From contig NZ_JAKRGF010000001.1 of NCBI RefSeq assembly GCF_022347685.1, positions 744,001 to 808,000 on the forward strand: a DNA stretch of 64,000 bases, in the 5' to 3' direction. This document shows positions 1 through 64,000 of this stretch, one piece after another. The notes below the pieces were generated by a model, which searched no databases, was not told the origin of the DNA, and worked only from the letters and a program-made list of their open reading frames with translations. Positions within the stretch are counted from its first letter, which is position 1. Every line of letters begins with the position of its first letter. Source of the stretch: Thalassobius sp. Cn5-15 (GTDB taxonomy: Bacteria > Pseudomonadota > Alphaproteobacteria > Rhodobacterales > Rhodobacteraceae). The translations under genes were made by a program, and so were the position numbers.

Positions 1-704
1 ACCACGTTTGCAACAACCGGCACCACGGGACGGTTGATGTCCACCTCGGCCAGTGCCTGCGCCATCACCTCTGCCGCCGGGGCCATCAGTTCACAATGAA
101 ACGGTGCGCTTACCGGCAGGATCACTGCACGTTTGGCGCCTTTTTCCTTGGCCAGTTCGACCGCACGCTCCACCGCGTCCTTATGGCCAGAAACCACAAC
201 CTGGCCCGGATCGTTGTCGTTTGCCGCCTGACAGACCTCGCCCATCGCGGCCTCTTCGGCCACAGCTTTGGCACCTTCGAAATCCAGCCCCAGCAGCGCG
301 GCCATTGCGCCAACGCCCACCGGAACCGCCTGCTGCATCGCCAGACCACGGGTGCGCAGCAAACGGGCGGCGTCCGAAATGGACAGCGCGCCAGCGGCAG
401 CCAGCGCCGAATATTCACCAAGAGAGTGACCAGCGACAAAGGCCGCCTGATCGGCCAGCACAACGCCCTCGGCCTCCAGCGCTTTCATTGCGGCGAGCGA
501 GGTCGCCATCAGCGCGGGTTGAGCATTCTGCGTCAGGGTCAGCGTATCCTGTTCACCTTCCCAGATCAGGGTAGAGAGCTTTTCGCCCAGCGCCTCATCC
601 ACCTCATAAAACACCGCTTTGGCCGCCGGATAGGCCTCCGCCAGTGCTTTGCCCATTCCGATGGTCTGTGCCCCCTGCCCGGGGAAAACAAATGCTTTGG
701 TCAT
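1..704 (-). CDS. fabD: Malonyl-CoA:ACP transacylase, 3' end cut by window edge
   Basis: Transfers malonyl groups from CoA to acyl carrier protein, the entry step of type II fatty acid synthesis in the cytoplasm. The visible 234 residues begin MTKAFVFPGQGAQTIGMG, the standard FabD N-terminus, and carry the nucleophile elbow GHSLGEYSA with the catalytic serine at about residue 94. The family is usually about 310 residues, so roughly a quarter lies beyond base 1. The ATG at 704 is the natural family start. The gene diverges from the b561-YceI gene, with about 240 bases between them. The rest of a fab cluster presumably lies to the left but is not visible. Confidence 0.95.
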   Translation of the reverse strand, partial: MTKAFVFPGQGAQTIGMGKALAEAYPAAKAVFYEVDEALGEKLSTLIWEGEQDTLTLTQNAQPALMATSLAAMKALEAEGVVLADQAAFVAGHSLGEYSALAAAGALSISDAARLLRTRGLAMQQAVPVGVGAMAALLGLDFEGAKAVAEEAAMGEVCQAANDNDPGQVVVSGHKDAVERAVELAKEKGAKRAVILPVSAPFHCELMAPAAEVMAQALAEVDINRPVVPVVANV

Positions 705-944
705 ATTCGGCCTCGTCCCGATTTTATATCTCACTTATCTCTTGTGACGTGGTGTAAACCCACATGCGCCCCACCACAAGGGAAAGCCACATACCCCCGT
801 GGTGCACATCACAGCCACAGGCCCGCGCCTCCCTATGCGCGCAGTAGCAGATCACCTGTGCGTGTGCAGTGGTTTATCGTACGACGCCAGCACGCTAGGG
901 TATCAGAAGTCGGAATTTACATGACATTTGACCGGAGAGAGCTC

Positions 945-2216
945 ATGTCCCTCACCAATACCCAGGCGCGCTACGGCAGCGTCGCCAAGGCGCTGCACTG
1001 GTCTGTTGCGCTGTTGATCCTTGCGATGCTGCCGGTTGGTTTCATCGCTGCCAAACTGGCAGAAGCCACACAGGCTGGCAGCCCTATAGTGTCGATCAGT
1101 GTGCTAACCACGTTGTTTTCGGCACACAAAACCTTTGGTGTGCTGGTGCTAATCCTTGCCGTGTTGCGCATCCTGTGGGCGCTGACACAATCACGCCCGG
1201 CACCGCTGCATCCGGAACGCAAACTGGAAACACTGGCCGCAGAGGCGGTGCACTGGATGCTCTACGCCTTTATCCTTTTGGTCCCGTTGACCGGCTGGAT
1301 ACACCACGCCGCCAGCAGTGGCTTTGCACCGATCTGGGGGCCATTCGGTCAGGATCTGCCGTTTGTCGCCAAGAATGAGGCGCTGTCGCATGTCTTTGCA
1401 CAGCTGCACTTTGCCACCGTGCTGGGCATGGTGGGCACGCTGGGTCTGCACATTGCCGGTGCGCTGAAACATCAGGTGATTGACCGTGACGTGACCCTTG
1501 CGCGGATGCTGCCGGGCCGGACCCTGCCAGAGGCTGCTCTGTCCGGTGTCGGCGCTGAACCGCATGGCAAAGCGGCCAGTCTGTTCGTGGCTGTCCTGCT
1601 GCTGGGCGTCGGCGCAGGCGTCACGTCGCAACTGATCGGTCAAGGCCATGACGCGGCAACGCCCCCCCACACGTCCCCCTCCGCCACGGCCACGCCAGCC
1701 CCTTTGACCGCCACGGCCACCGCCGCCTCCACCCTGCCCGTCTGGCAGGTCGAAGACGGCACATTGGCGCTGGAAATCACCCAGTTGGGCAATCTGATTT
1801 CTGGTCAATTTGACAACTGGCAGGCCGACATCCGCTATGATCCAGAGGCCACAGGCACAGACAAAGGCGCGGTGAGTGTGGACATTGACATCGCCAGCCT
1901 CAGCCTGGGAACCGTCGCGGCGCAGGCTATGGGGGCGGATTATTTCGACAGCGCAGAATTCCCCACCGCCCGCTATGAGGCAACGCTGCAGGACATAGAC
2001 GGCGCCTTGAGCGCAGTTGGCAGTCTGACGATCAAGGGTATCGCGGTTCCTCTCACTCTCCCTGTTGCGCTGCGTGTTGAGGGGGGGCAGGCCGAAGCCA
2101 GCGGCGCCTTCACCCTAGACCGCCGCGCCTTTGGTATCGGCGACACGGTCCCCGACGAAGGCACATTGGGCTTTGGCGTTGATCTGAATTTCACGCTTAA
2201 GGCCACACGACAGTAA
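945..2216 (+). CDS. Cytochrome b561 fused to a periplasmic YceI domain
   Basis: A 423-residue fusion. Residues about 1-180 form a four-helix b561-type domain (COG3038-like) with candidate heme histidines in ALHWS, SAHKTF, AVHWM and GLHIAG. A further hydrophobic segment near 205-225 is followed by a Pro/Thr/Ala-rich linker (about 235-265) and a C-terminal YceI lipocalin-like domain (about 270-423). b561 proteins carry electrons from quinol; YceI binds polyisoprenoid chains such as quinones. The fusion therefore points to quinone-linked electron transfer at the membrane surface, which is inference. The open frame extends upstream to base 96, but that part overlaps fabD antisense. The ATG at 945, preceded by GGAGAG at 933-939, is chosen. 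Confidence 0.9.
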   Translation: MSLTNTQARYGSVAKALHWSVALLILAMLPVGFIAAKLAEATQAGSPIVSISVLTTLFSAHKTFGVLVLILAVLRILWALTQSRPAPLHPERKLETLAAEAVHWMLYAFILLVPLTGWIHHAASSGFAPIWGPFGQDLPFVAKNEALSHVFAQLHFATVLGMVGTLGLHIAGALKHQVIDRDVTLARMLPGRTLPEAALSGVGAEPHGKAASLFVAVLLLGVGAGVTSQLIGQGHDAATPPHTSPSATATPAPLTATATAASTLPVWQVEDGTLALEITQLGNLISGQFDNWQADIRYDPEATGTDKGAVSVDIDIASLSLGTVAAQAMGADYFDSAEFPTARYEATLQDIDGALSAVGSLTIKGIAVPLTLPVALRVEGGQAEASGAFTLDRRAFGIGDTVPDEGTLGFGVDLNFTLKATRQ

Positions 2217-2252
2217 CCCTGCCACTGCGGACAGGCGCACCAGACTTACAAA

Positions 2253-2277
2253 GGGCCGCCCGCACCTCGGGCGGCCC
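2253..2277 (+). terminator. Hairpin terminator after b561-YceI
   Basis: A perfect 10-bp GC stem (2253-2262 with 2268-2277) with loop CACCT lies 36 bases after the stop codon. There is no long T-tract, so termination strength is uncertain. Confidence 0.65.
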
Positions 2278-2450
2278 TATCCATCTGGGCAACCTGTTCA
2301 TCTGGGCAACCTGCCCCAACAAAACACTGGCGCGGATCTTGTGTTTCTTCGCCCCCCTGCGCACCATGGAACATGCTCAAGATTTAGGCAGCGTCCCAAG
2401 CGAGGTACGCACAGCCAAGCCCGTAAAATTGCCGGAATTGACAGGCGCTT

Positions 2451-2471
2451 ATGAATTTGATCAAAATTCAT
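2451..2471. promoter_or_regulatory. Inverted repeat, candidate operator of the gamma-glutamyl ligase operon
   Basis: ATGAATTT (2451-2458) and AAATTCAT (2464-2471) form perfect 8-bp arms around a 5-base centre, about 40 bases before the GTG start of the glutamine-synthetase-like gene. The site suits a dimeric regulator. The GntR protein at 6610-7299 is the obvious candidate, but no binding evidence is available. Confidence 0.45.
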
Positions 2472-2512
2472 CAATCACAACACGCGCCCCACAAGGGCGC
2501 AAAGGAGGACCG

Positions 2513-3904
2513 GTGAACACCCCCGCCCAGAGCCCAGACCAGCCCAAAAGCTGGCAGGCCACATTGCCCGAAGATTTCCTTGCCCACGCCCGCGGTCGCC
2601 GCGTTGATGAAGTGGAGTGCATTGTCCCAGACCTTGCAGGCACCGCCCGCGGCAAGGCGATGCCTGCCTACAAGTTTGATCCAGACAGCGAACTGGCGCT
2701 GCCCATCTCGCTGTTTTATCAGACCATTTCTGGCGAATACGTGGATATGGAGATTGAAAACCAATGGATGGAACGGGACGTGATCCTGCGCCCTGACATG
2801 TCTACCGCCTGTGCGGTGCCGTGGTCGGACGATGTGGCGGTACAGGCGATCTGTGACATGTTCACCCGTGACGGCGACCCGCTGCCCATCGCGCCGCGCA
2901 ACCTTTTGCGCCGTGTTATCGCGCTTTATGAGGCAAAGGGCTGGCGCGCCGTTGTTGCGCCCGAGCTGGAGTTTTACCTGACCAAACCCAACCGCGACCC
3001 AAATGAACCGATCGAGCCCCCCATCGGCCGTACAGGGCGCAAAGGTGCCAGCCGTCAGGTCTATTCGATGACGGCGGTGGATGAATACGGCGCGGTGATC
3101 GACACCATCTATGATTTCGCCGAAGCGCAGGGCCTGCGCATCGACACCATCATTCAGGAAGGCGGTGCGGGTCAGATTGAGATCAACCTAACCCACGGCG
3201 ACCCATTACATCTGGCAGATCAGGTCTTCTACTTCAAACGCACCATCCGCGAGGCGGCGCTAAAAAACGGGGTCTTTGCCACCTTTATGGCGAAACCCAT
3301 CCGCGATGAGCCGGGCAGTGCGATGCATGTACACCAGTCAATTGTGGATATTGAGACCGGCGAAAACATCTTCTCTAACGCGGATGGATCTGCATCGGAT
3401 CTGTTTGGCTACTTCATCGGTGGATCGCAGCGATATATGCAGGATGTGGTGCCGCTCTATGCGCCTTATGTGAACTCCTACCGCCGCATCACTGTGGACG
3501 GGCAAAGCGCACCGGCAAATCTGGAATGGGCGCAGGACAACCGCACCACCGGCCTGCGGGTGCCTCATTCGCCGCCCGCTGCGCGACGGCTGGAAAACCG
3601 TGTCATCGGGATGGACTGCAACCCTTACATCGCCATCGCCGCTTCGCTGGCCTGCGGCTATCTGGGCATGGTGAACAAAATCACCCCCCGTCCCGAAGCC
3701 CGTTCCGAGGTGTGGGAGGCAGATGATCCCCTGCCACAATCTCTTGCCGTGGCGCTGGAACAATTCGAGGGCGGGACAGAGATTCGTCAACTGCTGGGCG
3801 AAGAGTTTTGCCGTCTCTACCACGACATCAAACGGGCGGAGTATGAGGAGTATCACCGCGAAATCTCCCCTTGGGAACGTCAGCACCTGCTGTTGAACGC
3901 CTGA
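2513..3904 (+). CDS. Glutamine-synthetase-like gamma-glutamyl ligase (PuuA type)
   Basis: A 463-residue ATP-dependent ligase of the glutamine synthetase fold, probably joining glutamate to an amine as in the Puu putrescine pathway. Visible GS elements are APELEF, the glutamate-binding stretch around GGAGQIEINLTHGDP, the ATP-site motif GSAMHVHQS and the NRTTGLRVP region near the end. The NLYDLP adenylylation motif of true GlnA is not seen. The GTG at 2513 is preceded by AAAGGAGG at 2501-2508; the longer frame from 2339 runs through the promoter region and is rejected. It is followed by two FAD oxidases, matching the ligase-plus-oxidase order of gamma-glutamyl amine catabolism. The substrate (putrescine, ethanolamine or another amine) cannot be told from sequence. 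Confidence 0.88.
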   Translation: MNTPAQSPDQPKSWQATLPEDFLAHARGRRVDEVECIVPDLAGTARGKAMPAYKFDPDSELALPISLFYQTISGEYVDMEIENQWMERDVILRPDMSTACAVPWSDDVAVQAICDMFTRDGDPLPIAPRNLLRRVIALYEAKGWRAVVAPELEFYLTKPNRDPNEPIEPPIGRTGRKGASRQVYSMTAVDEYGAVIDTIYDFAEAQGLRIDTIIQEGGAGQIEINLTHGDPLHLADQVFYFKRTIREAALKNGVFATFMAKPIRDEPGSAMHVHQSIVDIETGENIFSNADGSASDLFGYFIGGSQRYMQDVVPLYAPYVNSYRRITVDGQSAPANLEWAQDNRTTGLRVPHSPPAARRLENRVIGMDCNPYIAIAASLACGYLGMVNKITPRPEARSEVWEADDPLPQSLAVALEQFEGGTEIRQLLGEEFCRLYHDIKRAEYEEYHREISPWERQHLLLNA

Positions 3905-3932
3905 TTTTGCGACGCCTTTAGGGGGTATTTCG

Positions 3933-5234
3933 ATGGATCTGCTTACCGTGAACGACCGCGCCGGCCAGTACCCGGCGTCTTACTACGCGGCCTGTGCTAC
4001 GCCGCTGCCGCCGTTTCCTGTGCCTGAGGGTGCGCTGCGCTGCGATGTCTGTGTGGTCGGCGGCGGTTTCATGGGGCTATCAACTGCACTGGAGCTGGCT
4101 CAGCGCGGCTATGACGTGGTGCTGCTGGAGGCGCAGCGCGTTGGCTTTGGCGCATCGGGTCGCAATGGCGGTCAGGTGGGACAAGGTCAGCGACTGGATC
4201 AGGACGATCTGGAGGATCTGGTCGGCAAAGACCACGCCCGCCAGCTATGGCAGATCGCCAATCAATCCGTTGATCTGGTCCGCGAACGGGCGAAATCCCC
4301 GCTGGTAGAGGCGGATTTCAACGACGGCATCATCCACGCCGATCACCGTGAACGCTATGTGCCCCACAGCCGATCCTATGTGGAGAAGCTGAACAGCACC
4401 TATGGCTATGACAAAATCCGGTTCCTTGATCGGGACGAAATGCGCCACATGGTCAACTCCCCCGCCTATCATGGCGGCACGCTGGACATGGGCGCAGGCC
4501 ACATCGATCCGCTGCAATACGCGCTGGGTCTGGCGCGGATGTGTCAGGCAGCAGGCGTGCGCATCTATGAAGGTGCGCGGGTGAACCAGATCGACCAGGG
4601 CGCACCGGCGAAGGTGAATCTGGCGGGGGCTGATGTCACAGCCGACTATGTGGTCATGGGGATGAACGGATACTTGGGGGATCTGGAGGCACAGGTCGCC
4701 CGCCATGTGATGCCGATCAACAACTACATCGTCGCCACGGCACCAATGACGCCCGATCAACAAGAGACCTTGCTGCGGCACAACCATGCGGTGGCGGATA
4801 GTAAGTTTGTGGTGAACTATTTCCGCTTTTCTCCCGATAACCGGCTGCTGTTTGGCGGCACCGAAAGCTACCGCTACAGGTTCCCCAGCGACATCGCCGC
4901 CAAGGTTCGCAAACCGCTGGCGGAGATTTATCCACAGCTGGCGGACGTGCAGATCGACTATGCCTGGGGCGGCACTCTGGGCATCACGATGAACCGAATG
5001 CCGCATGTCACGCGGCTCTCGGGCAATGTGTTGTCGCTATCAGGCTTTTCCGGTCACGGGGTGGCGATGGCATCGCTGGCGGGTCAAATCGCGGCAGAGA
5101 CGATCGCCGGTCAGGCTGAACGGTTCGACGTGATGGCAAAGGTGCCGAAACTGCGTTTCCCCGGTGGGCCACGTTTACGCACCCCGCTCTTAATCGCCGC
5201 GATGCTGTGGTATTCGCTACGCGACAAACTGTGA
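3933..5234 (+). CDS. FAD-dependent amine oxidase, PuuB/DAO family (first copy)
   Basis: A 433-residue DAO-family flavoprotein. The N-terminal dinucleotide fold reads VVGGGFMGLSTALELA near residues 36-51, followed by the GASGRNGGQVGQG signature. The C-terminal flavin-binding part contains LSGFSGHGVAMA. PuuB-type enzymes oxidise gamma-glutamyl amines to aldehydes with release of ammonia and peroxide. The gene starts 28 bases after the ligase stop, so co-transcription is likely. It pairs with a related oxidase 10 bases downstream; the two may differ in substrate. Assignment to PuuB rests on the neighbouring ligase as much as on the fold. Confidence 0.85.
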   Translation: MDLLTVNDRAGQYPASYYAACATPLPPFPVPEGALRCDVCVVGGGFMGLSTALELAQRGYDVVLLEAQRVGFGASGRNGGQVGQGQRLDQDDLEDLVGKDHARQLWQIANQSVDLVRERAKSPLVEADFNDGIIHADHRERYVPHSRSYVEKLNSTYGYDKIRFLDRDEMRHMVNSPAYHGGTLDMGAGHIDPLQYALGLARMCQAAGVRIYEGARVNQIDQGAPAKVNLAGADVTADYVVMGMNGYLGDLEAQVARHVMPINNYIVATAPMTPDQQETLLRHNHAVADSKFVVNYFRFSPDNRLLFGGTESYRYRFPSDIAAKVRKPLAEIYPQLADVQIDYAWGGTLGITMNRMPHVTRLSGNVLSLSGFSGHGVAMASLAGQIAAETIAGQAERFDVMAKVPKLRFPGGPRLRTPLLIAAMLWYSLRDKL

Positions 5235-5244
5235 GATCCTGCCC

Positions 5245-6588
5245 ATGACCCGCATCTATGAGGATATGGCCTACAGCGACCGTCCCATTCAGGATCGCTA
5301 TTGGGACAGCACGTTAGATGCGGAGTTGCCCGTCTATCCCGCGCTAGACGGCGACGCGTCTTGCGATTTTGCCATTATTGGCGGTGGCTATACCGGATTG
5401 TCAGCGGCCCTGACGCTGGTTGAGGCGGGCGCTGACGTGATCCTCCTGGACGCTAAACGCCCCGGTTGGGGGGCTTCGGGGCGCAATGGCGGTTTGGTCT
5501 CGGCGGGGATGAGCAAACTCAGCGATGATACAATCGAGGCGACATATGGCGCTGCGGACGCGCGACTGTTCTATGACGCGGAACGGGCGGCGGTAGATCT
5601 CGTTAGGGACTACATCGACCGCTACGCCCTAAACGTTGATCGTCATTCCGACGGCTATAGCTGCGTTGCGCACAGCCCTGCGGCCCTAGATGGGCTGAAA
5701 GCCTATGGGGAGAGCTACACCCGCCGCTACGGACTGCCCTATCAGTTGATCGCACCGCAAGAGATGGAAAATCATGGCATGGCCTCGCCCGATTTTCACG
5801 GCGGGGTGCATTTGCCGATGGGCTTTGCCCTGAACCCGCTAAAGTTCCTTGTCGGCCTCACCCGCGCCGCCGCAGCCGCAGGCGTCATGATGCATTCGGA
5901 CACACCCGTACTGAAGGTGCTACAAGACGGTGGCTTTCATCTGAAAACACCGACCGGCACGGTCAGGGCGCGCAAGGTGCTGTTCGCCACCAACGGCTAT
6001 GGCAGTGACCACCTGCCCCGCCCGCTGGGCGCACACTATCTACCGGTACAATCCAACATCCTTGTCTCCCGCCCACTGAGCGAGGTGGAGCTGCAGACGC
6101 AAGGTTGGACCAGCCGTCAGATGGTGGTGGATTCGCGCACCTTGTTGCATTACTTTCGCCTGCTGCCTGACAACCGGATGTTGCTGGGCCTGCGCGGATC
6201 GGTGCGGGTGAGCGAGGACAACATCGCCAGAACACGCGCGCGCGCACGCACCGATTTTGATCGGATGTTCCCTGCATGGCGCCATGTGGAAACGCCTTAT
6301 TTCTGGTCCGGCCTCATCTGCATGACCCGCGCCCTAGTGCCCTTCGCCGGCCCCGTGCCAGGCATGGAGGGAGCCTTTGCTGCCTTCGGCTATCACGGCA
6401 GCGGTCTCACCGGCGCACCATACGGGGGGGCATTGATCGCGGATCTGGCACTTGGGCGTAACAGCGCCGACAGACCACATCCCGCCTTTATGCAGGCCGC
6501 GCCCAGACGGTTCGAACTGGGCCGCTATCGCCGTGCCAGCCTGCCACCGGCCTTTGCGTGGTACCGGCTGAAGGACCGCCTGTCCTAA
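5245..6588 (+). CDS. FAD-dependent amine oxidase, PuuB/DAO family (second copy)
   Basis: A 447-residue flavoprotein of the same family as the preceding gene. It has IIGGGYTGLSAALTLVEAG near residue 45, GASGRNGG just after, and a C-terminal FGYHGSGLTGAPYGG flavin loop. It starts 10 bases after the previous stop codon and is clearly in the same operon. The two oxidases differ through most of their length, so this is not a recent duplication. It ends 21 bases from the convergent GntR gene. Exact substrate unknown. Confidence 0.84.
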   Translation: MTRIYEDMAYSDRPIQDRYWDSTLDAELPVYPALDGDASCDFAIIGGGYTGLSAALTLVEAGADVILLDAKRPGWGASGRNGGLVSAGMSKLSDDTIEATYGAADARLFYDAERAAVDLVRDYIDRYALNVDRHSDGYSCVAHSPAALDGLKAYGESYTRRYGLPYQLIAPQEMENHGMASPDFHGGVHLPMGFALNPLKFLVGLTRAAAAAGVMMHSDTPVLKVLQDGGFHLKTPTGTVRARKVLFATNGYGSDHLPRPLGAHYLPVQSNILVSRPLSEVELQTQGWTSRQMVVDSRTLLHYFRLLPDNRMLLGLRGSVRVSEDNIARTRARARTDFDRMFPAWRHVETPYFWSGLICMTRALVPFAGPVPGMEGAFAAFGYHGSGLTGAPYGGALIADLALGRNSADRPHPAFMQAAPRRFELGRYRRASLPPAFAWYRLKDRLS

Positions 6589-6609
6589 AACCGGTCCGGA
6601 ACCACATGG

Positions 6610-7299
6610 TCAGTACCGCATAGAGAGGTTGTAGCCCTGCCGGTACAACAGCCGTGTGAAGTTCACCGGCACCTCGCCCGCCCAAACCGCACGTTCGATG
6701 CGAAACAGCGCCGCCCCCACTTCTGTCCCTAACAGGCCAGACATATCCGCATCGGCGATCTGTGCCGAAAGGCTCATCTCTACATCGCTGAACGGCACCT
6801 CAGACACGAACCATTCTGCCGCGCCACTCTCCGCAAAGGACGGCGTGCGCGCCGTTGGCAGACCCAACAGGTTAAACCAGCGATCCTCATACTGATATGG
6901 CACACCGTCAGCGTAATGCATCGCGCGCACATGGCGCACCTCTGCCTCATCATGAAGGCTTAGACGCGCGCGCAACCAATCAGGTGCAGGTGCGATCGTA
7001 TCCTCCAACAGCGCATAGCGATAGCGGCTGCCGGCGCCCTCGATCTCGTTGCGGATCAGCGGCACCGGCATCCTGACATGACGACGCGGCACCTGACGCA
7101 CCCGCGTGCCCGCCTTGCGCTTGCGTTCCAGCAACCCCTCTTCGGCCAGTTCACGCATCGCGCGGTTCACTGTGGCACGGGCGCAGTTGAATTCCGCAGC
7201 CAGATCCACCTCATTCGGCAAAAGCGCGCCAAGCTTCCATGTTCCCCCAACAATGCGCTGACGCAGCTCACTTTTAAGTTCTCTAAAGTCAGTTTTCAT
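6610..7299 (-). CDS. GntR-family transcriptional regulator (HutC/UTRA type)
   Basis: A 229-residue regulator. An N-terminal winged helix (about 8-70) contains the recognition stretch CARATVNRAMRELAEEGLLERK; a C-terminal UTRA effector domain (about 90-225) has VRAMHYADGVPYQYEDRW. UTRA regulators sense small metabolites and usually repress neighbouring catabolic genes. The gene converges on the ligase/oxidase operon and is the likely local regulator. Its ATG lies inside the end of the upstream histidine-kinase gene (11-base overlap), with AAGGAAG as ribosome site, so translation of the two is probably coupled. The physiological link between the kinase and the amine operon is not established. 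Confidence 0.88.
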   Translation of the reverse strand: MKTDFRELKSELRQRIVGGTWKLGALLPNEVDLAAEFNCARATVNRAMRELAEEGLLERKRKAGTRVRQVPRRHVRMPVPLIRNEIEGAGSRYRYALLEDTIAPAPDWLRARLSLHDEAEVRHVRAMHYADGVPYQYEDRWFNLLGLPTARTPSFAESGAAEWFVSEVPFSDVEMSLSAQIADADMSGLLGTEVGAALFRIERAVWAGEVPVNFTRLLYRQGYNLSMRY

Positions 7300-9961
7300 A
7301 ATCTTCCTTTAATTCCTCCCTGCCCGCATCTTCCAGAGCACCCAGCGTAGCACACCAGATCTTTGTCAGGTGGTTTTTCCACTTCAACAGGTCCACGGCT
7401 TCAGATGTCTCCAACTCGCTTTCGAGCGTGTTAAGCGCGTTGCGTAACTGTCGCGCCCCCATCATCGAAGCGCTGCCAGCCATCGTATGAACAGCCCGCA
7501 TCAAGGCTTCACGCTGCGCGGCGGACAGACCGGAGCTGGGCAACCCTTCCAACTGTTGCACCAAAGCGCCACCTTCATGGCGCACACCCGAGATAAGCTT
7601 TTGCGCTTTCTCAGGAGATAATGCCGCCAGCACCTTTTTCAGGTGCTGCTCATCAATCCTTCCTGCCTCTTGTACTGCGGGGACAATCCCCCGCACCTCC
7701 CCCTTGAGTACACGGCGCAAATCGTTCCATTGCAATGGTTTTGATAGCACTGCGTCCATTCCCGCCGATTGGTAGACGGCATCATCCCGTTCGGTAAGAT
7801 GTGCGGTCAGAGCGATAATGCGGCTGTCACGACACAGGCTATCGCGACGGATCTGCTGGCTGGCCTCCAGTCCGCCCATGACGGGCATGTTCAGATCCAT
7901 GAAGATCACATCGAATTTTTCGCGCTGCGCCCGTGCCAGACCAAGGGCGCCATTGACCTCTTCGGCCACCGCATGGCCATCCCGCTCCAAAAGGTCGCGG
8001 ACCACCAGCCGGTTGGTCGGATTATCCTCTACAACCAAGATCTTCTGCGGCGCAATTGCAGCGGCCTTTGTCCCCGTCTGGTCCTGCTCCGCAGCAGCGA
8101 CCAGTTGACCGTCCGCCAACTGAGGCATCGTCACCCGCACCCAGAAAACTGAGCCTTCCCCCTCCAGACTGTCAACGCCGATTTCACCGCCCATTGCCTC
8201 GACAATGCGTTTGGCAATGCCTAATCCCAGACCAGTGCCTTCGATATGTTCTGTGCCTTCGCTGTCCAGCCGCACAAAATCCTCAAAAATCCGCGCCTGA
8301 TCCAATTCAGAGATCCCTATGCCGGTATCAGTCACCTGAAATTCCAGACTGACGCGCGGGCCTTTGACCTCTGCATCCGAGGCAGGCGACAGAAGTTGCT
8401 GACTGACAGAAATACACACCTCGCCCTGTTCGGTGAACTTGATCGCATTGCTCAGAAGGTTCAGCAGCACCTGACGCAAACGATTGCTGTCGCCGTGAAA
8501 GCGCCCGAACGGGGCCTGTGGCGCCTCAAAGGTCAGGGTATTTTCCTGCAACTGCGCTGCCACCACCATTGGTCCGATCAGATCTGCCAACATCTGGTCC
8601 AGATCAAAGGCCTGTGGATTCAGGCGCAGCCCATCCACCTCCACCTTGGCAATCTCCAGCACGTCATTCACATGCCCCAGCAGCAACTGCCCCGAGTTGC
8701 GCATCAGATCAAAGTAGCGCTGCCGGTCCTTTTTGCTGAGTTCGCCACTTTCTATCACCTCAATCAGCCCCAGAATACCGTTCAGCGGCGTGCGCATTTC
8801 ATGGCTCATCACCGCAAGGAACCGGGATTTCGTCCGTTCGCCGGCAAGGGCACGGTCGCGCGATGCCAGAATAGCCTTATCCGCCGCCAGTCGATCGGAA
8901 ATATCCCGCAGGAAGTACACGTAGAAAGAGCGCCCCTCCACCTCTGCCACGCCTTGTGACAGTTCAATCGGCACCGTCGCCCCCTTCGCGCAGCGGACCG
9001 AAAATTGCTCGGCGCTGCGTGGCTCGCTTGTCAAAAGAGGCAGATGCGCCCAGCTGCCGGAGGAGCCGAACAGATATTTGGCCAGCCGTCGCCCCAACAT
9101 GATGTCGCGGGATCTTGCGAACAACTCTTCGGCGGCTTGATTAAACTCGACGATCAACCCTTTTTCATCAGTCACCACCACCGCATCCGGCGAGGTGGCG
9201 ATCACCGCCGCAAATCGCGCCGACGCATTGCGGTACTCCAGCGCATTTGCGCGATAACCACGGCTGTTGCGATAAAGCAGCAGGGTCGCCAGCGACAGCG
9301 ACAGAAAAGACACCACCGAAGCAATCGACAACTGCAGCAACAGCGCACTGACGTCATCGCGGGCCTCTTGGCTCCGCTGGCCGGTATATTGATTGCCACG
9401 GTTGATGATCCGGCGAACCAGTCGAGAGCGGTTCTGATGCGCCGCCAAAAGCTGCGGCAGGGACGCCTCCAGCTCCGGATCGGGCTGATCAATCAGCGGC
9501 GCCAATTCTAACATTTCAGACCGGATCATATGCAGGGCCGCCTGCGTGCCAGCGATCTGAAAAGCGTTGCGGTAAAATCCACCGGTGTCCAACGTCGCAA
9601 GGCGGCTGTAATACACATCGAACTGCTGCCGCACATCGCCCAGTTGATTAGGCGTCACCTCCTCCGCATCCGTAGCGGCAAGCAGGCTACGTTCCAACTT
9701 CAGAAACTCCACCTCCAGCTGGGTGAGGTTCCAGATCACATTGTCCTTCTCGGATGTGCGCAGTTGCAACAGCTTGGCCGAAACCTGCCCCCAGATCTGT
9801 ACCACCATCGGCAGGCTGATCAACACGACCATGACCAGAACACCGATCTGAATCAGATTGAGGAGAGACCCGGCCCGTGGCCGTTTGGCCGGCGCAGCAT
9901 CAAAGCCGTTAGACCGAACGTCGGCTTTTTGCCGCCGAGGATCTGTGTGCGCGCCACTCAT
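7289..9961 (-). CDS. Hybrid sensor histidine kinase with PAS, receiver and Hpt domains
   Basis: An 890-residue inner-membrane phosphorelay protein. Order: transmembrane helix near 34-56; helical periplasmic sensor; second membrane helix near 205-232; PAS domain (about 245-365); HisKA with SHEMRTPLNGILG; HATPase with GLGLGIAKRIVE; receiver domain with FMDLNMPVMGG; and a C-terminal Hpt domain with AVHTMAGSASMMGA. It carries a full His-Asp-His relay but needs an external response regulator, and the divergent LuxR-type gene at 10825 is the likely partner. Upstream lies a small exported SUOX-like protein that may act as sensory partner. The stop overlaps the GntR start by 11 bases. Signal unknown. 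Confidence 0.92.
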   Translation of the reverse strand: MSGAHTDPRRQKADVRSNGFDAAPAKRPRAGSLLNLIQIGVLVMVVLISLPMVVQIWGQVSAKLLQLRTSEKDNVIWNLTQLEVEFLKLERSLLAATDAEEVTPNQLGDVRQQFDVYYSRLATLDTGGFYRNAFQIAGTQAALHMIRSEMLELAPLIDQPDPELEASLPQLLAAHQNRSRLVRRIINRGNQYTGQRSQEARDDVSALLLQLSIASVVSFLSLSLATLLLYRNSRGYRANALEYRNASARFAAVIATSPDAVVVTDEKGLIVEFNQAAEELFARSRDIMLGRRLAKYLFGSSGSWAHLPLLTSEPRSAEQFSVRCAKGATVPIELSQGVAEVEGRSFYVYFLRDISDRLAADKAILASRDRALAGERTKSRFLAVMSHEMRTPLNGILGLIEVIESGELSKKDRQRYFDLMRNSGQLLLGHVNDVLEIAKVEVDGLRLNPQAFDLDQMLADLIGPMVVAAQLQENTLTFEAPQAPFGRFHGDSNRLRQVLLNLLSNAIKFTEQGEVCISVSQQLLSPASDAEVKGPRVSLEFQVTDTGIGISELDQARIFEDFVRLDSEGTEHIEGTGLGLGIAKRIVEAMGGEIGVDSLEGEGSVFWVRVTMPQLADGQLVAAAEQDQTGTKAAAIAPQKILVVEDNPTNRLVVRDLLERDGHAVAEEVNGALGLARAQREKFDVIFMDLNMPVMGGLEASQQIRRDSLCRDSRIIALTAHLTERDDAVYQSAGMDAVLSKPLQWNDLRRVLKGEVRGIVPAVQEAGRIDEQHLKKVLAALSPEKAQKLISGVRHEGGALVQQLEGLPSSGLSAAQREALMRAVHTMAGSASMMGARQLRNALNTLESELETSEAVDLLKWKNHLTKIWCATLGALEDAGREELKEDYEN

Positions 9962-10054
9962 GTGGTGTCCTCCACGCTTGGTGACAAGATCGCTGAAAAA
10001 GCGGTCGTTCGGAGTATTCTCAATGCTTTTCGCAGCACCGCACCTCGTGTCCGG

Positions 10055-10564
10055 TTACGGCAATGCAATCATCAAGTCTAGTTGCCAGATACTCGAAACA
10101 TATACCATTTCTGTCTGCAAATGCGGCCCCTCGTCATAGGGATACACCACCCAAAGCGGCCCGCGTTCGCGTGGCGACATCAAGGCGCCATTATGGCGGT
10201 AGGCAATCATCGCTTGACTGCCTGGAACTTTCTCAGCGACAAAATCCACCAGATATTCATTCAGCGCGCTCAACTCCACCGTGCCCTTTTCCAGCCCCAG
10301 ATGAGCGAACACATCCTGCAGCCAGACGCCGTCAAACCGCTGCACGCCATCTGTCCATATCGTGGTGGTGTCAAACCCCGCCTGTGGCATGGATGCCAGA
10401 TCGCCCAGTGTTAACTGCCGCACTTCGCGTCCACTGCCATCCTCATAGCGCACCTCCAACACCTCCTTAGCGGCCTCATCCGCAGTCAGGGGGCGTGCCT
10501 CTTCGGCGGCGCTGGCAAATGCGCTGGCCAGACAACCAATCACCGCAATCACATATGCCTTCAT
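10055..10564 (-). CDS. Exported SUOX-like molybdopterin-fold protein lacking cysteine
   Basis: A 169-residue protein with signal peptide MKAYVIAVIGCLASAFASA; the mature part resembles the oxidoreductase molybdopterin-binding (SUOX) fold, with the pattern WTDGVQRFDGVWLQDVF. In catalytic SUOX/MsrP domains a cysteine binds the molybdenum. Here the mature chain contains no cysteine at all, so a standard Mo-cysteine site is not possible. The ATG at 10564 follows GGGAGGA and gives a proper signal peptide; the longer frame to 10672 does not. It sits 93 bases upstream of the hybrid kinase in the same direction, suggesting a periplasmic accessory or sensing role. Function unknown. Confidence 0.75.
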   Translation of the reverse strand: MKAYVIAVIGCLASAFASAAEEARPLTADEAAKEVLEVRYEDGSGREVRQLTLGDLASMPQAGFDTTTIWTDGVQRFDGVWLQDVFAHLGLEKGTVELSALNEYLVDFVAEKVPGSQAMIAYRHNGALMSPRERGPLWVVYPYDEGPHLQTEMVYVSSIWQLDLMIALP

Positions 10565-10824
10565 TCGGGTGTCCTCCCAATCTCGTTTCTGTGCACAACT
10601 ATAGGAAATCACCACAAACCCATACAAATCACATTGCTGAAATTGACTCGGCGCGTCCACCACCCTATCCATTTGGATAAGGATAATCAGAAAACCCCTG
10701 ATGTAGACGCCGCGCTAGATATTGATTTTTGTACACTGCATAGCTTTCATTCCTTCGATCCCCGCCGTTAGTGACAGAAGTTACCGGTTGTAACCCGAAC
10801 GGACCCAACGCAGGACTTTGCCTT

Positions 10825-11433
10825 ATGGCCCGCATTCTGATTGCAGATGACCACGATCTGGTCCGCGAAACGCTCGCTGCGTTTATGAGGGATATGGGGC
10901 AGTTCACCGTTGATCAGGCTGCTGCGCTGCCAGAGGCCGTGAAACTGATCGAAGAAAACGCCGCCTATGATCTGATCTTGCTGGATTACACCATGCCCGG
11001 CATGACTCTGCCCGACGGGCTGACCCAGACGATGGGCATTGGCAAAGGGGCACCCGTTGCAATCATTTCCGGCACGGCATCCCCCTCAGTGGCCAAGGGC
11101 GCGCTGTCAGCCGGTGCTGCGGGGTTCCTGCCGAAAACCATGAATCCCGAAACCCTGTTGTCGGCGATTAAGCATCTGCTGCAAGGCGGGATCTACACAC
11201 CGCAGACCTTTCTGGACACCCCATCCAAAACAGAGGCGCGTGTACACCTGACACCGCGTGAGCTGGACGTGCTGCGCGGCATTTGCGAAGGCAAGGCCAA
11301 CAAGGAAATCGCCCGTGACCTTGATGTGCAGGAGGTAACGGTAAAGCTGCATGTGAAAACGCTCAGCCGAAAACTACAGGCCCGCAATCGCACCCATGCG
11401 GCGATGATCGGGCGCGATCAGAACCTGATCTGA
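10825..11433 (+). CDS. LuxR/NarL-type response regulator
   Basis: A 202-residue two-domain regulator. The receiver domain begins MARILIADDHDLVRE, with the phospho-acceptor Asp at about 54 in LLDYTMPG. The C-terminal LuxR-type HTH (about 135-200) contains LTPRELDVLRGICEGKANKEIA. The ATG at 10825 matches the receiver start; an upstream extension to 10771 adds an unrelated segment. It is divergent from the SUOX-like gene and hybrid kinase, with about 260 bases between, and is their likely output partner. Targets unknown. Confidence 0.9.
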   Translation: MARILIADDHDLVRETLAAFMRDMGQFTVDQAAALPEAVKLIEENAAYDLILLDYTMPGMTLPDGLTQTMGIGKGAPVAIISGTASPSVAKGALSAGAAGFLPKTMNPETLLSAIKHLLQGGIYTPQTFLDTPSKTEARVHLTPRELDVLRGICEGKANKEIARDLDVQEVTVKLHVKTLSRKLQARNRTHAAMIGRDQNLI

Positions 11434-11462
11434 CCACTGCATTTACACCGATCCAACATAGA

Positions 11463-11489
11463 AAAAGGGCGCCCGGTCGGCGCCCTTTT
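11463..11489 (+). terminator. Rho-independent terminator after the LuxR-type regulator
   Basis: An 11-bp stem, AAAAGGGCGCC (11463-11473) with GGCGCCCTTTT (11479-11489), and a 5-base loop. It lies between convergent genes and has A and T tracts on both sides, so it can serve both strands. Confidence 0.85.
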
Positions 11490-11566
11490 CTATTGTCAAC
11501 AAATCTCAGGAAACCGTCCGGGGTTCACAAGACAAAGCCTCATACCCCCCGAAGAGTGCCCATGGC

Positions 11567-12634
11567 TTAGCCGCGACGACGACGACGGCCACCGCGACCA
11601 CCCGCTGCATCGTCACCGGGTGCTTTGTTGAATTTAATCCAGGCTGCACCACCTTCGTCGTTGTTGGTCAGGAAGTTGGCAGCGCGGATGGCCTCCATTT
11701 CCTTGCCAGCGCGCGGCTTGGTGGAGCCGATGCCGAAAGTCTGGCAGAAGGTTTCGTCATCCATGTCGGCGGGGATGATGATGCCTTTCGCTTCGATCTC
11801 GGCGCGTTTTTCAGCCAGCTTCTTGGGGCCAACAGGGATCGCAACCGGGTTCATGATCGCCGAAGTCATGCCAGTGGCCATCGCCATCGGCAGGAAGGCG
11901 TTGTTGATGCCGTGACGGTTCGGCAGACCAAACGAGATGTTCGAGGCACCACAGGTGGTGTTCACACCCAGTTCGTTGCGCAGACGGTAGTTCAGTTCAA
12001 ACACCTGCAGGCCAGCGGTGCCCATGGCACCAACCGGCATCACCAGCGGATCAACCACGATGTCATGCGCGGGGATGCCGAAATCAGCGGCGCGCTCGAC
12101 AATCTTTTTAGCAACAGCGAAACGCACTTCGGGATCTTCCGAGATGCCAGTGTCGTCGTTGGAGATTGCAACAACGGGAACGTTGTATTTGGCAACCAGC
12201 GGCAGAACCACTTCCAGACGCTCTTCTTCACCGGTGACAGAGTTCAACAGCGGACGACCTTTGGCGGCAGCCAGACCAGCCTCCAGCGCGCCAGGAACCG
12301 AGCTGTCGATGCACAGAGGGCAATCGGTCACTTCCTGCACTTTTTCCACCAGCTGACGCATCAGCTCGGGCTCCACGAAGTTGTTGTCCGCGTAACGGGG
12401 ATCTTCGGCCATTTTGTTGGAGAAAACCGCGCCCGAGTTAATGTCCAGAACGGTGGCACCAGCGGCAACCTGTGCCAGTGCGTCGGCCTGCACGCGGGAA
12501 AAATCGCCGCGCTCCAGCTCTTCGTTCAGGATTTTACGACCCGTGGGGTTGATACGCTCGCCGATAACGGTGAACGGCTGATCAAAACCCATGATTGCGG
12601 TTTGGGTTGCAGATTCAATGATAGTACGGGTCAT
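11567..12634 (-). CDS. Methyltetrahydrofolate:corrinoid methyltransferase, folate module of a split methionine synthase
   Basis: A 355-residue pterin-binding TIM barrel like the folate module of MetH: GERINPTGRK near residue 26, LDINSG, a CIDSS segment and NSVTGEEE. It is expected to move the methyl group from 5-methyl-THF to the cobalamin of a separate corrinoid protein, probably the one at 56561. The last residues are unusual: an extended tail ending GGRGGRRRRRG, absent from MetH modules. The ATG lies 2 bases after the stop of the MTHFR-like gene, so the two are an operon. From memory, a split methionine synthase of this kind has been reported in Phaeobacter from mutant fitness data. A dedicated methylotrophic role is the alternative. 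Confidence 0.85.
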   Translation of the reverse strand: MTRTIIESATQTAIMGFDQPFTVIGERINPTGRKILNEELERGDFSRVQADALAQVAAGATVLDINSGAVFSNKMAEDPRYADNNFVEPELMRQLVEKVQEVTDCPLCIDSSVPGALEAGLAAAKGRPLLNSVTGEEERLEVVLPLVAKYNVPVVAISNDDTGISEDPEVRFAVAKKIVERAADFGIPAHDIVVDPLVMPVGAMGTAGLQVFELNYRLRNELGVNTTCGASNISFGLPNRHGINNAFLPMAMATGMTSAIMNPVAIPVGPKKLAEKRAEIEAKGIIIPADMDDETFCQTFGIGSTKPRAGKEMEAIRAANFLTNNDEGGAAWIKFNKAPGDDAAGGRGGRRRRRG

Positions 12635-12636
12635 AA

Positions 12637-13572
12637 TTAATCCTGTTGTGCAGCGGCGGGTTGTGCCGAGGCACCGCCATTTTCGATTGCCCAGTTGGCG
12701 TTGGTTTTGATGCCGCCAAGCGGGAAGAAGTGGACTTTTTCGATGTTAAAGTCTGGGTTCGCGGCCTTGTGTGCCGCCAGATCGGTCAGTACGTCGGTCG
12801 GCTCATGCGGCAACAGCAGCTTCGACACATCCTTGGCACGCTTTTGCAGAACTTTCAGCGACGGGCCAACGCCACAGGCAATGGCGAACTTGATCATGGT
12901 CTGCAATTTGGCAGGACCCGCGATACCGATGTGGATCGGCAGGTTCATACCGCGCTCTTTCAGTGCGTTTGCCCATTCAATCACCGGCTCTGCCTCAAAA
13001 CAGAACTGGGTCGCCAGCGCCATCGAGGCGTCTGTGCGTTTGGAATATTCCTGTTTCCAGTCCAGCGCTGCGTAGGTATTGGCGCGACCGCCATTCGGGT
13101 CGATGTCCAGGTTCGGCTCGGGGTGGCCGGCGACGTGCAGGTTGGTGAAACCCGCTTTGTCGAACAGACCAGTATCCAAGAGCTGCATCGAGTCGGAGAA
13201 ATCGCCATGCGGGTTGGCAACACCACCGGCCAGCAAAAGCGCCTGTTTTACGTCCGCTTCGCCCTGATACATGGAGATCCAGTTTTCCAGTGTCGCCTTG
13301 TCCTTGATGATGCGCGCGGGGAAGTGAGGCATCACATCATAGCCTTCGCCTTTGATGCGCTTGGCAGTGGCAACCATATCCTCGATCGGGGTGCCTTCGA
13401 TGTGGGCGATATAGACGCGGGTGCCTTCGGGCAACAGCGCACGGAAATCTTCGACCTTGGCCGCGGTGCGCGGCATCACTTCGATCGAGTAGCCTTTCAG
13501 AAAGGCCTCAAGCTCGGGGTTCACAGGTTTGGTGCCCTGTGCCTCCTTTTTGCGGAAATTCAGCAATGCCAT
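12637..13572 (-). CDS. Methylenetetrahydrofolate reductase-like protein
   Basis: A 311-residue member of the MTHFR/MetF barrel family. Family-typical stretches include AHIEGTPIEDMVATAKRI, the LLLAGGVANPHGDF region (equivalent to the reductase cofactor loop) and FCFEAEPVIEWANALKERG. It would supply 5-methyl-THF to the adjacent folate:corrinoid methyltransferase. The ATG at 13572 follows GGGAGG; the longer frame to 13620 runs into the upstream gene. Order: small Virulence_fact protein, this gene (32-base gap), then the methyltransferase (2-base gap). It differs from classical MetF in its N-terminal section, so it may be a specialised paralogue rather than the only MetF. Confidence 0.82.
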   Translation of the reverse strand: MALLNFRKKEAQGTKPVNPELEAFLKGYSIEVMPRTAAKVEDFRALLPEGTRVYIAHIEGTPIEDMVATAKRIKGEGYDVMPHFPARIIKDKATLENWISMYQGEADVKQALLLAGGVANPHGDFSDSMQLLDTGLFDKAGFTNLHVAGHPEPNLDIDPNGGRANTYAALDWKQEYSKRTDASMALATQFCFEAEPVIEWANALKERGMNLPIHIGIAGPAKLQTMIKFAIACGVGPSLKVLQKRAKDVSKLLLPHEPTDVLTDLAAHKAANPDFNIEKVHFFPLGGIKTNANWAIENGGASAQPAAAQQD

Positions 13573-13604
13573 GACGGCCTCCCTAATATGTTGCGACCAC
13601 GGGA

Positions 13605-13907
13605 TCACCCGCGATCCCATCCTTCAGCTGCGATCAGCGCCTTAATGCGTTCCTGATCGTATTCTTCCTCCAGTCGCGCCACTTCGGCGGCGACAATCTC
13701 TGCCGGATCACCGGCCATCTCATAAGGTTCCGCCTTGCGCCACTCTGCCAGATAGGCGTCGGTGTCGCTGGCGCCGATCTTCATCGCAGCGCGGTCGATC
13801 GCCTGCTCAAAGCGTTCGGCCAGCGGCTTTTTGGCGCCACGGCGTCCTTTTCCAACGATGACCTGCGCCGGAATATCGCGCCAGTAAACGATCGTAACAT
13901 CGGGCAT
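13605..13907 (-). CDS. Small Virulence_fact-family (PF13769-like) protein
   Basis: A 100-residue soluble protein beginning MPDVTIVYWRDIPAQVIVGKGR, the hallmark of a small family annotated virulence factor without good reason. It has a beta-rich N-terminus and a charged helical C-terminus (EEEYDQERIKAL). No catalytic motif is recognised. It is the first gene of an apparent three-gene operon with the MTHFR-like and folate:corrinoid methyltransferase genes, so a helper role in methyl-folate or methionine-synthase function is inferred. It is divergent from ppx. Confidence 0.7.
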   Translation of the reverse strand: MPDVTIVYWRDIPAQVIVGKGRRGAKKPLAERFEQAIDRAAMKIGASDTDAYLAEWRKAEPYEMAGDPAEIVAAEVARLEEEYDQERIKALIAAEGWDRG

Positions 13908-14133
13908 ATCAGTCGTATTCCTTTGTATGCGGGGTCAGTTTCGTTGCGCGGGGTTTGATTCCGCCTCGGTGTCTTACTTGCATAAACCAGCCGGTTTGCG
14001 ACGTGGGGGCAGTTTTCGACATTCCGGTGCGGTCCAGCGACCTATCGTCATATTTACGACGTATAACACCACCGCTTGCGTCAGATCGCCGGACGCTCTA
14101 CGCTGGGGCCAACTTGAAATGGAGGGCGTGATC

Positions 14134-15246
14134 ATGGCGCCCAAGCGTCGCAGAGGTGCGGGCGCATTCCCCAAACCGGTTGAGAGCCCCGCGCCCAATC
14201 CGCCTGATTCAGCTGAGCTTTACGCAGCGCTGGATCTGGGCACCAATAGTTGCCGTATGTTGATTGCCCAACCCAAGGGCAGTCAATTTCATGTGGTGGA
14301 CAGCTTTTCAAAATCGGTGCAACTGGGCGCCGGATTGGAAAGCACCGGACGGTTGAGCCGTGCCTCTATGGGGCGCACGGTACAGGCGCTTAGGATCTGT
14401 CAGCAGAAACTGAAACGCCACAAGGTGCGCCGGATGCGTCTGGTCGCAACAGAAGCCTGCCGCCGTGCCAAAAACGCCCGTGATTTTATCAGGCAGGTGC
14501 GTCGTGAAACGGGCCTGCAGCTGGAAATCATCCAGCCCGAAGAAGAGGCGCGTCTGGCCGTTATTTCCTGCGCGCCCTTGGTTAGTACCAAAACAGAACA
14601 GCTGTTGGTCGTCGATATCGGCGGCGGGTCTACTGAACTGGTGTGGATTGACCTGACAGCGGTGCCAAAACGCGACCGCCCGCGCGCGATCATGCGGCTG
14701 CATTCCGGTTTTCACACCGCAGACAGCCCGTTTCCTGCGGCCAAGGTGGTGGACTGGATTTCAGTCCCCTTGGGGGTCGCCACCCTGCGCGATCAGTTTC
14801 AGGATGTCGAAGACGATGCCGCCCGCTTTGCTCTGATGAGCTGGTTCTTTGAAGAGAATCTGGCTGAATTTGCCCCCTACGCCAACGAACAGGCGCGCGA
14901 GGGGTTTCAGATTGTCGGCACCTCCGGCACCGTGACCACAGTTGCGGCGTCACATCTGGGACTGAAACGCTATGACCGCACCAAGGTGGACGGGCTGCGC
15001 ATGACCTCGGATCAGATCGACAAGGTGATCCACGGCTATCTGGAACTGGGCCCAAAGGGACGGCGTAACGATCCCCGCATTGGTCAGGACCGTCAGGCGC
15101 TGATCATGTCGGGATCTGCCATCCTGCAGGCGCTCCTGCGCTGCTGGCCCACCGACCGGCTGTCTGTGGCGGATCGTGGCCTGCGCGAGGGGTTGCTGTA
15201 TGCGCAGATGAGTGCGGATGGTGTCTTGGAAGATGGGCCCTTCTGA
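14134..15246 (+). CDS. Ppx/GppA-family phosphatase
   Basis: A 370-residue protein of the exopolyphosphatase/pppGpp phosphatase family. The actin-like ATPase fold shows phosphate-1 ALDLGTNSCRML (about residue 30), phosphate-2 VVDIGGGSTELVW and GTSGTVTTVAA. It hydrolyses polyphosphate or pppGpp in the cytoplasm; which one cannot be told from sequence. It lacks the long C-terminal HD-like domain of full E. coli Ppx. The start at 14134 follows GGAGGG at 14121-14126 at good spacing; the frame extends upstream to 13927 without support. The next gene, rlmE, follows 158 bases downstream, an arrangement common in alphaproteobacteria. Confidence 0.9.
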   Translation: MAPKRRRGAGAFPKPVESPAPNPPDSAELYAALDLGTNSCRMLIAQPKGSQFHVVDSFSKSVQLGAGLESTGRLSRASMGRTVQALRICQQKLKRHKVRRMRLVATEACRRAKNARDFIRQVRRETGLQLEIIQPEEEARLAVISCAPLVSTKTEQLLVVDIGGGSTELVWIDLTAVPKRDRPRAIMRLHSGFHTADSPFPAAKVVDWISVPLGVATLRDQFQDVEDDAARFALMSWFFEENLAEFAPYANEQAREGFQIVGTSGTVTTVAASHLGLKRYDRTKVDGLRMTSDQIDKVIHGYLELGPKGRRNDPRIGQDRQALIMSGSAILQALLRCWPTDRLSVADRGLREGLLYAQMSADGVLEDGPF

Positions 15247-15404
15247 TAGGGACCGTTTCTGGCGTCATTTGTCAGGAAAAGACCCAATCGGGCTTGGCTT
15301 TTCGCTGAACATACGCCAAACCCGCGCAGACCTTGAAATTCTACGGTTCCGGCGTCGATGCGCCACTGTCCAGACCGTAATCGAACCGCCCAGAGGGTAC
15401 AGAG

Positions 15405-16196
15405 ATGGCCAAAAAACCCGGCAAGAAAAAATACGGCGTCGGCAAACCCGGTGCGAAGAAGAACACATCAGGCCGTGGTCAGCGTGATCTGACGGTGACG
15501 GTGAAAACCGCCCGTGGACGCAAGATTTCATCGACCCTCTGGCTGCAGCGCCAGCTAAACGACCCTTATGTGAAGCTCGCTCAGGCCGATGGCTACCGTG
15601 GGCGCGCCGCCTATAAGATCCTAGAGCTGGATGACAAATTCCGCTTCCTCGTGCCCGGTGCGCGGGTGGTGGACCTTGGCTGTGCGCCGGGCGGCTGGTG
15701 TCAAGTGGCTGTGCCCCGCATCAACGCGCTGGGTGAGAAAAAGGGCAAAGCTATCGGTCGCATCATCGGCGTCGACCTGCAAGAGGTGGAACCGATTGCG
15801 GGCGCAGAGGTCTATCAGCTGGACTTCATGGAAGATGATGCCGACCTGAAGGTGAAGGAATGGCTGGGCGGTCAGGCGGATGTGGTAATGTCGGATATGG
15901 CAGCAGCCTCCTCGGGCCACAAACAGACCGATCACCTGCGCATCATCGCCCTGTGTGAGGCGGCGGCCTATCTGGCCTTTGACGTTCTGGATCAAGGCGG
16001 CACCTTTGTGGCCAAGGTTCTGGCAGGTGGCGCCGAGGGTGAGCTTCAGAAGCTGTTGAAGAAGAAGTTCAAGAAGGTGGTGAACGTTAAACCGCCGGCA
16101 TCGCGCGCTGACAGCTCAGAAAAGTTTGTGGTTGCGACCGGCTTTTATGGCCGTGACGGTGAACGCGATGATGATCCCAGCAATCCGCTGGGGTAA
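15405..16196 (+). CDS. rlmE: 23S rRNA 2'-O-methyltransferase (FtsJ/RrmJ)
   Basis: A 263-residue RlmE-type enzyme that methylates the ribose of U2552 (E. coli numbering) in the 50S A-loop. A basic N-terminal extension of about 40 residues ([19 protein letters not shown]) precedes the Rossmann methyltransferase. Visible are K71 in AAYKILELD, the SAM loop [15 protein letters not shown] (about 88-102), [15 protein letters not shown] and FVAKVLAGG, consistent with the K-D-K-E catalytic set. The ATG at 15405 has a purine-rich AGAGGG upstream. It lies downstream of ppx in the same direction and ends at a bidirectional terminator. Confidence 0.94.
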
Positions 16197-16244
16197 CGCA
16201 CCCGACACAACAAACCCGACACCCAACAAATCCTATCGACATAA

Positions 16245-16273
16245 AAAGGGGATGACTGCATGCCATCCCCTTT
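16245..16273. terminator. Bidirectional terminator between rlmE and the SDR gene
   Basis: AAAGGGGATG (16245-16254) pairs with CATCCCCTTT (16264-16273) around a 9-base loop. A-rich and T-rich flanks serve the two convergent genes. Confidence 0.8.
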
Positions 16274-16297
16274 CCTGTGTTCACTGGCAGGAGCAAA

Positions 16298-17029
16298 TCA
16301 CGCGGGCTGACGGGTCGCGGCAATGACCACGTCGCGGATATTCACGTTCTGCGGCTGGGTATACATGAACAGCGCAGTGCGGGCGATGTCGTCTGCAACC
16401 AGAACGCCACCCATGTCCTCTTTCCATGCTTCATAGCCATCAATGATCTCTTGATCGGTGGTGTGGCCCAGCAGCTCGGTTTCCACTGCGCCGGGGCAGA
16501 TGGTCATGACGCGCACACCATCACCAGACACTTCTTCGCGCAGGTTTTCACTGATCGAGGACACGGCAAACTTGGTGCCGACATAGGCTGCGTGGTTGGG
16601 AAAGCTCTTCTTGCCAGCGATGGAGCTGACGTTCAAAATAGTGCCTGTGCCGCGCGCCTTCATGCCGCTCAGAACCACTTGGGTCGCGTTCAGCAGCGCC
16701 AGTACGTTCACATCAAACATGTTCTGCCATTCGGCCGGATCTTGTGTGTCCAGCTGACCCAGTTGCATCAGGCCCGCGTTGTTGACCAACAGGTCGACAG
16801 GGCCATACGCCGCCTCTGCCTCTGCCACCGCGGCACGCAGGGCGGCAGTGTCGGTCACATCAACCGAACGGCACATGGCATTTTCCAGACCCAGCGCCTC
16901 AATCCGGTCCAGACGGCGGGCGATCAGCAACAGCGCGTGGCCCGCATCCGCAAAATGCTGCGCCATCGCTGCGCCAATACCGGAAGAGGCACCGGTGATC
17001 ACAACAAGCGGTTTCAAAATATCAGCCAT
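16298..17029 (-). CDS. Short-chain dehydrogenase/reductase
   Basis: A 243-residue classical SDR: TGASSGIGAAMA cofactor motif (about 13-24), LVNNAGLMQLG, catalytic serine in LNVSSIAG and the YxxxK pair in AAYVGTKFA. An NAD(P)-dependent alcohol/ketone oxidoreductase; substrate unknown. The start at 17029 follows AAAGGA; the longer frame adds residues without family support. It is divergent from an AraC-type regulator (160-base intergenic), the usual sign of direct regulation, as in yqhC-yqhD. Confidence 0.9.
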   Translation of the reverse strand: MADILKPLVVITGASSGIGAAMAQHFADAGHALLLIARRLDRIEALGLENAMCRSVDVTDTAALRAAVAEAEAAYGPVDLLVNNAGLMQLGQLDTQDPAEWQNMFDVNVLALLNATQVVLSGMKARGTGTILNVSSIAGKKSFPNHAAYVGTKFAVSSISENLREEVSGDGVRVMTICPGAVETELLGHTTDQEIIDGYEAWKEDMGGVLVADDIARTALFMYTQPQNVNIRDVVIAATRQPA

Positions 17030-17109
17030 AAGGGAGGTCCTTTCATTTCCATTGCCCCTTATCTGGCGCGGATCGGGCAATCTGGGAATGACAGAACCTC
17101 TCAGAGAGT

Positions 17110-17129
17110 TGTCAAATCCTGTCAAACTC
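17110..17129. promoter_or_regulatory. Direct repeat in the SDR/araC divergent region, candidate AraC half-sites
   Basis: TGTCAAATCC (17110-17119) is followed immediately by TGTCAAACTC (17120-17129). Two similar 10-mers one helical turn apart fit the two HTH motifs of an AraC-family protein. The pair sits midway between the two starts. Confidence 0.4.
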
Positions 17130-17189
17130 CCCCGGATGATGTGCCGCCCGCCTCTTGCGGCAGTTTCCCCTTCCCCCTAGGTAAGGGCG

Positions 17190-18092
17190 ATGCAGACAGA
17201 CCAAGACCAGATGCTAGAACAGCTGAAACAGATCTATGGCTTTGAGCCGGGCGCGGGCTATGTGGAAACCCACCTGCCTCAGGTGCGGTTTTTCTGGTCG
17301 ACAGAACCGGTGCCACGGGCGCCTCTGATCTATAACGCCGGTCTGGTGTTGATCCTGCGTGGACACAAAACGGGCTATCTAAACGATCACACCTTTACCT
17401 ATGATCCCGATCACTATTTGGCGCTATCGGTGCCAATGCCGTTTGACTGCAAAACAGATGCTTCTGCAGACGATCCCCTACTGGGTCTGTTCATTGATGT
17501 GTCGCGCAAAACACTACACGAACTGAATCGCGCCATGGGGGATCCCCGAACAGAGCCGGATCAGGCCACCAAGCTGGGCGTCACCCCTGCCCCGATGGAC
17601 AGCGGCATGCGCAGCGCGATTGACAGGCTGATGGCGGTGCTGTGCGACAGTCAGGATGCCGCGATCCTTGGCCCCGGCATCCTGCGCGAAATCCTCTATC
17701 ATGCGCTACAAGGTCCGCATGGATCAGCCCTGCGCGCGATCGGACAGGTGGACAGCCACTTTGACCGGATTGCCCGTTGCATCAGCCAGATCCGCGAACA
17801 CTATGCAGAACCGATCAGTATTGACGACATGGCCCAGACTGCAGGTATGAGCAGTGCAGTCCTGCACCGTGCGTTCAAAAACGTGACCGGCGCGTCACCA
17901 CACCAATATCTGACCGCCACCCGCCTGAACCGCGCCAAGGGCATGATCATCGCCGATGGCTTGCCCGTAGCCGAAGCTGCGCGTCAGGTCGGCTATGACA
18001 GTGCGGCGCATTTCAGCCGTGCGTTCCGCAAACATTTCGGTGTCAGTCCGCGCGACGCACGCGATGCCGGTTACAGCCCGATTGACATCTAA
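17190..18092 (+). CDS. AraC-family transcriptional regulator (YqhC-like)
   Basis: A 300-residue regulator. An N-terminal AraC_N-type effector domain (about 20-190; YLALSVPMPFDCKT is typical of the YqhC group) precedes a C-terminal double HTH (about 200-295) with SIDDMAQTAGMSSAVLHRAF and VAEAARQVGYDSAAHFSRAF. YqhC-type proteins often activate a neighbouring aldehyde reductase or SDR. The divergent SDR gene is the expected target. The ATG at 17190 is the only sensible start. A short hairpin terminator follows the stop. Confidence 0.9.
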   Translation: MQTDQDQMLEQLKQIYGFEPGAGYVETHLPQVRFFWSTEPVPRAPLIYNAGLVLILRGHKTGYLNDHTFTYDPDHYLALSVPMPFDCKTDASADDPLLGLFIDVSRKTLHELNRAMGDPRTEPDQATKLGVTPAPMDSGMRSAIDRLMAVLCDSQDAAILGPGILREILYHALQGPHGSALRAIGQVDSHFDRIARCISQIREHYAEPISIDDMAQTAGMSSAVLHRAFKNVTGASPHQYLTATRLNRAKGMIIADGLPVAEAARQVGYDSAAHFSRAFRKHFGVSPRDARDAGYSPIDI

Positions 18093-18099
18093 CGCTGCC

Positions 18100-18122
18100 A
18101 AACGACACAGGGCGTCGTTTTT
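18100..18122 (+). terminator. Terminator after the AraC-type gene
   Basis: AAACGAC (18100-18106) pairs with GTCGTTT (18114-18120) and a run of five T residues ends at 18122. Confidence 0.7.
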
Positions 18123-18475
18123 GCCCCTATCGCCCCCCTTCTGCCCCACCTGCAGCGCAGCAAATCCACTTTAGGGTGCGCAGCTTTGCATAAGAAATCA
18201 GCGATATAGCGCCGCGTTGCCTCCTGCGGGGCATTTCTTTTATCACACTCCAACGACTCAGATTAATCGACTGTTTTGATTTAATTTTAAAATGAAATCC
18301 GCATAATGAAACGTCATGCTGCACGGTCTTTTCATGCTGCCTCACAGCGTACCGTGGTGTACTTCGGCAAAAATTGCATTGCAGAGACACGACACAGTTA
18401 TGATTTCCGTTTTTCGATCTAAAAGTGTCGTTTGTTGTCCTCCGCAGCAAAGGTCTTCGGAACTAAGTTCGGGCT
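18123..18475. other. Non-coding region before the cobalamin riboswitch
   Basis: About 350 bases, AT-rich around 18230-18310, with no convincing reading frame. It probably holds the promoter of the riboswitch-gbcAB transcript. I see no clear sigma-70 hexamers or other structure. Confidence 0.5.
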
Positions 18476-18654
18476 GCAAGGTGCCGTTGGTCCGACATAC
18501 TCGAATCAACGGAGAATTGGGAAGCTGGTGAAATTCCTGCACTGCCCCCGCAACGGTAACGAAGGCGTGGTGCTGCAAAAACCACTGGGACGAGGGTCCC
18601 GGGAAGGTGCAGCATTGGGCGAAAGCCCCTTCTAAGTCCGGAAACCAGCCTTGC
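18476..18654 (+). promoter_or_regulatory. Cobalamin riboswitch ahead of gbcAB
   Basis: The conserved aptamer core is present: GGGAAGCTGGTGAAATTCC at 18519-18537, CTGCCCCCGCAACGGTAA at 18542-18559, and the B12 box AAGTCCGGAAACCAGCCT at 18634-18651. The closing stem P1 pairs GCAAGG (18476-18481) with CCTTGC (18649-18654). The gbcA start lies 130 bases downstream, and its AGGAGG ribosome site (18774-18779) could be the regulated element. By analogy with the family, cobalamin should lower expression. No gene lies between aptamer and gbcA. Confidence 0.92.
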
Positions 18655-18766
18655 ATGTTAGTCAAACCGCGGGTGGCGGTGGAGGCTCTGTGTCCGGCGG
18701 CGACCCCTCGTCTGCGCCGGGACTGCCTCTGCTTGCCTTCTGCTCCAGCGAAGCGCCGCAGCATAA

Positions 18767-20020
<1,254 letters not shown>

Positions 20021-20025
20021 CTGAG

Positions 20026-21111
20026 ATGAAAGACATGAACGACCTCCCCGGGTCTGCGATCTGGAAAGACAGCGAATTGCTGGAATGCGTCTCGGTCGTA
20101 CCAGAGGTGCCCCACACCGCCAGTTTCTCGTTCAAGGCGCCTTCGGGCGCGCTCTTCTCTTATGAAGCAGGTCAGTTCCTGACACTGGAAATTCCGGCGC
20201 CGGGCGAACCGGGGGGCGTGGTGCACCGCACCTACACCATTTCTTCCTCCCCTTCGCGCCCACGTATCGTCACCATCACCGCCAAGGCGCAGGCAGACAG
20301 CATCGGCACCCGCTGGATGCTGGACAACCTGCAACCGGGCATGACGCTGCGGGCTTTTGGCCCTGCCGGACTGTTCACCAATGCCGCCAGCAAGGCGGAC
20401 AAGTTCCTGTTCATCTCTGCCGGGTCCGGCATCACCCCGATGATGTCGATGACCACCTGCATGTATGACGAAGGTCAGGATCTGGACATCGTCTTTATCA
20501 ACTGTGCCAAACGCCCATCGGAGATCATCTTCCGCCAGCGTCTGGAACAGATGGCCAGCCGCGTTCCCGGCATCGACCTGAAGTTCGTGGTCGAAGAGCC
20601 CGACCGTTACAGCCCGTGGACCGGATATCAAGGTCAGTTCAACCAGCTGATGCTGGGCCTGATGGCACCAGACTATCTGGAGCGTGAGGTGTACTGCTGT
20701 GGCCCCGAACCGTTCATGGACGCGGTGCGCGAAGCATTGGCCGGTCTGGGCTTTGACATGGACAACTACAATCAGGAAAGCTTCGGTGCGCCAGTTCAGG
20801 AAGAGGCAGACCAGCCAGAACTAGACGACGTGGTTCTGGACGACGCGGCCAAAGCCACCATTCACTTCACCCAATCTGACGTTACCCATACCTGTAGTGA
20901 AACCGACACCGTTCTGGCCGCAGCCAAGGCAGCGGGCCTCAATATTCCATCGGGTTGTACTTTCGGCGTCTGCGGCACCTGCAAAGTCAAGAAAACTTCG
21001 GGTGACGTGCATATGGTCCACAACGGCGGCATCTCTGATGATGATGTCGAGGCAGGCTACATCCTTGCCTGCTGCTCGAACCCGATCGGTCAGATCGAGG
21101 TCGAGGTTTAA
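20026..21111 (+). CDS. gbcB: Ferredoxin-NAD(P)H reductase subunit of the betaine monooxygenase
   Basis: A 361-residue electron-transfer partner for gbcA. The N-terminal FAD domain has RTYTISSSPSRP, and the NAD(P)-binding domain has SAGSGITPMMSM and YCCGPEPFMDAV. A C-terminal plant-type [2Fe-2S] ferredoxin (about 275-361) has CTFGVCGTC plus a later cysteine in LACCSNP. It passes electrons from NAD(P)H to the Rieske centre. It starts 5 bases after the gbcA stop; the frame extends back to 19960 inside gbcA, but ATG 20026 with GCGGAG upstream fits better. Co-regulated by the riboswitch. Confidence 0.88.
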   Translation: MKDMNDLPGSAIWKDSELLECVSVVPEVPHTASFSFKAPSGALFSYEAGQFLTLEIPAPGEPGGVVHRTYTISSSPSRPRIVTITAKAQADSIGTRWMLDNLQPGMTLRAFGPAGLFTNAASKADKFLFISAGSGITPMMSMTTCMYDEGQDLDIVFINCAKRPSEIIFRQRLEQMASRVPGIDLKFVVEEPDRYSPWTGYQGQFNQLMLGLMAPDYLEREVYCCGPEPFMDAVREALAGLGFDMDNYNQESFGAPVQEEADQPELDDVVLDDAAKATIHFTQSDVTHTCSETDTVLAAAKAAGLNIPSGCTFGVCGTCKVKKTSGDVHMVHNGGISDDDVEAGYILACCSNPIGQIEVEV

Positions 21112-21117
21112 GTCATT

Positions 21118-21147
21118 CTCCCCGGCGGTACTCTCGCCGCCGGGGAG
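21118..21147 (+). terminator. GC-rich hairpin after gbcB
   Basis: An 11-bp stem (21118-21128 with 21137-21147) with an 8-base loop, 6 bases past the stop. It has no T-tract. Confidence 0.6.
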
Positions 21148-21246
21148 GTCACAGCGGTTCACCGCACCCATCCCAATAAGCGAAATTTTCCTTGCAACCA
21201 CTAGGACGGACGATAGGGTTTGATTATCGTCTATAGGGAAAATTCT

Positions 21247-21741
21247 ATGAAAAAGCTTTTCACTACACTCTGCGCACTGACCCTTACTGCAGGCGCAGCT
21301 GCCGCCGATATGTCCATCACCCTCGGCGGAGGCTGGGACGGCAAAAAAGTACCCGCTGGCCAGCAATGCACGCTCTTTGGCGGCAAAGGCAAAACCCCAC
21401 CTATGGCCGTCAGTGGCCTGCCCACGGGCACTACATGGGTGATTGTTGAATACAATGACCGCGACTACCGGCCACTCTCCAAGGACGGCGGTCACGGGGT
21501 CATTGGCTATCCCGTCAAAGGATCAAACGCTGATCTCTACGCCGTGCCCGGTCTGGTCGGTAAACTGCCCGGCAAGGCCAAAGTGATTTCCGCCGCGCGT
21601 GGAACCGGCAAGTACAAGTCCGAAGGTTACATGCCCCCGTGCTCTGGCGGCAAACGAAACCGCTATTTCGCGATCGTAAAAGCCGTGTCCGCGGACGGTA
21701 AGGTTCTGGAAAAAAAGCGCGTGAACATCGGGCGCTATTGA
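21247..21741 (+). CDS. Exported PEBP-like small protein
   Basis: A 164-residue protein with signal peptide MKKLFTTLCALTLTAGAAAA. The mature region resembles phosphatidylethanolamine-binding (YbhB-like) proteins: PPMAVSGLPTGTTWVIVEYND near the front and MPPCSGGKRNRYFAIVKAV near the end. The similarity is judged by eye and is moderate. It is presumably periplasmic; ligand unknown. The ATG at 21247 gives a proper signal peptide; the in-frame start at 21220 does not. Single gene between gbcB and bfd. Confidence 0.65.
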   Translation: MKKLFTTLCALTLTAGAAAADMSITLGGGWDGKKVPAGQQCTLFGGKGKTPPMAVSGLPTGTTWVIVEYNDRDYRPLSKDGGHGVIGYPVKGSNADLYAVPGLVGKLPGKAKVISAARGTGKYKSEGYMPPCSGGKRNRYFAIVKAVSADGKVLEKKRVNIGRY

Positions 21742-21843
21742 GCGTCAGAACCAAAATCTCTCGCGGCGATTCTGCCGCGGGAGCATGACACTGAACGGAC
21801 AGAAAAGCGAAGGTCCGGAATTCCCTACAGAAAAAATCAACTA

Positions 21844-21873
21844 TTGACGCTGATAATTTTAGTCAGGTATCTA
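21844..21873 (+). promoter_or_regulatory. Putative promoter of bfd-bfr with iron-responsive-type dyad
   Basis: TTGACG (21844-21849) and TATCTA (21868-21873) are spaced 18 bases, a plausible -35/-10 pair. Between them lies TGA-N9-TCA (21851-21865), the form of the RirA-type iron-responsive operator of alphaproteobacteria. The motif is short and could be chance, but its position in the promoter of iron-storage genes is apt. Confidence 0.45.
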
Positions 21874-21898
21874 GGGGCAGCCACAATGGACCCCGACT

Positions 21899-22168
21899 AT
21901 GATTATTTGCAGCTGCCAAGTCATCAGTGACACCGACGTACACAACGCCATCGACTGGATGCGCGCGTCGGACGCCAGCACCATCATCACCCCCGGAAAA
22001 ATCTACCATGCCCTTGGTAAATCACCTGATTGCGGGGGTTGTATGAAATTGTTTATTGCCTCTATGCGTACAAACCCTAATCTAGAAGTCCCAGCAGAGT
22101 TGCGTAGCTTGCGCAACCAGCAAGACAGAAGGAGTATGGGAAATGAAAGGCGACAAGAAGGTTATTGA
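21899..22168 (+). CDS. bfd: Bacterioferritin-associated ferredoxin
   Basis: An 89-residue [2Fe-2S] protein. Cluster cysteines C4 and C6 (MIICSCQ) and C45 and C48 (DCGGCMK) give the Bfd pattern. Bfd reduces the heme of bacterioferritin to release stored iron. The C-terminal charged extension of about 30 residues overlaps the start of bfr by 26 bases, so the two are translationally coupled. Confidence 0.92.
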
Positions 22169-22628
22169 ATACCTCAACACTGCACTAAAACACGAGCTGA
22201 CCGCCGTGAACCAGTTTTGGTTGCATTATCGCCTGCAGGCCGACTGGGGAATCACCAAACTGGCCAAAAAGATGCGCGAAGAAAGCATCGAAGAGATGGA
22301 ACATGCCGATAAGATTATTGATCGGATCATCTTTCTTGAAGGCATGCCCAACCTGCAATCCCTGAACCCGCTGAAAATCGGCCAGACCGTACGCGAAACG
22401 CTGACCTGTGATCTGGAGGTCGAGCTGGAGGCAGTCGCGCTCTATGCAGAAGCGCGCAAATACTGTCATGAGGTGGGCGATTACGCCTCCATGCGCCTGT
22501 TCGAAGACCTGATCATGGACGAACAGGGTCACGTTGATTTCCTTGAGACCCAAATTGGCCTGCTGGATGACATCGGCGCAGCGAACTACAACAAACTGAA
22601 CGCTGACTCTGCCGACGCAGCAGAGTAA
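22143..22628 (+). CDS. bfr: Bacterioferritin
   Basis: A 161-residue subunit of the 24-mer iron-storage shell, starting [12 protein letters not shown]. Ferroxidase ligands are conserved at E18, E51 and H54, with further ligands in DLEVELEAV and DEQGHVDF. M52 in EEMEHAD is the axial heme ligand, so this is a heme-containing bacterioferritin. Full length for the family. It overlaps the end of bfd and is followed by a hairpin terminator. Confidence 0.95.
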
Positions 22629-22677
22629 TTTATGCGATGTTCCTCCTTGCCGCGAGGCGCATCGCACACCGCAACAA

Positions 22678-22706
22678 AAAGGCCCCCAGCATCGCTGGGA
22701 GCCTTT
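22678..22706 (+). terminator. Terminator after bfr
   Basis: AAAGGCCCCCAGC (22678-22690) pairs, with one mismatch, with GCTGGGAGCCTTT (22694-22706) around a 3-base loop. Confidence 0.75.
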
Positions 22707-23158
22707 GATATATCCTGACCCGGTGCGCGCTGCTTTATAAATAAAGCGTTAAGTCCGGTATGACTCTGACCATTATCCGCGCAATACTCATCAGGATCAT
22801 GAAGAGCTGCGCGAACAGCCGTCCCCCCCCTGTCTGCCGCTATTCCTCTTCGCCGCAGTGGGGCCCGGAGTAAATTCGGGCAATCCAAAGCGCCGAAGTA
22901 ATATTTCTTCAGGCTTGCGCAACGTCTTTTAAGTATCTGCGTAATCGTGAAAACATCACTTCTCAACCATCTGATCAGAAACCCCAGATGCCCCTTAAAG
23001 ACACTCTGTTGCGGATCAAAAAGGCAGCACTCAGGCGGATCAACCTAACAGTTCTGAACGAATACAACTGTAAATTCGGGACTCGCCATCATGTAGGCAG
23101 ACATGCCATTCACACCCTGACCAACATGAACTGTGCACGACATGCACTTGATAAAAAA
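22707..23158. other. Gene-free stretch between bfr and tRNA-Ser
   Basis: About 450 bases with no credible coding frame. The only structure noted is a small dyad GCTTTA-N4-TAAAGC near 22731-22746. The longer open frames here are on both strands, overlap the tRNA or terminator, and look like chance. Confidence 0.5.
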
Positions 23159-23159
23159 C

Positions 23160-23188
23160 AAAAAAGCCCGCCACAAGGGCAGGCTTTT
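23160..23188 (-). terminator. Terminator of tRNA-Ser
   Basis: On the minus strand AAAAGCCTGCC pairs, with a G-T wobble, with GGCGGGCTTTT and is followed by T residues. It begins directly after the CCA end of the tRNA. Confidence 0.7.
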
Positions 23189-23189
23189 A

Positions 23190-23279
23190 TGGCGGACAGG
23201 AAGGGATTCGAACCCTCGAGACGGTTCCCCGCCTACACACTTTCCAGGCGTGCGCCTTCGACCACTCGGCCACCTGTCC
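23190..23279 (-). tRNA. tRNA-Ser (GGA anticodon)
   Basis: A 90-base class II tRNA on the minus strand. The acceptor stem GGACAGG pairs with CCTGTCC; discriminator G and an encoded CCA (23190-23192) follow. The D-arm region is GTGGCCGAGTGG, the anticodon loop is CTGGAAA with anticodon GGA, the long variable arm is typical of tRNA-Ser, and the T-arm has GGTTCGAATCC. It reads UCC/UCU codons. Confidence 0.97.
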
Positions 23280-23490
23280 GAGGCTGGGTCTATAAAAAGC
23301 CCCGACAGGCCGCAAGCCCAAAAGTGAAGAATATTGCGTCGATGTGAAATTTTTCTGCTCACACAAGTTGCACGTTACAGTGAGGGGGATCGTTTTATGC
23401 AATCTGCCAATGCAGAATAAGCGTCCGACTGTTGTAACCCGAGGTCACATCGAACATAGTCTCGACGCAAGACGCTCTGAAAGCTGCGAA

Positions 23491-24690
23491 ATGAACCAAA
23501 GTCCTCACCGCCCTCCAGCCCCCCGACCGGTTGAAACCGGTCGAATGAAACCCAGCCAGATGGAACGTGCCCAGACAGCGGCGCTGATCATCATCGCGCT
23601 GGCGGTGGTGTTGTTCCTACTGGTGCAGGCGCGGTTTTTGCTCATCTCGCTAGCGACGGCGATCATTCTGTTTTCGCTGACCAGCGACGCGATCAACTTC
23701 ATCGCCCGCCAACGGATCGGCCCCTTTCGCATTCCAAATGTTCTGGCTTCTATCACGGCCTTGCTGCTGATTTCGGCGGGAATGCTGACGCTGACCTCGA
23801 TCATCCTCAGCCAGATTAACACCGTGTTGACGCTGTCCCTGACCTATGCTGCCCGCCTGCCCCATGCGGTGGCGGCCATGTTTGCCTGGCTGGGCGAGGA
23901 TGTGCAGACCTCTGTTTTTAACACGGTCAGTTCGATTGATGTGGCCAGCTACGTGAGCACCGCCGCCGGCGGCGCAGGCAACCTGATGTCGGCCACCGTG
24001 CTGGTGATCCTTTTTGTTGGCTTCCTCTTTGCAGAACGGATCTGGTTTTCCACCAAGCTGGTGGCGCTGGCAGGCAATGAGGAGCAGGCTGAACGGGTCA
24101 GCCGCATCATCGCGACGATCATTCACCGCGTGAACTACTACCTGCTGGTCAAGACAGGCGTCAGTGCCATCACCGGGATTATGGTCTGGGCGGTTGCCAG
24201 CTTCTTCCAGTTGGATCTGGCGGTGGCGCTGGGGATCCTGACCTTTGTGCTGAACTACATTCCCAACATCGGGTCGATCGTGGCTACGGTGCTGGTGGCA
24301 CTGGTGTCCTTTGTCGAAGTTGGTGAATCCGGCCAGACAGCGGCGATTTTCGTCATTGTCGCCATCATTCAGTTCATCAACGGATCGGTCATAGACCCGA
24401 TGCTCATGGGCCGCGCGCTGCGGCTGTCGTCTTTTGGGATTATCATTAACCTCGCCTTCTGGGGCGCGGTTTGGGGAGTGCCGGGAATGTTCCTGTCAGT
24501 GCCGATCATGGTGGCAATGATGATCATCTTCTCGCAGATCCCCGAACTGCGGTCGCTGGCAATTCTATTGTCACGCGAAGGCCTGCCAGAAGCGGAAGAA
24601 GCCGCTGCAGAACCGCAGCGTGCGGCACCGCGCACGTTGGAGCATGAGGCGCCCAAACAACAATCGCAGGAAGAAGACACCGCCGCCTGA
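23491..24690 (+). CDS. AI-2E family transporter (PerM/TqsA-like permease)
   Basis: A 399-residue multi-pass inner-membrane protein. It has two N-terminal helices (from about residue 25), a central amphipathic region, and about five C-terminal helices with the family segment LNYIPNIGSIVA and the signature FINGSVIDPMLMGRALRLSSF. Members export autoinducer-2, sodium or other solutes; the real substrate here is unknown. The C-terminal 35 residues are charged and alanine-rich. The start at 23491 (MNQSPHRPPAP) is chosen over 23344, which would put a non-family segment in front; 23548 is also possible. It converges on alaX. Confidence 0.87.
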   Translation: MNQSPHRPPAPRPVETGRMKPSQMERAQTAALIIIALAVVLFLLVQARFLLISLATAIILFSLTSDAINFIARQRIGPFRIPNVLASITALLLISAGMLTLTSIILSQINTVLTLSLTYAARLPHAVAAMFAWLGEDVQTSVFNTVSSIDVASYVSTAAGGAGNLMSATVLVILFVGFLFAERIWFSTKLVALAGNEEQAERVSRIIATIIHRVNYYLLVKTGVSAITGIMVWAVASFFQLDLAVALGILTFVLNYIPNIGSIVATVLVALVSFVEVGESGQTAAIFVIVAIIQFINGSVIDPMLMGRALRLSSFGIIINLAFWGAVWGVPGMFLSVPIMVAMMIIFSQIPELRSLAILLSREGLPEAEEAAAEPQRAAPRTLEHEAPKQQSQEEDTAA

Positions 24691-24714
24691 AGACCCACTG
24701 AGACGCCTAAGCCG

Positions 24715-25443
24715 TCAGTTGTCCAGATGCACGTAAACGCGGCGGTTTTGCTTACCCTTCTTTTCGATCTTGCCCAGACGCAGACGGCCGATTTCGCTGC
24801 TGCGCGCCACATGGGTGCCACCGCAGGGCTGCAGATCCACCTGATCGCTCTCTGTTCCAATGCGGACCAGACGCACCCGTCCCTGCCCCATCGGCGGCAT
24901 CACTGACATAGTTTTCACCAGCGATGGATTGGCTGCCAGCTCTTCATCGCTGATCCAGTCTTCGGTCACCTCCAGATCACGGTCGATCAGCGCATTCAGC
25001 GCCTCCTCGATCGCGTCGCGATCCTGCGGCGCCTCAGGCATATCGAAATCCAGACGCCCCTTGTCCACCCCGATACTGCCACCGCTGACCGGCAGCGGGA
25101 TCACCACAGACAACAGGTGCAGCGCGGTGTGCACCCGCATGTGACGGTGACGACGATTCCAGTCCAAATGCTGTTCCACCCGCGTGCCTACAGCTGGCAG
25201 CGCGGTGGGTTCTGCGGGCACCAGAATGACGCTGCCTGCCTCCCCCTTGACGGCGGTGGCGATCTGCATCTCTGCGCCGGACCAGGTGATCCGACCACTG
25301 TCGCCGGGTTGACCGCCGCCGGTGGGGTAAAACACCGTAGCATCCAGAACGATTCCACCTTCGGGCGTCAGCGCAATCACCTCTGCCTCTGCGTCGCGCA
25401 GGTAGGCATCTTTACGAAACAGGGGGTTAGTCGTCTCTGTCAA
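24715..25443 (-). CDS. Alanyl-tRNA editing protein (AlaX)
   Basis: A 242-residue stand-alone editing domain that hydrolyses Ser-tRNA(Ala) and Gly-tRNA(Ala). Visible motifs are PTGGGQPGD, the metal-binding HTALH and CGGTH. The probable start is TTG at 25443, with GAGGAG at 25452-25457, giving LTETTNPLFRKDAYL, the usual family N-terminus. The frame runs further to 25551 but only inside the channel gene. It therefore overlaps the end of the mechanosensitive channel gene by 17 bases and is probably translationally coupled. The TTG start is less certain than the product. Confidence 0.88.
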   Translation of the reverse strand: MTETTNPLFRKDAYLRDAEAEVIALTPEGGIVLDATVFYPTGGGQPGDSGRITWSGAEMQIATAVKGEAGSVILVPAEPTALPAVGTRVEQHLDWNRRHRHMRVHTALHLLSVVIPLPVSGGSIGVDKGRLDFDMPEAPQDRDAIEEALNALIDRDLEVTEDWISDEELAANPSLVKTMSVMPPMGQGRVRLVRIGTESDQVDLQPCGGTHVARSSEIGRLRLGKIEKKGKQNRRVYVHLDN

Positions 25444-27910
25444 TGTTACGCTCCTCGACACTGGGGGCCTCTTGGGGTTGGCTGGCTTTGGCTTGGCTGT
25501 CTTGAGGCTGCAGCGCCTCAGGGTTGCGCAGCCAGATATCACGCTGTGCAAAGGGAATTTCTATCCCCTCAGCCGTGAACCGTTCGGCAATCGCGTGGTT
25601 CATGTCACTGCGCACGGACAACATCCAGTTCACATCGCGCAGAATGGCGCGGATCTCAAAGTCCAGCGCATCTGCGCCAAAGCCCTGAAACAGCACCGCA
25701 GGGGCAGGATTGGCCAGAACCATTGGATGGGCCTCTGCTACGTCGCTCAGGATCTTTTCGACCTTACGTGTATCTGTACCATAGGCGACGCCAACACTGA
25801 CAATCAGGCGGCCAACCGTATTGCCGCGCGTGTAGTTGGTGACCGTGCCACTGACCAGATCAGCGTTGGGGACAATCACATCTGTGCGGTCAAAGGTTTC
25901 GATCCGCGTGGCACGAACAGAAATATCGCGCACATAGCCCATCTGACCGCCCACCTCGATCCAGTCGCCTTCGGAAATAGGGCGTTCGACCAACAAAATG
26001 ATACCAGAGACAAAATTCGACACAATGGTCTGCAAGCCAAACCCGATGCCCACCGACAGCGCACCCGCGACAATCGCAATGGACGACAGGTTCAGGCCCG
26101 CGCCTGTGATCGCCACCAGCGCGGCAATCGTGATGCCCAGATAACCAACGCCCGACACCACCGCGGTCTGACCGCCCTGATCCAACCGGGTTTTCGGCAG
26201 GACAGAGGTTTTCAATGCGCCCTGCACCATGCGGGTAATCACATAACCGATGGCAAACAGCATGGCGAAGGCGATGAAATCACGCGGCGAAATACGGGTG
26301 TCGCCCAGCGTGATGCCAGCCATGAACTGGCCCCACATTTCGGTCAGGTCGGTGACACGCATGCCCCAGATCAGCGCCAGAACCGGTAGGGCCAGAACCG
26401 CCAGCGCAACGCCGACCAATGCGGGCACCAGTGCCTCTTCGGGGTCATCGCGGGTGCTGAACAGCGCGTAGATCATTGTGCCCAGATGCTGAGTGGCGAA
26501 CAACGCCGCCAGCAGTCCAACGGTGTAGATCGCGGGGTAAATCAGCGCCTCTGCCGCATTACGATAGCCGATTGCGGCCAAGAGCGGCGCAAGGACCGCC
26601 ACCACCATCGCACCGCGCGCCAGAAGGACCACCGCGCGCAGGCGCAGTGGCGCAGCCTCATCTGTATCCAGTGCCAGCAAGCCGGGCATTACCAGCGCCC
26701 GCACCAGACGCCCCAGCCGCATCAAAGCCAGCGAGCTAAGAACCATCAGCGGGAAGGAGAGCAGCACGCCTGCCACCTCATCCAGACCGCTCAGCGCTTC
26801 AAAATCCGCACCGATCTGCGCCAGAACCACGGCTCCCGCCAACCCACCACCAATGCGGCGCAGTGACCCACGACGGCTGGCATCAACCTCAAACACTGCA
26901 GGCGCGGGCGGATCGGCAAACAGCTTGTCACACAGCCACACAACAATCAGCAGCGTGCCGCCCCAAAGGGGCACCTGTGCCACCAGCGCCTCACCGCGCA
27001 GCCCCAGAAGGCCACTGACCAACAGCGCCTGCGTGAGCAGGATCAAACCGATTAACGGCAGGATCACCTTGCTGAGCGACACGAGGAAGGTCAAAATCTC
27101 GGTGCTGGCGATGACACGCGGCGTGACTTGATCGCGCTGCAGATAGGTCCGCAGCCGCGCCATCGCCTCTGCCGCCCAGCCACGCCCACGCGCCAGCAAA
27201 ATCAGACCCAGCAGACCCAGCGGAATAATAGCCAAGAGGTTCTGACGAAACTGGAACAGACGCAATTCGTTGCCAAGATTGATCCGCACCTCTTGCAACG
27301 GGACGGCAACAGCATCTTTCAACTCTGCCAGACCTTCCCCCCAATCGACAGGGTTCAGCGGACTAGGGCCAATGGCGACCAGCGCGTCGGCCTGACGATT
27401 ACGCAGTTCTGTATCGATTTCAGCAATCAGGCCAGAGGCGCGGCTGGCAGCACTTTCGGCAGCCACAACCGGCGCCCTCAATTGCGCCAGACGGTCGGTC
27501 AGATCCTTGCGCTGCGCGCTGATTTCAGCGCTTTCGCTGCCATCTTCGGGCATCGGGCCCAGAACTGCCAACTGGCTTTGCAAATTGGCGATCCGCTGCC
27601 CGTGACTGCCCTGTGCCTTGACGAACACCTCGCGCCAATCGACCAGTTCGGCCCGCAACCCATCCAACACCCGATCCGAAGCGCGCCCCGCCTCCAGCGC
27701 CAACTCGGCACGCCGAGCGGTGCTTTGCCAATCCTGATTTTCCGCCTCTGACAGGGTCAGGGCCCCAACACCCTGTGCCTGCACCACACTGGGCGCAGAA
27801 AACAGCGTCACGGCAAACAGGAGGGCCACAAAAAACAGCCCCCCCGCGATACGCCCGAACCAAGAGGTGCGGGCCGGCGTTCCATAGCGGGGGGGCTGTG
27901 TCATATACAT
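25427..27910 (-). CDS. Large mechanosensitive channel (DUF3772 plus MscS domain)
   Basis: An 827-residue MscK-like protein. A signal/anchor segment near residue 20 precedes a periplasmic coiled-coil DUF3772 region (about 40-200). About ten membrane helices follow, then the MscS pore and beta domain (about 570-790): the pore helix around LSSIAIVAGALSVGIGFGLQ, then FVSGIILLVERPISEGDWIEV. Releases solutes upon hypo-osmotic shock. A charged tail ends the protein. Either ATG 27910 or 27904 may be used. Downstream of cysK by 24 bases in the same direction, so possibly part of the trgA-trgB-cysK transcript. Confidence 0.9.
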   Translation of the reverse strand: MYMTQPPRYGTPARTSWFGRIAGGLFFVALLFAVTLFSAPSVVQAQGVGALTLSEAENQDWQSTARRAELALEAGRASDRVLDGLRAELVDWREVFVKAQGSHGQRIANLQSQLAVLGPMPEDGSESAEISAQRKDLTDRLAQLRAPVVAAESAASRASGLIAEIDTELRNRQADALVAIGPSPLNPVDWGEGLAELKDAVAVPLQEVRINLGNELRLFQFRQNLLAIIPLGLLGLILLARGRGWAAEAMARLRTYLQRDQVTPRVIASTEILTFLVSLSKVILPLIGLILLTQALLVSGLLGLRGEALVAQVPLWGGTLLIVVWLCDKLFADPPAPAVFEVDASRRGSLRRIGGGLAGAVVLAQIGADFEALSGLDEVAGVLLSFPLMVLSSLALMRLGRLVRALVMPGLLALDTDEAAPLRLRAVVLLARGAMVVAVLAPLLAAIGYRNAAEALIYPAIYTVGLLAALFATQHLGTMIYALFSTRDDPEEALVPALVGVALAVLALPVLALIWGMRVTDLTEMWGQFMAGITLGDTRISPRDFIAFAMLFAIGYVITRMVQGALKTSVLPKTRLDQGGQTAVVSGVGYLGITIAALVAITGAGLNLSSIAIVAGALSVGIGFGLQTIVSNFVSGIILLVERPISEGDWIEVGGQMGYVRDISVRATRIETFDRTDVIVPNADLVSGTVTNYTRGNTVGRLIVSVGVAYGTDTRKVEKILSDVAEAHPMVLANPAPAVLFQGFGADALDFEIRAILRDVNWMLSVRSDMNHAIAERFTAEGIEIPFAQRDIWLRNPEALQPQDSQAKASQPQEAPSVEERNIDRDD

Positions 27911-27934
27911 CAAGCGGGTATCGCTCTGACCGAT

Positions 27935-28969
27935 TTACGGGTTTTCAAACACCGCAGGGGGTGTCGGCAGCTCCTGCGTGAGCCATTCAGGCTGCGGCAG
28001 ACCCTTTTCGGCCAAAAACTCTGGGTTAAACAGTTTCGACTGATAGCGGGTGCCATAGTCGCACAGGATGGTCACGATGGTGTGGCCGGGGCCTATATCC
28101 TTGGCCATGCGCATCGCACCGGCGATGTTTACCGCCGAGGATCCGCCCAGACACAGGCCTTCGTCCTGCAGCAGATCAAAGACCAGAGGCAGCGCCTCTT
28201 CATCAGGGATCTGGTAATTCATATCGGGGGTGAAGCCGTCAAGGTTGGCGGTGATCCGCCCCTGCCCGATGCCTTCGGTGATCGAGGTGCCAGTGGAGGC
28301 AAATTCACCGTGCGCATAGTAGCTGTAAAGCGCAGCCCCCATCGGATCAGCCAAACCGATTTTCACGCCCTTCGGCTGCAGCGCCATGCCAACACCTGCC
28401 AGCGTGCCGCCAGACCCAACAGCGCAGATAAAGCCGTCAACCTTGCCACCCGTTTGGTCCCAAATCTCAGGGCCGGTGGTTTCCACGTGGGCCTGACGGT
28501 TGGCGACGTTGTCAAACTGGTTGGCCCAGATCACACCGTTTTCCTCTGTCTCGGCCAATGCTTTGGCCAGACGTTCGGAATAGCGCACGTAGTTGTTTGG
28601 GTTTTTGTAGGGTGCGGCGGGCACCTCTACCAGTTGAGCGCCAGCCAGACGGATCATGTCCTTCTTTTCCTGACTTTGAGTTTCGGGGATCACGATCACG
28701 GTCTTGAACCCCATCGACGCGCCAACCAGCGCCAGACCAATGCCAGTGTTGCCGGCAGTGCCCTCAACAATGGTGCCCCCCGGTTTCAGCTGCCCCTTGG
28801 CGATCGCATCCTTGATGATGTAGAGCGCGGCGCGATCCTTAACCGATTGACCGGGGTTCAGAAATTCGGCCTTGCCCAGAATTTCACAACCGGTTGCCTC
28901 ACTGGCCGCTTTCAGGCGGATCAGGGGGGTTTTGCCAATGGCGTCAGCCAGATCGCGTGCGATGCGCAT
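27935..28969 (-). CDS. cysK: Cysteine synthase A (O-acetylserine sulfhydrylase)
   Basis: A 344-residue PLP enzyme making cysteine from O-acetylserine and sulfide. The PLP lysine is K44 in GQSVKDRAALY. The substrate loop EGTAGNTGIGLA and phosphate loop AVGSGGTLAGVG are intact. The C-terminal 30 residues ending PTPPAVFENP extend beyond E. coli CysK, as in other alphaproteobacterial forms. It lies 54 bases downstream of trgB. In Rhodobacter sphaeroides the trgA-trgB-cysK locus is known for tellurite resistance; thiol supply is the likely connection. Confidence 0.94.
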   Translation of the reverse strand: MRIARDLADAIGKTPLIRLKAASEATGCEILGKAEFLNPGQSVKDRAALYIIKDAIAKGQLKPGGTIVEGTAGNTGIGLALVGASMGFKTVIVIPETQSQEKKDMIRLAGAQLVEVPAAPYKNPNNYVRYSERLAKALAETEENGVIWANQFDNVANRQAHVETTGPEIWDQTGGKVDGFICAVGSGGTLAGVGMALQPKGVKIGLADPMGAALYSYYAHGEFASTGTSITEGIGQGRITANLDGFTPDMNYQIPDEEALPLVFDLLQDEGLCLGGSSAVNIAGAMRMAKDIGPGHTIVTILCDYGTRYQSKLFNPEFLAEKGLPQPEWLTQELPTPPAVFENP

Positions 28970-29023
28970 AATTATCGTTCCTCATCAGGTTTGACGGAAA
29001 CTTATGCGGCAATGCCGCGATGC

Positions 29024-30160
29024 TCAAGCACCTCTGCGCAAGCTTTCACGATTTCGTGCCAGCCAATGCAGCGCCAGGGCCAGTGGCCCCACCCGAATAT
29101 CGCCGCGATCCAGCATCGCCATCACCGTAGCAAATCCAAAGACATGCCCCTTGATGTCCTCATGTTCTCCGTCCACACCGCCAAGACGCGCCGCCTCATC
29201 CGGCAGATCAGCAAGGCCGAGGTAGGTGTAGAAAAACTCTGACGACGCACCGGGTGACGGATAGCCCTGATGGATCTCCTGCAAATCGGTTAGCGTCAGG
29301 CCCGCCTCTTCCTGCGCCTCACGCCGCGCGGCCTCCTCTGGTGCCTCGCCGGGGTCAACGCGACCTGCAATCGGCTCCAGCTGCCATGGCCCATGATCAC
29401 CGCGCGCCAAGGGCCCCATGCGCACCTGTTCGACGAGCAGCACCCGATCGCGCACAGGATCATAGGGCAACACCAGCGCCGCATCACCAGACATAAAGAT
29501 CGCGCGATCCACTTCGGCACTCAACGAACCGTCAAAACGACGAAAACGCAGGTGGCGCTCCTCCATCGCGAAGAAGTTGGCGTAGGGAATTGAAATATCG
29601 CGACTTTCAACATGCGCACGGCGCATTCCGCTGGGCCCCAAAACAGGCGTTTCCCGCTGAGCGGCAACAAAAGCGGCGGCGCGCACATGGATCATACCGT
29701 AGATCGCGCCCACCTCTGCCGCGGTTTTGCAAGGCTGGTGACGCATCACCTCAACCGCCGCGCGGGTGTTGATATCACCCCACTTGGGCGCCCAATCTTC
29801 CAGCCGGAACACTGCCCCCGGTGCGTGACCGCTTTCCGGCGGCCAAAACATCTGCACCCGACGTGACACCCCATCCTCCACGACCTCAGTCCAGATTAGG
29901 TCAAAATTGAAAACCTCTTCGTAGTACACCAGCCGCGCCACATCCGCATCACTCAATCCGCGCGCCAGCAGGCCCACCGCCTGCTGTCCCTCTGCCTTAA
30001 CCAACAACGGAAAGGCATGCCCTGTCGCCCAATGGATCTGGTGATCAGGAAATGCCGCCTCACTCAGACTGATGCCAGAAAGGTCGTGGCCAATCACAGT
30101 TTCAAGCAGCGGCACATGGCACAGGGTGCCAAAGAAAAACAGATCCGGCATTTGGGGCAT
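29024..30160 (-). CDS. trgB: TrgB: gamma-glutamylcyclotransferase-like domain fused to a Nudix hydrolase
   Basis: A 378-residue two-domain protein. Residues about 5-120 resemble the GGCT/AIG2 fold (LFFFGTLCHVPLLETVIG, then YYEEVFNFD). Residues about 190-370 form an ADP-ribose-pyrophosphatase-type Nudix domain with the box GRVDPGEAPEEAARREAQEEAGL. Nudix proteins of this group hydrolyse ADP-ribose or related nucleotides. It lies between trgA (24-base gap) and cysK, the order of the R. sphaeroides tellurite-resistance locus. How the two domains cooperate is not known; a link to glutathione breakdown is speculation. Confidence 0.88.
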   Translation of the reverse strand: MPQMPDLFFFGTLCHVPLLETVIGHDLSGISLSEAAFPDHQIHWATGHAFPLLVKAEGQQAVGLLARGLSDADVARLVYYEEVFNFDLIWTEVVEDGVSRRVQMFWPPESGHAPGAVFRLEDWAPKWGDINTRAAVEVMRHQPCKTAAEVGAIYGMIHVRAAAFVAAQRETPVLGPSGMRRAHVESRDISIPYANFFAMEERHLRFRRFDGSLSAEVDRAIFMSGDAALVLPYDPVRDRVLLVEQVRMGPLARGDHGPWQLEPIAGRVDPGEAPEEAARREAQEEAGLTLTDLQEIHQGYPSPGASSEFFYTYLGLADLPDEAARLGGVDGEHEDIKGHVFGFATVMAMLDRGDIRVGPLALALHWLARNRESLRRGA

Positions 30161-30184
30161 ATCCTATTGAAGAAAAGAGGAAAG

Positions 30185-30637
30185 TTATCTCCAACGGCTA
30201 TGGGCCATACCCACGATAAAGGCAATCAAAACCGTTCCGATGATCAGTGGGCCAATCACCGTCGGGTGCAAAAGAATGGCACCATATTCCGCAATGATGC
30301 GAAAAACATCTTCAAGCGCTTTCAGAGGGTTAGAATAGCGCAATCGCATCGACAGACGTAGCATCTCATTCACAGCCTGTGCCAGTATGGCAATGCTGGC
30401 CAGTGAAAACGCCGCTGTCAGCCCGCGTGACAAGGGCGCCAGAGGGTTGGCTTCGTCCTGCCCATCTTTGGGCACCAGCATCGCCCACCCCACATAGCCA
30501 CCAAGCGCCAGATTTACGTGATTGAACCAGCCAAATACCGTGCTTTCCGGCATCAAGGGCCGCACCATGTCAGATACAAACCATCCCAAGGCGCCCATCA
30601 GGATGGCACCGATCACCCGCGCTGTCGTTAAACTCAT
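30185..30637 (-). CDS. trgA: TrgA family membrane protein
   Basis: A 150-residue inner-membrane protein with three or four helices: ARVIGAILMGALGWFVSDM, GGYVGWAML, AAFSLASIAILAQAV and PLIIGTVLIAFIVGMA. It has no known catalytic motif. The ATG at 30637 follows AAGGGCGAG. It is the first gene of the trgA-trgB-cysK block and about 180 bases from the photolyase gene. Its molecular role in tellurite or oxidative stress is unknown. Confidence 0.85.
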   Translation of the reverse strand: MSLTTARVIGAILMGALGWFVSDMVRPLMPESTVFGWFNHVNLALGGYVGWAMLVPKDGQDEANPLAPLSRGLTAAFSLASIAILAQAVNEMLRLSMRLRYSNPLKALEDVFRIIAEYGAILLHPTVIGPLIIGTVLIAFIVGMAHSRWR

Positions 30638-30816
30638 CTGCTCGCCCTTCGTTTTTTAGCAGGACCATGCAGCTATATTGATGTTATTTTCGCCGCAACG
30701 AACGCGGTTTTGCGCCCGCAGAGGGTGCTTTTGCACCACTTTGCCCTCCCCCAAAGGTGACAAGAAACGCGAGGCGGATCAAGTCCACGTCGCCCATCAT
30801 CGTGTGAAAGCCTTGC

Positions 30817-32241
30817 TCAGACCTTTTCAGGCTGCGTTGCTTTAAATGCCTCCAAAGCCGCAAGCGCTGCGGTCCGCCCCTGCGCCAGCGGCACGATAGG
30901 GTTCAGTGGGCGTGAGGCTTTCCAGGACAAGGGCATCGCCTCTTCAAACCCGCTTCCCGTGCCCAGCCAATGCCGGCAGTAGGCGTTCTGTGCATCGAAT
31001 TTCTGCTGTTGAGTGTCGGGATTGAAAATTCGGAAATAGGGTGCCGCATCCGGGCCGCAGCCAGCGACCCACTGCCACCCCATCGCATTAGACGCTGCAT
31101 CCCAATCAACCAGCGTGTCGGCAAACCACTGCTGCCCCAACCGCCAATGCATACGCAAATGTTTGGTGAGATAAGAGGCCACGATCATCCGAACCCGATT
31201 GTGCATCCGCCCCGTGGTGTACAATTCGCGCATGCCTGCATCGACCAGATCAACGCCCGTGCGCCCCTGCTGCCAAGCGATCAGATGAGGGTGATCAGCC
31301 GCTGTGTCCCAGTTGAAGCGATCCCATTCCTGCCGCCAGCACCCAGTCTGGATGTGCGGATCATGGTAGGTCAAGTGCCAGGCAAAATCGCGCCACGCCA
31401 ACTCCTTCAGGAACTTCTCAGCCTCGCCATTTGGGTAGCGCAGCCATGTCTGATGCCAAATCTGGCGCGCAGAAATCTCGCCATAGGCCAGTGGTTCACT
31501 AAGGTTCGAGGTGACAGCGCGCGCCGGAAAATCACGGTCCTTGGCATAATCCGGCAGCGCAGTTTCCAGAAACCTATCCAATCGCGCCTGCGCCGCCTCT
31601 TCACCCAAGGAGAGATGGAGCGCCACAACGTCTGCGCCGCGCCCCATATCGTGGCCAAAGCCCCAACTTGCCAAAGTTTCCGACGCAGGCCATTCATCAG
31701 GCGCGCGCAGAACCTGCGGCGCCGCAATCGGTGCAGGAATATCGTGCACAGAAAGCGCCCGCCAGAACGGCGAATAAACCTTAAAATGACCGCCCGTTTT
31801 GGTGGAAGTTTTCCACGGCTCCAGCAAGAGATTGCCAGAAAAACTCCGCACATCGATGCCTGCGGCGGCAAACTGCGCCTTAACCTCGCTGTCCCGTTCG
31901 ATACTTTCGGGGTCATAAGCACGGTTCCAATAAAGAGACGTGGCACCGGTTTCCGTCATCAACGCCCGCAGCACGTCGAATACAGGCCCACTGCGCAGGA
32001 TCACCCGGCTGCCCAGACTCTGTAATTGTTTTTGAAACTTCTTGAGCCCCAGCCCAAAGCGCCACTTCGGCGCAGCGCCCAGCGCGTCAAACAGAGGATC
32101 ACGGACAATTACGGCAATCACAGGACGGCCGGTTTCAGCTGCGGCCACGACAGCAGGATTGTCACCCAGACGCAAATCACGCCGCAGCCACACAATAACG
32201 GGAGCCGCACAAGACGCAGCAGGGATAGCGGAACCAGACAA
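30817..32241 (-). CDS. phrB: Deoxyribodipyrimidine photolyase
   Basis: A 474-residue light-driven DNA repair flavoenzyme. The N-terminal alpha/beta antenna domain starts VIVWLRRDLRLGDNPAV, and the C-terminal FAD domain has TGVDLVDAGMRELYTTG, MHNRVRMIVASYLTKHL and WDAASNAMGWQWVAG. The cryptochrome/photolyase signature is complete and the length is normal. The likely start is TTG at 32241 (MSGSAIPAASCAAP), with AAAGG about 8 bases upstream; an internal start is possible. It is upstream of and co-directional with trgA. Confidence 0.93.
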   Translation of the reverse strand: MSGSAIPAASCAAPVIVWLRRDLRLGDNPAVVAAAETGRPVIAVIVRDPLFDALGAAPKWRFGLGLKKFQKQLQSLGSRVILRSGPVFDVLRALMTETGATSLYWNRAYDPESIERDSEVKAQFAAAGIDVRSFSGNLLLEPWKTSTKTGGHFKVYSPFWRALSVHDIPAPIAAPQVLRAPDEWPASETLASWGFGHDMGRGADVVALHLSLGEEAAQARLDRFLETALPDYAKDRDFPARAVTSNLSEPLAYGEISARQIWHQTWLRYPNGEAEKFLKELAWRDFAWHLTYHDPHIQTGCWRQEWDRFNWDTAADHPHLIAWQQGRTGVDLVDAGMRELYTTGRMHNRVRMIVASYLTKHLRMHWRLGQQWFADTLVDWDAASNAMGWQWVAGCGPDAAPYFRIFNPDTQQQKFDAQNAYCRHWLGTGSGFEEAMPLSWKASRPLNPIVPLAQGRTAALAALEAFKATQPEKV

Positions 32242-32421
32242 ACAAAACGCCTTTCTTTGCCCCGAATACGCAGCCTGCCACGATTTGGATCACCGTGTTC
32301 GGAACGCTTTCTGAATAAAGTACTCTCAAACCTCTTTCAACAAACGCGTTGCAGGTCAGGGCCTTGACCTCAATCCCGCTACGCCGCGACCTCACCCAGC
32401 GTAGCGGATTGTTAGCCACCC

Positions 32422-33414
32422 TTACGCGTTCACATCGACCACAACACGTCCCTGCACCTGTCCGGCTAGGATATCCGCGCCCAGCTGCGGCAGATCAGAA
32501 AGAGTCGCCGGTCTCACCATCGCCTCCAGTTTGTCCATGGGCAGGTCGGTGACAACCCGTTGCCAAGCACGCTGGCGGTTTTCAAACGGCTGCATAACCG
32601 AGTCGATCCCCAGCAAATTGACCCCACGCAGAAGGAACGGAATAACGCTTGCCGGCATCGCTGTCCCGCCAGCCAGACCAACAGCAGCAACCGAAGCACC
32701 ATATTCCAGTTGCCCCAGAATGCGCGCCAACATCTCTCCGCCGACGGCATCCACACAACCAGCCCAGGTCTCTCCCTCCAACGGACGTTTGATGACCTCA
32801 TTCAATTCTGCCCGCGCAACAATCTGCGTCGCACCAAGTGATTTCAGATACTCCTGACTCTCATCACGTCCGGTCACCGCAGCAACGCCATAACCTTTGT
32901 GCGCCAGAATCGCAGTAGCCACCGATCCGACACCGCCCGCAGCCCCCGTTACCAGCACCGGACGACCGCCGGGCGTCATGCCATGATCCTCCAGCGCCAT
33001 GACAGACAGCATCGCCGTAAAGCCTGCGGTACCAACAGCCATCGCCTGACGGGTGCTCAGCCCGTCAGGCAGCGGGACCAGCCAATCGGCGTTCACCCGC
33101 GCCTTTTGACCATAGCCGCCCCAATGCACCTCGCCCACACGCCAACCGGTCAACACGACCTTATCCCCGGGGGCGTAGCGGGGATCATGTGACTCCTCTA
33201 CAGTGCCAGCAAAATCAATGCCCGGCACATGTGGATAGCTGCGCACCAAACCGCCACCGCGCGGCCCCATGCAAAGGCCATCTTTGTAGTTCACGGTCGA
33301 GTATTCAACCGCAACAGTCACATTCCCCGCAGGCAGATCGGAGAGTTCCAATTGCTGCACCTGTGCGACGTTTTCTCCGTCTTCATTCTGCGTAACCACC
33401 AGCGCATTGAACAT
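32422..33414 (-). CDS. acuI: Acrylyl-CoA reductase (MDR superfamily)
   Basis: A 330-residue zinc-free medium-chain reductase: MFNALVVTQNEDG start, YSTVNYKDGL, NADPH loop TGAAGGVGSVA and GGTAMPASVIPFLLRGV, all typical of AcuI/YhdH. It reduces toxic acrylyl-CoA to propionyl-CoA, a step in DMSP degradation and 3-hydroxypropionate metabolism. The ATG at 33414 has GGAGGAG close upstream; the longer frame to 33522 is non-family sequence. Divergent from a FadR-type regulator across 274 bases, and not next to dmdA or ddd genes. Confidence 0.9.
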   Translation of the reverse strand: MFNALVVTQNEDGENVAQVQQLELSDLPAGNVTVAVEYSTVNYKDGLCMGPRGGGLVRSYPHVPGIDFAGTVEESHDPRYAPGDKVVLTGWRVGEVHWGGYGQKARVNADWLVPLPDGLSTRQAMAVGTAGFTAMLSVMALEDHGMTPGGRPVLVTGAAGGVGSVATAILAHKGYGVAAVTGRDESQEYLKSLGATQIVARAELNEVIKRPLEGETWAGCVDAVGGEMLARILGQLEYGASVAAVGLAGGTAMPASVIPFLLRGVNLLGIDSVMQPFENRQRAWQRVVTDLPMDKLEAMVRPATLSDLPQLGADILAGQVQGRVVVDVNA

Positions 33415-33654
33415 TTGATATCTCCTCCGAGTTAATTTTTTCCTAATGCCACAGCAAAAATTCGTTGCGATCTGAAAAACGCAAAAGCGGCCTCCAGAAA
33501 GCACGACCGACCTCTGCATCAACGTTTTCTTTACGATTTAGCTTCAAATTAAATCCGATCATCGATTCTAAACCGTTCAACACCACCCAAATCCCTGTTC
33601 GGTATAGGAGGGGCAAACATCGAAACATTGCATGGCGCTGCGACAGACGTTAAA

Positions 33655-33698
33655 TGTCTGACAAATAAAAATCGGCTTGCCAAGCGAAATGTCAGACA
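33655..33698. promoter_or_regulatory. Paired palindromes, candidate FadR-type operators
   Basis: TGTCTGACA (33655-33663) and its exact reverse complement TGTCAGACA (33690-33698) are each odd palindromes (TGTC-N-GACA) of the size bound by FadR-subfamily GntR dimers. The second site overlaps the regulator's ATG, so autorepression is plausible. Confidence 0.55.
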
Positions 33699-34432
33699 AT
33701 TCAGAAAAACGCCCTTCAACACGGAAACCAGCCCGGCGGGCAGCGTCCGATCTATCCGCGGATATTGCCAATGAGATCCGCGATTCTATTATTGATGGCC
33801 GCCTGATTGTTGATGCGCGCCTTCCGTCGGAAGCAGAGCTGGCGGCGCAATTCGCCGTATCGCGGCCGACAGTTCGTGAAGCACTGAAACGCCTTGCAGC
33901 GCAATCGCTTATCCGTACACAACGCGGTGCAAGCGGCGGGGCGTTTGTGAACCGGCTGAGCTATGAACAAGCCTATCCGCAGCAGGTGACCACCGCGACT
34001 CTGCTGCTCAGCATGAATGGCATCAGCTTTGCCACCGCCTGCGAAGCGCGCTTTGCGTTAGAGCGCGCATGTGCGCTGCTGGCCTGCTCAAACCGGACAG
34101 ACCAACAGCTGGACGCATTAAAATTCGAAATCGAACGGCAGAAGGACACCTTCTTATCGGACGAAACGTTTTGCCAATCAGACGTTTCCTTTCATCGCAC
34201 CTTCGTCGACTGCGCCTGCAACCCCGTTCTATCCTATCAATTGGCAGGCGCTATTGAAGCGATGCAGCCGTTAATGAACATGATCACTTACACGCGACGG
34301 TCACGGGCAGTTATCGTCGACCTCCATAGCGCAATTCTGGATGCCCTTGCGGATCGCAAGGCGACGAGCTGTGAAAACGTTCTGGATGAACTGCACAGCT
34401 ATACACTCTCGCTCGCGTCCCCCAAGTCGTGA
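33689..34432 (+). CDS. FadR-subfamily GntR transcriptional regulator
   Basis: A 247-residue regulator. The winged HTH (about 22-85) has LPSEAELAAQFAVSRPTVREALKRLAAQSLIRT. The C-terminal FCD domain (about 105-235) has RFALERACALLA, FHRTFVDCACNP and HSAILDAL, with histidines and acidic residues typical of the metal/ligand site. Members usually sense acids such as lactate, gluconate or glycolate. ATG 33689 is preferred to TTG 33677. It faces acuI; paired TGTCNGACA palindromes lie upstream and on the start. The stop codon sits in a 25-bp tandem duplication. Confidence 0.88.
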   Translation: MSDNSEKRPSTRKPARRAASDLSADIANEIRDSIIDGRLIVDARLPSEAELAAQFAVSRPTVREALKRLAAQSLIRTQRGASGGAFVNRLSYEQAYPQQVTTATLLLSMNGISFATACEARFALERACALLACSNRTDQQLDALKFEIERQKDTFLSDETFCQSDVSFHRTFVDCACNPVLSYQLAGAIEAMQPLMNMITYTRRSRAVIVDLHSAILDALADRKATSCENVLDELHSYTLSLASPKS

Positions 34433-34461
34433 GGGTCTCGCGTCCCCCAAGTCGTGAGGGT
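34412..34461. repeat. Perfect 25-bp tandem duplication over the regulator stop codon
   Basis: The unit at 34412-34436 (starting CTCGCGTCCCCC, ending GTCGTGAGGGT) is repeated exactly at 34437-34461. It includes the TGA stop of the FadR-type gene. It looks like a recent slippage or repair duplication. Confidence 0.9.
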
Positions 34462-34609
34462 AAAGCCTCACCGGCGCGGCTGGCGCGAAATAACGACGGG
34501 CGACCTTATTTCAAAACCTTAGGACCAACACCAACCGTGTAGCCCGACGCCCCAAACACCCAAATGCCGCACAACGCCCCTTTTCAAACTGCGATCAAGC
34601 AACTAGATA

Positions 34610-34935
34610 TCAGGTGTTCCCTCGGGGACTATGGACATAAACGCGCTCGTAATAAGCGGATCGGACCCGGGGGCGGTACCCGGCGGCTCCACCAAACATC
34701 CTTTATTGGGGGATCATGGGGCCGAAACAGGATCGACGAACGTCTAAAAGGGTTAGCTTTGTCCCGGTGAGATACCACCGTTATCGGTTCGTTAAGCATA
34801 ATTGCCAATAACAATCGTGCTCCGATGGCTCTGGCTGCGTAAGCAGTCCGAAAAATCGACCTTTAAGTCCTTACGCCTAGCAGCCTAAGGCGGGGTCCGC
34901 AGGTACCTGGCAACAGAAACCTGCACCTTACCTTC
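34610..34935 (+). ncRNA. ssrA: Transfer-messenger RNA, circularly permuted two-piece form
   Basis: tmRNA rescues stalled ribosomes. The order is permuted as in other alphaproteobacteria. The acceptor piece comes first and ends GGCGGCTCCACCA with CCA at 34692-34694; a short spacer follows; then comes the coding piece beginning GGGGATCATGGGGCCGAAAC near 34708. The tag frame is GCC AAT AAC AAT CGT GCT CCG ATG GCT CTG GCT GCG TAA at 34804-34842, encoding ANNNRAPMALAA. The LAA-type end is what ClpXP recognises. Outer boundaries are approximate. sspB, the adaptor for tagged proteins, lies 1.5 kb downstream. Confidence 0.93.
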
Positions 34936-35062
34936 CCTATCTTTTCAAGACCTGACATGGCCGCCACAGCCTGACATATCCCTGACAAATCTGCGCTATA
35001 CGCACAGTGCGAAGCCCGCTAGAACGGGCCAACCGCCCCGCCTTTTCAGTCGCAGGTAAACC

Positions 35063-36307
35063 ATGTCTTCTCCTTCCATGTCCGAGTTGTTCCGCGTCTT
35101 TGGCCGGATTGGCTTCATGTCCTTTGGCGGCCCTGCGGCCCAGATCGCATTGATGCATAAAGAACTGGTGGAGGATCGTCCGTGGCTGAGCGAACGTCAG
35201 TTTCTTTCAGCGCTTTCCTTCTGCATGTTGCTGCCCGGGCCAGAGGCAATGCAGTTGGCCACCTACGCTGGCTGGCTGAAACGTGGGACATTGGGGGGCG
35301 TGATGGCCGGGGCGCTGTTTGTACTGCCGGGGGCTGCGGTCATTCTGGCACTGGCGCTGGCCTATGCGCAGTTCGGCACCCTGCCCCTTGTGCAGGCCGC
35401 CTTTCTTGGCGTGCAGGCAACTGTTGTGGTCATCGTGCTGATGGCGCTTCAGAAAATTGCAAACAAAGCGCTAAGCAACACTGTGTCGCGGACACTCGCG
35501 TTGCTATCTTTCGTCGCCATCTTCGCACTCAACACGCCCTTTCCGCTGGTCGTTTTGGGGGCCGCGCTGATCGGCGCGCTGCGCCCTGATACCGCGTCAG
35601 CAGAGAGCGGCACGCCGCCCCGCCATCGGTTCAACTGGCGGGCTGTTTTGACCTGCATTATTCTCTGGGCCCTGCCCTTTGCCGCCCTTCTGATCTGGCC
35701 AGCCCCCTTCTTGTGGGATGTAGCACAGTTCTTTTCCAAACTGGCGGTGGTGACATTTGGCGGTGCCTATGCGGTGTTGGCCTATATGACGCAAGCAGTG
35801 GTGCAGGACTTTAACTGGTTAAACCTTAACCAGATGATGGACGCCCTCGGGCTGGCGGAAACCACACCGGGGCCGCTGATCCTGGTGACACAGTTTGTGG
35901 CCACGCTGGCTGGCCAGCTGCAGGGGGGAATCAGCGCCGCGTTGATCGCGGGTGCCCTGACCCTGTGGGTCACGTTTATCCCCTGTTTTTTATGGATATT
36001 CGCTGCCGCCCCCTATGTGGAGAGGATCACACACGCCCCACGTCTTGCAGGTGCGCTGAGCGCGATCACCGCCGCGGTTGCAGGCGTTATTGCCAACCTG
36101 TCGATCTGGTTTGCAATGCAGCTGCTGTTTGGGGAGGTCACGCAAACCGCCTTCGCCCCCCTGCCCGTCTGGTCCACGCTTTCCCCCTTGGCCGCCATGT
36201 TCATCGGACTGGCGGCGATCCTGATGCTGGTGCTGAAACGATCGATGCTGGTGACGTTGGCAATAATGGCAGGGATCGGTCTGGGCTGGGGGGCAATCGG
36301 GGTATGA
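35063..36307 (+). CDS. chrA: Chromate transporter (CHR family)
   Basis: A 414-residue two-module membrane protein of about ten to twelve helices. The N-terminal module has FGRIGFMSFGGPAAQIALMH, GPEAMQLATYAGWL and FVLPGA; the second module repeats the pattern as LAVVTFGGAYAVLAYM and ETTPGPLILVTQFVA. ChrA exports chromate or takes part in sulfate-like anion exchange. The ATG at 35063 is family-like. It stands alone between ssrA and sspB with no chrB regulator, so the chromate role is inferred from family only. Confidence 0.88.
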   Translation: MSSPSMSELFRVFGRIGFMSFGGPAAQIALMHKELVEDRPWLSERQFLSALSFCMLLPGPEAMQLATYAGWLKRGTLGGVMAGALFVLPGAAVILALALAYAQFGTLPLVQAAFLGVQATVVVIVLMALQKIANKALSNTVSRTLALLSFVAIFALNTPFPLVVLGAALIGALRPDTASAESGTPPRHRFNWRAVLTCIILWALPFAALLIWPAPFLWDVAQFFSKLAVVTFGGAYAVLAYMTQAVVQDFNWLNLNQMMDALGLAETTPGPLILVTQFVATLAGQLQGGISAALIAGALTLWVTFIPCFLWIFAAAPYVERITHAPRLAGALSAITAAVAGVIANLSIWFAMQLLFGEVTQTAFAPLPVWSTLSPLAAMFIGLAAILMLVLKRSMLVTLAIMAGIGLGWGAIGV

Positions 36308-36461
36308 CACACTGCCACATAAGCCAAGATCCCAGCCTGCAAAATTTTCTCAACAATTCCGCAAGCGCCCTTCCGTTTTGTGGCAAATCTACTATGATTT
36401 TTACAGACAGACCCGCACCAGCGACCGGACGCAGAAATCGCGCGCAAAGAAAGGCAACCAC

Positions 36462-36953
36462 ATGTCCAGCAGCATTGACTACGGAAACCTGATGCACCGC
36501 GCCATGCGCAGCCTCATTCAGGAGGTGCTGCAAGACGTGGCCGATAATGGCCTGCCGGGGGCGCATCATTTCTTCATCACCTTTGACACCAACCACCCTG
36601 ATGCGGTGCTGGCAGAATGGCTGAAGGAGCGTTACCCCGAAGAGATGACCGTGGTTATGCAGCACTGGTATGACAACCTCTTGGTTGAAGATGACGGTTT
36701 CCACGTCACGCTGAATTTCGGCGATCAACCGGAGCCCCTGTATATCCCCTTCGACTCACTGCGCACATTTGTGGATCCGTCGGTCGAATTTGGCCTGCGC
36801 TTCGAAAGCCCTGAGATGGACGACCTTGGCGAAGAGGATCTGGACGACGACCTGCTGGATCAAGACGAAAGCGCCGCTTTGGAAGAGATCCTCGAAGAGA
36901 AAGACGCGCCCAAAGAGGCTGAGGTTGTCAGCCTCGACAGCTTCCGCAAGTGA
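36462..36953 (+). CDS. sspB: ClpXP adaptor SspB (alphaproteobacterial type)
   Basis: A 163-residue SspB: MSSSIDYGNLMHRAMRSLIQEVL start, core HHFFITFDTNHPDAVLAEW and LYIPFDSLRTFVDPSVEFGLRF, then an acidic linker (EEDLDDDLLDQDES) and a C-terminal ClpX-binding peptide ending VVSLDSFRK. It binds ssrA-tagged proteins and delivers them to ClpXP. The ATG at 36462 is preferred; the frame extends upstream to 36378. ssrA itself is 1.5 kb upstream on the same strand. Confidence 0.92.
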   Translation: MSSSIDYGNLMHRAMRSLIQEVLQDVADNGLPGAHHFFITFDTNHPDAVLAEWLKERYPEEMTVVMQHWYDNLLVEDDGFHVTLNFGDQPEPLYIPFDSLRTFVDPSVEFGLRFESPEMDDLGEEDLDDDLLDQDESAALEEILEEKDAPKEAEVVSLDSFRK

Positions 36954-36976
36954 TCGCATTCGCGAACTGCCATCAG

Positions 36977-37002
36977 ACCGTCCGGCGCCGCTGGGCGGTT
37001 TT
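36977..37002 (+). terminator. Terminator after sspB
   Basis: ACCGTCC (36977-36983) pairs, with one G-T, with GGGCGGT (36993-36999) and is followed by T residues. Confidence 0.65.
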
Positions 37003-37136
37003 GCATTTCAGCCATCAAAACCACCTGCGTGCAGCACGCTGGAAATAGAGCTGTTAGCGGTATCCCACGGTATACAGCATTGCACTTTGGCCCCCATGCG
37101 TTATGACAGACTCAACGCTTTTATCGGAGGTCCATC

Positions 37137-38531
37137 ATGGCAAACACCCGCACCGAAACCGACAGCTTTGGCCCGCTGGAAGTTCCGTCCGACAAGTACT
37201 GGGGCGCGCAAACCCAACGTTCGATCATGAACTTCCCCATTGGTTGGGAAAAACAGCCCGTCGCCATCGTGCGTGCGCTGGGTGTGATCAAGCAGGCCTG
37301 TGCCATGCAGAACAAGGCCACGGGTAAGATGGACGCAAAAATCGCTGATGCGGTGATTCAGGCCGCGTCCGAGGTGGTTGAGGGCAAGTTCGACGACAAC
37401 TTCCCGCTGGTGGTCTGGCAGACCGGTTCCGGCACCCAGTCGAACATGAACTCGAACGAGGTGATCGCCAACCGCGCGATTGAAATCCTCGGCGGCGTGA
37501 TCGGCAGCAAGGATCCGGTGCACCCCAACGACCACTGCAACATGGGTCAATCCTCCAACGATACTTTCCCCACCGCGATGCACATCGGCGCCGCGATGAC
37601 GGTACGTGATGTGCTGCTGCCCGGTCTGAACAAACTGGCCGAAGGACTGGAGAGTAAAGCCGAAGAGTTCAAAGACATCATCAAAATCGGCCGCACCCAC
37701 ACGCAAGATGCGACGCCACTGACCCTTGGTCAGGAATTTGGCGGCTACGCCCACCAGATCCGTCAGGGCATCGCCCGTGTCGAAGCGGCCCTGCCCGGCA
37801 TCTATGAGCTGGCCCAAGGCGGCACCGCCGTTGGCACCGGCCTGAACACCCAGAAAGGCTGGGGCGAGGCAGTAGCGGCAAACATGGCCGAAATCACCGG
37901 CCTTCCCTTCGTCACAGCACCGAACAAATTCGAAGCGCTGGCTGCCCATGACGCGATGGTCTTCATGTCCGGCGCGCTGGCGACCGTTGCAGGCGCGATG
38001 TACAAAATCGCCAACGACATCCGTTTCCTTGGCTCCGGCCCCCGTTCGGGTCTGGGCGAGCTGATCCTGCCGGAAAATGAGCCGGGTTCGTCGATTATGC
38101 CGGGCAAAGTCAACCCCACTCAGGCAGAGGCGATGACGCAGGTTGCCGCCCACGTGATGGGCAACAACGCTGCGATGACCTTCGCAGGGTCGCAGGGCCA
38201 CTTTGAACTGAACGTTTACAACCCGATGATGTCCTACAACCTGCTGCAGTCCATGCAGTTGTTGGGCGACGTGGCAGACAGTTTCACCACCCGTATGCTC
38301 AACGGCATCAAGGCCAATGAGCCACGCATCGACAAGCTGATGAAGGAGAGCCTGATGCTGGTCACCGCACTGGCCCCGACAATCGGCTATGACAACGCGA
38401 CCACCGTTGCCAAAACCGCGCACAAGAACGGCACCACGCTGAAGGAAGAAGCAATTGCCCTCGGCTTCGTGGATGAGGCGACCTTTGACGCGGTTGTGCG
38501 CCCTGAGCAGATGATCGGTCCCAAAGACTAA
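37137..38531 (+). CDS. fumC: Class II fumarate hydratase
   Basis: A 464-residue iron-independent fumarase of the TCA cycle. The substrate motif GSGTQSNMN is at 97-105, [14 protein letters not shown] at about 129-142 and the lyase signature [11 protein letters not shown] near 320. It is full length and complete. GGAGG lies 8 bases upstream of the ATG. A strong terminator follows, then two small genes that may still be partly co-transcribed. Confidence 0.96.
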
Positions 38532-38552
38532 GATCCGGTTAAAATCATGTAG

Positions 38553-38583
38553 GAAAGGCGGCCATTTGGTCGCCTTTCTTTTT
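38553..38583 (+). terminator. Rho-independent terminator after fumC
   Basis: GAAAGGCGGCC (38553-38563) pairs with GGTCGCCTTTC (38568-38578) around ATTT, followed by T residues. Confidence 0.85.
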
Positions 38584-38610
38584 GAGACTCTGTCTGTTAG
38601 AGTTTTGGCT

Positions 38611-38790
38611 ATGACTGTGGTGAACCTCAACAAATTTCGCAAAGCCAAAACACGCGCAAAGAAACGCACGCAAGCAGATGAAAATGCTATGAAATTCGGG
38701 CGTAACAAAGCGGAGAAATTGCTGGACCAGGCGCGCGCTGACAAAGCAAACCGCGACCTTGACGGCAAGCGCCGCGAGGACGGGGAATGA
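38611..38790 (+). CDS. DUF4169 family small basic protein
   Basis: A 59-residue lysine/arginine-rich protein: MTVVNLNKFRKAKTRAKKRTQADENAMKFGRNKAEK, the typical DUF4169 opening. Predicted all-helical and probably nucleic-acid or ribosome associated, but no function is known. The stop overlaps the next ATG by 4 bases (ATGA). It lies just after the fumC terminator. Confidence 0.8.
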   Translation: MTVVNLNKFRKAKTRAKKRTQADENAMKFGRNKAEKLLDQARADKANRDLDGKRREDGE

Positions 38791-39014
38791 ACCGTCCGGT
38801 CAAACGCTCGCTGACATTGCGCGGCCACCGCACATCGGTCAGTCTTGAGGATGCCTTCTGGCAGGCCTTTCGAGAAATCGCAGCAGAACGTGGTCAGCCA
38901 ATCAACGTTCTGGCCGCCGAAATTGATGAGAACCGCGATTTGGACGCAGGCTTAGCGACAGAGATCAGGTTGTTCGTGCTGGCGCACTATCAGGAAAAAA
39001 TGCAGACCGTTTAG
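38787..39014 (+). CDS. Ribbon-helix-helix domain protein
   Basis: A 75-residue protein with a predicted RHH DNA-binding fold: strand KRSLTLRGHRTSVSLEDAFWQAF, then helix FREIAAERGQPINVLAAEID. RHH_4-type proteins of this length are common after DUF4169 in alphaproteobacteria. It is translationally coupled to DUF4169 through an ATGA overlap. Not an obvious toxin-antitoxin pair, as the partner is not toxin-like. Target unknown. Confidence 0.8.
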   Translation: MNRPVKRSLTLRGHRTSVSLEDAFWQAFREIAAERGQPINVLAAEIDENRDLDAGLATEIRLFVLAHYQEKMQTV

Positions 39015-39402
39015 ACGGCTTTAACTTTGTTGCATGTATCCTCGGTCGCGTTTTGAGGAGTATACAATGCACCAACAGACAGATCCGCCCACGCGAGGAA
39101 ACACTTTCCTGACCTCTGGCCGAGGGAGCTGTTTACGACCTGCGCAGCGCGAACGGGCAATGTTTTCCGTTGGCAAGGGCACGATGTGAAACGTGTATTT
39201 GTGATGCGCAGCACTTTCTGAATTTGATCCTGTGCCACGGGTTTCAAGTGGTTCGAAAGGGGGCGTGCCCACAGTGGCCTCTGTAACCAACAGCCGCTCC
39301 AACAACTGGTCTGAGCGCGGCTGGTGTATGTGGTGTAGGCTTTCTGGCGCCAGAAAGCCCCATCCGAATGTGTCGCCAAATGTGGAACGCCGGATGGACA
39401 AG
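39015..39402. other. Unexplained intergenic region
   Basis: About 390 bases between the RHH gene and the P450 gene end. Two overlapping minus-strand open frames exist, but neither resembles a known family and neither has a clear ribosome site. A decayed mobile-element fragment is possible; nothing in the sequence proves it. Confidence 0.4.
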
Positions 39403-40785
39403 TTAACGCTTTGTGAACCGCAACCAGATTCCATCCCCCCCGCGCACAGTCAGATGCGCCACAGGCACCGGTGGTTTTTCAGTCACCACCTCAAACCGGT
39501 AAGCCCGCACCAGTTGTGACAGGATCAACGGCCCCTCAACCATCGCAAAACCCGCACCGGTACACACACGTTGCCCGCCAGAGAACGGCATATAGGCATC
39601 ACGCAGGCCGGACTTGCCATTCTCCGTCTCAAACCGTGTAGGGTCAAACTCATCAGGCCGGTCCCATAGGCGTTCATGACGGTGCAGATGCCAGGGCGAC
39701 AGCACGATCTGACTGCCAGCGGGCGCGCTACGGTCGCGCAACTGTTCTGGGCAGGTGTTTTCGCGCACCATCATCGGCACCGGAGGATAGAGGCGAAGGG
39801 TCTCTCGAAATACGTCACGACTGACCCTCAACGTCTTCACCACCGAAAATTCTGGCTGCACAGGACTGGCGAGTACCGCTGCCTCATCTGCCACACGGTC
39901 CTGCCAGTCGGGATAAAGCGCCAGTAAATACAATGCCCACGCCAGTGCCGAGGCGCTGGTTTCATGCCCTGCGAGGAAGAAAATAGCGACCTGATCCACC
40001 ATTTCTTCGGTATCGAAACGGGCACCTGTTTCGGGATCAGCGGTGGTCATGATCTTGGTCGCCAGATCATCAGGCGCCTCGCCTGCGCGGATTGCCAGCA
40101 TGCGATCCGTCGTCAATTGGGTGATAAGCTGGCGAATGACCCTCGCCGTCTGTTTGGTACGGCGGCGGTGAAAGCGTGGGAACCAACGTGGCAGCGGTAC
40201 AAAGGCGCCGAGGTTCAGCACCGGCTGAGTACGCTGGTGTTCACGGAACTGATCAAATACCTCTGCCGCAACCTCATGTTCGATGGGAATCGAAAACAGC
40301 GTGCGGAAAATCACGTCAGCAGCGGCGTGACTGGTGTGTGCCTCAACCTCCACAGCCTCACCCGTTGCCAGCCCCTGCAGTCGCGCGACTGCCGCCTGCC
40401 CTGCCTGCCACATAGCGGGAAAGGTATCGCGTAGGCGGCCGCCCTCAAAGGCGGGATCAATGATACGGCGCTGCCGCTTCCACACCTCACCGTTGGTCAG
40501 GAACACCGAATTGCCCAACAAGGGCCGCAGCCCTTCGCTGATGCGTTCGGATTTGGGGAAGTCATCCGGGCGTTGTTTCAGCACCAGATCCACCAATTCC
40601 GGCTGGTTACACATATAGCTGCGGAAAAACGGCGTGCGAAATTCGGCCATCCAGGCACGGTAGAGCCGCTGCGGCTGGGCTGATAGGATGTCGCGGCGAA
40701 ACAGGCGCAGATAGCGCAGGAGCGAGACCCTATCAGGACGCGCCTCTGGCTTCGGCGGCCTGGGAGAGACGGGGCAGCCGGTCAT
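39403..40785 (-). CDS. Cytochrome P450
   Basis: A 460-residue soluble P450 monooxygenase. The I-helix oxygen motif is FFLAGHETSASALAW, the K-helix ExxR is ETLRLYPPVPMM, and the heme-binding loop FSGGQRVCTGAGFA carries the cysteine ligand. The profile resembles fatty-acid or sterol-type class I P450s, but the substrate cannot be deduced. The ATG overlaps the stop of an alpha/beta-hydrolase-like gene by 4 bases, so the two act together. No ferredoxin gene is adjacent. Confidence 0.93.
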   Translation of the reverse strand: MTGCPVSPRPPKPEARPDRVSLLRYLRLFRRDILSAQPQRLYRAWMAEFRTPFFRSYMCNQPELVDLVLKQRPDDFPKSERISEGLRPLLGNSVFLTNGEVWKRQRRIIDPAFEGGRLRDTFPAMWQAGQAAVARLQGLATGEAVEVEAHTSHAAADVIFRTLFSIPIEHEVAAEVFDQFREHQRTQPVLNLGAFVPLPRWFPRFHRRRTKQTARVIRQLITQLTTDRMLAIRAGEAPDDLATKIMTTADPETGARFDTEEMVDQVAIFFLAGHETSASALAWALYLLALYPDWQDRVADEAAVLASPVQPEFSVVKTLRVSRDVFRETLRLYPPVPMMVRENTCPEQLRDRSAPAGSQIVLSPWHLHRHERLWDRPDEFDPTRFETENGKSGLRDAYMPFSGGQRVCTGAGFAMVEGPLILSQLVRAYRFEVVTEKPPVPVAHLTVRGGDGIWLRFTKR

Positions 40786-42002
40786 TGCATTACCTCTGCG
40801 GCCATGGAGGTGAATTTGTTCACAGGGGCTTCCAGTCGTGATTTCGACGGTGCGCGACCGGCGAAACGATGTTCCAATCGTTCAGGTCCTGCAGTGATGC
40901 GGAAGTAGTCGTAATCGCCAGGCCGATCAAAGGCGCAAAGGTATTGAAAGTGCAGCCGGAAGAACCGCCAGCGCAATTCTTTCCAGCGCGCAGGGCTGAG
41001 CGTTTGGGTGAAGGCGGCGGAAATCACCACTGGCCAGCGCTTTCCTTCCGGCGCAACGCCGGTCACGGCCACCGGGTCGCACAACGCAAAGGCACAGCCG
41101 TCCCCCGGCGCCGTCACGTCCAGCCACGCCAATTCATCCCGTACAGACAGGAAATGCAAATCGCGCCGCAGTCGGTCGGCATCGGGCAGAAATGCAACCA
41201 TCGGCACCACCTGTCCCAGCGACATAAAGTTCAGACGCGCTCCGGTCTCTGGTACCTCGCCGGCGCGGATCAGATCGGCAAGGATGGACACCGCAAGGTG
41301 AGCACCCGAACTGTGACCGATGACCAGCACCTCATCGACGTCCGTGGTCAACGCCTCCGCAATCAGTGTGCGGAACTCATCAATCCGTTCCTCCAATGGC
41401 GCGGGATTGGCACCGCGCGTATTGGCCGAATAGGCATAGTCATGCATCAGATAATAGGCGAAAAACTTTCCGTCCTTCGCTTTAAACCAGCGCAATACAA
41501 AGGGCACCACAGCCAGTCCAGCCCATGCCAGCAGCGGATGCAGCCGTGCCAACAGCGCGCCAGCTCCCCACGCCAGAGCCAAGGCTAGCAGAAGTTGCAC
41601 GATCAGGAACACCACAGGATAAAGCGCGGCAATCACAGGCCCCTTGCGCAGACGCATCAGCCGCCAAAGGGCACCGGTGCCGATATAGGTCCATGCGGTG
41701 CGGGCCAGTTGCAGGTAGGTCTGAACGATGCCCTGATCCATGCTGTCGCGCACCAGATCGACCCAGTAGAGGACCTGAACATCCGTATCCGTATGGTGGC
41801 CATCCTGCGTGCTCTCTACGTGCCAGCCATAGGGGCCGTCCAGACGTTTGGGGCTGAGGGTCAGATTATAGCCGGAAATAGCGGCCTGCGACGCGCCCTC
41901 TTTGCGGTACAGTTCGCGGTAGCGGCGCGGGTGGATCGGGTCATAGCCCGGAATATAAAAAACCCGACGGGTCCGCACGGATGGGTAAGTCTGATCGGTC
42001 AT
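40782..42002 (-). CDS. Membrane-anchored alpha/beta-hydrolase-like protein
   Basis: A 406-residue protein beginning RTRRVFYIPGYDPIHPRRYRELY. Two hydrophobic helices (about 120-175, VIAALYPVVFLIVQLLLALA and LAWAGLAVVPFVL) are inserted before a hydrolase nucleophile elbow VIGHSSGAHLA (serine near 230). A lipase or esterase acting at the membrane is suggested. The start at 42002 (MTDQTYPSV) follows AGAGGCAG. It overlaps the P450 start by 4 bases. I do not recognise a characterised orthologue. Confidence 0.75.
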   Translation of the reverse strand: MTDQTYPSVRTRRVFYIPGYDPIHPRRYRELYRKEGASQAAISGYNLTLSPKRLDGPYGWHVESTQDGHHTDTDVQVLYWVDLVRDSMDQGIVQTYLQLARTAWTYIGTGALWRLMRLRKGPVIAALYPVVFLIVQLLLALALAWGAGALLARLHPLLAWAGLAVVPFVLRWFKAKDGKFFAYYLMHDYAYSANTRGANPAPLEERIDEFRTLIAEALTTDVDEVLVIGHSSGAHLAVSILADLIRAGEVPETGARLNFMSLGQVVPMVAFLPDADRLRRDLHFLSVRDELAWLDVTAPGDGCAFALCDPVAVTGVAPEGKRWPVVISAAFTQTLSPARWKELRWRFFRLHFQYLCAFDRPGDYDYFRITAGPERLEHRFAGRAPSKSRLEAPVNKFTSMAAEVMQ

Positions 42003-42102
42003 ACGCTGCCTCTTTGCGCGTATCTTAGCGCAGATTTGCCGCGTTACCACAACCGATCAGTGTTTTATTGTAGGGACTTAGGCGAAAACCCTCTGTCGTG
42101 TG

Positions 42103-42864
42103 TCAGCCCATAAGTGCCAGCGCCGGGAAGGTTTCCAGCAGCCAGTAAGAAAAGGCCGAAAAACCACCTGTCAGCATCAACAGACCAATGGTCCACAGCA
42201 AGAGGCCCATGACCTTTTCGATCTGCTCCATGTGACGCTTCATCCAGCTCATAAAGCCGGTGAGGCGCGGCAGGAAGGCCGCGACCAGCAGAAAAGGCAC
42301 ACCCAGACCCAGCGCATAAAGCGCCAGCAACATCGTGCCACGGGCAAGCGAGGCCTCAGATGCGGCCAGCGACAGGATCGCGCCCAGCTGCGGGCCGATG
42401 CAGGGCGTCCAGCCAAAGGCAAAGGCCAAACCCAACACATAGGCACCAAAGGCCGATCCACCGCGATCACCGGCGTCAAGACGCGCCTCGCGGTCCAGAA
42501 AGCCGATGCGATACACGCCGACAAAATGCGCACCGAAGATCATCACCAAAATACCAGCGATAGAGTTGAACCAACCTTGATACTGTAAAAACAGAGTGCC
42601 CACGGCAGAGGCCGTGAAACCAAGGAACAGGAAAATCGTCGACAGTCCCAGAACAAAGAACAGCGCTGGCACCACGGCAGCACCGGACTTTGCACGGCCC
42701 TCGCTGAGGTCAGTGATCGACACACCGGACATATAGGCCAGATAAGGCGGCACGATCGGCAGCACGCAGGGGCTGAGGAAGGAAATCAGGCCAGCAAACA
42801 GGGCAATCGCCATGGCGGGCAACAGGGCGGCATCAATGATGCTGATATTTTCGAGTCCAAACAT
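42103..42864 (-). CDS. ccdA: Cytochrome c biogenesis protein CcdA
   Basis: A 253-residue inner-membrane thiol transporter of the DsbD/CcdA family with six helices. The redox cysteines sit in FLSPCVLPIVPPYL and GWTPCIGPQLG. It moves reducing power from cytoplasmic thioredoxin to periplasmic apocytochrome c reduction. ATG 42864 (MFGLENISIID) is chosen; the upstream extension lacks family support. It lies downstream of rne beyond a terminator and is probably transcribed on its own. Confidence 0.92.
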   Translation of the reverse strand: MFGLENISIIDAALLPAMAIALFAGLISFLSPCVLPIVPPYLAYMSGVSITDLSEGRAKSGAAVVPALFFVLGLSTIFLFLGFTASAVGTLFLQYQGWFNSIAGILVMIFGAHFVGVYRIGFLDREARLDAGDRGGSAFGAYVLGLAFAFGWTPCIGPQLGAILSLAASEASLARGTMLLALYALGLGVPFLLVAAFLPRLTGFMSWMKRHMEQIEKVMGLLLWTIGLLMLTGGFSAFSYWLLETFPALALMG

Positions 42865-42963
42865 AGCGCCTGCGTAGCGAATCCGCGCGCCGCTGTCACC
42901 TGACGCGATGTCACAAGCCCGTGCCAAATGGTTACAGTGACGCGACCCGCAGCCGTGGCAGAC

Positions 42964-43001
42964 AAAAAACGCCGCCCTCTTTGCGGAGGACGGCGTTTTT
43001 T
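42964..43001 (-). terminator. Strong terminator after rne
   Basis: AAAAAACGCCG (42964-42974) pairs with CGGCGTTTTTT (42991-43001), with further pairing inside. It is read leftward from rne. Confidence 0.85.
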
Positions 43002-43019
43002 AGGTTCTGTTTAAAGCTC

Positions 43020-45989
43020 TTAGATCGACCACCAGCCCCGACGCTTGGGCTTCGGGGGGGCGGCTGGCTCTTCGACGGCGGGGGCCACTGCAGCCTCTGC
43101 AACGACAGTCTCTGCCGCCAGCTCAGGCTCAGGCTCTGCCGCCGCAACCTCGGCCTCTGCTTTCGCCTCTGCAGGCGCAGATTCGACAGCGACCTCTTCT
43201 GCTGCAGGCTCCGCTTCGGCTTTCACCTCTTCGGCCGCGGCTTCAGTGGGCTCTTCGGTGAGTTCTGCGGCTACAAGCCCAGTTTCTGCTTCGGGGGCCT
43301 CTGCATCGGATGCCTCTTCGGCTGTGGCTTCAACGGGGGCCTCTGCGCGGCCCGCGCCTTCAGCTGCCGCTTCAATTGCTTCACCTTCCGCGTCTGCTTC
43401 AGCGGTTTCTGCCTCAGCATTTTCTGCCTCAGCGGGCTGATCGGACTTCTTGCGACGTGAACGACGACGGCGGCGTTTCTTTTCCACCGGTTTGTCCTCA
43501 TCGCCCTCTGCCTCAGCTGCGCCACCTTCGGTGCCCTCCGACGCTTCTGCATCAGCCGCAGCCACGTCTTCGGCTTCACCTTCTACGGTCTCCCCCTCAG
43601 GGCGATCTGCTCCCCCCTTGCGGCGGCGGCGGCGACGGCGGCGCTTCTTCGGCTTCTGCTCTTCATCGCCTTCCGCTTCAACAACAGCTTCTGCAGCTTC
43701 CTGCGTCTCTTCTTCGGCCTCTGCCTCTTCGTCGATTTGATCCATCAGCGAGGAATCGACCGAGACAACAGGTGCGGTGGGTTCCGCCACAACGCGGGTC
43801 GCAGTTTTGAACTTCTCAATGGTGAAGTCGGGGCTGACCAGCATGGGATCCCCTTCGATTCGAACCGAAAGGCCATAGCGTGCTTCGATCTGGGCGACGT
43901 GTTCACGTTTCTGGTTCATGATGAAGTTGGCGATGCCAACAGGGCATTTCACCAGAACTTCGCGCGAACGACCACGGGTGCCCTCTTCTTCGATCTGGCG
44001 CAGGATCGACAGCGCGAGGTTGTCATCAGAACGGATCAGGCCAGTGCCGTGACAATGCGGGCACGGCTGTGTCGTTGCCTCGATCATGCCGGGGCGCAGA
44101 CGCTGGCGCGACATTTCGAGCAGACCAAAGCCAGAGATACGGCCGATCTGAATGCGCGCGCGGTCGGACTTCAATTTGTCCTTCAGGCGTTTTTCCACCG
44201 CATTGTTGTTGCGGCGTTCGTCCATATCGATGAAGTCGATGACGATCAGACCAGCAAGGTCACGCAAACGCAGCTGGCGCGCCACCTCTTCGGCGGCCTC
44301 CAGGTTGGTTTTCAGCGCGGTTTCCTCGATCGAGCCTTCTTTGGTGGCCCGACCAGAGTTCACATCAACCGCAACCAATGCTTCGGTCACGCCGATCACG
44401 ATGTAGCCGCCGGATTTCAGCTGTACGGTCGGGTTGAACATCCCGCCGAGGTAGCTTTCCACCTGATAGCGCGCGAAGAGCGGCAACTGATCCTGGTAGT
44501 TTTTCACGTTCTTGGCGTGGGACGGCATGATCATTTTCATGAAGTCCTTGGCGATGCGGTAGCCGCGTTCACCTTCGACCAGAACTTCATCAATCTCGCG
44601 GTTGTACAAATCGCGGATCGAGCGTTTGATCAGGTCGCCTTCCTCATAGATTTTGGCCGGTGCAATGGATTGCAGGGTCAGTTCGCGGATCTGTTCCCAC
44701 ATGCGCTGCAGGTATTCATAGTCGCGTTTGATCTCTGCTTTGGTGCGTTTGGCACCGGCGGTGCGCACAATAAGACCCGCGCCCTTGGGCACGTCCATTT
44801 CATTGGCAATCTCTTTCAATTTCTTGCGGTCGGCGGCGTTGGTGATTTTACGGCTGATGCCGCCGCCACGGGCGGTGTTGGGCATCAAAACGCAATAACG
44901 CCCCGCCAACGACAGGTAGGTGGTCAGCGCAGCGCCTTTATTGCCGCGCTCTTCTTTGACCACCTGAACCAACAGGATCTGGCGGACCTTGATAACTTCT
45001 TGGATCTTGTAACGACGGGGACGCGGTTTGCGGCGGGGACGGATATCTGCACTGTCATCTTCATCGGCAACAGATTCGATGCTGTCGTCTTTATCCGTCG
45101 CGTCCAGTTTGTCGTCGCCGTCTTCATCCTCATCATCAGAGTCGTCAGAGGCGTCTTCAGGGGTATCATCAGATGACACTGCATCTGCAGCCGCATCGTC
45201 AACCTTCGCATCATCTACAGCTGCGTCATCAACTTTCGCCTCTTCGGCTTTTGCGTCTTCAGCAGGAGCTTCCTCAGCGGGGGCGGCTTCTTCAGCTAAA
45301 ACTTCAGCAACCGGCGCCTCTTCGGCAGCGGTTTCTTCGGCGGCGGTATCTGCGGCGGTTTCCTCTGGGGTCGCCTCAGACGGCTCTTCAACGGGGGTTT
45401 CCGCAACGGTTTCCATAGGCGACAGGCCTTCGCCTGCCTCCACCACATCGGCGGCACCAACTTCGCTTGCCTCTACAGCTTCTACGCCACTGTCCGTCAG
45501 GTCGATGGTTTCCATGCCCGCGATGGCGCTGCCGCCTTCGGCGGTCGCCTGATCAACAACGGGGGCTGCCTCTTCAGACGATGCCTCTACCTCTTTGGTG
45601 GCCTTGGCGTCTTTGGATTTGGCCGATGCAGCACGCGAACGCGAACGACGGCGACGCGGCTTTTTCTCTTCTTCTTCCTCTTCGGCCTTTTGCTGTTCGG
45701 CGTAGGCGCGCTCTTCTTCCATCAGGGCTTCGCGGTCAGCGACCGGGATCTGATAGTAGTCAGGATGGATTTCCGAAAAAGCGAGGAAACCATGGCGGTT
45801 TCCGCCATAATCCACGAAGGCCGCCTGAAGCGAAGGCTCTACGCGGGTGACTTTTGCCAGATAGATGTTGCCAGCAAGCTGACGTTTGTTTTCGGATTCA
45901 AAGTCGAATTCCTCAACCTTGTTTCCGTCGACCACCACAACGCGGGTTTCTTCCGCGTGGGTGGCATCGATAAGCATTTTCTTTGCCAT
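43020..45989 (-). CDS. rne: Ribonuclease E
   Basis: A 989-residue endonuclease and degradosome scaffold. The N-terminal S1 domain (MAKKMLIDATHAEETRVVVVDG start) is split by an insertion of about 240 residues (about 75-320) that is almost entirely Glu, Ala and Asp with an Arg/Ser patch. The catalytic DNase-I-like region follows, with metal Asp in VAVDVNSGR and VIDFIDM and the Zn-link CPHCHGTG. The C-terminal 300 residues are again acidic/alanine-rich with RRRRRRR patches, then end PKPKRRGWWSI. The S1 insertion is known in alphaproteobacteria; its extreme acidity is noted. Start 45989. Confidence 0.96.
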   Translation of the reverse strand: MAKKMLIDATHAEETRVVVVDGNKVEEFDFESENKRQLAGNIYLAKVTRVEPSLQAAFVDYGGNRHGFLAFSEIHPDYYQIPVADREALMEEERAYAEQQKAEEEEEEKKPRRRRSRSRAASAKSKDAKATKEVEASSEEAAPVVDQATAEGGSAIAGMETIDLTDSGVEAVEASEVGAADVVEAGEGLSPMETVAETPVEEPSEATPEETAADTAAEETAAEEAPVAEVLAEEAAPAEEAPAEDAKAEEAKVDDAAVDDAKVDDAAADAVSSDDTPEDASDDSDDEDEDGDDKLDATDKDDSIESVADEDDSADIRPRRKPRPRRYKIQEVIKVRQILLVQVVKEERGNKGAALTTYLSLAGRYCVLMPNTARGGGISRKITNAADRKKLKEIANEMDVPKGAGLIVRTAGAKRTKAEIKRDYEYLQRMWEQIRELTLQSIAPAKIYEEGDLIKRSIRDLYNREIDEVLVEGERGYRIAKDFMKMIMPSHAKNVKNYQDQLPLFARYQVESYLGGMFNPTVQLKSGGYIVIGVTEALVAVDVNSGRATKEGSIEETALKTNLEAAEEVARQLRLRDLAGLIVIDFIDMDERRNNNAVEKRLKDKLKSDRARIQIGRISGFGLLEMSRQRLRPGMIEATTQPCPHCHGTGLIRSDDNLALSILRQIEEEGTRGRSREVLVKCPVGIANFIMNQKREHVAQIEARYGLSVRIEGDPMLVSPDFTIEKFKTATRVVAEPTAPVVSVDSSLMDQIDEEAEAEEETQEAAEAVVEAEGDEEQKPKKRRRRRRRRKGGADRPEGETVEGEAEDVAAADAEASEGTEGGAAEAEGDEDKPVEKKRRRRRSRRKKSDQPAEAENAEAETAEADAEGEAIEAAAEGAGRAEAPVEATAEEASDAEAPEAETGLVAAELTEEPTEAAAEEVKAEAEPAAEEVAVESAPAEAKAEAEVAAAEPEPELAAETVVAEAAVAPAVEEPAAPPKPKRRGWWSI

Positions 45990-46544
45990 GTTGTCCGTTT
46001 GCATCGCTGCAAAACGGCCCGACCCGGGGGCCCGACCTGTTGCGGCGGATGTCTGTCAGGGGCGAGTGCGGACGCGCGACTGGACCGGCTGCAGGCAGCC
46101 GTCTCAGTCAAACTCGTAGGTTTCGCGCGCCTCATCGCGTTTCTCTCCGGACGCTGCTGGCGGGTTTTAGCCCCTCGCGCAGCGCGCCCATTACTTGGGC
46201 CTATAGTTGGTTCAAGCCAACCTCAGGCGGTCTAAACAGCCCGTTCACGCAGATCGCGGCGCGGGCTCAATCGGTCTGATCGAAGGGTCGAGGCCAGTCA
46301 TTTGTGGGCCGTCGGCCAATCTGTCGATCAGCGAAACTCATGCAGGGGGTGGATTTATCCACAACACCCGTGGCTCGACCATAGTGCGGGCTGGGGATAA
46401 AATACAATGGGGAAAATGCGCCTCCCCCCTTTTCGGGAGGGTTTTACATCCCATTGCATGTGCGTCGCTCACGGGCTGACCAATAACGTGCTGTCGCGAC
46501 AAATGGCGACAGATCAAACTCGCCCTAGCCCTTGCGCCCAGCAC
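45990..46544 (-). other. Long leader/intergenic region upstream of rne
   Basis: About 550 bases without a gene. It probably includes the rne promoter and a long 5' untranslated leader (rne leaders commonly mediate autoregulation). A GC hairpin, CCTCCC (46421-46426) with GGGAGG (46435-46440), could end the HAD transcript. No other feature was found. Confidence 0.5.
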
Positions 46545-47219
46545 TTACCCCATACGCCCCCGTACGGCACTGGCCTGTGCCTGCGCAACGGCCTCTGCCA
46601 ATGTGGTCGCGACCATCTGTCCCAGCGCAGGCAACGGTTTGCCAGCGGGACGCAGATCAGGCACCTGCACCGCGTGGCATCCGGCGGCCACGGCCGCCGC
46701 AATTCCGCGATCGCTGTCCTCAAATGCAGCGGCGCGTGTTGGGTCAACAGCCAGACGATCCGCCGCCATAAGGTAGGGGGCAGGATCTGGTTTAGGTGTC
46801 GGCACCTCATAGCCACCAATGACAAAATCCATATGACGCAGCAGGTCGGCCCGTTCCAGATGATGACGTGCGCGGTCGCCACTGGTGGAGGTGACAACAG
46901 CCATCCGCGCCCCCTGCCCCGCCAGATCTGACAACAGATCTGCCACACCGGGTTTCACCGGAACGCCAGCCTGTGTGGCCAGATCGAAGGCAGCGGTCCA
47001 ACGGTCCTCGACCTCTGCGACAGTGATATCCGCCGGCAAGAATCCCGCCAATAAGCGGCGTCCTTCTGGTGCAGCGGTGCCGATCATAGTCAAACCAAAG
47101 GGTTCCGACACATGCGCCGCCACGCCAAGCGTTGTCATGACATCGACAAAACAGGCCATCCCCAGACGTTCCGTGTCCAGCAAGAGCCCGTCCATGTCAA
47201 AAAGGTAGGCGTCAGGCAT
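46545..47219 (-). CDS. HAD-superfamily phosphatase (beta-phosphoglucomutase-like)
   Basis: A 224-residue HAD-IA hydrolase. Motif I is FDMDGLLLDTE, motif II VVTSTSG, motif III lysine in PTPKPDP and motif IV AFEDSDRG. Removes phosphate from a small phosphorylated substrate; identity unknown. The ATG overlaps the dctD stop by one base (TAATG), so translation is coupled to the two-component genes, an odd pairing. Confidence 0.88.
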   Translation of the reverse strand: MPDAYLFDMDGLLLDTERLGMACFVDVMTTLGVAAHVSEPFGLTMIGTAAPEGRRLLAGFLPADITVAEVEDRWTAAFDLATQAGVPVKPGVADLLSDLAGQGARMAVVTSTSGDRARHHLERADLLRHMDFVIGGYEVPTPKPDPAPYLMAADRLAVDPTRAAAFEDSDRGIAAAVAAGCHAVQVPDLRPAGKPLPALGQMVATTLAEAVAQAQASAVRGRMG

Positions 47220-48559
47220 TACAGGTAATCAGCGCGGGCCAGACCGTATTTCGCCATCTTTTCATTCAGCGTCCGGCGCGGCAGGCACAGCTCTTCCATC
47301 ACCGAAGCGATGGAACCTTTGTGGCGGCGCATGGTATTGTCGATCAGCATGCGCTCGAAGGCCTCGACATATTCCTTCAGCGGTTTGCCTTCGGTGGTCA
47401 TCACCGGTTGCATGTCCTCATGATCCGACATCAAGAGCGAAGCAATAGTGCCGGAACCGCGACGCGATTGCAGCACCGCGCGTTCTGCCAGATTGATCAA
47501 CTGACGCACGTTACCGGGCCACGGCGCCTGCAACAGCTGCGCCGCCTCTTGCGCCGACACTTGCGGGGTTTCGCATCCATATTCATCGGCGAACTGTTCG
47601 CTAAGGCGGGTAAATAACGTCAGGATATCCTCCCCCCGCTGACGCAGCGGCGGCAGAGTAATGCGTAGGGCGGCCAGGCGGTAGAACAGATCAGAGCGCA
47701 GTGCGTCTTCGCAGGTACGGTCCTGTTCCTGCATATTGCAGATCGCCACAACGCGGGTTTCCGCAGGTGTACCCTGATCGTTGATGAAGGACAAAAGCCG
47801 CGCCTGCAGGCTATCGCTCAACGCCTCGACGTCTTCCAGCACCAGCGTGCCGCCCCGGGCTTCTTCGACGGCGGGCAGTTGACTGTCTTCGGGCAGCATC
47901 GGACCAAAGAGGCGCTTGGCCAGCGCGTCCTCATCCCACGCTGCGCAGGAGAGCAGCACGAACTTCTTGCCTGCGCGCGACCCAACCGCATGCAGCGCAT
48001 GAGCCACCAGCGTTTTACCGGTGCCTGTTTCGCCATCGATCAACACATGGCCGTCGGCCTGACCCAGATCCAGAATATCCTCTTTCAGCCGTTCCATTGC
48101 GGGGGCGGAACCAATGAGTTTCTTCATCAGTTGCCCCCCATCGGAGAGCTCACGACGCAGAGCGCGGTTGTCCAGCGTCAGGCGGCGGGCATTGGTCGCC
48201 TTCTTGGCCAGTTCGGTCATCCGGTCAGGGTTGAACGGCTTTTCAAGGAAATCGAACGCGCCAACGCGCATTGCCTCGACCGCCATCGGCACATCGCCAT
48301 GGCCAGTAATCATAATCACCGGCAGGGCGCTGTCGCTGCCCATCAGTTTCTTCAGAAACTGCATCCCGTCCATGCCGGGCATCTTGATGTCCGAAATCAC
48401 AATACCCGGGTAATCCGGCCCCAACGCCTTCAGCGCGTCTTCGGCACTGGCGAAGGTTTCCGTGTCATAGCCCGACAGCGCCAGCCACTGGCTGATCGAC
48501 TGACGCATATCCTGTTCATCGTCTACGATGGCGATTTTCATTGCTTTTGCCATGATCAT
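47219..48559 (-). CDS. dctD: DctD-like response regulator without the GAFTGA motif
   Basis: A 446-residue NtrC/DctD-type regulator. The receiver domain (Asp near 57 in VISDIKMPGMDG) precedes an AAA+ domain (about 140-370, Walker A GETGTGKT, altered Walker B LVLEDVEAL) and a C-terminal Fis-type HTH (SIASVMEELCLPRRTLNEKM). The GAFTGA loop that contacts sigma-54 is missing: after AKRLFG the sequence reads PMLPEDSQLP. R. capsulatus NtrC shows a similar loss and works with sigma-70. It is paired with dctB upstream by 8 bases and coupled to the HAD gene downstream. No dctPQM transporter is in the window. Confidence 0.88.
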   Translation of the reverse strand: MIMAKAMKIAIVDDEQDMRQSISQWLALSGYDTETFASAEDALKALGPDYPGIVISDIKMPGMDGMQFLKKLMGSDSALPVIMITGHGDVPMAVEAMRVGAFDFLEKPFNPDRMTELAKKATNARRLTLDNRALRRELSDGGQLMKKLIGSAPAMERLKEDILDLGQADGHVLIDGETGTGKTLVAHALHAVGSRAGKKFVLLSCAAWDEDALAKRLFGPMLPEDSQLPAVEEARGGTLVLEDVEALSDSLQARLLSFINDQGTPAETRVVAICNMQEQDRTCEDALRSDLFYRLAALRITLPPLRQRGEDILTLFTRLSEQFADEYGCETPQVSAQEAAQLLQAPWPGNVRQLINLAERAVLQSRRGSGTIASLLMSDHEDMQPVMTTEGKPLKEYVEAFERMLIDNTMRRHKGSIASVMEELCLPRRTLNEKMAKYGLARADYL

Positions 48560-48567
48560 ACCGGCCC

Positions 48568-50352
48568 TTATTCGGCCGCCTCAATGTCACTTTCACCTGT
48601 TAAGATAGGCAGCTGCATTTCAAATACAGCCCCCCCACCCTCAGCATTGCGTGCCAAGAGGCGTCCCCCTAGGTCGTTCACGATCCCCGAGGAAATGGCA
48701 AGCCCCAGACCAACGCCATCGCCGGGGCGCTTGGTGGTGTAGAAGGGTTCAAAGAGTGCATCCAGATCCTCAATCCCCTGCCCGTTGTCGCGCACAGTGA
48801 GGGTGACGGTTTCACCGGCGGCAAGGATCAGATCGACCTGCGGCTCATCCACCGATTGGGTGGCGTCCAGCGCATTGCGCAACAGGTTCACCATCACCTG
48901 CTCCACCCGCACACGATCCCCCATCACATGGACCGGCTCATCCGGTATCACGCGGCTGATCTGCACCTTACGGTTTTTCAACTGCGGCTCCATCATCGAC
49001 AGGGCCGAGGCCAGCGCATCGCCCATATTCACAGGGGTAAAGTGATCGCCACCCTTACGCGCATAAGATTTCAGCTGACGGGTGATTTGCCCCATGCGAT
49101 CAATCAGATCATCGATCCGCTGAAACGATGACAGCGCCTCATCCGGCCGGTTTCTGTTGAGGAGCAGACGCGCGCCCGCCAGATAGGTCCGCATCGCTGC
49201 CAAGGGCTGGTTCAGCTCGTGACTGACCGCTGCCGACATCTCGCCCAATGCGGCGAGTTTTGAGGATTGCGCAAGCGTCTGCTCGGCCACTGCAAGCGTC
49301 TGCTGCACCCGTTCGCGTTCGGCGATTTCCCGCTGGAGCTGCGTATTCAATTGGCGAAGCTCTGCCGATTCCCGTTGGAACAGCACCATGCGCCCCGCCG
49401 TCTTGCGGCTGAGCGCATAAAACGCCAGCGCCAGCAGCATGGCGAATCCCATAATTTCTAACGCCAGAACGCCGTTCACCTTGTCCCGGACGCTCTCGTA
49501 TGTGGTGAAGCTGGCAATGTGCCATCCACGGAAGGGAATGCGGCTTTCCATCCGCATCACGGCCTGCCCCTGCACATAGGCATCTGCCGGCAGCGCGGTC
49601 CAATCCGCGGTGGCCTGCAGCGCGCGTTGAATTGCCGATTGCGCCGGCGCTTTGACCAGCGCCTCCCCTTCGGTTTTGCCCCGCCAGCGTGGCTCTGTCG
49701 CCAGAATGATTGCACCGGTACTGTCGGTCACCAGAACGGCATCAGAAATCCCCGCCCAGGCGCGTTCAAACTTGTGCAGGTCCACCTCAACCATGATCAC
49801 ACCGAGGAGCTGACCCAGATCCTCAATCCGACGCGAATAAACGAAACTGTAACCACCAGTCTCATTCTCCAGCACCGTGAACAACGTCTCACTCGCCCTT
49901 GCAGCGTTGACGAAATAAGGCGACATGCGGTGTTGACTGCCCAGACGATTGCGGTCGGTCGCCGCCACCGCGCGCCCGTCGGAGTCAAGCAACATCAACG
50001 AGGCCGCCCCAATCTCTTCTACAAACGAAATCAACCGCTGCGAGGAGTTGGAATAATCCGACGAATTCAGCGCCCCGATCAGGGCCGGATCGCGCGACAA
50101 GAGCTGTGGCACAATCGCGTTGCGGCGCAGCTCTGACAGCAAGTTGCCGGAATAGAGCGCAAGGCGCAGCTCGGCGCGGTTGCGGGTGTTTTCGGTGAAC
50201 CGGTCGGTCAGCAAAACATTGGTGACAACGACGGTGATCACCGCCAGCACAAACAGCATCGCCAGCGCGATACGCACACGCCAAGAGGTCAAGGGCGCAC
50301 GTTGGAACGGCGATACGGCTGAATCAGCAGAAGGGTTGGGCAGCGCAGACAT
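48568..50352 (-). CDS. dctB: DctB-like sensor histidine kinase
   Basis: A 594-residue inner-membrane kinase. The first transmembrane helix (about 27-50) precedes a large periplasmic double-PDC/Cache sensor (about 50-290) and a second helix near 300-320. A coiled coil precedes HisKA (SAAVSHELNQPLAAMRTYLAGA), and the HATPase domain has DNGQGI, FYTTKRPGDGVGLGLAI. DctB proteins sense C4-dicarboxylates. The start at 50352 lies after a purQ-terminating hairpin; the GTG-started longer frame would place that hairpin inside the gene. It transfers phosphate to the adjacent DctD-like protein. Confidence 0.9.
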   Translation of the reverse strand: MSALPNPSADSAVSPFQRAPLTSWRVRIALAMLFVLAVITVVVTNVLLTDRFTENTRNRAELRLALYSGNLLSELRRNAIVPQLLSRDPALIGALNSSDYSNSSQRLISFVEEIGAASLMLLDSDGRAVAATDRNRLGSQHRMSPYFVNAARASETLFTVLENETGGYSFVYSRRIEDLGQLLGVIMVEVDLHKFERAWAGISDAVLVTDSTGAIILATEPRWRGKTEGEALVKAPAQSAIQRALQATADWTALPADAYVQGQAVMRMESRIPFRGWHIASFTTYESVRDKVNGVLALEIMGFAMLLALAFYALSRKTAGRMVLFQRESAELRQLNTQLQREIAERERVQQTLAVAEQTLAQSSKLAALGEMSAAVSHELNQPLAAMRTYLAGARLLLNRNRPDEALSSFQRIDDLIDRMGQITRQLKSYARKGGDHFTPVNMGDALASALSMMEPQLKNRKVQISRVIPDEPVHVMGDRVRVEQVMVNLLRNALDATQSVDEPQVDLILAAGETVTLTVRDNGQGIEDLDALFEPFYTTKRPGDGVGLGLAISSGIVNDLGGRLLARNAEGGGAVFEMQLPILTGESDIEAAE

Positions 50353-50366
50353 GGCGCAAAGGTAAA

Positions 50367-50386
50367 GCAGCCCCCGTAGGGGCTGC
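50367..50386 (-). terminator. Hairpin between purQ and dctB
   Basis: GCAGCCCC and GGGGCTGC arms lie 13 bases past the purQ stop. Leftward T residues are sparse, so it may be an attenuator rather than a full stop. Confidence 0.6.
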
Positions 50387-50398
50387 AAGGGCACATCG

Positions 50399-51067
50399 TT
50401 ATGCGCTGACCAGTTGATCCATCAGACTGCGGAACATTGCCGATCCGTCAGCGCCACCATGGCGGGGATCCACCGCACGTTCAGGGTGCGGCATCATTCC
50501 CAGCACGCGGCGGTTGTCCGACAGGATGCCAGCGATATCGCCGTCCGACCCGTTGGGGTTTTCGGTGTAGGTAAAGGCCACGCGGTCCTCGCCCTGCAGA
50601 CGGGCCAGCAGATCGGCGTCAGCGTTGTAGTTGCCGTCGTGGTGCGCCACCGGAATGGTCACCTCTTGGCCCGCGCTGTAACCGGCGGTGAAGGCACTGT
50701 CGGCAGTTGCGACATTGAGGCCCACCTGTTTGCAGATGAACTTCAGCCCTGCGTTGCGCATCAGTGCCCCCGGCAGCAAGCCGGTTTCGGTCAAGATCTG
50801 GAACCCATTGCAGATGCCGAGCGCGTAACCGCCACGTTCGGCGTGTTTTACCACAGACCGGCAGATAGGCGAGTTGGCAGCGATTGCGCCGCAGCGCAGG
50901 TAGTCACCAAAGGAAAACCCGCCGGGGATGCCGACAATGTCGATCCCTTCGGGCAGGTCGGTGTCCTTGTGCCAGACCATGGTGACATCGGCGCCAGCGC
51001 GCTCAAAGGCCACAGCCAGATCGCGGTCACAGTTGGAACCGGGGAAGACGATGACAGCAGCTTTCAT
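50399..51067 (-). CDS. purQ: FGAM synthase subunit I (glutaminase)
   Basis: A 222-residue class I glutamine amidotransferase subunit of phosphoribosylformylglycinamidine synthase. The start [16 protein letters not shown] is standard; the nucleophile is in [11 protein letters not shown], and the catalytic His/Glu pair appears in MMPHPERAV. Works with PurS and PurL in purine synthesis. The start at 51067 follows AGGAGAGAG. It is third in purC-purS-purQ; purL is not in the window. Confidence 0.96.
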
Positions 51068-51099
51068 GTGCTCTCTCCTCTTGATTGGATGGTCGCGGC

Positions 51100-51330
51100 T
51101 TAGGCCAGTTCGATCGTGTAGCTTTCGATCACGGTATTGGCGAGCAACTTCTCGCACATCTCTTTGACGGTCTCTTCCGAGGTGCCATCGGCCAGATCCA
51201 GTTCGATCACTTTGCCCTGACGGACGCCTTCGACGCCCCCAAAGCCCAGCGCACCCAGCGCGTGGCGCACGGCCTCACCCTGGGGGTCCAGAACACCGTT
51301 TTTCAGCATGACGTGTACGCGAGCTTTCAT
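51100..51330 (-). CDS. purS: FGAM synthase subunit PurS
   Basis: A 76-residue small subunit: [21 protein letters not shown] and the YTIELA end are diagnostic. It bridges PurL and PurQ. The true start is 51330; the frame runs to 51369. It is 32 bases upstream of purQ and downstream of purC. Confidence 0.95.
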
Positions 51331-51397
51331 GTGCGTCTCTCCGGTCTCAGTCGTTATCTTGATATGCAAACGCCCGGCATGACACCGGGCGAAAGGA

Positions 51398-52159
51398 TTA
51401 GTTGATCAGGGTAGGCTTGGACACAGGTGGCTGGCCTTTGGGCATAACGCCCAGCCGGTTTGCAACCTCCGTGTAGGCGTCGGTCAGGCTGCCAAGGTCG
51501 CGGCGGAACACATCCTTGTCCAGCTTTTCGCAGGTTTCAATGTCCCACAGACGGCAGCTGTCGGGGCTGATCTCATCCGCCACCACCAGACGCTGGAAAT
51601 CCCCTTCAAACACGCGACCAATTTCGATCTTGAAATCGATCAACTTGATGCCAACACCGTACATGACACCTGACAGGAAGTCATTTACCCGCAGCGCGAT
51701 GCTAAGGATGTCGTCCATGTCCTGCTGACTGGCCCAGCCAAAAGCGGCGATATATTCTTCGGGGACCAGCGGATCGCCTAATGCGTCGTCCTTGTAGCTG
51801 TATTCGACGATCGGACGCGGCAGTTGCGTGCCCTCTTCGATGCCCATGCGTTTTGCCATGGAACCGGCGGCATAGTTGCGCACGATCACTTCCAGCGGAA
51901 TGATCTCACACGACCGCACCAGCTGTTCGCGCATGTTCAGACGTTTGAGGAAGTGGGTGGGAACGCCGACGTTTGCCAGACCCAGCATGAAGTATTCCGA
52001 AAGCATGTTGTTCAGAACGCCTTTGCCTTCGATCACGTCCTTCTTTTCGGCATTGAACGCAGTGGCGTCATCCTTGAAGTATTGCACGATAGTTCCCGGT
52101 TCCGGGCCCTCATACAGTGTTTTTGCTTTGCCTTCGTAGATTTTCTTGCGCCGTGCCAT
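51398..52159 (-). CDS. purC: SAICAR synthetase
   Basis: A 253-residue ATP-dependent ligase joining aspartate to CAIR. It begins [39 protein letters not shown]; the SAICAR signature [11 protein letters not shown] and [16 protein letters not shown]-like stretch [15 protein letters not shown] are intact. The start at 52159 is the family start. First gene of the pur segment here. Confidence 0.96.
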
Positions 52160-52322
52160 GACCACTCCGTCAGTGATCCGGGGCCGAGTCCCCGGGGTTG
52201 GCGCCCTCTTAGGGCAAGAACGCCTTTGTCGCAAGCGTGCTGAGCACCCTCTGTCACAGGAATGTAACGTGTAAATGGCCCCGCGACGCTGCTGCGCAGC
52301 AAATTTGTGCCGTCAGCCGGCG

Positions 52323-52811
52323 TCAGGACGCATCAGAGGCCCGTTGCAACATGCCCACGACATCGACGATCTGCGCGAATGTGTCATCGGGCAGTGCGAA
52401 CCGTTCGGCGATTTCCGCCAACGCCTGTTTCTCACGGTGCGCCAGATGGCCATCGACCATCGCCACCCGCATGGCGAAACAGACAGCTGTTTCGCGCAAT
52501 GGCATCGCCAGTTCCGCAGCCGCATGATCAATCACCGCCTCGGCGCCTTTGGTGTTGAATTCATCCAACAGGCTGTCGATCAGCGCGTCCACACTGCCAG
52601 CCGGCAGGCGGGCATAGATCGGGCTAAAAGCACAAAGGTTTTGCAGCATAGCATGCTCCGCCTCTGCCACCCGACCATCTGCCGCCATGGTCAGCACCGC
52701 AGGCGCCAATGTCGCGCGCGCCTCTGGCGTCAGGTCGGCCAGATCAGTGGCGGCGGCCACCACCGCTTCGGCGGCATCGTTTTGTCCCAGAAGGCGGGTG
52801 AAGAATGTCAT
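52323..52811 (-). CDS. TerB-like tellurite resistance domain protein
   Basis: A 162-residue all-helical soluble protein of the TerB/DjlA N-terminal type: AVLTMAADGRVAEAEHAML and AMRVAMVDGHLAHREKQALAEIAE show the repeated acidic metal-binding pattern (D-G-x-V/L, E). Biological role in this organism unknown; the tellurite label comes from the family. Divergent from the DUF1476 gene. Confidence 0.8.
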   Translation of the reverse strand: MTFFTRLLGQNDAAEAVVAAATDLADLTPEARATLAPAVLTMAADGRVAEAEHAMLQNLCAFSPIYARLPAGSVDALIDSLLDEFNTKGAEAVIDHAAAELAMPLRETAVCFAMRVAMVDGHLAHREKQALAEIAERFALPDDTFAQIVDVVGMLQRASDAS

Positions 52812-53046
52812 TGCTCTGTCCTGTTCTCTGCGCAGTTCACATCCTAATCAAAACGCACCGAACAACCGCTATTTTAGCCCCCGTCTTAGCCTCCGTGGCC
52901 GATCCGAACGGATCTGCCCTAGGCGGGCGTTTTGACTTGCGCAGCTTTCCAGATGTGTTTTGATCTGCATCATGTTGCAGCAATGCCCCGAATGGCACAT
53001 AGCTAGGGCGCCGTTACACTAACAGGACAACTAAAGGGACAAGGCA

Positions 53047-53364
53047 ATGAGCACCTTTGACGAACGCGAAGCCGCATTTGAAGCAAAATTCGCCCATGAT
53101 GAAGAAACCAAGTTTAAGGCAGAAGCCCGCGCCAACAAGGCACTGGGGCTATGGGCCGCAGACCTGCAGGGCCTATCGGGTGACGCAGCTGAGGAATACG
53201 CGTTGACCGTGATCAAAGCCGATTTCGAAGAAGCAGGTCACGAAGACGTGGTGCGCAAGGTTGCAGGCGATCTGGAAGGCAAAGCCGACGCCACCGCCAT
53301 TCGCGCCAAACGTGGCGAACTGCTGAGCATGATCAAAGCAGAGATGATGAAAACTGCCGACTGA
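53047..53364 (+). CDS. DUF1476: ATP synthase inhibitor, zeta type
   Basis: A 105-residue helical protein starting MSTFDEREAAFEAKFAHDEE, with KAEARANKALGLWAA, the signature of the alphaproteobacterial F1-ATPase inhibitor zeta (known from Paracoccus). It blocks reverse ATP hydrolysis by the F1 motor through its N-terminal segment. A strong terminator follows; it stands alone. Confidence 0.92.
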   Translation: MSTFDEREAAFEAKFAHDEETKFKAEARANKALGLWAADLQGLSGDAAEEYALTVIKADFEEAGHEDVVRKVAGDLEGKADATAIRAKRGELLSMIKAEMMKTAD

Positions 53365-53403
53365 TCGACACTTATACTGACGCATGTCAGACGAAGACTG
53401 ACG

Positions 53404-53430
53404 AAACGCGGCGATCCTCGCCGCGTTTTT
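53404..53430 (+). terminator. Rho-independent terminator after DUF1476
   Basis: AAACGCGGCGA (53404-53414) pairs with TCGCCGCGTTT (53418-53428) around TCC, followed by T residues. Confidence 0.88.
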
Positions 53431-53552
53431 GCGTATTTGCAGGGACCTGCCCCTTGGCCTTTATGTCGATGCCCTATAGCGTTCGACGAATCCCGCCTGC
53501 CCGTGCGCGCGGGAAATCGCTAATGACCTGATCACAGCATTGGACTGATCTT

Positions 53553-54569
53553 ATGACCAACGCCCTCTCCCGCATTCTTGAAACCCGCGACTGGCTGCTG
53601 GCCGATGGCGCAACCGGTACCAACCTGTTCAATATGGGGCTGCAATCTGGCGACGCGCCGGAACTGTGGAACGAACAGCACCCTGACCGCATCAAGAAGC
53701 TTTACCAGATGGCTGTAGATGCGGGCAGTGATCTGTTCCTGACCAACAGTTTTGGTGGCAACGCATCGCGTCTGAAACTACATGATGCCGGCGATCGCGC
53801 GCGCGAACTGTCGCGCATGTCGGCAGAGATCGGCCGTGAGGTGGCAGACGCCTCGGACCGCGACATCATCGTTGCCGGTTCAGTCGGCCCGACCGGCGAG
53901 ATCTTTGCCCCCATGGGCCCGCTTACCCATGAGCTGGCGGTCGAGATGTTCCATGAACAAGCCGAAGGTCTGAAAGAAGGCGGCGCAGATGTTGCGTGGC
54001 TGGAAACCATTTCCGCGCCCGAAGAATACATCGCCGCCGCCGAAGCCTTTGCACTGGCGGATATTCCGTGGTGTGGCACCATGAGCTTTGACACCGCAGG
54101 CCGAACCATGATGGGCGTGACCTCGGCGCAGATGACCGAAATGGTGGAGAAACTGCCGAACCCACCACTGGCCTTTGGTGCCAACTGTGGCGTCGGCGCG
54201 GCGGATCTGATGCGTACCGTGCTGGGCTTTGCCGCCCAAGGGTCAGAGCGCCCGCTGATTGCCAAAGGCAACGCCGGCATCCCGAAATACGTCGATGGTC
54301 ACATCCATTATGACGGCACACCTGAGCTGATGGCCGAATACGCAGTTCTGGCCCGTGATGCAGGTGCGACCATCATCGGTGGCTGCTGTGGCACCATGCC
54401 CGAACACCTCAGCGCGATGCGCGCCGCACTGGAAACCCGCGAGCGTGGCCCCCGGCCGTCACTGGAACAGGTGGCAGAGGCGCTTGGTGGCTTCTCCTCC
54501 GCCTCCGACGGTACCGGCGAAGACGCAGACGCGCCCAAGCGCGAACGCCGCGGCCGCCGCCGCAGCTAA
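53553..54569 (+). CDS. Homocysteine S-methyltransferase, homocysteine module of a split methionine synthase
   Basis: A 338-residue Hcy-binding barrel: LLADGATGTNLFNMGL at residue 16, zinc cysteines in GANCGVGAADL and IIGGCCGTMPEHL. It transfers a methyl group to homocysteine, forming methionine. Genes of this kind are often labelled betaine-homocysteine methyltransferase. The corrinoid gene 2 kb downstream and folate module elsewhere argue for a cobalamin-linked role. A poorly conserved tail ends KRERRGRRRS, strongly basic like that of the folate module. Both roles remain possible. Confidence 0.85.
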   Translation: MTNALSRILETRDWLLADGATGTNLFNMGLQSGDAPELWNEQHPDRIKKLYQMAVDAGSDLFLTNSFGGNASRLKLHDAGDRARELSRMSAEIGREVADASDRDIIVAGSVGPTGEIFAPMGPLTHELAVEMFHEQAEGLKEGGADVAWLETISAPEEYIAAAEAFALADIPWCGTMSFDTAGRTMMGVTSAQMTEMVEKLPNPPLAFGANCGVGAADLMRTVLGFAAQGSERPLIAKGNAGIPKYVDGHIHYDGTPELMAEYAVLARDAGATIIGGCCGTMPEHLSAMRAALETRERGPRPSLEQVAEALGGFSSASDGTGEDADAPKRERRGRRRS

Positions 54570-54585
54570 GCGCTGTCAACGAACG

Positions 54586-54621
54586 AAAAACGCCGTCCAG
54601 CCTATTTCACCGGCTGGGCGG
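54586..54621 (-). terminator. Terminator overlapping the end of the receiver gene
   Basis: CCGTCCAGCC (54593-54602) pairs with GGCTGGGCGG (54612-54621). Read leftward the hairpin is followed by TTTTT (54586-54590). It touches the receiver gene's stop codon. Confidence 0.6.
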
Positions 54622-54982
54622 CCAACACATCCGAAATCGTGCGCAACAATTCCATCGCGCCCACCGGTTTTGACAAAATCTGCTGTGCCCCCAGCAATTT
54701 CGCCACCTCCAGATAGTTCACGGCAGATGTTCGCGCCCCACCCGAAATGGCGATGATCGGCGGTGCATCCGCCCGCTTGCGTAATGCGCGGATCACTTCG
54801 ACCCCGTCGCAATTGGGCATGATGATATCGGTCAGCACCAGATCCACCTTCAGCGTGCGCAGCAAGGACAGACCTTGCAGCCCATCCGCTGCCATCGTGA
54901 CCTGATGGCCGTCAGCGCCAAGGATGATTTCAAAAGTGTCGCGTACTGCAGCGTCGTCTTCGATCAGTAGAATATGTGCCAT
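54602..54982 (-). CDS. Single-domain response regulator (CheY-like)
   Basis: A 126-residue stand-alone receiver: acidic pocket EDD at 8-10, phospho-acceptor Asp near 52 in LVLTDIIMPNCDG, Ser in IAISGGAR and Lys in LSKPVG. It lacks an output domain, so it acts by protein contact. It lies 102 bases downstream of a histidine kinase in the same direction, its probable partner. It is nested between the homocysteine and corrinoid genes of the split methionine synthase. Confidence 0.9.
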   Translation of the reverse strand: MAHILLIEDDAAVRDTFEIILGADGHQVTMAADGLQGLSLLRTLKVDLVLTDIIMPNCDGVEVIRALRKRADAPPIIAISGGARTSAVNYLEVAKLLGAQQILSKPVGAMELLRTISDVLAAQPVK

Positions 54983-55084
54983 TTAGGGTCCGCTGATGAG
55001 AATTCTTTGCATTGTAGGTTCTGGGCCTTGGCGGATTTCGCCTGCGTTTTGGGACGCCTGACACTGTCGGACGCCGGTCTGGTT

Positions 55085-56092
55085 TCATCCGGCGGCCTCT
55101 CTTGCCACGCTGCCTTTGGTCCAATGGTTGTCTTCGGCGCGAAAGATCCCTGGCACCCAGACTTTGAACTGGGCGCCGCTACCAGGCTGTGAATCGACCG
55201 ATATCTGCCCCCCGACATTGCGCAAAAGTTCCTGCACCTGCCATAAACCAAGGCCTGTCCCCTCACCCACCGGCTTAGAGGTGAAGTAGGGTTCGAAAAT
55301 ACGGCTCAACATATCCGGCGTGATGCCTACACCTGTGTCCGACAGACTGAGAAACAAACCATCGACACCGCTCATCTGGCCCGGCGTTGCAGTAAAGGTC
55401 ACGCTGCCCTGCGCCCCACCAATTGCGGCCAAGGCATTCGAGAACAGATTCATGATCACACTTTCCAAATCATCCCAAGCCATTTTTGGCTCCGGCAGCG
55501 CGTCTGAGATAATCGGCAGAAAGGTCACATCACTGGGGCAACTCAGGCTGAGCATATCCACCAGATCCGCCATGTTCTGAGTGACATCCACCTCGCCCCC
55601 AAATTCATTTCTGCGCCGCGAGATGCGCAGAACCGTATCCAGCGATCCTCGCGCCCGCATTGCCGCGTCGCGGATCATTTCCAATTGCCGCAGCCTGGGA
55701 TCTTCTTCGGCCGTTTGCACCACAATCAGTTCTGACAGGCCGATGACCGGCTGCAACTGGTTGTTCACCTGATGTGCCATCCCCGCCGCGAGCGTGCCCA
55801 GCCCGTCCATTTTCCGCGCATGCGACAGTTGACGTTCCAATTCCAATAAGCGTTCTGTCTGTTTCTGTGCCTCGCGCATGCGGCGCCATGTGTACCAGGT
55901 CAATGGCAAGGGCAGCAGCAGCAGCAAGATGACCGTTTCGTCCAGATCCCAATCCTCATGCGCGCGGGATACTTCATAAAACCATTCATAAAGGTCCAGT
56001 TCCGACATCGGCACCCAAACCAGAAGCAACAGCACCAGCATAACCCACACGTCGCGCCATTTGGCAGATCTGAATAGTCTCGATCCGGACAT
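55085..56092 (-). CDS. Membrane sensor histidine kinase with HQVNN H-box
   Basis: A 335-residue kinase with two membrane helices (about 13-30 and 53-68), a short loop between, a coiled coil (73-95), an H-box GMAHQVNNQLQPVIG with His at 107 and an HATPase domain (DTGVGI, GEGTGLGLWQVQ). In most kinases the His is followed by Glu or Asp; here it is Gln. That residue aids kinase and phosphatase chemistry, so activity may be altered. The start at 56092 is chosen over a TTG at 56110. The small extracellular loop leaves the signal unclear. Confidence 0.85.
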   Translation of the reverse strand: MSGSRLFRSAKWRDVWVMLVLLLLVWVPMSELDLYEWFYEVSRAHEDWDLDETVILLLLLPLPLTWYTWRRMREAQKQTERLLELERQLSHARKMDGLGTLAAGMAHQVNNQLQPVIGLSELIVVQTAEEDPRLRQLEMIRDAAMRARGSLDTVLRISRRRNEFGGEVDVTQNMADLVDMLSLSCPSDVTFLPIISDALPEPKMAWDDLESVIMNLFSNALAAIGGAQGSVTFTATPGQMSGVDGLFLSLSDTGVGITPDMLSRIFEPYFTSKPVGEGTGLGLWQVQELLRNVGGQISVDSQPGSGAQFKVWVPGIFRAEDNHWTKGSVAREAAG

Positions 56093-56560
56093 ACTTCCGA
56101 AGATACTCAAGCCCCATCACCCCTTATTACAGGACCCGACGCACCACCTTGCAACAACAAAGGTTGTAGCAATGCGCCTCACCTCCCTCATTAATAGTCA
56201 ATTGAACCAAATCAGGAAACACCGTCGCAATCCGGTAAAACAAATTCTCTTCAAAGCACAAAAAACGGCCAAATTCGCCGCGAAACATACACATTATAGC
56301 CGCCACATAGCCGCCAAAACGGTCACGTCGCTAACCAGTTGTGCAGTCGCAGAAAATTCACCGACGAAGGATTTAAACGACCATATTTTTGACCTTACGT
56401 CGCAACTGCACATCGCCAAGTCGCAAATTGCCCAGACCAATCTGCCTCGAAAAAGCGAAATATACTTAGAAACACCGCCCCTAATTTATCCGGGCTCCCA
56501 CTCATTTCCAGCCAGCCTGTTTTACAGATGCGTGGCCAGACCAAGCCAAGGAAGCACACC
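56093..56560. other. AT-rich regulatory region before the corrinoid gene
   Basis: About 470 bases, notably AT-rich relative to the flanks. It contains a direct repeat ATAGCCGCCA at 56296-56305 and 56307-56316. No gene or known riboswitch could be recognised. It must hold the divergent promoters of the kinase and the corrinoid gene. Confidence 0.5.
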
Positions 56561-57259
56561 ATGTCGGACGAAGACGATATCATCCTGTCGGAACTCGATG
56601 ATGAGGAACTTGTTCAACAGATGTTCGACGACCTCTACGACGGTCTTAAAGAAGAGATCGAAGAAGCGGTCAACGTCCTGCTGGAACGCGGCTGGCAGCC
56701 CTACGACATCCTGACCAAAGCATTGGTTGGTGGTATGACCGTTGTTGGTGCCGACTTCCGTGACGGCATCCTGTTTGTGCCTGAAGTTCTGCTGGCGGCA
56801 AACGCGATGAAGGGCGGCATGGCCATCCTGAAGCCGCTGCTGGCTGAAACCGGTGCACCGCGCATGGGTTCGATGGTTATCGGTACGGTAAAAGGCGACA
56901 TCCACGACATCGGCAAAAACCTGGTTTCCATGATGATGGAAGGCGCTGGTTTCGAAGTTGTAGACATCGGCATCAACAACCCGGTCGAAAACTATCTGGA
57001 AGCTCTGGAAGAGCACAAGCCCGATATTCTGGGCATGTCCGCCCTGCTGACCACCACCATGCCATACATGAAGGTTGTAATCGACACGATGGTCGAAAAC
57101 GGCATTCGTGACGACTACACCGTTCTGGTTGGTGGCGCCCCCCTGAACGAAGAGTTCGGCAAAGCAATCGGCGCAGATGGTTACTGCCGTGATGCGGCTG
57201 TTGCCGTGGAAATGGCCAAGGAGTTTGTTGCGCGCAAGCACAACCAACCCAACGCCTAA
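56561..57259 (+). CDS. Corrinoid (cobalamin-binding) methyl carrier protein
   Basis: A 232-residue B12-binding protein of the MtbC/MetH cobalamin-module type. A helical cap (about 30-95) precedes the Rossmann-like domain with GTVKGDIHDIGKN, His115 being the lower cobalt ligand, and VLVGGAPLNEEFG. It shuttles a methyl group from methyl-folate to homocysteine. The first 35 residues hold 16 acidic side chains and one basic one. AAGGAAG precedes ATG 56561; an in-frame ATG at 56528 is less likely. It is 16 bases upstream of the DUF1638 gene. Confidence 0.93.
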   Translation: MSDEDDIILSELDDEELVQQMFDDLYDGLKEEIEEAVNVLLERGWQPYDILTKALVGGMTVVGADFRDGILFVPEVLLAANAMKGGMAILKPLLAETGAPRMGSMVIGTVKGDIHDIGKNLVSMMMEGAGFEVVDIGINNPVENYLEALEEHKPDILGMSALLTTTMPYMKVVIDTMVENGIRDDYTVLVGGAPLNEEFGKAIGADGYCRDAAVAVEMAKEFVARKHNQPNA

Positions 57260-57275
57260 GAACTGCGTCTGACCT

Positions 57276-57914
57276 ATGACGCAGTTTGATGACAGCACCC
57301 TGACCTCTCAGACCCTCCCACCCCTTCAGGGTCAGGGTCGGGTGCTGATCATCGCTTGTGGTGCTTTGGCGCGGGAAATACTCGCGCTGAAGGACTTGAA
57401 TGGCTGGGATCATCTGGATCTGACCTGTCTGCCCGCCATTCTGCACAATCACCCCGAAAAAATTGCCGACGCTGCACGGGATGCGATTGCCAAGCATCGC
57501 GGTGCCTATGACCAGATCTTTCTGGCCTATGCGGATTGCGGCACCGGCGGTGCGCTGGAAATGGTCTGCCGCGCGGAGGGGGTTCATATGATTGCCGGCC
57601 CGCATTGTTACAGCTTCTTTGCCGGCAATGAAGCATTTGAAGCGGCGGGCGAAGTGACCAGTTTCTTCCTCACCGATTTTCTGGCGCGTCAGTTCGAAAC
57701 CTTTGTGGTGAAGCCGCTGGGCCTCGACCGCCATCCAGAACTGTCGTCGATGTATTTCGGCAATTATGAAAAACTGATCTATCTGGCCCAGACCGACGAT
57801 CCCGCCCTAACCGCAAAGGCTGAAGAAGCGGCAGAAACTTTGGGGTTGGCATTTGAACGGCGCATGACAGGCTACGGAGATTTGGCCACTGCTCTGGCCG
57901 ACCTGAAAAAGTAA
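57276..57914 (+). CDS. DUF1638 family protein
   Basis: A 212-residue cytoplasmic protein with conserved family stretches ACGALAREI, CLPAILHNHPEKI, YADCGTGGALE and GPHCYSFFAG. Catalytic mechanism unknown; the several conserved Cys/His suggest metal or cobalamin handling. It follows the corrinoid gene by 16 bases. As I recall, DUF1638 has been linked to split methionine synthase in Phaeobacter; a maturation or reactivation role is inferred. Confidence 0.85.
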   Translation: MTQFDDSTLTSQTLPPLQGQGRVLIIACGALAREILALKDLNGWDHLDLTCLPAILHNHPEKIADAARDAIAKHRGAYDQIFLAYADCGTGGALEMVCRAEGVHMIAGPHCYSFFAGNEAFEAAGEVTSFFLTDFLARQFETFVVKPLGLDRHPELSSMYFGNYEKLIYLAQTDDPALTAKAEEAAETLGLAFERRMTGYGDLATALADLKK

Positions 57915-57941
57915 GTGCGGCCCAGCATGGACCGCACTTTC
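57913..57941. terminator. Terminator between DUF1638 and GST genes
   Basis: AAGTGCGG (57913-57920) pairs with CCGCACTT (57932-57939) between convergent genes. Confidence 0.7.
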
Positions 57942-57957
57942 ATTTCAAAACAGTGAT

Positions 57958-58587
57958 TTAAGGCATGTCCTTTGCTGCGATCTGTTTCCCCCCCTCTGTC
58001 TCAAACGCTGCCAATGCGTCCCCGTCCACTTGCGCCCCTACACGGGACACCCAGTCCCTGATCAGCGCACTCTCTGGCATCAAATGCGGCGCCCACTGGA
58101 AGGGCGACGCCATCAGGATATCCGCCACGCTCAGCGTATGCCCCAAAAGATACGGTGCCGTATGGAGCGCACTCTCCAGCTCTGCCGCAACCTCTGACAT
58201 ACCGCGGAATGTCTCTGCCAATGCGGGGTGATCAAGGCCGGAAAACGCCGCAACCAGCACCGGTTCCAGCACCCCAGCGGAATAGACCATCCAACTGAGG
58301 TAAGCGCCACGTGTCGCCTCGCCCAGCTTGGGACTGAACGGTTGGTCGAACACCTCATCCAGATAGATCATGATCGCCGCGCTTTCGCGGATACCTACCC
58401 CATCATCTGTGATCAGATAGGGCACCTTGCCTTCTGGGTGAGGGTTGCGCGGATCACGACACCCAGTGCCATCATGGCGGGGTACATCAACGATCACGAC
58501 CTCCACCGCATCCAGTTTGCCCATCAGCATCAATTGCGCAATCACACGGGACGAGCGGCTGTTGGGGGAATGATAAAGGGTTGGCAT
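57958..58587 (-). CDS. Glutathione S-transferase family protein
   Basis: A 209-residue two-domain protein. The thioredoxin-like N-terminus MPTLYHSPNSRSSRVIAQLML has Ser in the catalytic position; GKVPYLITDDGVGIRESAAIMIYL is the G-site. The helical C-terminus has LGHTLSVADILMASPF. CAGGAGG precedes the ATG at 58587. Substrate unknown. Divergent from the WYL regulator. Confidence 0.9.
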   Translation of the reverse strand: MPTLYHSPNSRSSRVIAQLMLMGKLDAVEVVIVDVPRHDGTGCRDPRNPHPEGKVPYLITDDGVGIRESAAIMIYLDEVFDQPFSPKLGEATRGAYLSWMVYSAGVLEPVLVAAFSGLDHPALAETFRGMSEVAAELESALHTAPYLLGHTLSVADILMASPFQWAPHLMPESALIRDWVSRVGAQVDGDALAAFETEGGKQIAAKDMP

Positions 58588-58677
58588 GGGATGCCTCCTG
58601 TCTGGGATTGAAGATGCCCCCTCTATCGCGCTACCCTCTTGCCAATTTTTGTCAGTATCGATCAGCGACCCTACCCC

Positions 58678-59403
58678 ATGTCCAAAAGCGATCGCCTGTT
58701 CCGCCTGCTGCATCTGATCCGGGGCCTCCGCCCGCCGGTGACCGCCGCCCGTCTGGCCAGCGCAATGGAGGTGTCAGAGCGCACGATTTACCGCGACATC
58801 GACAGCCTGCGCGCCGCAGGGGCGCGAATTGAAGGTGAGGCAGGCGTCGGCTACACCATGGTCGAAGATCCTGCATTGCCACCGCAGACGTTTACACAGA
58901 TCGAAATTGAGGCGCTGACGCTGGGCCTGTCGGACGTAACACAACGTGGAGATAGAGATCTGGCGCAGGCAGCGCAGGATGCGCTGGTCAAGATCCTCGC
59001 GACCCTGCCCGAACGCCAACGCCGCCAAGCCGCGCACGCGGTCAATATGGTGCACCGTTTCAACACGCCCCCGACACCCACAATTGACATGACGCTGCTG
59101 CGAGAAGCCATGTGGGCCGAAGAGGCGCTGGATGTCGGCTACCGCGACCTCAAAAACACACATACGACGCGGCGTATCTATCCGCTGGCGCTATCCTATC
59201 ATGATCGCAACGTGATGTTGCTGGCGTGGTGCTGCAACCGGCAGGATTTCCGCAGCTTCCACGTCACCCGTGTCACCGGATACAAAAAAACCGGCGAAAG
59301 CTTTCGCCCGCGCCGGGTCGCACTATTGCGCGAATTTGTGGTGCAGCTACAGGAACGCGACCGCGCTTGCGAGGCGGCGAACCAGACTCAGCCAACATCT
59401 TAG
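58678..59403 (+). CDS. WYL-domain transcriptional regulator
   Basis: A 241-residue regulator: DeoR-like HTH (LFRLLHLIRGLRPPVTAARLA, SERTIYRDIDSL) followed by a WYL ligand domain (about 130-215; VGYRDLKNTHTTRRIYPLALSY, MLLAWCCNRQDFRSFHVTRV). Controls neighbouring genes in response to a ligand or nucleic acid. The ATG at 58678 (MSKSDRLFRLL) is the family start. The adjacent GST gene is a likely target. Confidence 0.9.
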   Translation: MSKSDRLFRLLHLIRGLRPPVTAARLASAMEVSERTIYRDIDSLRAAGARIEGEAGVGYTMVEDPALPPQTFTQIEIEALTLGLSDVTQRGDRDLAQAAQDALVKILATLPERQRRQAAHAVNMVHRFNTPPTPTIDMTLLREAMWAEEALDVGYRDLKNTHTTRRIYPLALSYHDRNVMLLAWCCNRQDFRSFHVTRVTGYKKTGESFRPRRVALLREFVVQLQERDRACEAANQTQPTS

Positions 59404-59412
59404 ACGGGCTTC

Positions 59413-59820
59413 TTAAGCCGCTGCCGCCACGCTGCGGATCCGTTCAATCATCGCCCGCACCCCGTTGGAACGCTGCGCCGACAGGTGTTCGTTCAACCCC
59501 AGACGGCCCAGTTCGGCGTGGGCATCCACCTGCCCCACCTCAGACAGCGTAAGATCATTATAAAGCGCCCGCAGCACCGCGATCAGGCCTCGTACGATCA
59601 TCGCGTCGCTGTCCCCGTCAAAACGGAACACGCCCCCCTCGATGCTGGGATGTAGCCAGACCTGCGATGCGCAGCCATCCACCTTGGTCGCGGGCACCTG
59701 CAGGGCGGCATCCAGCCCCTCCATCGCTTTGCCCAGTTCGATCACATGGCGGTAGCGATCTTCCCAGTCTTCCAGAAATTCAAAGTCTTCGACGATCTCT
59801 TCAAAGGCGGCGGCTGCCAT
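59413..59820 (-). CDS. sufE: SufE-type cysteine desulfuration protein
   Basis: A 135-residue sulfur acceptor of Fe-S cluster assembly. The active cysteine is C50 in ATKVDGCASQVWL; the N-terminal FEEIVEDFEFLEDWEDRYRHVIELG is standard. ATG 59820 follows AGGAGAG; a longer frame to 59994 is rejected. suf genes themselves are not in the window. Divergent from a lipoprotein gene. Confidence 0.94.
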   Translation of the reverse strand: MAAAAFEEIVEDFEFLEDWEDRYRHVIELGKAMEGLDAALQVPATKVDGCASQVWLHPSIEGGVFRFDGDSDAMIVRGLIAVLRALYNDLTLSEVGQVDAHAELGRLGLNEHLSAQRSNGVRAMIERIRSVAAAA

Positions 59821-60005
59821 CGCACTCTCCTGCTTTGGTGCTGTCATCTGCTGCAACCGAGTTAGGGCGCAGACCGCCAAAGGTCCAGCGAAATTCAGCG
59901 TAAATCCAGCTACAAATGGGGCAAAGCGTGCAAGCCACTTTTCAACACCCTTCCAATGCGCTACCCCAGAGCAAAGCGACAACAAGCAGGCCACAGGTAG
60001 AGCTC

Positions 60006-60530
60006 ATGCAAAAATCACTCTCGGTTCTTCTGATTTCATCTGTGGTGCTGGCAGGCTGCGGTCAGTCAGGCCTTGGACAATCGCGCCTTAATCCGCTGAA
60101 CTGGTTCGGCAGTGCAAAACCTGTGACCGCCGTGCCAGCCACCACAGACGCGACAGTGAACCCGCTGATCCCAGAACGCAGCCGACTGGCACGTGATGAC
60201 ACCTATCAAGGTGAACTGGTGGCAAATATCACCGATCTGATTGTTGAGCAGACCCCCGGTGGCGCCCTGTTGCGGGTAAACGCCTTGGCCGCAGCTCAAG
60301 GGAGCCATGACGTGCGCCTTGAAGCGCTGAACGAGGGGGAACCAATCGCAGGCGTTCTGGTCTATGAGCTGCGTGCTATTCCGCTGAACCCGCGCTTTCG
60401 CGACGCCAAAGTTGGCAGCGAAGCGACCCGCCGCATCACCGCTGCGGCCTTCGTCAGCGAACAGACGCTGGCACGGGTCAACAGCATTGAGGTGCGTGGG
60501 CTGAACAACACTTTGGCCAGCCGTCGCTGA
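60006..60530 (+). CDS. Lipoprotein of unknown function
   Basis: A 174-residue protein with a lipobox: signal MQKSLSVLLISSVVLAGC, with the lipid-bearing Cys at 18. The mature domain is beta-rich with conserved-looking stretches YQGELVANITDLIVEQTPGG and AAFVSEQTLARVNSIEV. Seen widely in Rhodobacteraceae, I believe, but no function is known. Outer- or inner-membrane anchoring is likely. The stop lies in a 14-bp tandem repeat. Confidence 0.8.
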   Translation: MQKSLSVLLISSVVLAGCGQSGLGQSRLNPLNWFGSAKPVTAVPATTDATVNPLIPERSRLARDDTYQGELVANITDLIVEQTPGGALLRVNALAAAQGSHDVRLEALNEGEPIAGVLVYELRAIPLNPRFRDAKVGSEATRRITAAAFVSEQTLARVNSIEVRGLNNTLASRR

Positions 60531-60550
60531 TCGGGCGTCGCTGATCGGGC
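60523..60550. repeat. 14-bp tandem duplication over the lipoprotein stop codon
   Basis: GTCGCTGATCGGGC is repeated exactly (60523-60536 and 60537-60550), including the TGA stop. Confidence 0.85.
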
Positions 60551-60597
60551 GTCACTGAACGAACCTTGAGGTTCCAACAGACATCTTTGAAATGAAA

Positions 60598-60617
60598 AAG
60601 GGGCCGCGCGGCCCCTT
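60598..60617. terminator. Terminator between the lipoprotein and rnd genes
   Basis: AAGGGGCC (60598-60605) pairs with GGCCCCTT (60610-60617) around GCGC; A and T tracts flank both ends of this convergent site. Confidence 0.85.
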
Positions 60618-60643
60618 CTTTGTGTCTAGCACGGATCGGCTGA

Positions 60644-61801
60644 TCACAGGCTGATCAGCTTGATCGATTTGCCCTTGGCAGCCAATGCCACCTCGCCGTT
60701 GCACAGGCGCAGGGCGTCATTGCCAAACACCTCTTTGCGCCAGCCCTGCAGCGCAGGCACATCGCGCACGCCAGCGGCGATGGCATCCAGATCCGCAGCA
60801 GGCGCAATCAGACGCGATGCAACGCCAGCATCTTCGGTCTTGGCCTTCAACAGGACCCGCAGCAGATCGGCCAGCGCGGGGTTCACCTGCAGCTTGTCAC
60901 GGCTGGTATCCGGTTTCGGCAGTTGATCGGCGGGGCAGTTCACGCCGGCTTTGACGGCAGCCAGAATACCTTCGGCGATGTCACCTTTGCGGGCCTCACG
61001 CAGCAACAGGCGCGAGCGCCCCAGATCCTGCATATTGCCCGGTTTGGTCGAGGCCAGTTCCACCAGCGCGTCGTCTTTGAACACGCGCGAGCGCGGGATG
61101 TTACGCTGTTGCGCATAGCCTTCGCGAAACTTCGCCAGTTCACGCACAACGGCCAGAAACTTGCCGCTGGTGGTGCGGGTTTTGACCCGTTTCCATGCAT
61201 CCTCAGGCTGGATGATATAGGTATCGGGATTGGTCAGAATGCGCAGTTCCTCGCGCACCCAAGCGTCGCGGCCGGTCTTTTCCAGCTCCGTCGACAGGTA
61301 TTCGTAGATCATCCGCAGGTGGGTCACATCCGCCAGCGCATATTTCTTTTGCGCATCCGTCAGCGGACGGCGCGACCAATCGGTAAAACGCGATGTCTTA
61401 TCAAGGCTTTGCTTGGCAATCTTGCGCACCAGTGTTTCATACCCCACCTGTTCACCAAAGCCACAGACCATTGCGGCAACCTGCGTGTCAAACAGCGGTT
61501 CAGGAAACACGCCCGCCTCAACAAAGAAGATCTCAAGGTCCTGACGCGCGGCGTGGAACACCTTGACCACATTGGTGTCTTTGAACAACTCCAGCAGAGG
61601 CGCAACAGAAATACCATCGGCCAGCGGATCAACCAGTACGGCGTTGTCGTCGGTGGTGCCGGGCATAGCCAGTTGCACAAGGCACAGTTTGGAGTAATAG
61701 GTGCGTTCCCGCAGGAATTCGGTATCGACCGTCACATAGGGGTGCTTGCGGGCCTCTTCGCAATATGCGGCCAGCTCTGCGGTCGTGGTAATCGTTTTCA
61801 T
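60644..61801 (-). CDS. rnd: Ribonuclease D
   Basis: A 385-residue 3'-5' exoribonuclease for tRNA and stable RNA maturation. The DEDDy exonuclease domain shows VTVDTEFLRERTYYS, FHAARQDLEIF and the final Tyr/Asp in QKKYALADVTHL; an HRDC-type helical domain follows (about 200-300). ATG 61801 (MKTITTTAEL) is chosen; the frame continues to 61930. It ends at a terminator shared with the lipoprotein gene. Confidence 0.95.
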   Translation of the reverse strand: MKTITTTAELAAYCEEARKHPYVTVDTEFLRERTYYSKLCLVQLAMPGTTDDNAVLVDPLADGISVAPLLELFKDTNVVKVFHAARQDLEIFFVEAGVFPEPLFDTQVAAMVCGFGEQVGYETLVRKIAKQSLDKTSRFTDWSRRPLTDAQKKYALADVTHLRMIYEYLSTELEKTGRDAWVREELRILTNPDTYIIQPEDAWKRVKTRTTSGKFLAVVRELAKFREGYAQQRNIPRSRVFKDDALVELASTKPGNMQDLGRSRLLLREARKGDIAEGILAAVKAGVNCPADQLPKPDTSRDKLQVNPALADLLRVLLKAKTEDAGVASRLIAPAADLDAIAAGVRDVPALQGWRKEVFGNDALRLCNGEVALAAKGKSIKLISL

Positions 61802-61926
61802 AGAGTGCTTTCGCCTCATTCTGGTGGGTGCGGGGTCATCCCGCAGGAAATGCCTGACCCTGTTGGCCAAGCTGGGGGCAGCCTTACGCCATTCGGGGGC
61901 GAATGGAAAGGTGTGCGGTGTTGGGG

Positions 61927-62520
61927 TCAATCAAGGATAAGCGGCGCCGTTTCACCGGCCACAAAGCGGCGCAATACGGCAGGGTATAGTTTGTGCTCCT
62001 GAACCAGCACCCGTGCAGCCAGCGTGTCGGCGGTATCACCTGCCTGAACCGGAACCCGCGCCTGCCCCAGAATGGGGCCATCATCCAATTCCGGCGTCAC
62101 CAGATGCACGGAACAGCCTGCTACATCATCACCCGCATCCAGCGCGCGTTGATGGGTGTTGAGGCCTTTGTACTTCGGCAGCAGCGACGGGTGGATGTTC
62201 AGCATCCGCCCTTCCCAATTGCGCACGAACCCTTCGGTCAGAACCCGCATGAAGCCCGCCAGACAGATGATGTCCGGCTGCGCCTCTTCCAGCTGGCGCT
62301 GTAGTTCCGCCTCAAACGCAGCGCGGTCGCCTTTATAGGGGCGATGATCAACGGCGAAGGTGGGCACGCCCATCTCAGCCGCTTTTTTCAACCCGCCCGC
62401 CTCTGGGTCATTGGACCCCACAAGGACGGCGCGTGCAGGGTGATCGCCCTGCATGCTTTCGACCAGTTTCACCATGTTCGAACCGCCGCCCGAAATCAGC
62501 AGCGCGACCCGTTTGCTCAC
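61927..62520 (-). CDS. purN: GAR transformylase
   Basis: A 197-residue formyl-THF-dependent transformylase of purine synthesis: [20 protein letters not shown] start, catalytic Asn/His/Asp in [15 protein letters not shown] and [13 protein letters not shown]. It begins with GTG at 62520, overlapping the purM TGA by 4 bases (GTGA), so translation is coupled. Confidence 0.97.
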
Positions 62521-63566
62521 AGCAGCGCACCCTCATAGGCAACGCCCGGCGCGGTGGTCACGGCGCCCAGTTTGGTGACGGTTTCGCCAGCGGATTCCAG
62601 CACTTTGGTCAGTGCTTCGGCTTCTGCCTCATCAACGACAAGGATCATGCCGATGCCGCAGTTGAAGGTTTTGAGCATCTCGGCCTCTTCCATACCGCCC
62701 GTTGCGGCCAGCCATTTGAACACAGGCGGCATATCCCATGCGCCCAGATCAATCGTCGCGCCCAGATCGTCGGGCAGAACGCGCGGCAAGTTTTCGGTCA
62801 AACCACCACCAGTAATATGGGCCAGCGCATGTACGCCACCTGCGCGGATCGCGTCCAGAACCTGTTTGACATAAAGACGGGTCGGTGCCAGCAGCGCGGC
62901 ACCCAGCGTCTGGTGGTCATCCCACGGACAGGTCGCGTCCCAGCCAAGGCCCGAGACCTCAACCAGTTTGCGCACCAGCGAATAGCCGTTGGAGTGCACG
63001 CCGTTAGATCCCAAACCCAGCAGCACATCGCCTGCCTTCACGTCTACAGGCAGATCCGCGCCGCGTTCCATCGCACCAACAGCGAAACCGGCAAGATCAA
63101 AGTCGCCTTCACTGTACATGCCGGGCATCTCGGCGGTTTCACCACCGATCAGCGCACAGCCGGATTGTTCGCAGCCAGCGGCGATGCCGTTGATGATGCG
63201 GGTTGCGCTGTCCAGTTCCAGTTTACCGGTGGCGAAGTAGTCGAGGAACAACAGCGGCTCTGCACCCTGACAGACCAGATCGTTCACACACATGGCCACC
63301 AGATCAATGCCGATGGTATCTACATTGCCGGTGTCGATCGCGATGCGCAGCTTGGTGCCCACACCGTCGGTGGCGGCCACCAGAATAGGGTCTTTGTAGC
63401 CTGCGTCCTTTAGGTCAAACAGCGCGCCAAAGCCACCCAACCCCGCCATCACGCCGGAGCGCGCAGTACGCTTGGCTGCCGGTTTGATCCGATCGACCAG
63501 CGCGTTGCCTGCATCAATATCCACACCTGCGTCTGCGTAGGTCAGACCGTTCTTGCCCTGGCTCAT
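62517..63566 (-). CDS. purM: AIR synthetase (FGAM cyclo-ligase)
   Basis: A 348-residue ATP-dependent cyclase of purine synthesis. It begins [21 protein letters not shown]; the family stretches [31 protein letters not shown] and [11 protein letters not shown] are present. The start at 63566 follows AGGGGA; an extension to 63659 is not supported. Upstream of purN with a 4-base overlap. Confidence 0.97.
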
Positions 63567-63901
63567 AGTGAGATCCCCTGTGTACCATCGGTAATTTGGC
63601 GCCTGCGATAGACCAAGCAGCGGCTCGTGTCTACGCTTTCTGCCTGTTATCTCAACCAATGCAGGCAGATCAGCGACAAATACTGCATTTAACGCAAGCC
63701 CTCTGCAATACTCACCCCCTCAGGGCGATCACGCAGGGACGCAATTGCCGTGGAAAATTTACTCACTTGAAACGAGTATCTTACCCCACTCCCACACCAA
63801 ATTCGGCGGCATTTCCAACAGCGGTCACTAATATTCCAATTTTTGATGTCGTTACCTGTTACAGCGCGTTCAAACACGCAGTAACAAGTTCAGAAAGATT
63901 T
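63567..63901. other. Divergent promoter region of purM and the right-edge gene
   Basis: About 335 bases without a coding frame that looks real. I saw no clear PurR-type dyad or riboswitch. Confidence 0.5.
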
Positions 63902-64000
63902 ATGATGTCGAGTGTAGACCCCGCAAAACAAGACACCAGCAATCTGTCCCAACAGACAGCCTACGCCGCCTACGAACACCTCAGCTGCCCGATCATGGTC
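63902..64000 (+). CDS. Start of an unidentified gene, cut by window edge
   Basis: An open frame of 33 codons running off the right end: MMSSVDPAKQDTSNLSQ, then AYAAYEHLSCPIMV. CAGAAAG precedes the ATG pair (63902, 63905). The last residues could be the entry to a PAS or similar sensor domain, but that is a guess from very little sequence. Confidence 0.5.
   Translation, partial: MMSSVDPAKQDTSNLSQQTAYAAYEHLSCPIMV

Follow-up and report, generated by a model that had tools for sequence, protein, structure and literature searches.

The window, i.e., the whole 64,000-nucleotide stretch of Thalassobius sp. Cn5-15 DNA analysed here, contains the genes for two methyltransferase modules and a corrinoid carrier. 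MtgD, the methyltetrahydrofolate:corrinoid methyltransferase or folate module (11567..12634, minus strand), has a PF00809 domain at residues 25-261 of 355, and its C-terminal end, ...GDDAAGGRGGRRRRRG, carries the arginine-rich tail GGRGGRRRRRG (11570..11602, minus strand). The homocysteine module MtgE, or Bmt (53553..54569, plus strand), has PF02574 at residues 15-293 of 338 and ends ...DADAPKRERRGRRRS, with the arginine-rich tail KRERRGRRRS (54537..54566, plus strand). Both tails lie where the initial annotation had placed them, and since the Pfam barrels stop at residue 261 of 355 and 293 of 338 neither tail is part of a barrel, as it had also stated. In an AlphaFold single-chain model from a shallow alignment, residues 324-334 of MtgE have a pLDDT below 50 and the tail is predicted to be disordered.

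The carrier MtgC (56561..57259, plus strand) has PF02607 at residues 18-91 and PF02310 at 104-216, and its N-terminus is acidic (56561..56641, plus strand). Sixteen acidic residues had been claimed for its first 35, and this count holds for translation from 56561 (MSDEDD...), which is also the start conserved among relatives; it drops to 11 of 35 if the ATG lying upstream, at 56528, is taken instead. The extension comprises only about residues 1-13, as residues 14-27 form the first cap helix in the model (also single-chain with a shallow alignment; residues 1-4 pLDDT below 50) and the Pfam cap domain PF02607 begins at residue 18. Two tail-less genes served as negative controls, namely that of the DUF1638 protein adjoining MtgC (57276..57914, plus strand; PF07796) and a gene adjoining MtgD (12637..13620, minus strand), the product of which gave no match in a Pfam search at 0.001. 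We take the latter to be MetF2-like, from its position beside mtgD as in Mausz 2025. Between MtgE and MtgC, on the minus strand, lie a response regulator and a sensor-kinase-like ORF (54602-56110), named from their translations alone.

A split synthase of this kind has already been published (Price 2018, Mausz 2025). The available text of Price 2018 (PMC5764234) identifies the three modules, by mutant fitness, as the methionine synthase of Phaeobacter inhibens, together with a RamA-like protein and DUF1638, all of which have counterparts here. According to the available text of Mausz 2025 (PMC12478193), the carrier of Ruegeria pomeroyi also serves betaine demethylation by the MttB-family MtgB, MtgC is of distinct origin and was not separated from MetH, and MtgBCDE is widely expressed in the ocean. 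The genes and neighbourhood correspond to that system, in which the carrier is common to MtgB, MtgD and MtgE, and our MtgD was matched to theirs through its domain and gene neighbourhood. The pterin, homocysteine and cobalamin modules occupy three separate ORFs (PF00809, PF02574 and PF02607 plus PF02310), and the window genome also encodes a RamA-like reactivase (PF14574), DUF1638 (PF07796) and two MttB-family (PF06253) methyl donor enzymes. The best explanation is that three components of the MtgBCDE system are encoded in the window; in this system one free carrier, MtgC, visits MtgD, MtgE, MttB-family MtgB demethylases and a RamA-like reactivase.

The window genome differs from the R. pomeroyi system in additionally having MetH, which performs the same folate-cobalamin-homocysteine chemistry but has its modules joined in a single polypeptide together with an activation domain of its own, and which may substitute for the split system here. 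This complete protein of 1273 aa (G000:C9 665546-669367, minus strand, about 75 kb before the window) gave five Pfam domains, one of them the activation domain, and ends ...GKLAAE without a tail. The locus is therefore not a MetH cut into separate genes that replaces a missing one-chain enzyme, and the proposal of the initial annotation that the tails stand in for the covalent linkers of MetH does not survive the presence of MetH in the same genome or the separate origin of MtgC given in the available text of Mausz 2025 (PMC12478193). Among the 121 genomes of a draw from the order, the split system occurs by itself in 99 and alongside a MetH-like match in 13, and nine have a MetH-like match only.

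If the tails dock the carrier, then other carrier partners are expected to be tailed, and in the window genome the RamA-like reactivase and both MttB-family demethylases, which published work assigns to the same carrier, were found to be so. The reactivase ends GGGESADGGRRRRRRKA, including GGRRRRRRKA, and the demethylases have their arginine tails at the N-terminus, starting SRRRARGGGGAARRAER and QRSSRAARRKSGRG (in the longer reading MSEAGSRRRARGGGGAARRAERS and MTIAQRSSRAARRKSGRG). A C-terminal tail was looked for in DUF1638, the MetF2-like protein and MetH of this genome and none was found. The tails are thus not specific to the split methionine synthase, as had first been thought.

To see how far the tails are kept, orthologues were collected from the family to which the window belongs, from fetched regions of 29 further alphaproteobacterial families, and from named Rhodobacteraceae and plasmid records. 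Sequences below 45% identity (MtgB excepted) or below 60% coverage and repeated sequences were excluded before counting, and a unique sequence was scored as tailed if it had at least five arginine or lysine residues within 12 consecutive positions close to the terminus (for C-termini, among the last 30 residues). The MtgD tail is present in 91 of 91 alphaproteobacterial orthologues (33/33 own family, 58/58 other families) and in one of three named plasmids, and that of MtgE in 113 of 113 (87/87 and 26/26) and in the single named plasmid sequence. RamA is tailed in 86 of 90 (33/33 and 53/57) and in all three named plasmid sequences; for the N-terminus of MtgB the counts are 4/4, 20/23 and, on named plasmids, 1/3. 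The three MtgB of the class that fall under the threshold are ORFs starting inside the core, so that their N-termini are not visible, and among the four such RamA two have a basic run further in (L187, L216) and two have none (L220, L223). The named misses are MtgD and MtgB of S. meliloti and Paracoccus methylovorus, in which the tails are looser and the arginines wider apart. Among the controls, DUF1638 passed in five of 174 sequences (1/119 own family, 4/52 other families, 0/3 named) and MetF2 in none of 30 (0/28 and 0/2).

On the side of the carrier, the mean net charge of the first 35 residues of MtgC is -14.6 in the own family (n = 127), -13.3 in the other families (n = 58) and -10.4 in the named set (n = 5, Gemmatirosa included). 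Over residues 1-27 the 127 own-family sequences average 5.7 acidic residues in the extension (1-13) and 6.0 in the helix (14-27), 11.7 in total, with 0.00 basic residues. Tails on the partners and opposite charge on the carrier are thus conserved together, and the orthologue comparison, which looked for tails missing where the acidic carrier is kept, did not refute the original proposal, as both co-occur in 30 alphaproteobacterial families. It is all but certain, in our judgement, that the tails on MtgC partners are genuine and conserved. Read-through was rejected as their origin: RamA and MtgD matches with in-frame stops (G014, G020, G023, G079, G097, G104, G107) belong to proteins that end directly after the arginine run.

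An unbiased scan of 2627 gene-like ORFs around these loci, grouped by single linkage into 40 groups with at least eight members (MtgC and DUF1638 merged into one) and with at least five arginines in 12 residues as the criterion, pointed to the same proteins. C-terminal arginine runs occurred in 96% of MtgE (n = 55), 96% of MtgD (n = 25) and 90% of RamA (n = 40), and N-terminal runs in 76% of MtgB (n = 21). The next-ranked group reached 31% (n = 16), its one printed member apparently having a misplaced start. Among the 40 neighbourhood gene families the standouts were MtgD, MtgE, RamA and MtgB only, and not DUF1638. Ten further plasmid MttB-family ORFs, 26-55% identical to the query, were read irrespective of whether their hosts have MtgC; nine have 7-10 arginine or lysine residues and 2-7 acidic residues in the first 45, and the tenth, from S. 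meliloti 1021 and 417 aa long, has a single arginine or lysine in that stretch and is tail-less.

In the order draw MtgC, MtgD and RamA are each found in 112 of 121 genomes and are absent from the same nine. In a draw of 385 genomes from the class, MtgC (E < 1e-90) occurs in 74, RamA in 77, both in 72 and MtgD in 75; the five genomes with RamA but without orthologue-level MtgC are all 64-93% complete. MtgE at a cut-off of 1e-70 was found in 53 of the 385. Three genomes (G160, G286, G396) have no MtgE match at the cut-off and yet have tailed MtgD and RamA, which ties the tails to the carrier and not to methionine synthesis.

The sequences show that each of the four partner types has an arginine-rich tail at one terminus, beyond the folded domain, and that the homologues examined outside the MtgC system have none, barring exceptions. 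In sequence searches against the PDB, matches to the MtgB homologues 2qne, 9yce and 7xcl start only at query residue 32, 37 or 42, and the tail is included in 4yyc, the printed start of which agrees with that of the L395 protein from S. meliloti. Solved homologues of MtgD and MtgE have matches that are over by residue 268 and 304, RACo (3zyy) matches up to residue 650 of 686, and for MtgC the matches of other corrinoid proteins begin no earlier than profile position 16. In three same-class clusters with a different carrier (L401-L403), an arginine tail was seen in none of three RamA-like ends and none of the two printed pterin-enzyme ends, these being distant paralogues (30-35% identical); L404 showed a carrier and DUF1638 only. 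The Gemmatirosa locus (L399) shows neither tail nor acidic extension. A haloarchaeal locus (L400) has acid without tail, its carrier N-terminus being acidic and its RamA tail-less; haloarchaeal proteins are generally acidic. The second cluster of one genome (L207, G404:C57:14000-33900), with two MtgC-like paralogues, MtgD, RamA and DUF1638, has arginine runs that are weak or absent. As an example of clean tail loss it was dropped, because its MtgD KRWMKRCRRLAAEAA and RamA SRAKQRCREGSKNRTELQ still pass five in 12, and it is a weak control only.

We regard docking of the acidic carrier by the tails as the best explanation of these sequence patterns, and on balance a probable one. The tails would constitute one common, weak and sequence-tolerant electrostatic address that catches MtgC at the acidic N-terminus and the first helix of the cap. 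Such contacts would raise the encounter rate and let MtgC pass from one partner to the next, and the tag would separate MtgC traffic from tail-less corrinoid enzymes, e.g., the MetH of the same cell. This is in essence what the initial annotation had put forward, and the co-occurrence and the extra tailed partners speak for it; its other side fared less well, as part of the acidic stretch belongs to an ordinary cap domain and co-variation of charge is absent. Tail charge was not significantly correlated with MtgC charge for RamA (rho 0.31, p 0.08, n = 32), MtgD (-0.09, n = 34) or MtgE (-0.16, p 0.13, n = 86), and both charges are near saturation. Also counting against docking, DUF1638 is genetically needed in P. 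inhibens and has no tail, and the available text of PMC12366255 describes P. inhibens Bmt as active by itself on betaine and DMSP in vitro. On the same side stand the exceptions given above, namely the RamA below the threshold, the looser tails of S. meliloti and P. methylovorus, the untailed S. meliloti MttB ORF, the haloarchaeal locus L400 and the five genomes with RamA but without orthologue-level MtgC.

Other accounts of the tails have to be weighed against this. Neutral low-complexity drift or a G+C effect would fit the poor alignment of the tail positions and the many G+C-rich hosts. The tails are, however, near-universal in orthologues whose cores are only 50-60% identical, and they stand out within their own genome. 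In a background sample of 392 gene-like ORFs from the same genome (390 C-termini once the MtgD and MtgE tails were excluded), at least six arginine or lysine residues per 12-residue window of the last 30 occurred in 12 of 390, and at least six arginines in only one, counts that are raised by the spurious ORFs a simple longest-ORF caller admits; none of the 392 N-termini had as many as 12 acidic residues among its first 35, the maximum being 10. At the locus of lowest G+C content (33%) the tails of MtgD and RamA still have nine and six arginines, respectively. A G+C artefact was ruled out, as arginine is kept in loci of 33-48% G+C with the same mix of arginine codons in the tails as in the protein bodies, and drift or base composition is a very improbable explanation overall.

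A more substantial alternative is that the tails bind some other polyanion (RNA, DNA, polyphosphate or an acidic membrane) and so gather the enzymes at one place, the acidity of MtgC being unrelated. Disordered ends rich in arginine and glycine are a usual type of nucleic-acid binder, and across MtgE orthologues the tail aligns poorly while its composition is kept. We nevertheless think it unlikely, given that the tails are confined to the four families needing the carrier and that the carrier itself, which would have to share the location, is acidic instead. It is at least as doubtful, and to us slightly harder to credit, that each tail serves its own enzyme, through solubility, oligomer contacts, substrate access or autoinhibition, and that the likeness is convergent. 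The position of the tails at either N- or C-termini of unrelated folds would fit this, as would the Methanosarcina MttB hexamer, which the available text of PMC9842639 describes as stabilised by N-terminal residues; set against it are the recurrence of the same feature on four unrelated folds, same-fold homologues outside the system without tails and unconnected neighbour genes that also lack them.

Docking by the tails, if correct, would differ from what is known of corrinoid proteins. In the methanol (MtaC-MtaB) and trimethylamine (MttC-MttB) systems a corrinoid protein likewise docks on a separate methyltransferase, and the extra N-terminal domain of MtaC, which stabilises the complex, is a precedent for N-terminal docking; in the available text of PMC9842639, however, docking involves a folded domain seated in a groove, or else a dimerisation loop, and no charged tails common to several partners. 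Neither published account of the split system appears to address the matter, as the available text on P. inhibens (PMC5764234) has nothing on tails or charge and that on R. pomeroyi (PMC12478193) contains no tail, charge or docking mechanism. No description of the arginine tails was found in the literature searched, which reached neither preprints nor most subscription papers. The literature consulted does not explain how a single corrinoid carrier locates its several separate enzymes, and a shared tag, if true, would be a mechanism for it. It would also provide a sequence rule predicting further clients of the carrier, e.g., which MttB paralogues belong, make a negative prediction for DUF1638, and mean that one charged tag was gained independently by four unrelated folds; the tag is testable by simple deletion. 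More speculatively, and with less confidence than we place in docking as such, Alphaproteobacteria could use one exchangeable arginine tag as a docking code around a shared B12-carrier hub. Methyl donors, acceptors and the reactivase, which belong to four unrelated folds, would each have been recruited to it by acquiring a tail, and the many tails might come together with the acidic carrier in a loose assembly of enzymes or a condensate, which would also shield the hub from MetH.

Two further observations concern individual loci. In one genome (G096:C28:333947-335984) RamA is matched twice side by side (query 6-364 and 357-685), which looks like a division into two ORFs, and the available text of Price 2018 (PMC5764234) mentions a Roseobacter whose RamA is split. 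The betaproteobacterial plasmid pAZKH of Azoarcus sp. KH32C (L396) carries MtgC, DUF1638, MetF-like genes and tailed MtgD and RamA beside betaine transport genes, and the module looks as if it had moved together with its tags.
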